Shown here: positions 1 to 11,026 of the stretch, one piece after another
Numbering within the stretch: the first letter of the stretch is position 1
Layout: every line of letters starts with the position of its first letter
From: Thermococcales archaeon 44_46
Lineage (GTDB): Archaea > Methanobacteriota_B > Thermococci > Thermococcales > Thermococcaceae
Assembly: GCA_001507935.1 (NCBI GenBank)
Contig: LGET01000037.1
Location: forward strand, 1-11,026
DNA length: 11,026 nt
Direction: 5' to 3'
Notes under the pieces: generated by a model
Seen by the model: the letters and a program-made list of their open reading frames with translations, nothing else
Told to the model about the DNA's origin: nothing
Databases searched by the model: none
Position numbers and translations under genes: made by a program

Positions 1-95
1 TAGACTTTTATAAATTCCACTACCTCGTTCTTTCTAACCCCAATAAAGACTACTCCGGAGTATCTCTCCTTAGGTGTAAGCAGGTCAGTCTCCAT
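1..95 (-). CDS. Unidentified protein, N-terminal fragment (runs off left edge)
   Basis: The minus strand is open from an ATG at 95 to the window edge, giving 31 codons and part of another. The peptide begins METDLLTPKERYSGVVFIGV and continues with charged residues and short hydrophobic beta-like stretches, which looks like the start of a soluble protein. I do not recognise the family. The start is supported by a TATA-like element centred about 26 bases upstream and by coding-like composition right after the ATG. No Shine-Dalgarno sequence precedes it, so translation would be leaderless or nearly so. It lies 36 bases downstream of the metallophosphoesterase on the same strand. Too little is visible to propose a function. 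Confidence 0.55.
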   Translation of the reverse strand, partial: METDLLTPKERYSGVVFIGVRKNEVVEFIKV

Positions 96-115
96 GATTC
101 TTTACTTTGATATTT

Positions 116-127
116 GTTTTTATATCC
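116..127 (-). promoter_or_regulatory. TATA-box promoter for the left-edge gene
   Basis: On the minus strand the sequence GGATATAAAAAC sits just after the stop codon of the metallophosphoesterase. Its centre is about 26 bases before the ATG at 95. Archaeal transcription usually starts about 25 bases after the TATA centre, so the mRNA would begin at or within a base or two of the start codon. The purine-rich bases just upstream fit a BRE. This is a pattern reading only. Confidence 0.45.
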
Positions 128-131
128 TTTT

Positions 132-644
132 TCAAAGGCTCATAAATCCTAGCGGCTCTCCGGTGTCAAGGTTTACTATCTTTACCTCTCTCTTTCTCGT
201 ATCCAGAAATGCAACGCTCTTCACTCCGCTGACGTACCCGCAAACTTCACCGGGATTTAGAACTATGCTCCTTCCGGTTTCCCTTATCTCATACTTGTGA
301 GTGTGTCCCCTTATCACTACGTCATAAAGCTGGCTCCGTATAAATGCTTCAACCACCTTCTCATTTGTACCATGCAAAAGAACTATTTTAAGTCCGTCTA
401 TCTCCAGTTCTAATATCTCCTCTTCTACTCCAATTGCCTTTTTGAGGCCTTCTCTTTCTCCATCGTTGTTGCCGAAGACTCCCTTAAAGTGCGCATTTAG
501 CTTTGAAAGCTCCTTTTTGACAAAAGGTGCCACGTAATCACCTGCATGGAGCACGAGGTCAACGTTTTCTTTGTTAAACAGCTCAACGGCTTTTGCTATA
601 GCCGGAAGATTGTCATGAGTATCGCTCATTATCCCTATCAGCAT
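132..644 (-). CDS. MJ0936/YfcE-like metallophosphoesterase
   Basis: A 170-residue calcineurin-like metallophosphoesterase. It shows every metal-binding motif in order: D8-x-H10 in SDTHD, G35-D36, GNND at 58-61, H91, and GHTH at 113-116, followed by NPGE at 130-133. Family members such as MJ0936 and E. coli YfcE are small cytoplasmic Mn/Ni-dependent phosphodiesterases active on model substrates, with unsettled physiological roles. The length is typical. The ATG at 644 is chosen because a GAGGTG ribosome-binding site lies seven bases upstream; an in-frame ATG at 668 would place that site inside the gene. The gene is divergent from the replication operon and on the same strand as the left-edge gene, and has no clear terminator. 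No physiological substrate can be inferred from its neighbours. Confidence 0.9.
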   Translation of the reverse strand: MLIGIMSDTHDNLPAIAKAVELFNKENVDLVLHAGDYVAPFVKKELSKLNAHFKGVFGNNDGEREGLKKAIGVEEEILELEIDGLKIVLLHGTNEKVVEAFIRSQLYDVVIRGHTHKYEIRETGRSIVLNPGEVCGYVSGVKSVAFLDTRKREVKIVNLDTGEPLGFMSL

Positions 645-676
645 TTGTCCACACCTCTGTATAGTCAAGGATGAGG

Positions 677-692
677 AGTTTATATCTTTATC
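677..692 (-). promoter_or_regulatory. Promoter of the metallophosphoesterase gene
   Basis: On the minus strand the stretch GATAAAGATATAAACT resembles an archaeal BRE plus TATA box. The TATA centre near 683 predicts a start site near 658. This gives a leader of about 14 bases that just includes the GAGGTG ribosome-binding site before the ATG at 644. The complementary reading, TTTATATC at 679-686, could also serve the divergent gins23 gene, with a start near 708 and a leader of about 50 bases. A weaker alternative for gins23 is the A/T-rich stretch at 703-713. Confidence 0.5.
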
Positions 693-758
693 TTCGGTGG
701 GCTAAAGCTTAAGAACTTCATGTAATCAACAATTTGTATGGTGAGAGGGTGAAGGATG

Positions 759-1253
759 ATGCTGGTTGGCAGGGCATTGATCCCGGTTAAGGTGTTAAAA
801 TCATTTGGAAGCTGGAAACCAGGGGATACCCCATTAGTTGAAGACTGGAAAGCTAAAGAACTGTGGGAGAGCGGTGTAGTGGAGATTATAGATGAGAGTG
901 AGAAAATCATTCGCGAACTTGAGAAGGTTATAAATGAAGAAAAAAACAGCGAGCCAATAACATCAATTCCTGAAGGACTGTATGAGAGGGCTGAATTTTA
1001 CATTTACTACCTTGAGAACTATGTAAAAACTAAGACGGATGGGGATATCGAAGTTTTGAGTGCTAAAATGACCAAGCTCTCCAATTTAAAGAGAAAATAT
1101 GAGTACCTCAAAAGGCTTCGCTTTAACAAGATAATCAACGCAATAATGTTCAGACCGGGAAGCTTGGAAATCTTGAGCAGGCTCTCATTGGAAGAGAGGA
1201 GAATATACCTCCAAATATCGCAGATTAGAAATGAGTGGCTGGGTGAGAAGTGA
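759..1253 (+). CDS. gins23: GINS complex subunit Gins23
   Basis: A protein of 164 residues related to eukaryotic Psf2/Psf3. In archaea Gins23 pairs with Gins51 to form the GINS tetramer, which joins MCM and a RecJ-like/GAN partner in the replicative helicase complex and stimulates MCM. The N-terminal part (about residues 1-45, with IPVKVLKSFGSW and a WKAKELWESGVVEII stretch) looks like the small beta domain. The rest is charged and helical. This B-then-A order is that of Gins23, not Gins51. Of two adjacent ATGs (756 and 759), 759 is preferred because GGTGA at 748-752 is six bases upstream. The stop codon overlaps the MCM start by one base (TGATG), so the two are translated together. I recall the same gins23-mcm pairing in Pyrococcus furiosus. 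Confidence 0.88.
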   Translation: MLVGRALIPVKVLKSFGSWKPGDTPLVEDWKAKELWESGVVEIIDESEKIIRELEKVINEEKNSEPITSIPEGLYERAEFYIYYLENYVKTKTDGDIEVLSAKMTKLSNLKRKYEYLKRLRFNKIINAIMFRPGSLEILSRLSLEERRIYLQISQIRNEWLGEK

Positions 1254-4200
1254 TGGACAGGCAGGAGATGATAGAGAGGTTTGTGAAGTTTCTTAGAGAG
1301 TACACTGATGATAGTGGGAACAAGGTTTATTTGGATGAAATAAGGGACGTGCTGACCGTCATTCCGAAAAGGCATATTGCGATAAACTGGGAGCATTTGA
1401 ACGCTTTTGACCCCGAACTTGCTGGCGAGCTTATAGACAACCCCGAAGAAGTCATCCTCGCAGCTGAAGATGCCCTTCAGATAGTCCTTCAGGAGGATTT
1501 CTTCAGAAAGGAGCCTTTTCCAATTCACGCCCGTTTCTATGGTTTGCCAAAGAGCTATCTCGTGAAAGAGCTTGGGAGTGAGCACATAAACAAATTCATC
1601 CAGGTGGAGGGAATAATAACGAGGATGACTGAAGTGAAGCCCTTTGTTTCAAGAGCAGTCTATGTCTGCAAAGACTGTGGACAGGAGATGGTGAGACTTC
1701 AAAAACCCTATGCCACGCTGATAAAGCCCAACAAATGTGAAGCCTGTGGAAGCAGAAACATTGAGCTTGACGTTGATAAGAGTACTTTTCTCAATTTCCA
1801 GAGCTTCAGACTCCAGGATAAGCCTGAAAGCCTTAAAGGTGGACAAATGCCCCGTTTTGTTGATGTGATTTTGCTTGATGACCTTGTGGATATTGCCCTC
1901 CCTGGAGATAGAGTGGTCATAACCGGAATCATGAGGGTTGTTCTGGAGCAGAAGGACAAGAGGCCGATATTCAGAAAGATAATAGAGGCAAACTACGTGG
2001 AGCAGTTAAGCAAGGAGATAGAAGAGCTCGAAATAACTCCAGAGGATGAGCAGAAGATTAAGGAGCTTGCAAAAAGGAAAGATATCGTTGATGTAATAGT
2101 CGACTCGATTGCCCCTGCTATTTATGGAATGAAAAAGGAAAAACTCGGAATTGCTCTCGCGCTGTTTGGAGGAAACACGAAGCAACTTCCTGATGGGACA
2201 AGGCTAAGAGGAGAGAGCCATATTTTGCTCGTGGGAGATCCTGGAGTGGCCAAGTGTGTTGACTACGATACGAAAGTCGTGCTGGCAGACGGAAGCATCA
2301 GACCAATAGGAGAACTTGTTGATGAAGCCATAGAGAAAGCCAAGGAAAGTGGAACTCTCGGAGTTGTTGACGATGGCTATTATGCACCCATAGACCTTGA
2401 AATCTATGCCCTTGATGCTTCAACACTAAAAGTTAGGAGAGTTAAGGCAAATATTGCCTGGAAGAGAACTGCTCCAGAGAGAATGTTCAGGATAAAGACC
2501 GCGAGCGGAAGGGAGATAAAGGTAACGCCCACACATCCTTTCTTTATCTTCGATGAGGGAAGTTTCAAGATCAGAAAAGCGGAAGAGCTGAAAGTGGGAG
2601 ATTTCATAGCAGTTCCGAGGATCATTCCTGCAAAAGGGAAACCAGTAAATCTCAACATGGCACCTATTCAGAAACCAAAGACTGCAAAGAGCAGGCTTAC
2701 CCTTCCAGAGTTCGCAGATGAGCAGTTCTGGTATATCATTGGGCTAATTACGGGAGAGGGACACGTCCAAAAGAGAGGTGGCAGTGCTACTCTTTACTTC
2801 ACCAACAGTGACGAAGAGCTTATAGAGCAAGTCAGGGAGTATTTTAGCAGGATTGGGCTGAATCCAAAAGTAAGGGGTCCTCACAATGGAAAGACAGCTC
2901 ACGAAGTCTATGTCTCCAGTGTTGAGCTTTATAGCCTCCTTGAATGGCTTAAAATCTCCAGTAACTCTGCAGAAAAGAGGATCCCACCCCAACTGTTTAG
3001 TGCTCGGGATGAGGACATAAAAGCCTTCCTCAGAGGATATTTCGATGCTGAAGGAACTGTTGATAAAGGACGGCCAAAAATAACGATTGTCTCAGCATCA
3101 AAAGAACTTGCTAGGGGTATACAACACCTGTTACTGCGATTCGGTGTTAAGTCTCAGCTCCATGAAACCGTGAGTAGAGCAACAAATGGAAAGATGGGTG
3201 AGAAAAAGACGTACTATCGGCTTTTCATTACCGGAGAGGATGCAATAAAGTTCAAGGATGTTATTGGATTTGGGCTTCAGAGAAAGATGGAAACTCTCAA
3301 GAAAGTGACTCAGAACATCAAACCAAACACGAATGTTGACGTTATTCCCGGTGTTAGCAGTCTTCTCAAGGGGCTTAGAACGAGAGCTGGACTCACTCAA
3401 AAGGAAATGGGGATAAACCGTTCCACATATCTGCATTACGAGTTGGGAGACAGATTGCCCACTAGAGAAAAGCTTGAATCCATAGCCAGAACTCTCGAAA
3501 CACATCTACCCAACTCACATGAGGTTAAACTTCTCAAGCTCCTTGCCAGTTCCGACATATTCTGGGACAAAGTCGAGGAGATAGAAGAGTACAAGCCAGA
3601 GCACCCGTGGGTATATGACCTTCAGGTTCCCGAGCATCATAACTTCATAGCTAACGATATATTTGTTCATAATAGCCAGATACTCCGTTATGTGGCGAAT
3701 TTAGCACCGAGGGCTATCTATACGAGTGGGAAGAGCTCAAGCGCCGCGGGTCTGTGTGTTGCTCCGAACTCCCTCATCATAACAGAAAACGGTGCGTGGG
3801 AGATTGGAAAGCTCACTGAAGACTGGATTAAAGACGTAGGGGCAATTCAATACTCCGAGGGTATTTATTACGCTCCGTATTTCGGAGAGGGCTTCTCGTT
3901 CGGCGAAGGAAAAATCAAGAAATCGCCAATAAGCAAGGTGTGGAAACTAAAATCCCCGAGAGAGCTTATCATGTTAAAAACAAATACAGGAAAAGAAGTT
4001 ATAACAACTCCTGAGACCCAATTGATGGTATTCAAAGATGGCAACTTCAAGTGGAAGAAATCCCAGGATATTCGGCAAGGGGATTATGTATTAACACTTA
4101 GAAAGATCGAAGTTGAAGAGAAACCGGTTTATGTTATCGAAATGCTCCAAGATCTTGATGAGCTCGTTTTATATGGGATCAAAAAAGATGTAAAAAGGTT

Positions 4201-7200
4201 AATTGAGAAGATAAGAAAAGAAAAAGGCATAACAAAGAGAAAACTTGCAAAGATTCTTGGAGTAAATGAGAATATGCTGTATCATAACTGGGTGAATGAG
4301 GGAGCAAGAGGCAACATTACCATGAAACATCTGAAGAAGCTTGTTGAGCTTGCAGAAGTGCCACTTTCATCAATTCATCCCAGAGAGGTTGCTCTTCAAG
4401 ATGGAAAAAGAATCAGAATACCCAAGCTCCTTGATGAGAAGTTTGCTTATTTTGCTGGACTAATTGCGGGAGATGGGGAGATATCCCGAGCAGGATGGGG
4501 AGTTTCTGTGAGATTCTCTAACAGGAGCAGCGAAATGAGAAGAAAATTCAAGGAACTAGTTGAGTATCTTTTTGGAATAGAAGCTAAGGAAAATGCGCAA
4601 GAGGACAGAGTTCCAGCAGTGCGCTTTCATTCAAAGGTAGTTGCTCATCTTCTCGAAAAGCTGGGCATTCCGCTTTCACCAAAGCCTGAAAAGGTAGATA
4701 TCCCACCAGAACTCTTTGCAGCACCAAAAGAAGTCTTAGCTGCCTATCTCAGGGGAGTATTTGATTGCGACGGAACGGTGGTTCTAAGAAAGAGAGGATC
4801 ATCGTACATAGAGTTGGACACTACAAGTGAAAAGCTTGCTAAAAAGATTCAGCTGGCACTTCTTCGCTTTGGTATAGTCTCCCACTTAAGGAAGAAAAAC
4901 AGAAAAAGATATGTTAGTGAGATAAATGGAAGAAGAGTTATTTCTAAACACGATAAATGGGAGCTCAAGGTATATGGTGAAAACATCATTCACTTTGCGA
5001 GGGAAATTGGGTTTGAACATCCCGAGAAGAAAGCCCGCCTTGAAGAACTGGTTAGAAAGCTAAGAGCCTCAAAAAGGGACACTAACATCGACGTTGTTCC
5101 TGGTATCGGAGGCTTGCTCCGGAAGATAAGAACCTTCTATGGAATGGGCATTGAAGAAACCTACGGCACAAACTTTGGCTCCGCCATTGAGCATGGACGT
5201 CCAATATCAAGAAGACTCCTCAAAAGGGTTCTTAGGAACCTTGAGAAAGCTGATATCGAGAGAGTTCCCGTCGAACTGCCCAATGGGCTCAGGGTTAGAA
5301 TTGGTGAAGTTATAGAACCAAAAGAAATCGGGCTTAAGAGAGAAGAGTTTTACGAGCTGTTCAAGAGGAATAGAAGTAGAAAAATAGACTACGCACTCCT
5401 TGTAAAAGTTGCAAGAGCCCTTGCAGAGAGAGATGAAAAAGCGTACAGAGAGCTTGTCTGGATTTTAAGCGACGTGACTGCAAAGGAAATGGAGATACGC
5501 GAGAAAATAGAGTTCCTCAGAAAGCTTGTTAACTCGGAGTTGCTCTTTGAGAGAGTCACTGAGAGCAAGAGAATAAAAAGTCTTTACGAATACGTCTATG
5601 ATATCACCGTTGAAGGTTCCCACAGCTTTATTGCTAACGGATTCGTAGTCCATAATACCGCTGCTGCAGTGAGGGATGAATTAACAGGTTCCTGGGTTTT
5701 GGAGGCTGGAGTTCTTGTTTTAGCCGATATGGGCATAGCATGTCTTCACCCAGATTCGAGAGTGCTTGTGAACGGCAAATACCTTCCAATAAAAGAGTTA
5801 TTTAATGAGGCAAAGTCCTACAAAGCCAAATCTAACGGGGAGATAGTGGATATTCAGGAAGATACTTTCGAAGTTGTCTCATTAGACCTTGAAAGAATGA
5901 AAACTGGTAACTCTTTGGCAACAATCATCCGGAAGAAACAATGGAAAGGAGAACTCGTTAAGCTAAAATTCCGCTCGGGTAATGAACTCCTTCTTACCCC
6001 TGACCACTGGCTCATTGATGGTAAAACATTAGAATGGAAAGAAGCGGGAGAGTTTAAACCGGGTGATACGGTCGTTGCTCCTCTCAAACTCCCAGAGGTG
6101 AAGGAGAAAATCCACATCCTTGACATACTTCCTGAAAACTGGCGGGTTAAATTAACCAAGGAAGAAAAAGAAGAGCTAAGAAAAGAAGTTCTTAGAAGAT
6201 TCAAGTCTATTGCAGAATTCAACAGGCACTACGGTATTTCAAAAGACTTCCTATCTGGGAGAGGAGCTATAAAGGTTGGCAAGTTCAGGAAAATACTCAA
6301 AGATTTCGGCATTTACGAAAAATGGAAGAAGCGTCCCCTGGCTTATGGGCCATATTCAAGAAGAGAAAAGCTTAAGGTCGCATATATAACTCCAGAAATG
6401 GCCTATTTCTTTGGATTTCTGTACGGAGACGGGTGGATTCAAAGAATTGGAGATAGGGTAACACTGCGGATAACCCAATCACTTGTCAATGAAAAACAGC
6501 TCAAAAGGTTAAGAGAGAGTTTTGCATTATTTTATCCCAAAAAACTCAGAGAGTACAGGAGAACTACGTCGAGCATCTTGGCAGGGAACAAAATCTCGAG
6601 TGAAAGCATAATCTTCTCAGTAAATTCTCCTCTTCTCGGCTACATCTACGAGTACCTCACAAAAGACAATCTAACGAACCTCTTTGGGCTAGATGATGAG
6701 GCACTTAAAGCATTTGTTGCAGGGGCTCTGGACTCAGACGGTTGTGTATCAATAAAGCGGAGTGATAAAGGAGAAGTTGTCCACGTGGAATTCCTCCTAT
6801 CTAATGATATCAGGAAAGATAATGCCTTTGCCATGCTCCTAAGGAGATTTGACGTGTATGCCAGAATTGTAAGAGACAAACGAGAAAACGTTAATAGAAT
6901 ACAAATAACCTCTAGGGAGGACGTTAAAAACCTTTTAGAAGCTGTGAAATCTTACAGCATAAAGGTCAAAGAAATCCCTGAAGTTAAACGCCTTATATCG
7001 TCCAAAAGCGACAAATTGCCCTCAGAACCTGTCAAAGAAATTGCGAGGAGGATAAGAGAGGAAATACCAGCTTCAATTCTCCTGAAAAAAGGTCTTTGGA
7101 GTATTATCTATGAGTACTCCAAAGGCATCCGTGTTCCAACTAGGAAACAAATCCATAAACTTCTGGAGAGACTTTCGGATTATCTCAGCCCGGAAATAAA

Positions 7201-8224
7201 ATTTAAGCTTGAAATCCTAGCAAGAAGAGACTACTTCCTTGACGAAATTGTGGAGGTAGGGAGGATACCATATGAAGGGCATGTTTACGATCTTTACGTG
7301 CCTGTTTATCATAACTTTGTAGCCGAAGGAATAATTGTGCACAACTGCATTGACGAAATAGACAAGATGAGCGATAGGGATAGGAGCTCCATACACGAGG
7401 CCCTTGAGCAGCAGACCGTTAGTATATCAAAGGCGGGAATCACCGCGACGCTGAACGCAAGAACCACGGTTATAGCCGCGGCCAATCCTAAATATGGAAG
7501 GTTCAACAGGATGAAGCCTCTTCCAGAGCAAGTGGACTTGCCTCCAACACTTCTAAGCAGATTTGACCTTATATTCGTTCTTCTCGATGAGCCAGACGAA
7601 AAACTTGACTCTGAGATAGCCGAGCACATACTTAAGGTCAGAAAGGGCGAAGCTGAGGCAATTACTCCGAAGATACCCCACGATCTTATTAAAAAGTACA
7701 TAGCCTATGCAAGAAAGAATATCAAACCGGTGCTCAGCAAGGAGGCAATGGAGGAAATCAAGCGCTACTATGTTAAGATGAGAAGAACAGTGGGGAGAGG
7801 AGGCGACGAGGAAGGAATTAAGCCTATTCCAATCACTGCAAGACAGCTTGAGGCCCTCATAAGGCTTAGCGAGGCTCATGCAAAAATGAGGCTCAGTGAG
7901 ATTGTCACAAAAGAAGACGCCAGAGCTGCCATTGAGCTCATGGAGTATACACTTAGGAAAACGGCAATGGACGAAGAAGGAAACATTGATGTCAGCATCT
8001 TGGAGATTGGAAAATCCTCAAAGAAAATCAACAAGATGGACAAGATTCTCAATATAATAAAAGAGCTTCAGGATTTGGAAGACTACGGGGCCCCTAGGGA
8101 AGAGATAATAAAAGAGGCCAGCAAACACGGAATAGGAAAGAGTGAAGTTGAGAAAATATTGGAAGAACTCAAAGCGAACTCAATGATATATGAACCGCGC
8201 TCGGGCTACTACAAAGTTTTGTGA
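1253..8224 (+). CDS. mcm: Replicative DNA helicase MCM precursor with three inteins
   Basis: Precursor of 2323 residues; removing the three inteins leaves 681, normal for archaeal MCM. MCM forms the ATP-driven hexameric ring that unwinds DNA at the fork. In the spliced protein, the N-terminal domain has a zinc ribbon (C139, C142, C162, C165) and an oligonucleotide-binding fold to about 255. The AAA+ core has Walker A GDPGVAKS (328-335), Walker B CIDE (390-393), sensor 1 at N436 (AAANPK) and an LLSRFD arginine finger (R461). A winged helix occupies about 615-681. The exteins are 334, 27, 28 and 292 residues. The ATG at 1253 overlaps the gins23 stop and has GGTGA six bases upstream; a GTG at 1250 is in frame but only three bases from that site. 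The helicase core looks intact, so the gene should work once spliced. Confidence 0.97.
2255..3673 (+). mobile_element. Intein 1 of MCM (Walker A site), LAGLIDADG homing endonuclease
   Basis: In-frame intein of 473 residues, inserted between Lys and Ser of the P-loop (GDPGVAK|S). Splicing residues are complete: Cys1 ([10 protein letters not shown]), block B TPTH with H94, block F around 453-466 ([14 protein letters not shown]), then His472-Asn473 and a +1 Ser. The endonuclease has two LAGLIDADG motifs, GLITGEG (E168) and RGYFDAEG (E266). Both metal-site acids are Glu, not the commoner Asp, but still acidic, so activity is plausible. After an NVDVIPG motif (360-366), residues 370-415 look like a Cro/CI-type helix-turn-helix ([10 protein letters not shown], then [10 protein letters not shown]), probably a DNA-recognition module. 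The insertion removes the Walker A serine from its lysine until splicing. I believe this is the site called cdc21-a/MCM-a in intein nomenclature, but that name is from memory. Confidence 0.97.
3755..5656 (+). mobile_element. Intein 2 of MCM (SSSAAGL|T site), LAGLIDADG homing endonuclease, no block B His
   Basis: In-frame intein of 634 residues, the largest of the three, between SSSAAGL and TAAAV, 27 extein residues after intein 1. Cys1, block F ([14 protein letters not shown]), His633-Asn634 and a +1 Thr are present. Block B reads TPET (85-88) where TxxH is expected, so the conserved histidine is missing. I recall that a Thermococcus kodakarensis CDC21 intein splices without this histidine using a nearby lysine (Lys58); Lys61 here is a candidate equivalent, but this is unaligned inference. 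The endonuclease motifs are GLIAGDG (D240) and RGVFDCDG (D339), both intact. A helix-turn-helix-like stretch (about 146-200) precedes them. NIDVVPG (444-450) and a looser helix-turn-helix-like region follow. Residues 500-600 are extra compared with intein 1. Confidence 0.96.
5741..7345 (+). mobile_element. Intein 3 of MCM (before the Walker B acids), LAGLIDADG homing endonuclease
   Basis: In-frame intein of 535 residues, 28 extein residues after intein 2, between ADMGIA and the Walker B core CIDEIDKM. Splicing residues are complete: Cys1 ([10 protein letters not shown]), block B TPDH (86-89), block F at about 515-530 ([14 protein letters not shown]), His534-Asn535 and a +1 Cys that becomes part of the Walker B motif. 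The endonuclease motifs are GFLYGDG (D230) and AGALDSDG (D333), with both acids present. A helix-turn-helix-like stretch precedes the first motif (about 145-195), and another follows at 430-482, where [12 protein letters not shown] resembles a segment in intein 1. The NVDVIPG motif of inteins 1 and 2 is not seen. It is the most divergent of the three, so it probably arrived independently. Confidence 0.96.
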
Positions 8225-8225
8225 A

Positions 8226-8236
8226 AAGATTAATAA
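8226..8236 (+). promoter_or_regulatory. Candidate promoter for aIF2-beta
   Basis: The A-rich stretch AAAGATTAATAA starts directly after the mcm stop codon. A TATA-like core near 8229-8236 predicts transcription from about 8257. The leader would then be about 13 bases and would just include GAGGTGA at 8259-8265, five bases before the ATG at 8271. There is no terminator between mcm and this gene, so read-through from the gins23-mcm transcript is also possible. Confidence 0.45.
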
Positions 8237-8270
8237 GGCAGAGATAGAACCTTATAGCGAGGTGAGAAAA

Positions 8271-8693
8271 ATGGAGTACGATTATTATGATTATGAGAAG
8301 CTTTTGGAAAAAGCGTATGAAGAACTTCCAGAGAACGTTAAGCACCATACATCGAGATTTGAGGTTCCCGCTGCAATCGTGACAATTGAAGGTAACAAGA
8401 CAATAATCGAGAACTTTAGAGACATTGCTGAGGCAATGAACAGGGATCCGAACCACCTCCTCAAGTTTATCCTGAGGGAAGTTGCCACAGCAGGTGTCTT
8501 GGAAGGAAGAAGGGTTGTATTGCAGGGACGTTTTACCCCATACCTCATAGCGAACAAAATGAAGAAATACCTCAAAGAGTACGTCATCTGTCCCGTATGT
8601 GGCTCTCCAGACACGAAGATCCTCAAGAGAGATCGCTTCCACTTCTTGAAGTGTGAAGCCTGTGGTGCCGAAACACCAATAGAGCACCTCTGA
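8271..8693 (+). CDS. eif2b: Translation initiation factor aIF2, beta subunit
   Basis: A protein of 140 residues matching archaeal aIF2-beta in length and layout. It is the beta subunit of the heterotrimer that brings initiator methionyl-tRNA to the small ribosomal subunit, where aIF2-gamma binds GTP. An N-terminal helix (residues 1-22) is the gamma-binding part in this family. The alpha/beta core (about 30-100) contains [14 protein letters not shown] and [16 protein letters not shown]-terminal zinc ribbon has C107, C110, C128 and C131. The ATG at 8271 is chosen for its strong GAGGTGA ribosome-binding site. The reading frame stays open upstream to an ATG at 8190, but that part lies within mcm and is not conserved-looking. 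It follows mcm by 46 bases. Linkage of this factor to replication genes is, as I recall, common in Thermococcales. Confidence 0.95.
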
Positions 8694-8697
8694 GCTC

Positions 8698-8715
8698 TTT
8701 TTCACTCTTTTATTT
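8698..8715 (+). terminator. T-rich terminator after aIF2-beta
   Basis: A run of five T (8698-8702) and a second cluster, TTTTATTT (8708-8715), follow the stop codon within a few bases. Archaeal RNA polymerase terminates at such oligo-T tracts without a strong hairpin. The GAGCTC just before the run is a short palindrome and may add little. Confidence 0.6.
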
Positions 8716-8750
8716 GTGTGCATGTATTCTTTTAGACATTTTACGACTAT

Positions 8751-8766
8751 GAAAATCCTTTTAAAG
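8751..8766 (+). promoter_or_regulatory. Promoter of the methylmalonyl-CoA decarboxylase operon
   Basis: GAAAATC (8751-8757) resembles a BRE and CTTTTAAAG (8758-8766) a TATA box. The predicted transcription start is near 8787. With the start codon at 8817 the leader would be about 30 bases. An alternative, weaker TATA-like stretch is TTTACAAAC (8770-8778). Confidence 0.5.
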
Positions 8767-8789
8767 GGGTTTACAAACTACAACTTAGT

Positions 8790-8802
8790 TAACCAATGGT
8801 TA
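8790..8802 (+). promoter_or_regulatory. 13-base palindrome, candidate operator
   Basis: TAACCA-A-TGGTTA is a perfect inverted repeat with six-base arms and a one-base centre. It lies just after the predicted transcription start (about 8787) and before the preferred ATG at 8817, where a bound repressor could block the polymerase. I cannot match it to a known Thermococcales regulator. A short palindrome in A/T-rich DNA may also occur by chance. Confidence 0.3.
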
Positions 8803-8816
8803 TGGGGGCAGCTCTT

Positions 8817-10385
8817 ATGACTATGGAAGAAAAAGTGAAGGAACTCTATGAAAAGAAGGAGAAAATTCTTAAGATGGGTGGAGAAGAAAAAATCGCAAAG
8901 CAGCACGAAAAAGGGAAGCTTACAGCAAGAGAAAGAATCGAAAAGCTCCTTGATCCGGGAAGCTTCGTGGAGCTTGGAATGTTCGTAAAACACCGCGGCA
9001 CAGAATTCGGCCTCGACAAGATGGAACTGCCTGCAGATGGAGTTATTACCGGTTACGGAACCATCGATGGCAGATTGGTCTTTGTCTACGCCCAGGATTT
9101 CACTGTTATGGGTGGTTCTCTTGGAGAAATGCATGCCGCAAAGATAAAGCGCATCATGGAGCTTGCTCTGGAAGCAGGTGCTCCGGTAATAGGTCTCAAC
9201 GACTCCGGTGGAGCAAGAATTCAGGAGGGTGTTGACTCCCTTAAGGGCTATGGTGAAATCTTCAAGATGAACACGATTCTGAGTGGAGTGGTTCCACAGA
9301 TTACTGCTATCATGGGTCCCTGTGCAGGTGGAGCAGTTTACAGTCCTGCTATAGGCGACTTTATTCTCATGGTCGACAATCCTGCAAGCTATATGTTCAT
9401 TACCGGTCCTCAGGTAGTAAAGGCCGTCACTGGTGTGGAAGTTTCTCCAATTCAGCTTGGTGGTGCAATGATTCATGCTCAAAAGAGCGGACAGGCCCAC
9501 TTAATAGGCAAGAGTGATGAAGAAGTTCTCATGCTCATAAGAAAGTTGCTAAGTTACCTTCCATCAAACAACATGGAAAAGCCACCAAGATACCCGACCA
9601 ACGACCCACCCTTCAGAAAGAGTGAAAAGCTCTATGAGATAGTTCCCGACGATCCCAACAAAGGTTACGATGTGAGGCAGGTCATCTATGAGATTGTTGA
9701 TAGAGATGCCAACGGAAATCCGGATTTCCTCGAAGTACTTCCATACTTCGCTCCAAATGCAGTTGTGGGCTTTGGAAGAATGAACGGGCAGACAGTTGGT
9801 ATAGTCGCAAACAACCCAATCCACCTTGCTGGAGTTCTTGACATAGACAGCTCCGACAAGATAGCAAGGTTCGTAAGAACCTGTGACGCCTTTAACATCC
9901 CGATAGTCACCCTCGTTGATGTCCCCGGTTACTTACCCGGAGTTCAGCAGGAATACGGTGGAATCATAAGGCACGGTGCAAAGGTACTCTACGCTTATTC
10001 AGAGGCAACAGTTCCGATGGTTACAGTAATTCTAAGGAAAGCTTATGGTGGAGCTTACTTAGCAATGGGAAGCAAGCACCTCGGTGCAGATTTTGTCTTT
10101 GCCTGGCCAACAGCTGAGATAGCCGTTATGGGCCCAGAGGGAGCAGCGAACATTATCTTCAGGAAGGAAATTGCCAGCGCAGAGAACCCAGAAGCGGTTA
10201 GACAGGAAAAGATAAGGGAGTACAGAGAGAAGTTCGCTAACCCATATGTGGCCGCAAGCAGAGGCTACATAGACGACGTTATCGACCCAGCAGAGACAAG
10301 AGGAAAGATAATCATGGCGTTGGAAGCTTTGGAGAGCAAGCGTGTAAAGCTTCCACCGAAGAAGCACGGCAACATACCGCTGTGA
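8817..10385 (+). CDS. mmdA: Methylmalonyl-CoA decarboxylase alpha subunit (carboxyltransferase)
   Basis: A 522-residue acyl-CoA carboxyltransferase of the crotonase-like fold, with the two halves typical of MmdA and propionyl-CoA carboxylase beta. The N-terminal half has the oxyanion-loop motifs DSGGARIQEG (129-138) and GPCAGGAVYSPA (167-178). The C-terminal half has DVPGYLPG and RKAYGGAYLAMGSK. It would move the carboxyl group of methylmalonyl-CoA to biotin on the carrier subunit. Of four in-frame ATGs (8796, 8802, 8817, 8823), 8817 is favoured by GGGGG at 8804-8808, eight bases upstream. The next gene encodes an OadG-type membrane subunit, which points to the membrane decarboxylase. A carboxylase would need a biotin carboxylase, which is not seen here. 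As the family also serves carboxylases, substrate and direction are inferred. Confidence 0.9.
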   Translation: MTMEEKVKELYEKKEKILKMGGEEKIAKQHEKGKLTARERIEKLLDPGSFVELGMFVKHRGTEFGLDKMELPADGVITGYGTIDGRLVFVYAQDFTVMGGSLGEMHAAKIKRIMELALEAGAPVIGLNDSGGARIQEGVDSLKGYGEIFKMNTILSGVVPQITAIMGPCAGGAVYSPAIGDFILMVDNPASYMFITGPQVVKAVTGVEVSPIQLGGAMIHAQKSGQAHLIGKSDEEVLMLIRKLLSYLPSNNMEKPPRYPTNDPPFRKSEKLYEIVPDDPNKGYDVRQVIYEIVDRDANGNPDFLEVLPYFAPNAVVGFGRMNGQTVGIVANNPIHLAGVLDIDSSDKIARFVRTCDAFNIPIVTLVDVPGYLPGVQQEYGGIIRHGAKVLYAYSEATVPMVTVILRKAYGGAYLAMGSKHLGADFVFAWPTAEIAVMGPEGAANIIFRKEIASAENPEAVRQEKIREYREKFANPYVAASRGYIDDVIDPAETRGKIIMALEALESKRVKLPPKKHGNIPL

Positions 10386-10395
10386 GGTGCGAGAG

Positions 10396-10785
10396 ATGGT
10401 CACAGTGGAGTTTTTCCTTGAGGGCTTTTATATTACCATTTTGGGTGTTGTGGTGGTTTTCCTAGTGCTGGCACTGCTCGCCTTGGCAATGTACGGAATA
10501 GGCCATCTAGAGAAAGCGCTGATTGAAAGAAAAAAGCCTGTGGAAGTTAAGCCTTTACCCAAAGAAGAGAAAGAAGAAAAGGTCATCGCCGAAGAGAAGC
10601 CTTCAATTGAGCCCAAGAAGCTTGCTGTAATCACTGCTGCGGTTTTGGCCTACATAGCGGAGAAAAACGCCCAGCTCAGGCCTTTGCCGTTTAAAAAGAA
10701 ACCTTCCGATGTTTGGCGTTTATATGGCGTCCAAACCCAACTTGAGGAAGTTGAGAACTTTAATTATGAAATGGGGGCATGGTGA
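10396..10785 (+). CDS. mmdD: OadG-type membrane subunit of methylmalonyl-CoA decarboxylase (delta)
   Basis: A 129-residue protein with one clear membrane helix at about 11-35 (FYITILGVVVVFLVLALLAL), then a Lys/Glu/Pro-rich linker (about 46-73), a short Ala-rich helix (LAVITAAVLAYIAE) and a polar tail ending NFNYEMGAW. This matches the OadG/MmdD family, which anchors the carboxyltransferase to the membrane beta subunit and stabilises the complex. The helix and the Ala-rich segment are the family's hallmarks. GAGGTG at 10384-10389 lies six bases before the ATG at 10396; an in-frame GTG at 10387 falls inside that site. The gene starts 10 bases after the alpha-subunit stop and is two bases from the next gene, so the three form one operon. 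Confidence 0.85.
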   Translation: MVTVEFFLEGFYITILGVVVVFLVLALLALAMYGIGHLEKALIERKKPVEVKPLPKEEKEEKVIAEEKPSIEPKKLAVITAAVLAYIAEKNAQLRPLPFKKKPSDVWRLYGVQTQLEEVENFNYEMGAW

Positions 10786-10787
10786 TA

Positions 10788-11026
10788 ATGAAAGGTAAAG
10801 TTAAGGTCATTGTTGATGGCGTTCCCTACGAGGTTGAAGTTGAAGAACTCGGTGGCGGGAAGTTCAAAGTCAGTTTTGAAGGAGAAAGCTATGAAATTGA
10901 AGCCAAAGACCTTGGAATACCAATGGGTGCCCTTCAAGCTCCTTCGGCAGCTCCTGTTCAGGCTGGTGCTCCTGTCGCTACTCCTGCTCCGGCTCCGGTA
11001 TCGGCTCCTTCAGCGCCGGTTGGGGT
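10788..11026 (+). CDS. mmdC: Biotin carboxyl carrier subunit (gamma), N-terminal part, truncated by window end
   Basis: The first 79 codons are visible. Residues 1-45 alternate charged and hydrophobic residues (MKGKVKVIVDGVPYEVEVEE) like the N-terminal beta region of archaeal biotin carriers. A Pro/Ala-rich flexible linker begins near residue 50 (APSAAPVQAGAP and so on) and continues to the edge. The biotinyl domain with its AMKM lysine should follow beyond 11026 and cannot be confirmed. The carrier would shuttle carboxybiotin from the alpha subunit to the membrane beta subunit, where decarboxylation is coupled to sodium export. The ATG is two bases after the previous stop, and GGTGA (10781-10785) overlaps that stop as ribosome-binding site. 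The beta subunit gene would be expected downstream. Confidence 0.85.
   Translation, partial: MKGKVKVIVDGVPYEVEVEELGGGKFKVSFEGESYEIEAKDLGIPMGALQAPSAAPVQAGAPVATPAPAPVSAPSAPVG

Follow-up and report, generated by a model that had tools for sequence, protein, structure and literature searches.

Three endonuclease-sized inteins in the ATP-binding centre of a Thermococcales MCM, probably stacked largely by separate homing

The window, which is the whole stretch of 11,026 nucleotides analysed here (positions 1 to 11,026 of contig LGET01000037.1, assembly GCA_001507935.1, Thermococcales archaeon 44_46), carries on its forward strand the gene for an MCM precursor (1250..8224), encoding 2324 residues from the GTG at 1250 or 2323 from the ATG at 1253. 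Pfam finds in it PF14551, PF17207, PF00493, PF17855 and PF21120, corresponding to MCM_N, MCM_OB, the P-loop domain, the lid and the winged helix, together with three intein splicing domains and LAGLIDADG domains, all with E-values low enough to exclude chance matches. With the inserts left out, Walker A (GDPGVAKS) and Walker B (CIDEIDK) are intact, and the extein has the domains and both motifs of an archaeal MCM replicative helicase, at 682 residues from the GTG or 681 from the ATG. It is the one MCM match in the assembled part of the source genome, which is 79% complete and distributed over 272 contigs. A comparison of the window with Rfam gave no RNA element reaching the gathering score.

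All segments of the gene lie on the forward strand. The N-extein (1253..2254), which contains MCM_N and MCM_OB, ends at the Walker A lysine of GDPGVAK, the C-extein (7346..8224) runs from Walker B (CIDEIDKM) through the stop codon, and two middle exteins of 27 (ab, 3674..3754) and 28 residues (bc, 5657..5740) separate the inserts. Site a thus follows the Walker A lysine, site b lies 27 residues further, and site c directly precedes Walker B; with the empty site d, between EALEQQ and TVS (7414..7415), they fall at residues 335, 362, 390 and 413, numbered from GTG 1250. Sites a, b and c hold the inteins I1 (2255..3673, 473 aa), I2 (3755..5656, 634 aa) and I3 (5741..7345, 535 aa), all HEN-sized. 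Each has Cys as its first residue and His-Asn as its last two, with Ser, Thr and Cys, respectively, at +1, as in class 1 inteins (Cys or Ser at position 1, penultimate His followed by Asn, and Cys, Ser or Thr at +1). Block B reads TPTH in I1 and TPDH in I3, while I2 has TPET (4007..4018) instead of TxxH and lacks His B:10. An earlier sequence-only reading had placed three complete inteins between Walker A and Walker B, with these middle-extein lengths and a 681-residue product, all of which held, the last when counted from the ATG; its further claim that all three must leave before a normal MCM forms is supported by their position, from which the requirement would follow.

Two LAGLIDADG motifs with acidic residues are present in every intein: GLITGEG (2741..2761) and GYFDAEG (3035-3055) in I1, GLIAGDG (4457..4477) and GVFDCDG (4754-4774) in I2, and GFLYGDG (6413..6433) and GALDSDG (6722-6742) in I3, where one Pfam LAGLIDADG stretch exceeded the threshold and both motifs were found by pattern. 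I1 also carries a helix-turn-helix stretch (HTH_3, 3365..3508), downstream of its endonuclease motifs and ahead of the C-terminal part that serves splicing. The endonuclease parts gave dN/dS values of 0.08-0.40 in 18 comparisons (6 per site, some only between other genomes), about four of which rest on a dS of about 1 or above, among them the window against L157 and L154 at site a and against L088 at site c. Recent sharing across species and dN/dS below 0.5 are indirect signs that the three may cut intein-free sites.

Similar arrangements are known in part. The Pyrococcus MCMs of Pab and Pho carry CDC21-1 at the P-loop and CDC21-2 27 residues downstream, as described in sections of PMC6801210, at two sites identical to a and b, to which the window adds a third intein at site c. 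The P. abyssi inteins are described there as mini-inteins of 164 and 268 residues, compared with the HEN-sized 473 and 634 of the window. Among solved structures, 6rpq and 6rpp are the best matches to I1. Haloarchaeal MCMs accommodate up to four inteins (MCM-a to MCM-d) in the catalytic domain, as in Thermococcales, with a directly past the Walker A lysine; the positions given in portions of PMC3972481 are 335, 362, 401 and 415, so that a and b agree with ours. One sequence titled Halobacteriales (L070) has the motif GDPGVAK, unlike core haloarchaeal MCMs, for which GDPGTGKS is reported. Among 129 Haloferacales MCMs, 38 hold inteins at a and d, and 33 of these hold no other. Another replication gene with three large HEN-containing inteins is polB of Haloquadratum walsbyi (PMC10643990, in part), although both its host protein and its sites differ from those of the window. 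Closer at hand, an MCM attributed by NCBI to Thermococcus litoralis (P0001) and that of another assembly, G077 (on a contig of 1.25 Mb), share the a+b+c arrangement. HEN-sized inteins likewise occupy a, b and c in the MCMs assigned to T. argininiproducens (P0002) and Palaeococcus ferrophilus (P0003), where, unlike in the window, site d is also filled.

How often these sites are filled together, a question raised by the sequence-only reading, is answered by a census of 94 genomes of the order, which yielded 76 complete MCMs after exclusion of 13 loci with an incomplete MCM, of L166, which has no usable frame, and of G010, G036, G062 and G091; long alleles rich in inteins may be over-represented among the incomplete genes. 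Site a is occupied in 47 of the 76, b in 34, c in 28 and d in 43; a, b and c are filled together in 12/76 and all four sites in 9/76. Across the order, 24 of the 76 carry three or four inteins, where independent filling would give 23.4 with three or more, and within the genus 5 of 11 complete MCMs carry at least three. The triple is therefore not rare, and the outcome that the sequence-only reading had named as refuting, commonness of triple filling in the genus, is what the census shows. Related species hold anywhere from 0 to 4 inteins, and 15 of the 16 possible filling patterns occur; the fully occupied (9) and the intein-free (8/76) classes each exceed the expected 4.4. Sites a and b are filled together more often than expected (Fisher p 0.008; median p 0.039 over 18 independent pairs), and c and d weakly so (Fisher p 0.017; median p 0.18 over independent pairs). 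Shuffled labels fit the extein tree as well as the actual filling of a, b and c does (24, 24 and 22 changes against shuffled means of 23.5, 25.1 and 22.9), while the filling of site d does track the tree, with 18 changes, a value as low being reached in 4 of 500 shuffles. The state of a and b is also associated: full-length a inteins (n=15) accompany 11 full and 4 mini b inteins, and mini a inteins (n=12) 1 full and 11 mini (p 0.0014, with the classes separated by length alone and relatedness uncorrected).

Evidence for separate transfer is found at the nucleotide level, in that some distant species share nearly identical inteins while the adjoining exteins are not. In the clearest pair, G039-G029, fourfold-degenerate sites agree at 185/198 positions in intein a and 255/270 in intein b, and at only 7/14 in the 81-bp spacer between them, where 19 of 81 nucleotides differ (Fisher p 1.4e-5). 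The window and G077 agree at 225/242 fourfold sites in b, 208/210 in c and 11/17 in the bc spacer (Fisher p 1e-4). We estimated the reach of co-conversion from 18 pair-site cases with intein identity of at least 0.80 and extein identity of at most 0.62, many of which have genomes in common and are not independent. Across these cases, synonymous codon identity over the nearest 10 codons is 115/180 on the left and 115/168 on the right (controls 0.46 and 0.57), and at 30-60 codons it is 0.57 on both sides (controls 0.50 and 0.54). It remains raised on the right at codons 10-30 (0.65 against 0.52 and 0.47) and exceeds the control in the left bin 60-150 (0.67 against 0.59), so some tracts extend beyond a very short distance. 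In the cases seen, co-conversion would usually fade within about 10 codons to the left of a site and within up to 30 to its right.

We consider it probable, at roughly 0.8, that an ordinary MCM was invaded at three of the four Thermococcales sites by inteins with homing endonucleases that stacked largely one by one. LAGLIDADG homing and precise protein splicing would keep I1-I3 going: an endonuclease would cut an MCM allele empty at its own site, repair would copy this intein across together with adjoining extein over a limited length, and the precursor, judging by its motifs, would lose three inteins to give the 681-residue helicase. Since only limited flanking extein would be copied, as the sequence comparisons indicate, sites 81-84 bp apart could be filled separately. 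Somewhat better than even, in our judgement, is the more general view that the four MCM sites of Thermococcales are separate homing sites at which co-conversion usually fades over a distance similar to the 81-84 bp spacers or shorter. Such short co-conversion would allow endonuclease-bearing inteins to accumulate in threes or fours within a single gene, whereas in Haloferax two neighbouring inteins hinder each other's homing. The spacers would then form a nucleotide-level record of how the stacks arose, one that points mostly to sequential homing. In one part of PMC10643990, the authors remark that double-intein homing in Thermococcales is worth testing, and alleles of the window's type suggest marked spacers as a readout.

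Alternatively, neighbouring inteins could move as one haplotype, the triple having been inherited or transferred in a block. The association of a with b in occurrence and in full or mini state fits such co-homing, as do partial Mantel correlations of intein distances beyond extein distance for a-c (0.48), b-c (0.50), b-d (0.29) and c-d (0.29; p 0.0005-0.0055), which make some joint inheritance possible; a-b and a-d gave no correlation beyond extein distance. Likewise, the window and G077 share intein c and the roughly 3.7 kb that follow it, up to the contig end, as one tract. In a search for the right end of this tract past the contig end, the contig's own last bases gave the only match (93% over 129 query bases), and for the next 10 kb of G077 the matches were confined to short repeats and a single stretch at 71%. 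However, both neighbours reach at least 0.75 in just five of the 351 a-b, 91 b-c and 210 c-d pairs, two of which (L086-L091 and L153-L155) are close relatives and uninformative, and in the other three the spacers agree at 7/14 (G039-G029), 7/14 (G071-G023) and 11/17 (window-G077). For Haloferacales, moreover, parts of PMC10643990 report that a model with co-homing was not the preferred one and that the process had very low efficiency, and we regard block movement as unlikely here. Nor does the mosaic seem likely to be, in part, an assembly chimera of two strains, a reading we rate lower still, even though the source assembly is fragmented and identity to G077, at 84-91% in the N-extein and intein a, reaches 97% in b and 99.6% in c and stays high to the contig end. 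P0001 and G077 agree at 333/333 residues of the N-extein and 472/473 of intein a but at 282/293 of the C-extein, while the C-extein of G077, on its 1.25-Mb contig, agrees with the window at 292/293; contamination of the window by a P0001-like strain would therefore not suffice to explain the C half that the two have in common. A chimera within G077, with its 4% contamination, would be compatible with these values, but triple filling itself is present in both G077 and P0001.

The sequence-only reading had also raised control of replication by splicing, with the stack as a regulatory device in which MCM splicing senses temperature, redox or DNA, and one protein does require three splicing events. 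A 2024 paper, going by its title, reportedly concerns archaeal replication mode and the splicing of the RadA intein. Within the order, RadA inteins are an established case of conditional splicing: P. horikoshii RadA needs heat and ssDNA, and that of a Thermococcus splices at lower temperature (PMC5790916, in part). For MCM, we find such a regulatory device very improbable, although conditional splicing or a set order of splicing may still occur: relatives range from none to four inteins, and the lack of tree signal for a, b and c argues against conserved control. Redox control through Cys1 fares no better, as Cys1 is the sole cysteine of I1, the middle exteins are cysteine-free, the exteins contribute a single cysteine to the splice sites, namely the +1 Cys of I3, and the one further cysteine in each of I2 and I3 lies inside a LAGLIDADG motif; no dedicated redox pair was seen in the sequences of I1-I3. 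The DNA, by comparison, suggests that each insert is a mobile parasite with its own arrival rather than part of a designed switch.

The absence of the block B histidine from I2 recurs throughout the b-site inteins examined. TxxH is present in all 47 a-site and all 28 c-site inteins of the 76 complete MCMs and in 0 of the 34 at site b, which provide a natural set for studies of compensated splicing. The published compensating residue is Lys58 of Tko CDC21-1, which we infer to be the 140-aa b intein of L138; with that identification, residue 58 aligns with Lys64 of I2 (3944..3946), and I2 resembles Tko CDC21-1 and its orthologs in its TPET, in this lysine and in a bulky Leu at -1. Because the histidine is absent while the lysine and the Leu are kept, the compensated route known from Tko CDC21-1 is probably also how splicing of I2 begins. 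The L138 intein, taken as Tko CDC21-1, has no endonuclease, whereas I2 has one. Across the b family, the position equivalent to Lys58 is Lys in 28 of 34 inteins and Arg in 6.

The MCM gene of the window (1250/1253-8224, + strand) follows a GINS23-like gene (756-1253, +) and a YfcE-like phosphodiesterase gene on the opposite strand (132-668, -). Downstream, all on the + strand, lie the genes for aIF2-beta (8190-8693 as listed), for the alpha subunit of a decarboxylase (8796-10385) and for an oadG-like subunit (10387-10785), then a small gene of which only the start falls within the window. The MCM frame is broken at three points, by inserts at 2255-3673 (I1, site a, directly after the Walker A lysine), 3755-5656 (I2, site b, 27 residues beyond site a) and 5741-7345 (I3, site c, just ahead of CIDEIDK of Walker B). 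Cys is the first residue of each insert and His-Asn the last two, with Ser, Thr or Cys at +1, and all three carry the Pfam intein splicing domain and a LAGLIDADG signal, with two LAGLIDADG motifs apiece and an additional HTH_3 stretch in I1. Once the inserts are left out, the MCM domains stand in order in a protein of 682 residues from GTG 1250 or 681 from ATG 1253. Insert ends, Pfam domains and motifs agree with the three inteins proposed in the sequence-only reading, and its 681-residue product is recovered when counted from the ATG.

That reading had asked how often all three sites are filled together. Among 94 Thermococcales genomes from six genera, 76 held a complete MCM on one contig, and sites a, b and c were all filled in 12 of these. 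Counting also site d, a fourth site that is empty in the window, the patterns were abcd 9, abd 6, acd 4, abc 3 and bcd 2; ab 9, ad 6, cd 6, ac 3, bd 3 and bc 0; and a 7, d 7, b 2, c 1 and none 8. At least three inteins were present in 24/76 MCMs (23.4 expected under independent filling) and in 5 of the 11 MCMs of the window's genus, while all four occurred in 9/76 and none in 8/76, each with an expectation of 4.4. Endonuclease-bearing length was reached in at least three inteins in 13/76 MCMs, the window among them, and in four in 2/76. Searching proteins with the full-length precursor as query, under a length limit that favours long precursors, gave 268 matches; of the best 120, 58 had three or four inserts and 20 had four, almost always at sites a to d. 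Some of these 120 bear the names of Archaeoglobus, Thorarchaeota or other archaea. Inserts of P0091, P0104, P0110 and P0116 mapped off the four sites, to 398, 331, 332 and 358, and may mark additional sites or reflect slips in the alignment. The triple is thus common within Thermococcales, and the window is a confirmed observation of a known kind. In published accounts, 41 Thermococcales genomes hold 47 multi-intein genes with 105 inteins (PMC10643990), and haloarchaeal MCM carries up to four (PMC3972481). The haloarchaeal sites are reported at 335, 362, 401 and 415 (PMC3972481), whereas those of the window map to 335, 362, 390 and 413, and the names c (window 5740/5741) and d (7414/7415) may denote different sites in the two groups. 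The titles and abstract openings of open-licence literature on Thermococcales MCM inteins or three- and four-intein MCMs contained no description of the stack itself.

Fourfold-degenerate sites were compared between inteins and exteins. Between the window and G077, another assembly with a, b and c filled, identity was 76/116 in the N-extein, 119/176 in intein a and 10/14 in spacer ab, followed by 225/242 in intein b, 11/17 in spacer bc, 208/210 in intein c and 100/100 in the C-extein, with spacer bc differing from b plus c (p 1e-4). Against G078, intein c matched at 191/205 sites, yet the C-extein at 70/98 and spacer bc at 10/17; against G081, intein b matched at 188/231, with the extein at 0.60. 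Inteins b and c therefore look recently shared with other species, while intein a did not stand out in this way in any pair compared. G039 and G029 shared intein a at 185/198 and intein b at 255/270 sites, with exteins at 0.53 in all; had a and b moved in one repair tract, spacer ab should have come along too, and it matched at 7/14 fourfold sites, with 19/81 nt different (p 1.4e-5). Pairs with both neighbours filled numbered 351 for a-b, 91 for b-c and 210 for c-d, and both inteins reached at least 0.75 in five: window-G077; G039-G029; L145-L150 (G071-G023), at 47/60 in a, 257/286 in b and 7/14 in the spacer; and L086-L091 and L153-L155, close relatives whose exteins are alike too. This spacer record, which is new, favours separate homing with limited co-conversion.

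Over 18 pair-site cases, many with genomes in common, identity in the nearest 10 codons was 0.64 on the left and 0.69 on the right of the intein (controls 0.46 and 0.57), about 0.55-0.63 against 0.49-0.61 and 0.65 against 0.47-0.52 at codons 10-30, and 0.57 on both sides (controls 0.50 and 0.54) at codons 30-60. The rise is mild, so co-conversion is present but limited, reaching further on the right. Counting against this reading, high identity between the window and G077 extends rightward from c for about 3.7 kb, as far as the contig end; segments there are 95.9-100% identical and the final 129 query bases 93%, compared with 82-91% in N-extein, intein a and upstream DNA. In the same comparison, long difference-free runs within inteins c and b (5938-7599, 5081-5652) adjoin stretches about 5% different, a pattern read as patchy gene conversion. 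A chimera in either assembly, the window's or G077's, is a possible though unlikely source of the identity mosaic; comparison with P0001, an a+b+c MCM assigned by NCBI to Thermococcus litoralis, argues against the window having simply been contaminated by a strain resembling P0001. Inteins at different sites may also have been inherited jointly: partial Mantel tests controlling for extein protein distance gave positive values for the site pairs a-c, b-c, b-d and c-d, although this slowly changing distance may be a poor stand-in for kinship and itself yield positive values. Also counting against separate homing, a and b changed in the same direction in an average of 8.9 of 18 independent pairs and in opposite directions in 1.4 (median p 0.039).

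Filling of the sites requires at least 24 changes for a, 24 for b, 22 for c and 18 for d on the 76-MCM extein tree, against means of 23.5, 25.1, 22.9 and 24.7 with shuffled labels. Only site d carried a clear tree signal (4/500 shuffles as low); gain and loss at a, b and c are therefore nearly random relative to the tree, which is the behaviour of mobile parasites and unlike a conserved switch. The sequence lends no support to the suggestion that splicing controls replication, nor to conditional splicing of the MCM inteins, although the latter may occur, as it is known to in RadA inteins of Thermococcales (PMC5790916). Pyrococcus mini-inteins reportedly splice even at 37 C (PMC6801210). For the splicing part and the endonuclease part alike, dN/dS stayed below 0.5 in all 18 pairs tried, consistent with both being functional.

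Block B of I2 reads TPET (window 4007-4018). Across the 76 complete MCMs, this block is TPTH in 47/47 a-site, TPDH in 28/28 c-site and TPEH in 43/43 d-site inteins, and TPET (31), TSET (2) or TRET (1) at site b, so that the block B histidine is absent from all 34 b-site inteins examined in Thermococcales, a new observation. A 2014 review counted two inteins without this histidine, including Tko CDC21-1, which uses Lys58 in its place (PMC4031507), and a 2018 paper presents orthologs of Tko CDC21-1 as a small set that has Leu at -1 (PMC6333167). The residue aligned with position 58 of the 140-aa b intein of L138, taken by inference as Tko CDC21-1, is Lys in 28/34 and Arg in 6/34, and we infer that I2 splices by the same lysine route. 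In the best 120 of the 268 precursor-search matches, a loose TxET pattern occurred in 61 of 83 b-site inserts, one of which also had a TxxH, and 22 lacked the simple match.

At single sites, the b mini-inteins of L123 (G052) and L132 (G063), both without endonuclease, were alike at 55/62 fourfold sites, with exteins at 112/250, as if an endonuclease-free b intein had moved alone. The 533-aa c intein of L132 and the 157-aa c intein of L136 (G019) were alike at 55/60 in their common part, which looks like recent endonuclease loss. In G077, a short-repeat pair about 850 bp apart (L175, 5254-5401 and 6100-6191) matches the ends of many contigs of genome G000 at 91-100% and is probably an insertion element breaking the assembly. 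Further intein or LAGLIDADG matches lie in open frames of G000 contigs C144, C171, C234, C272, C247, C48, C227, C216 and C112, several of them inside a 1754-aa frame of C144.
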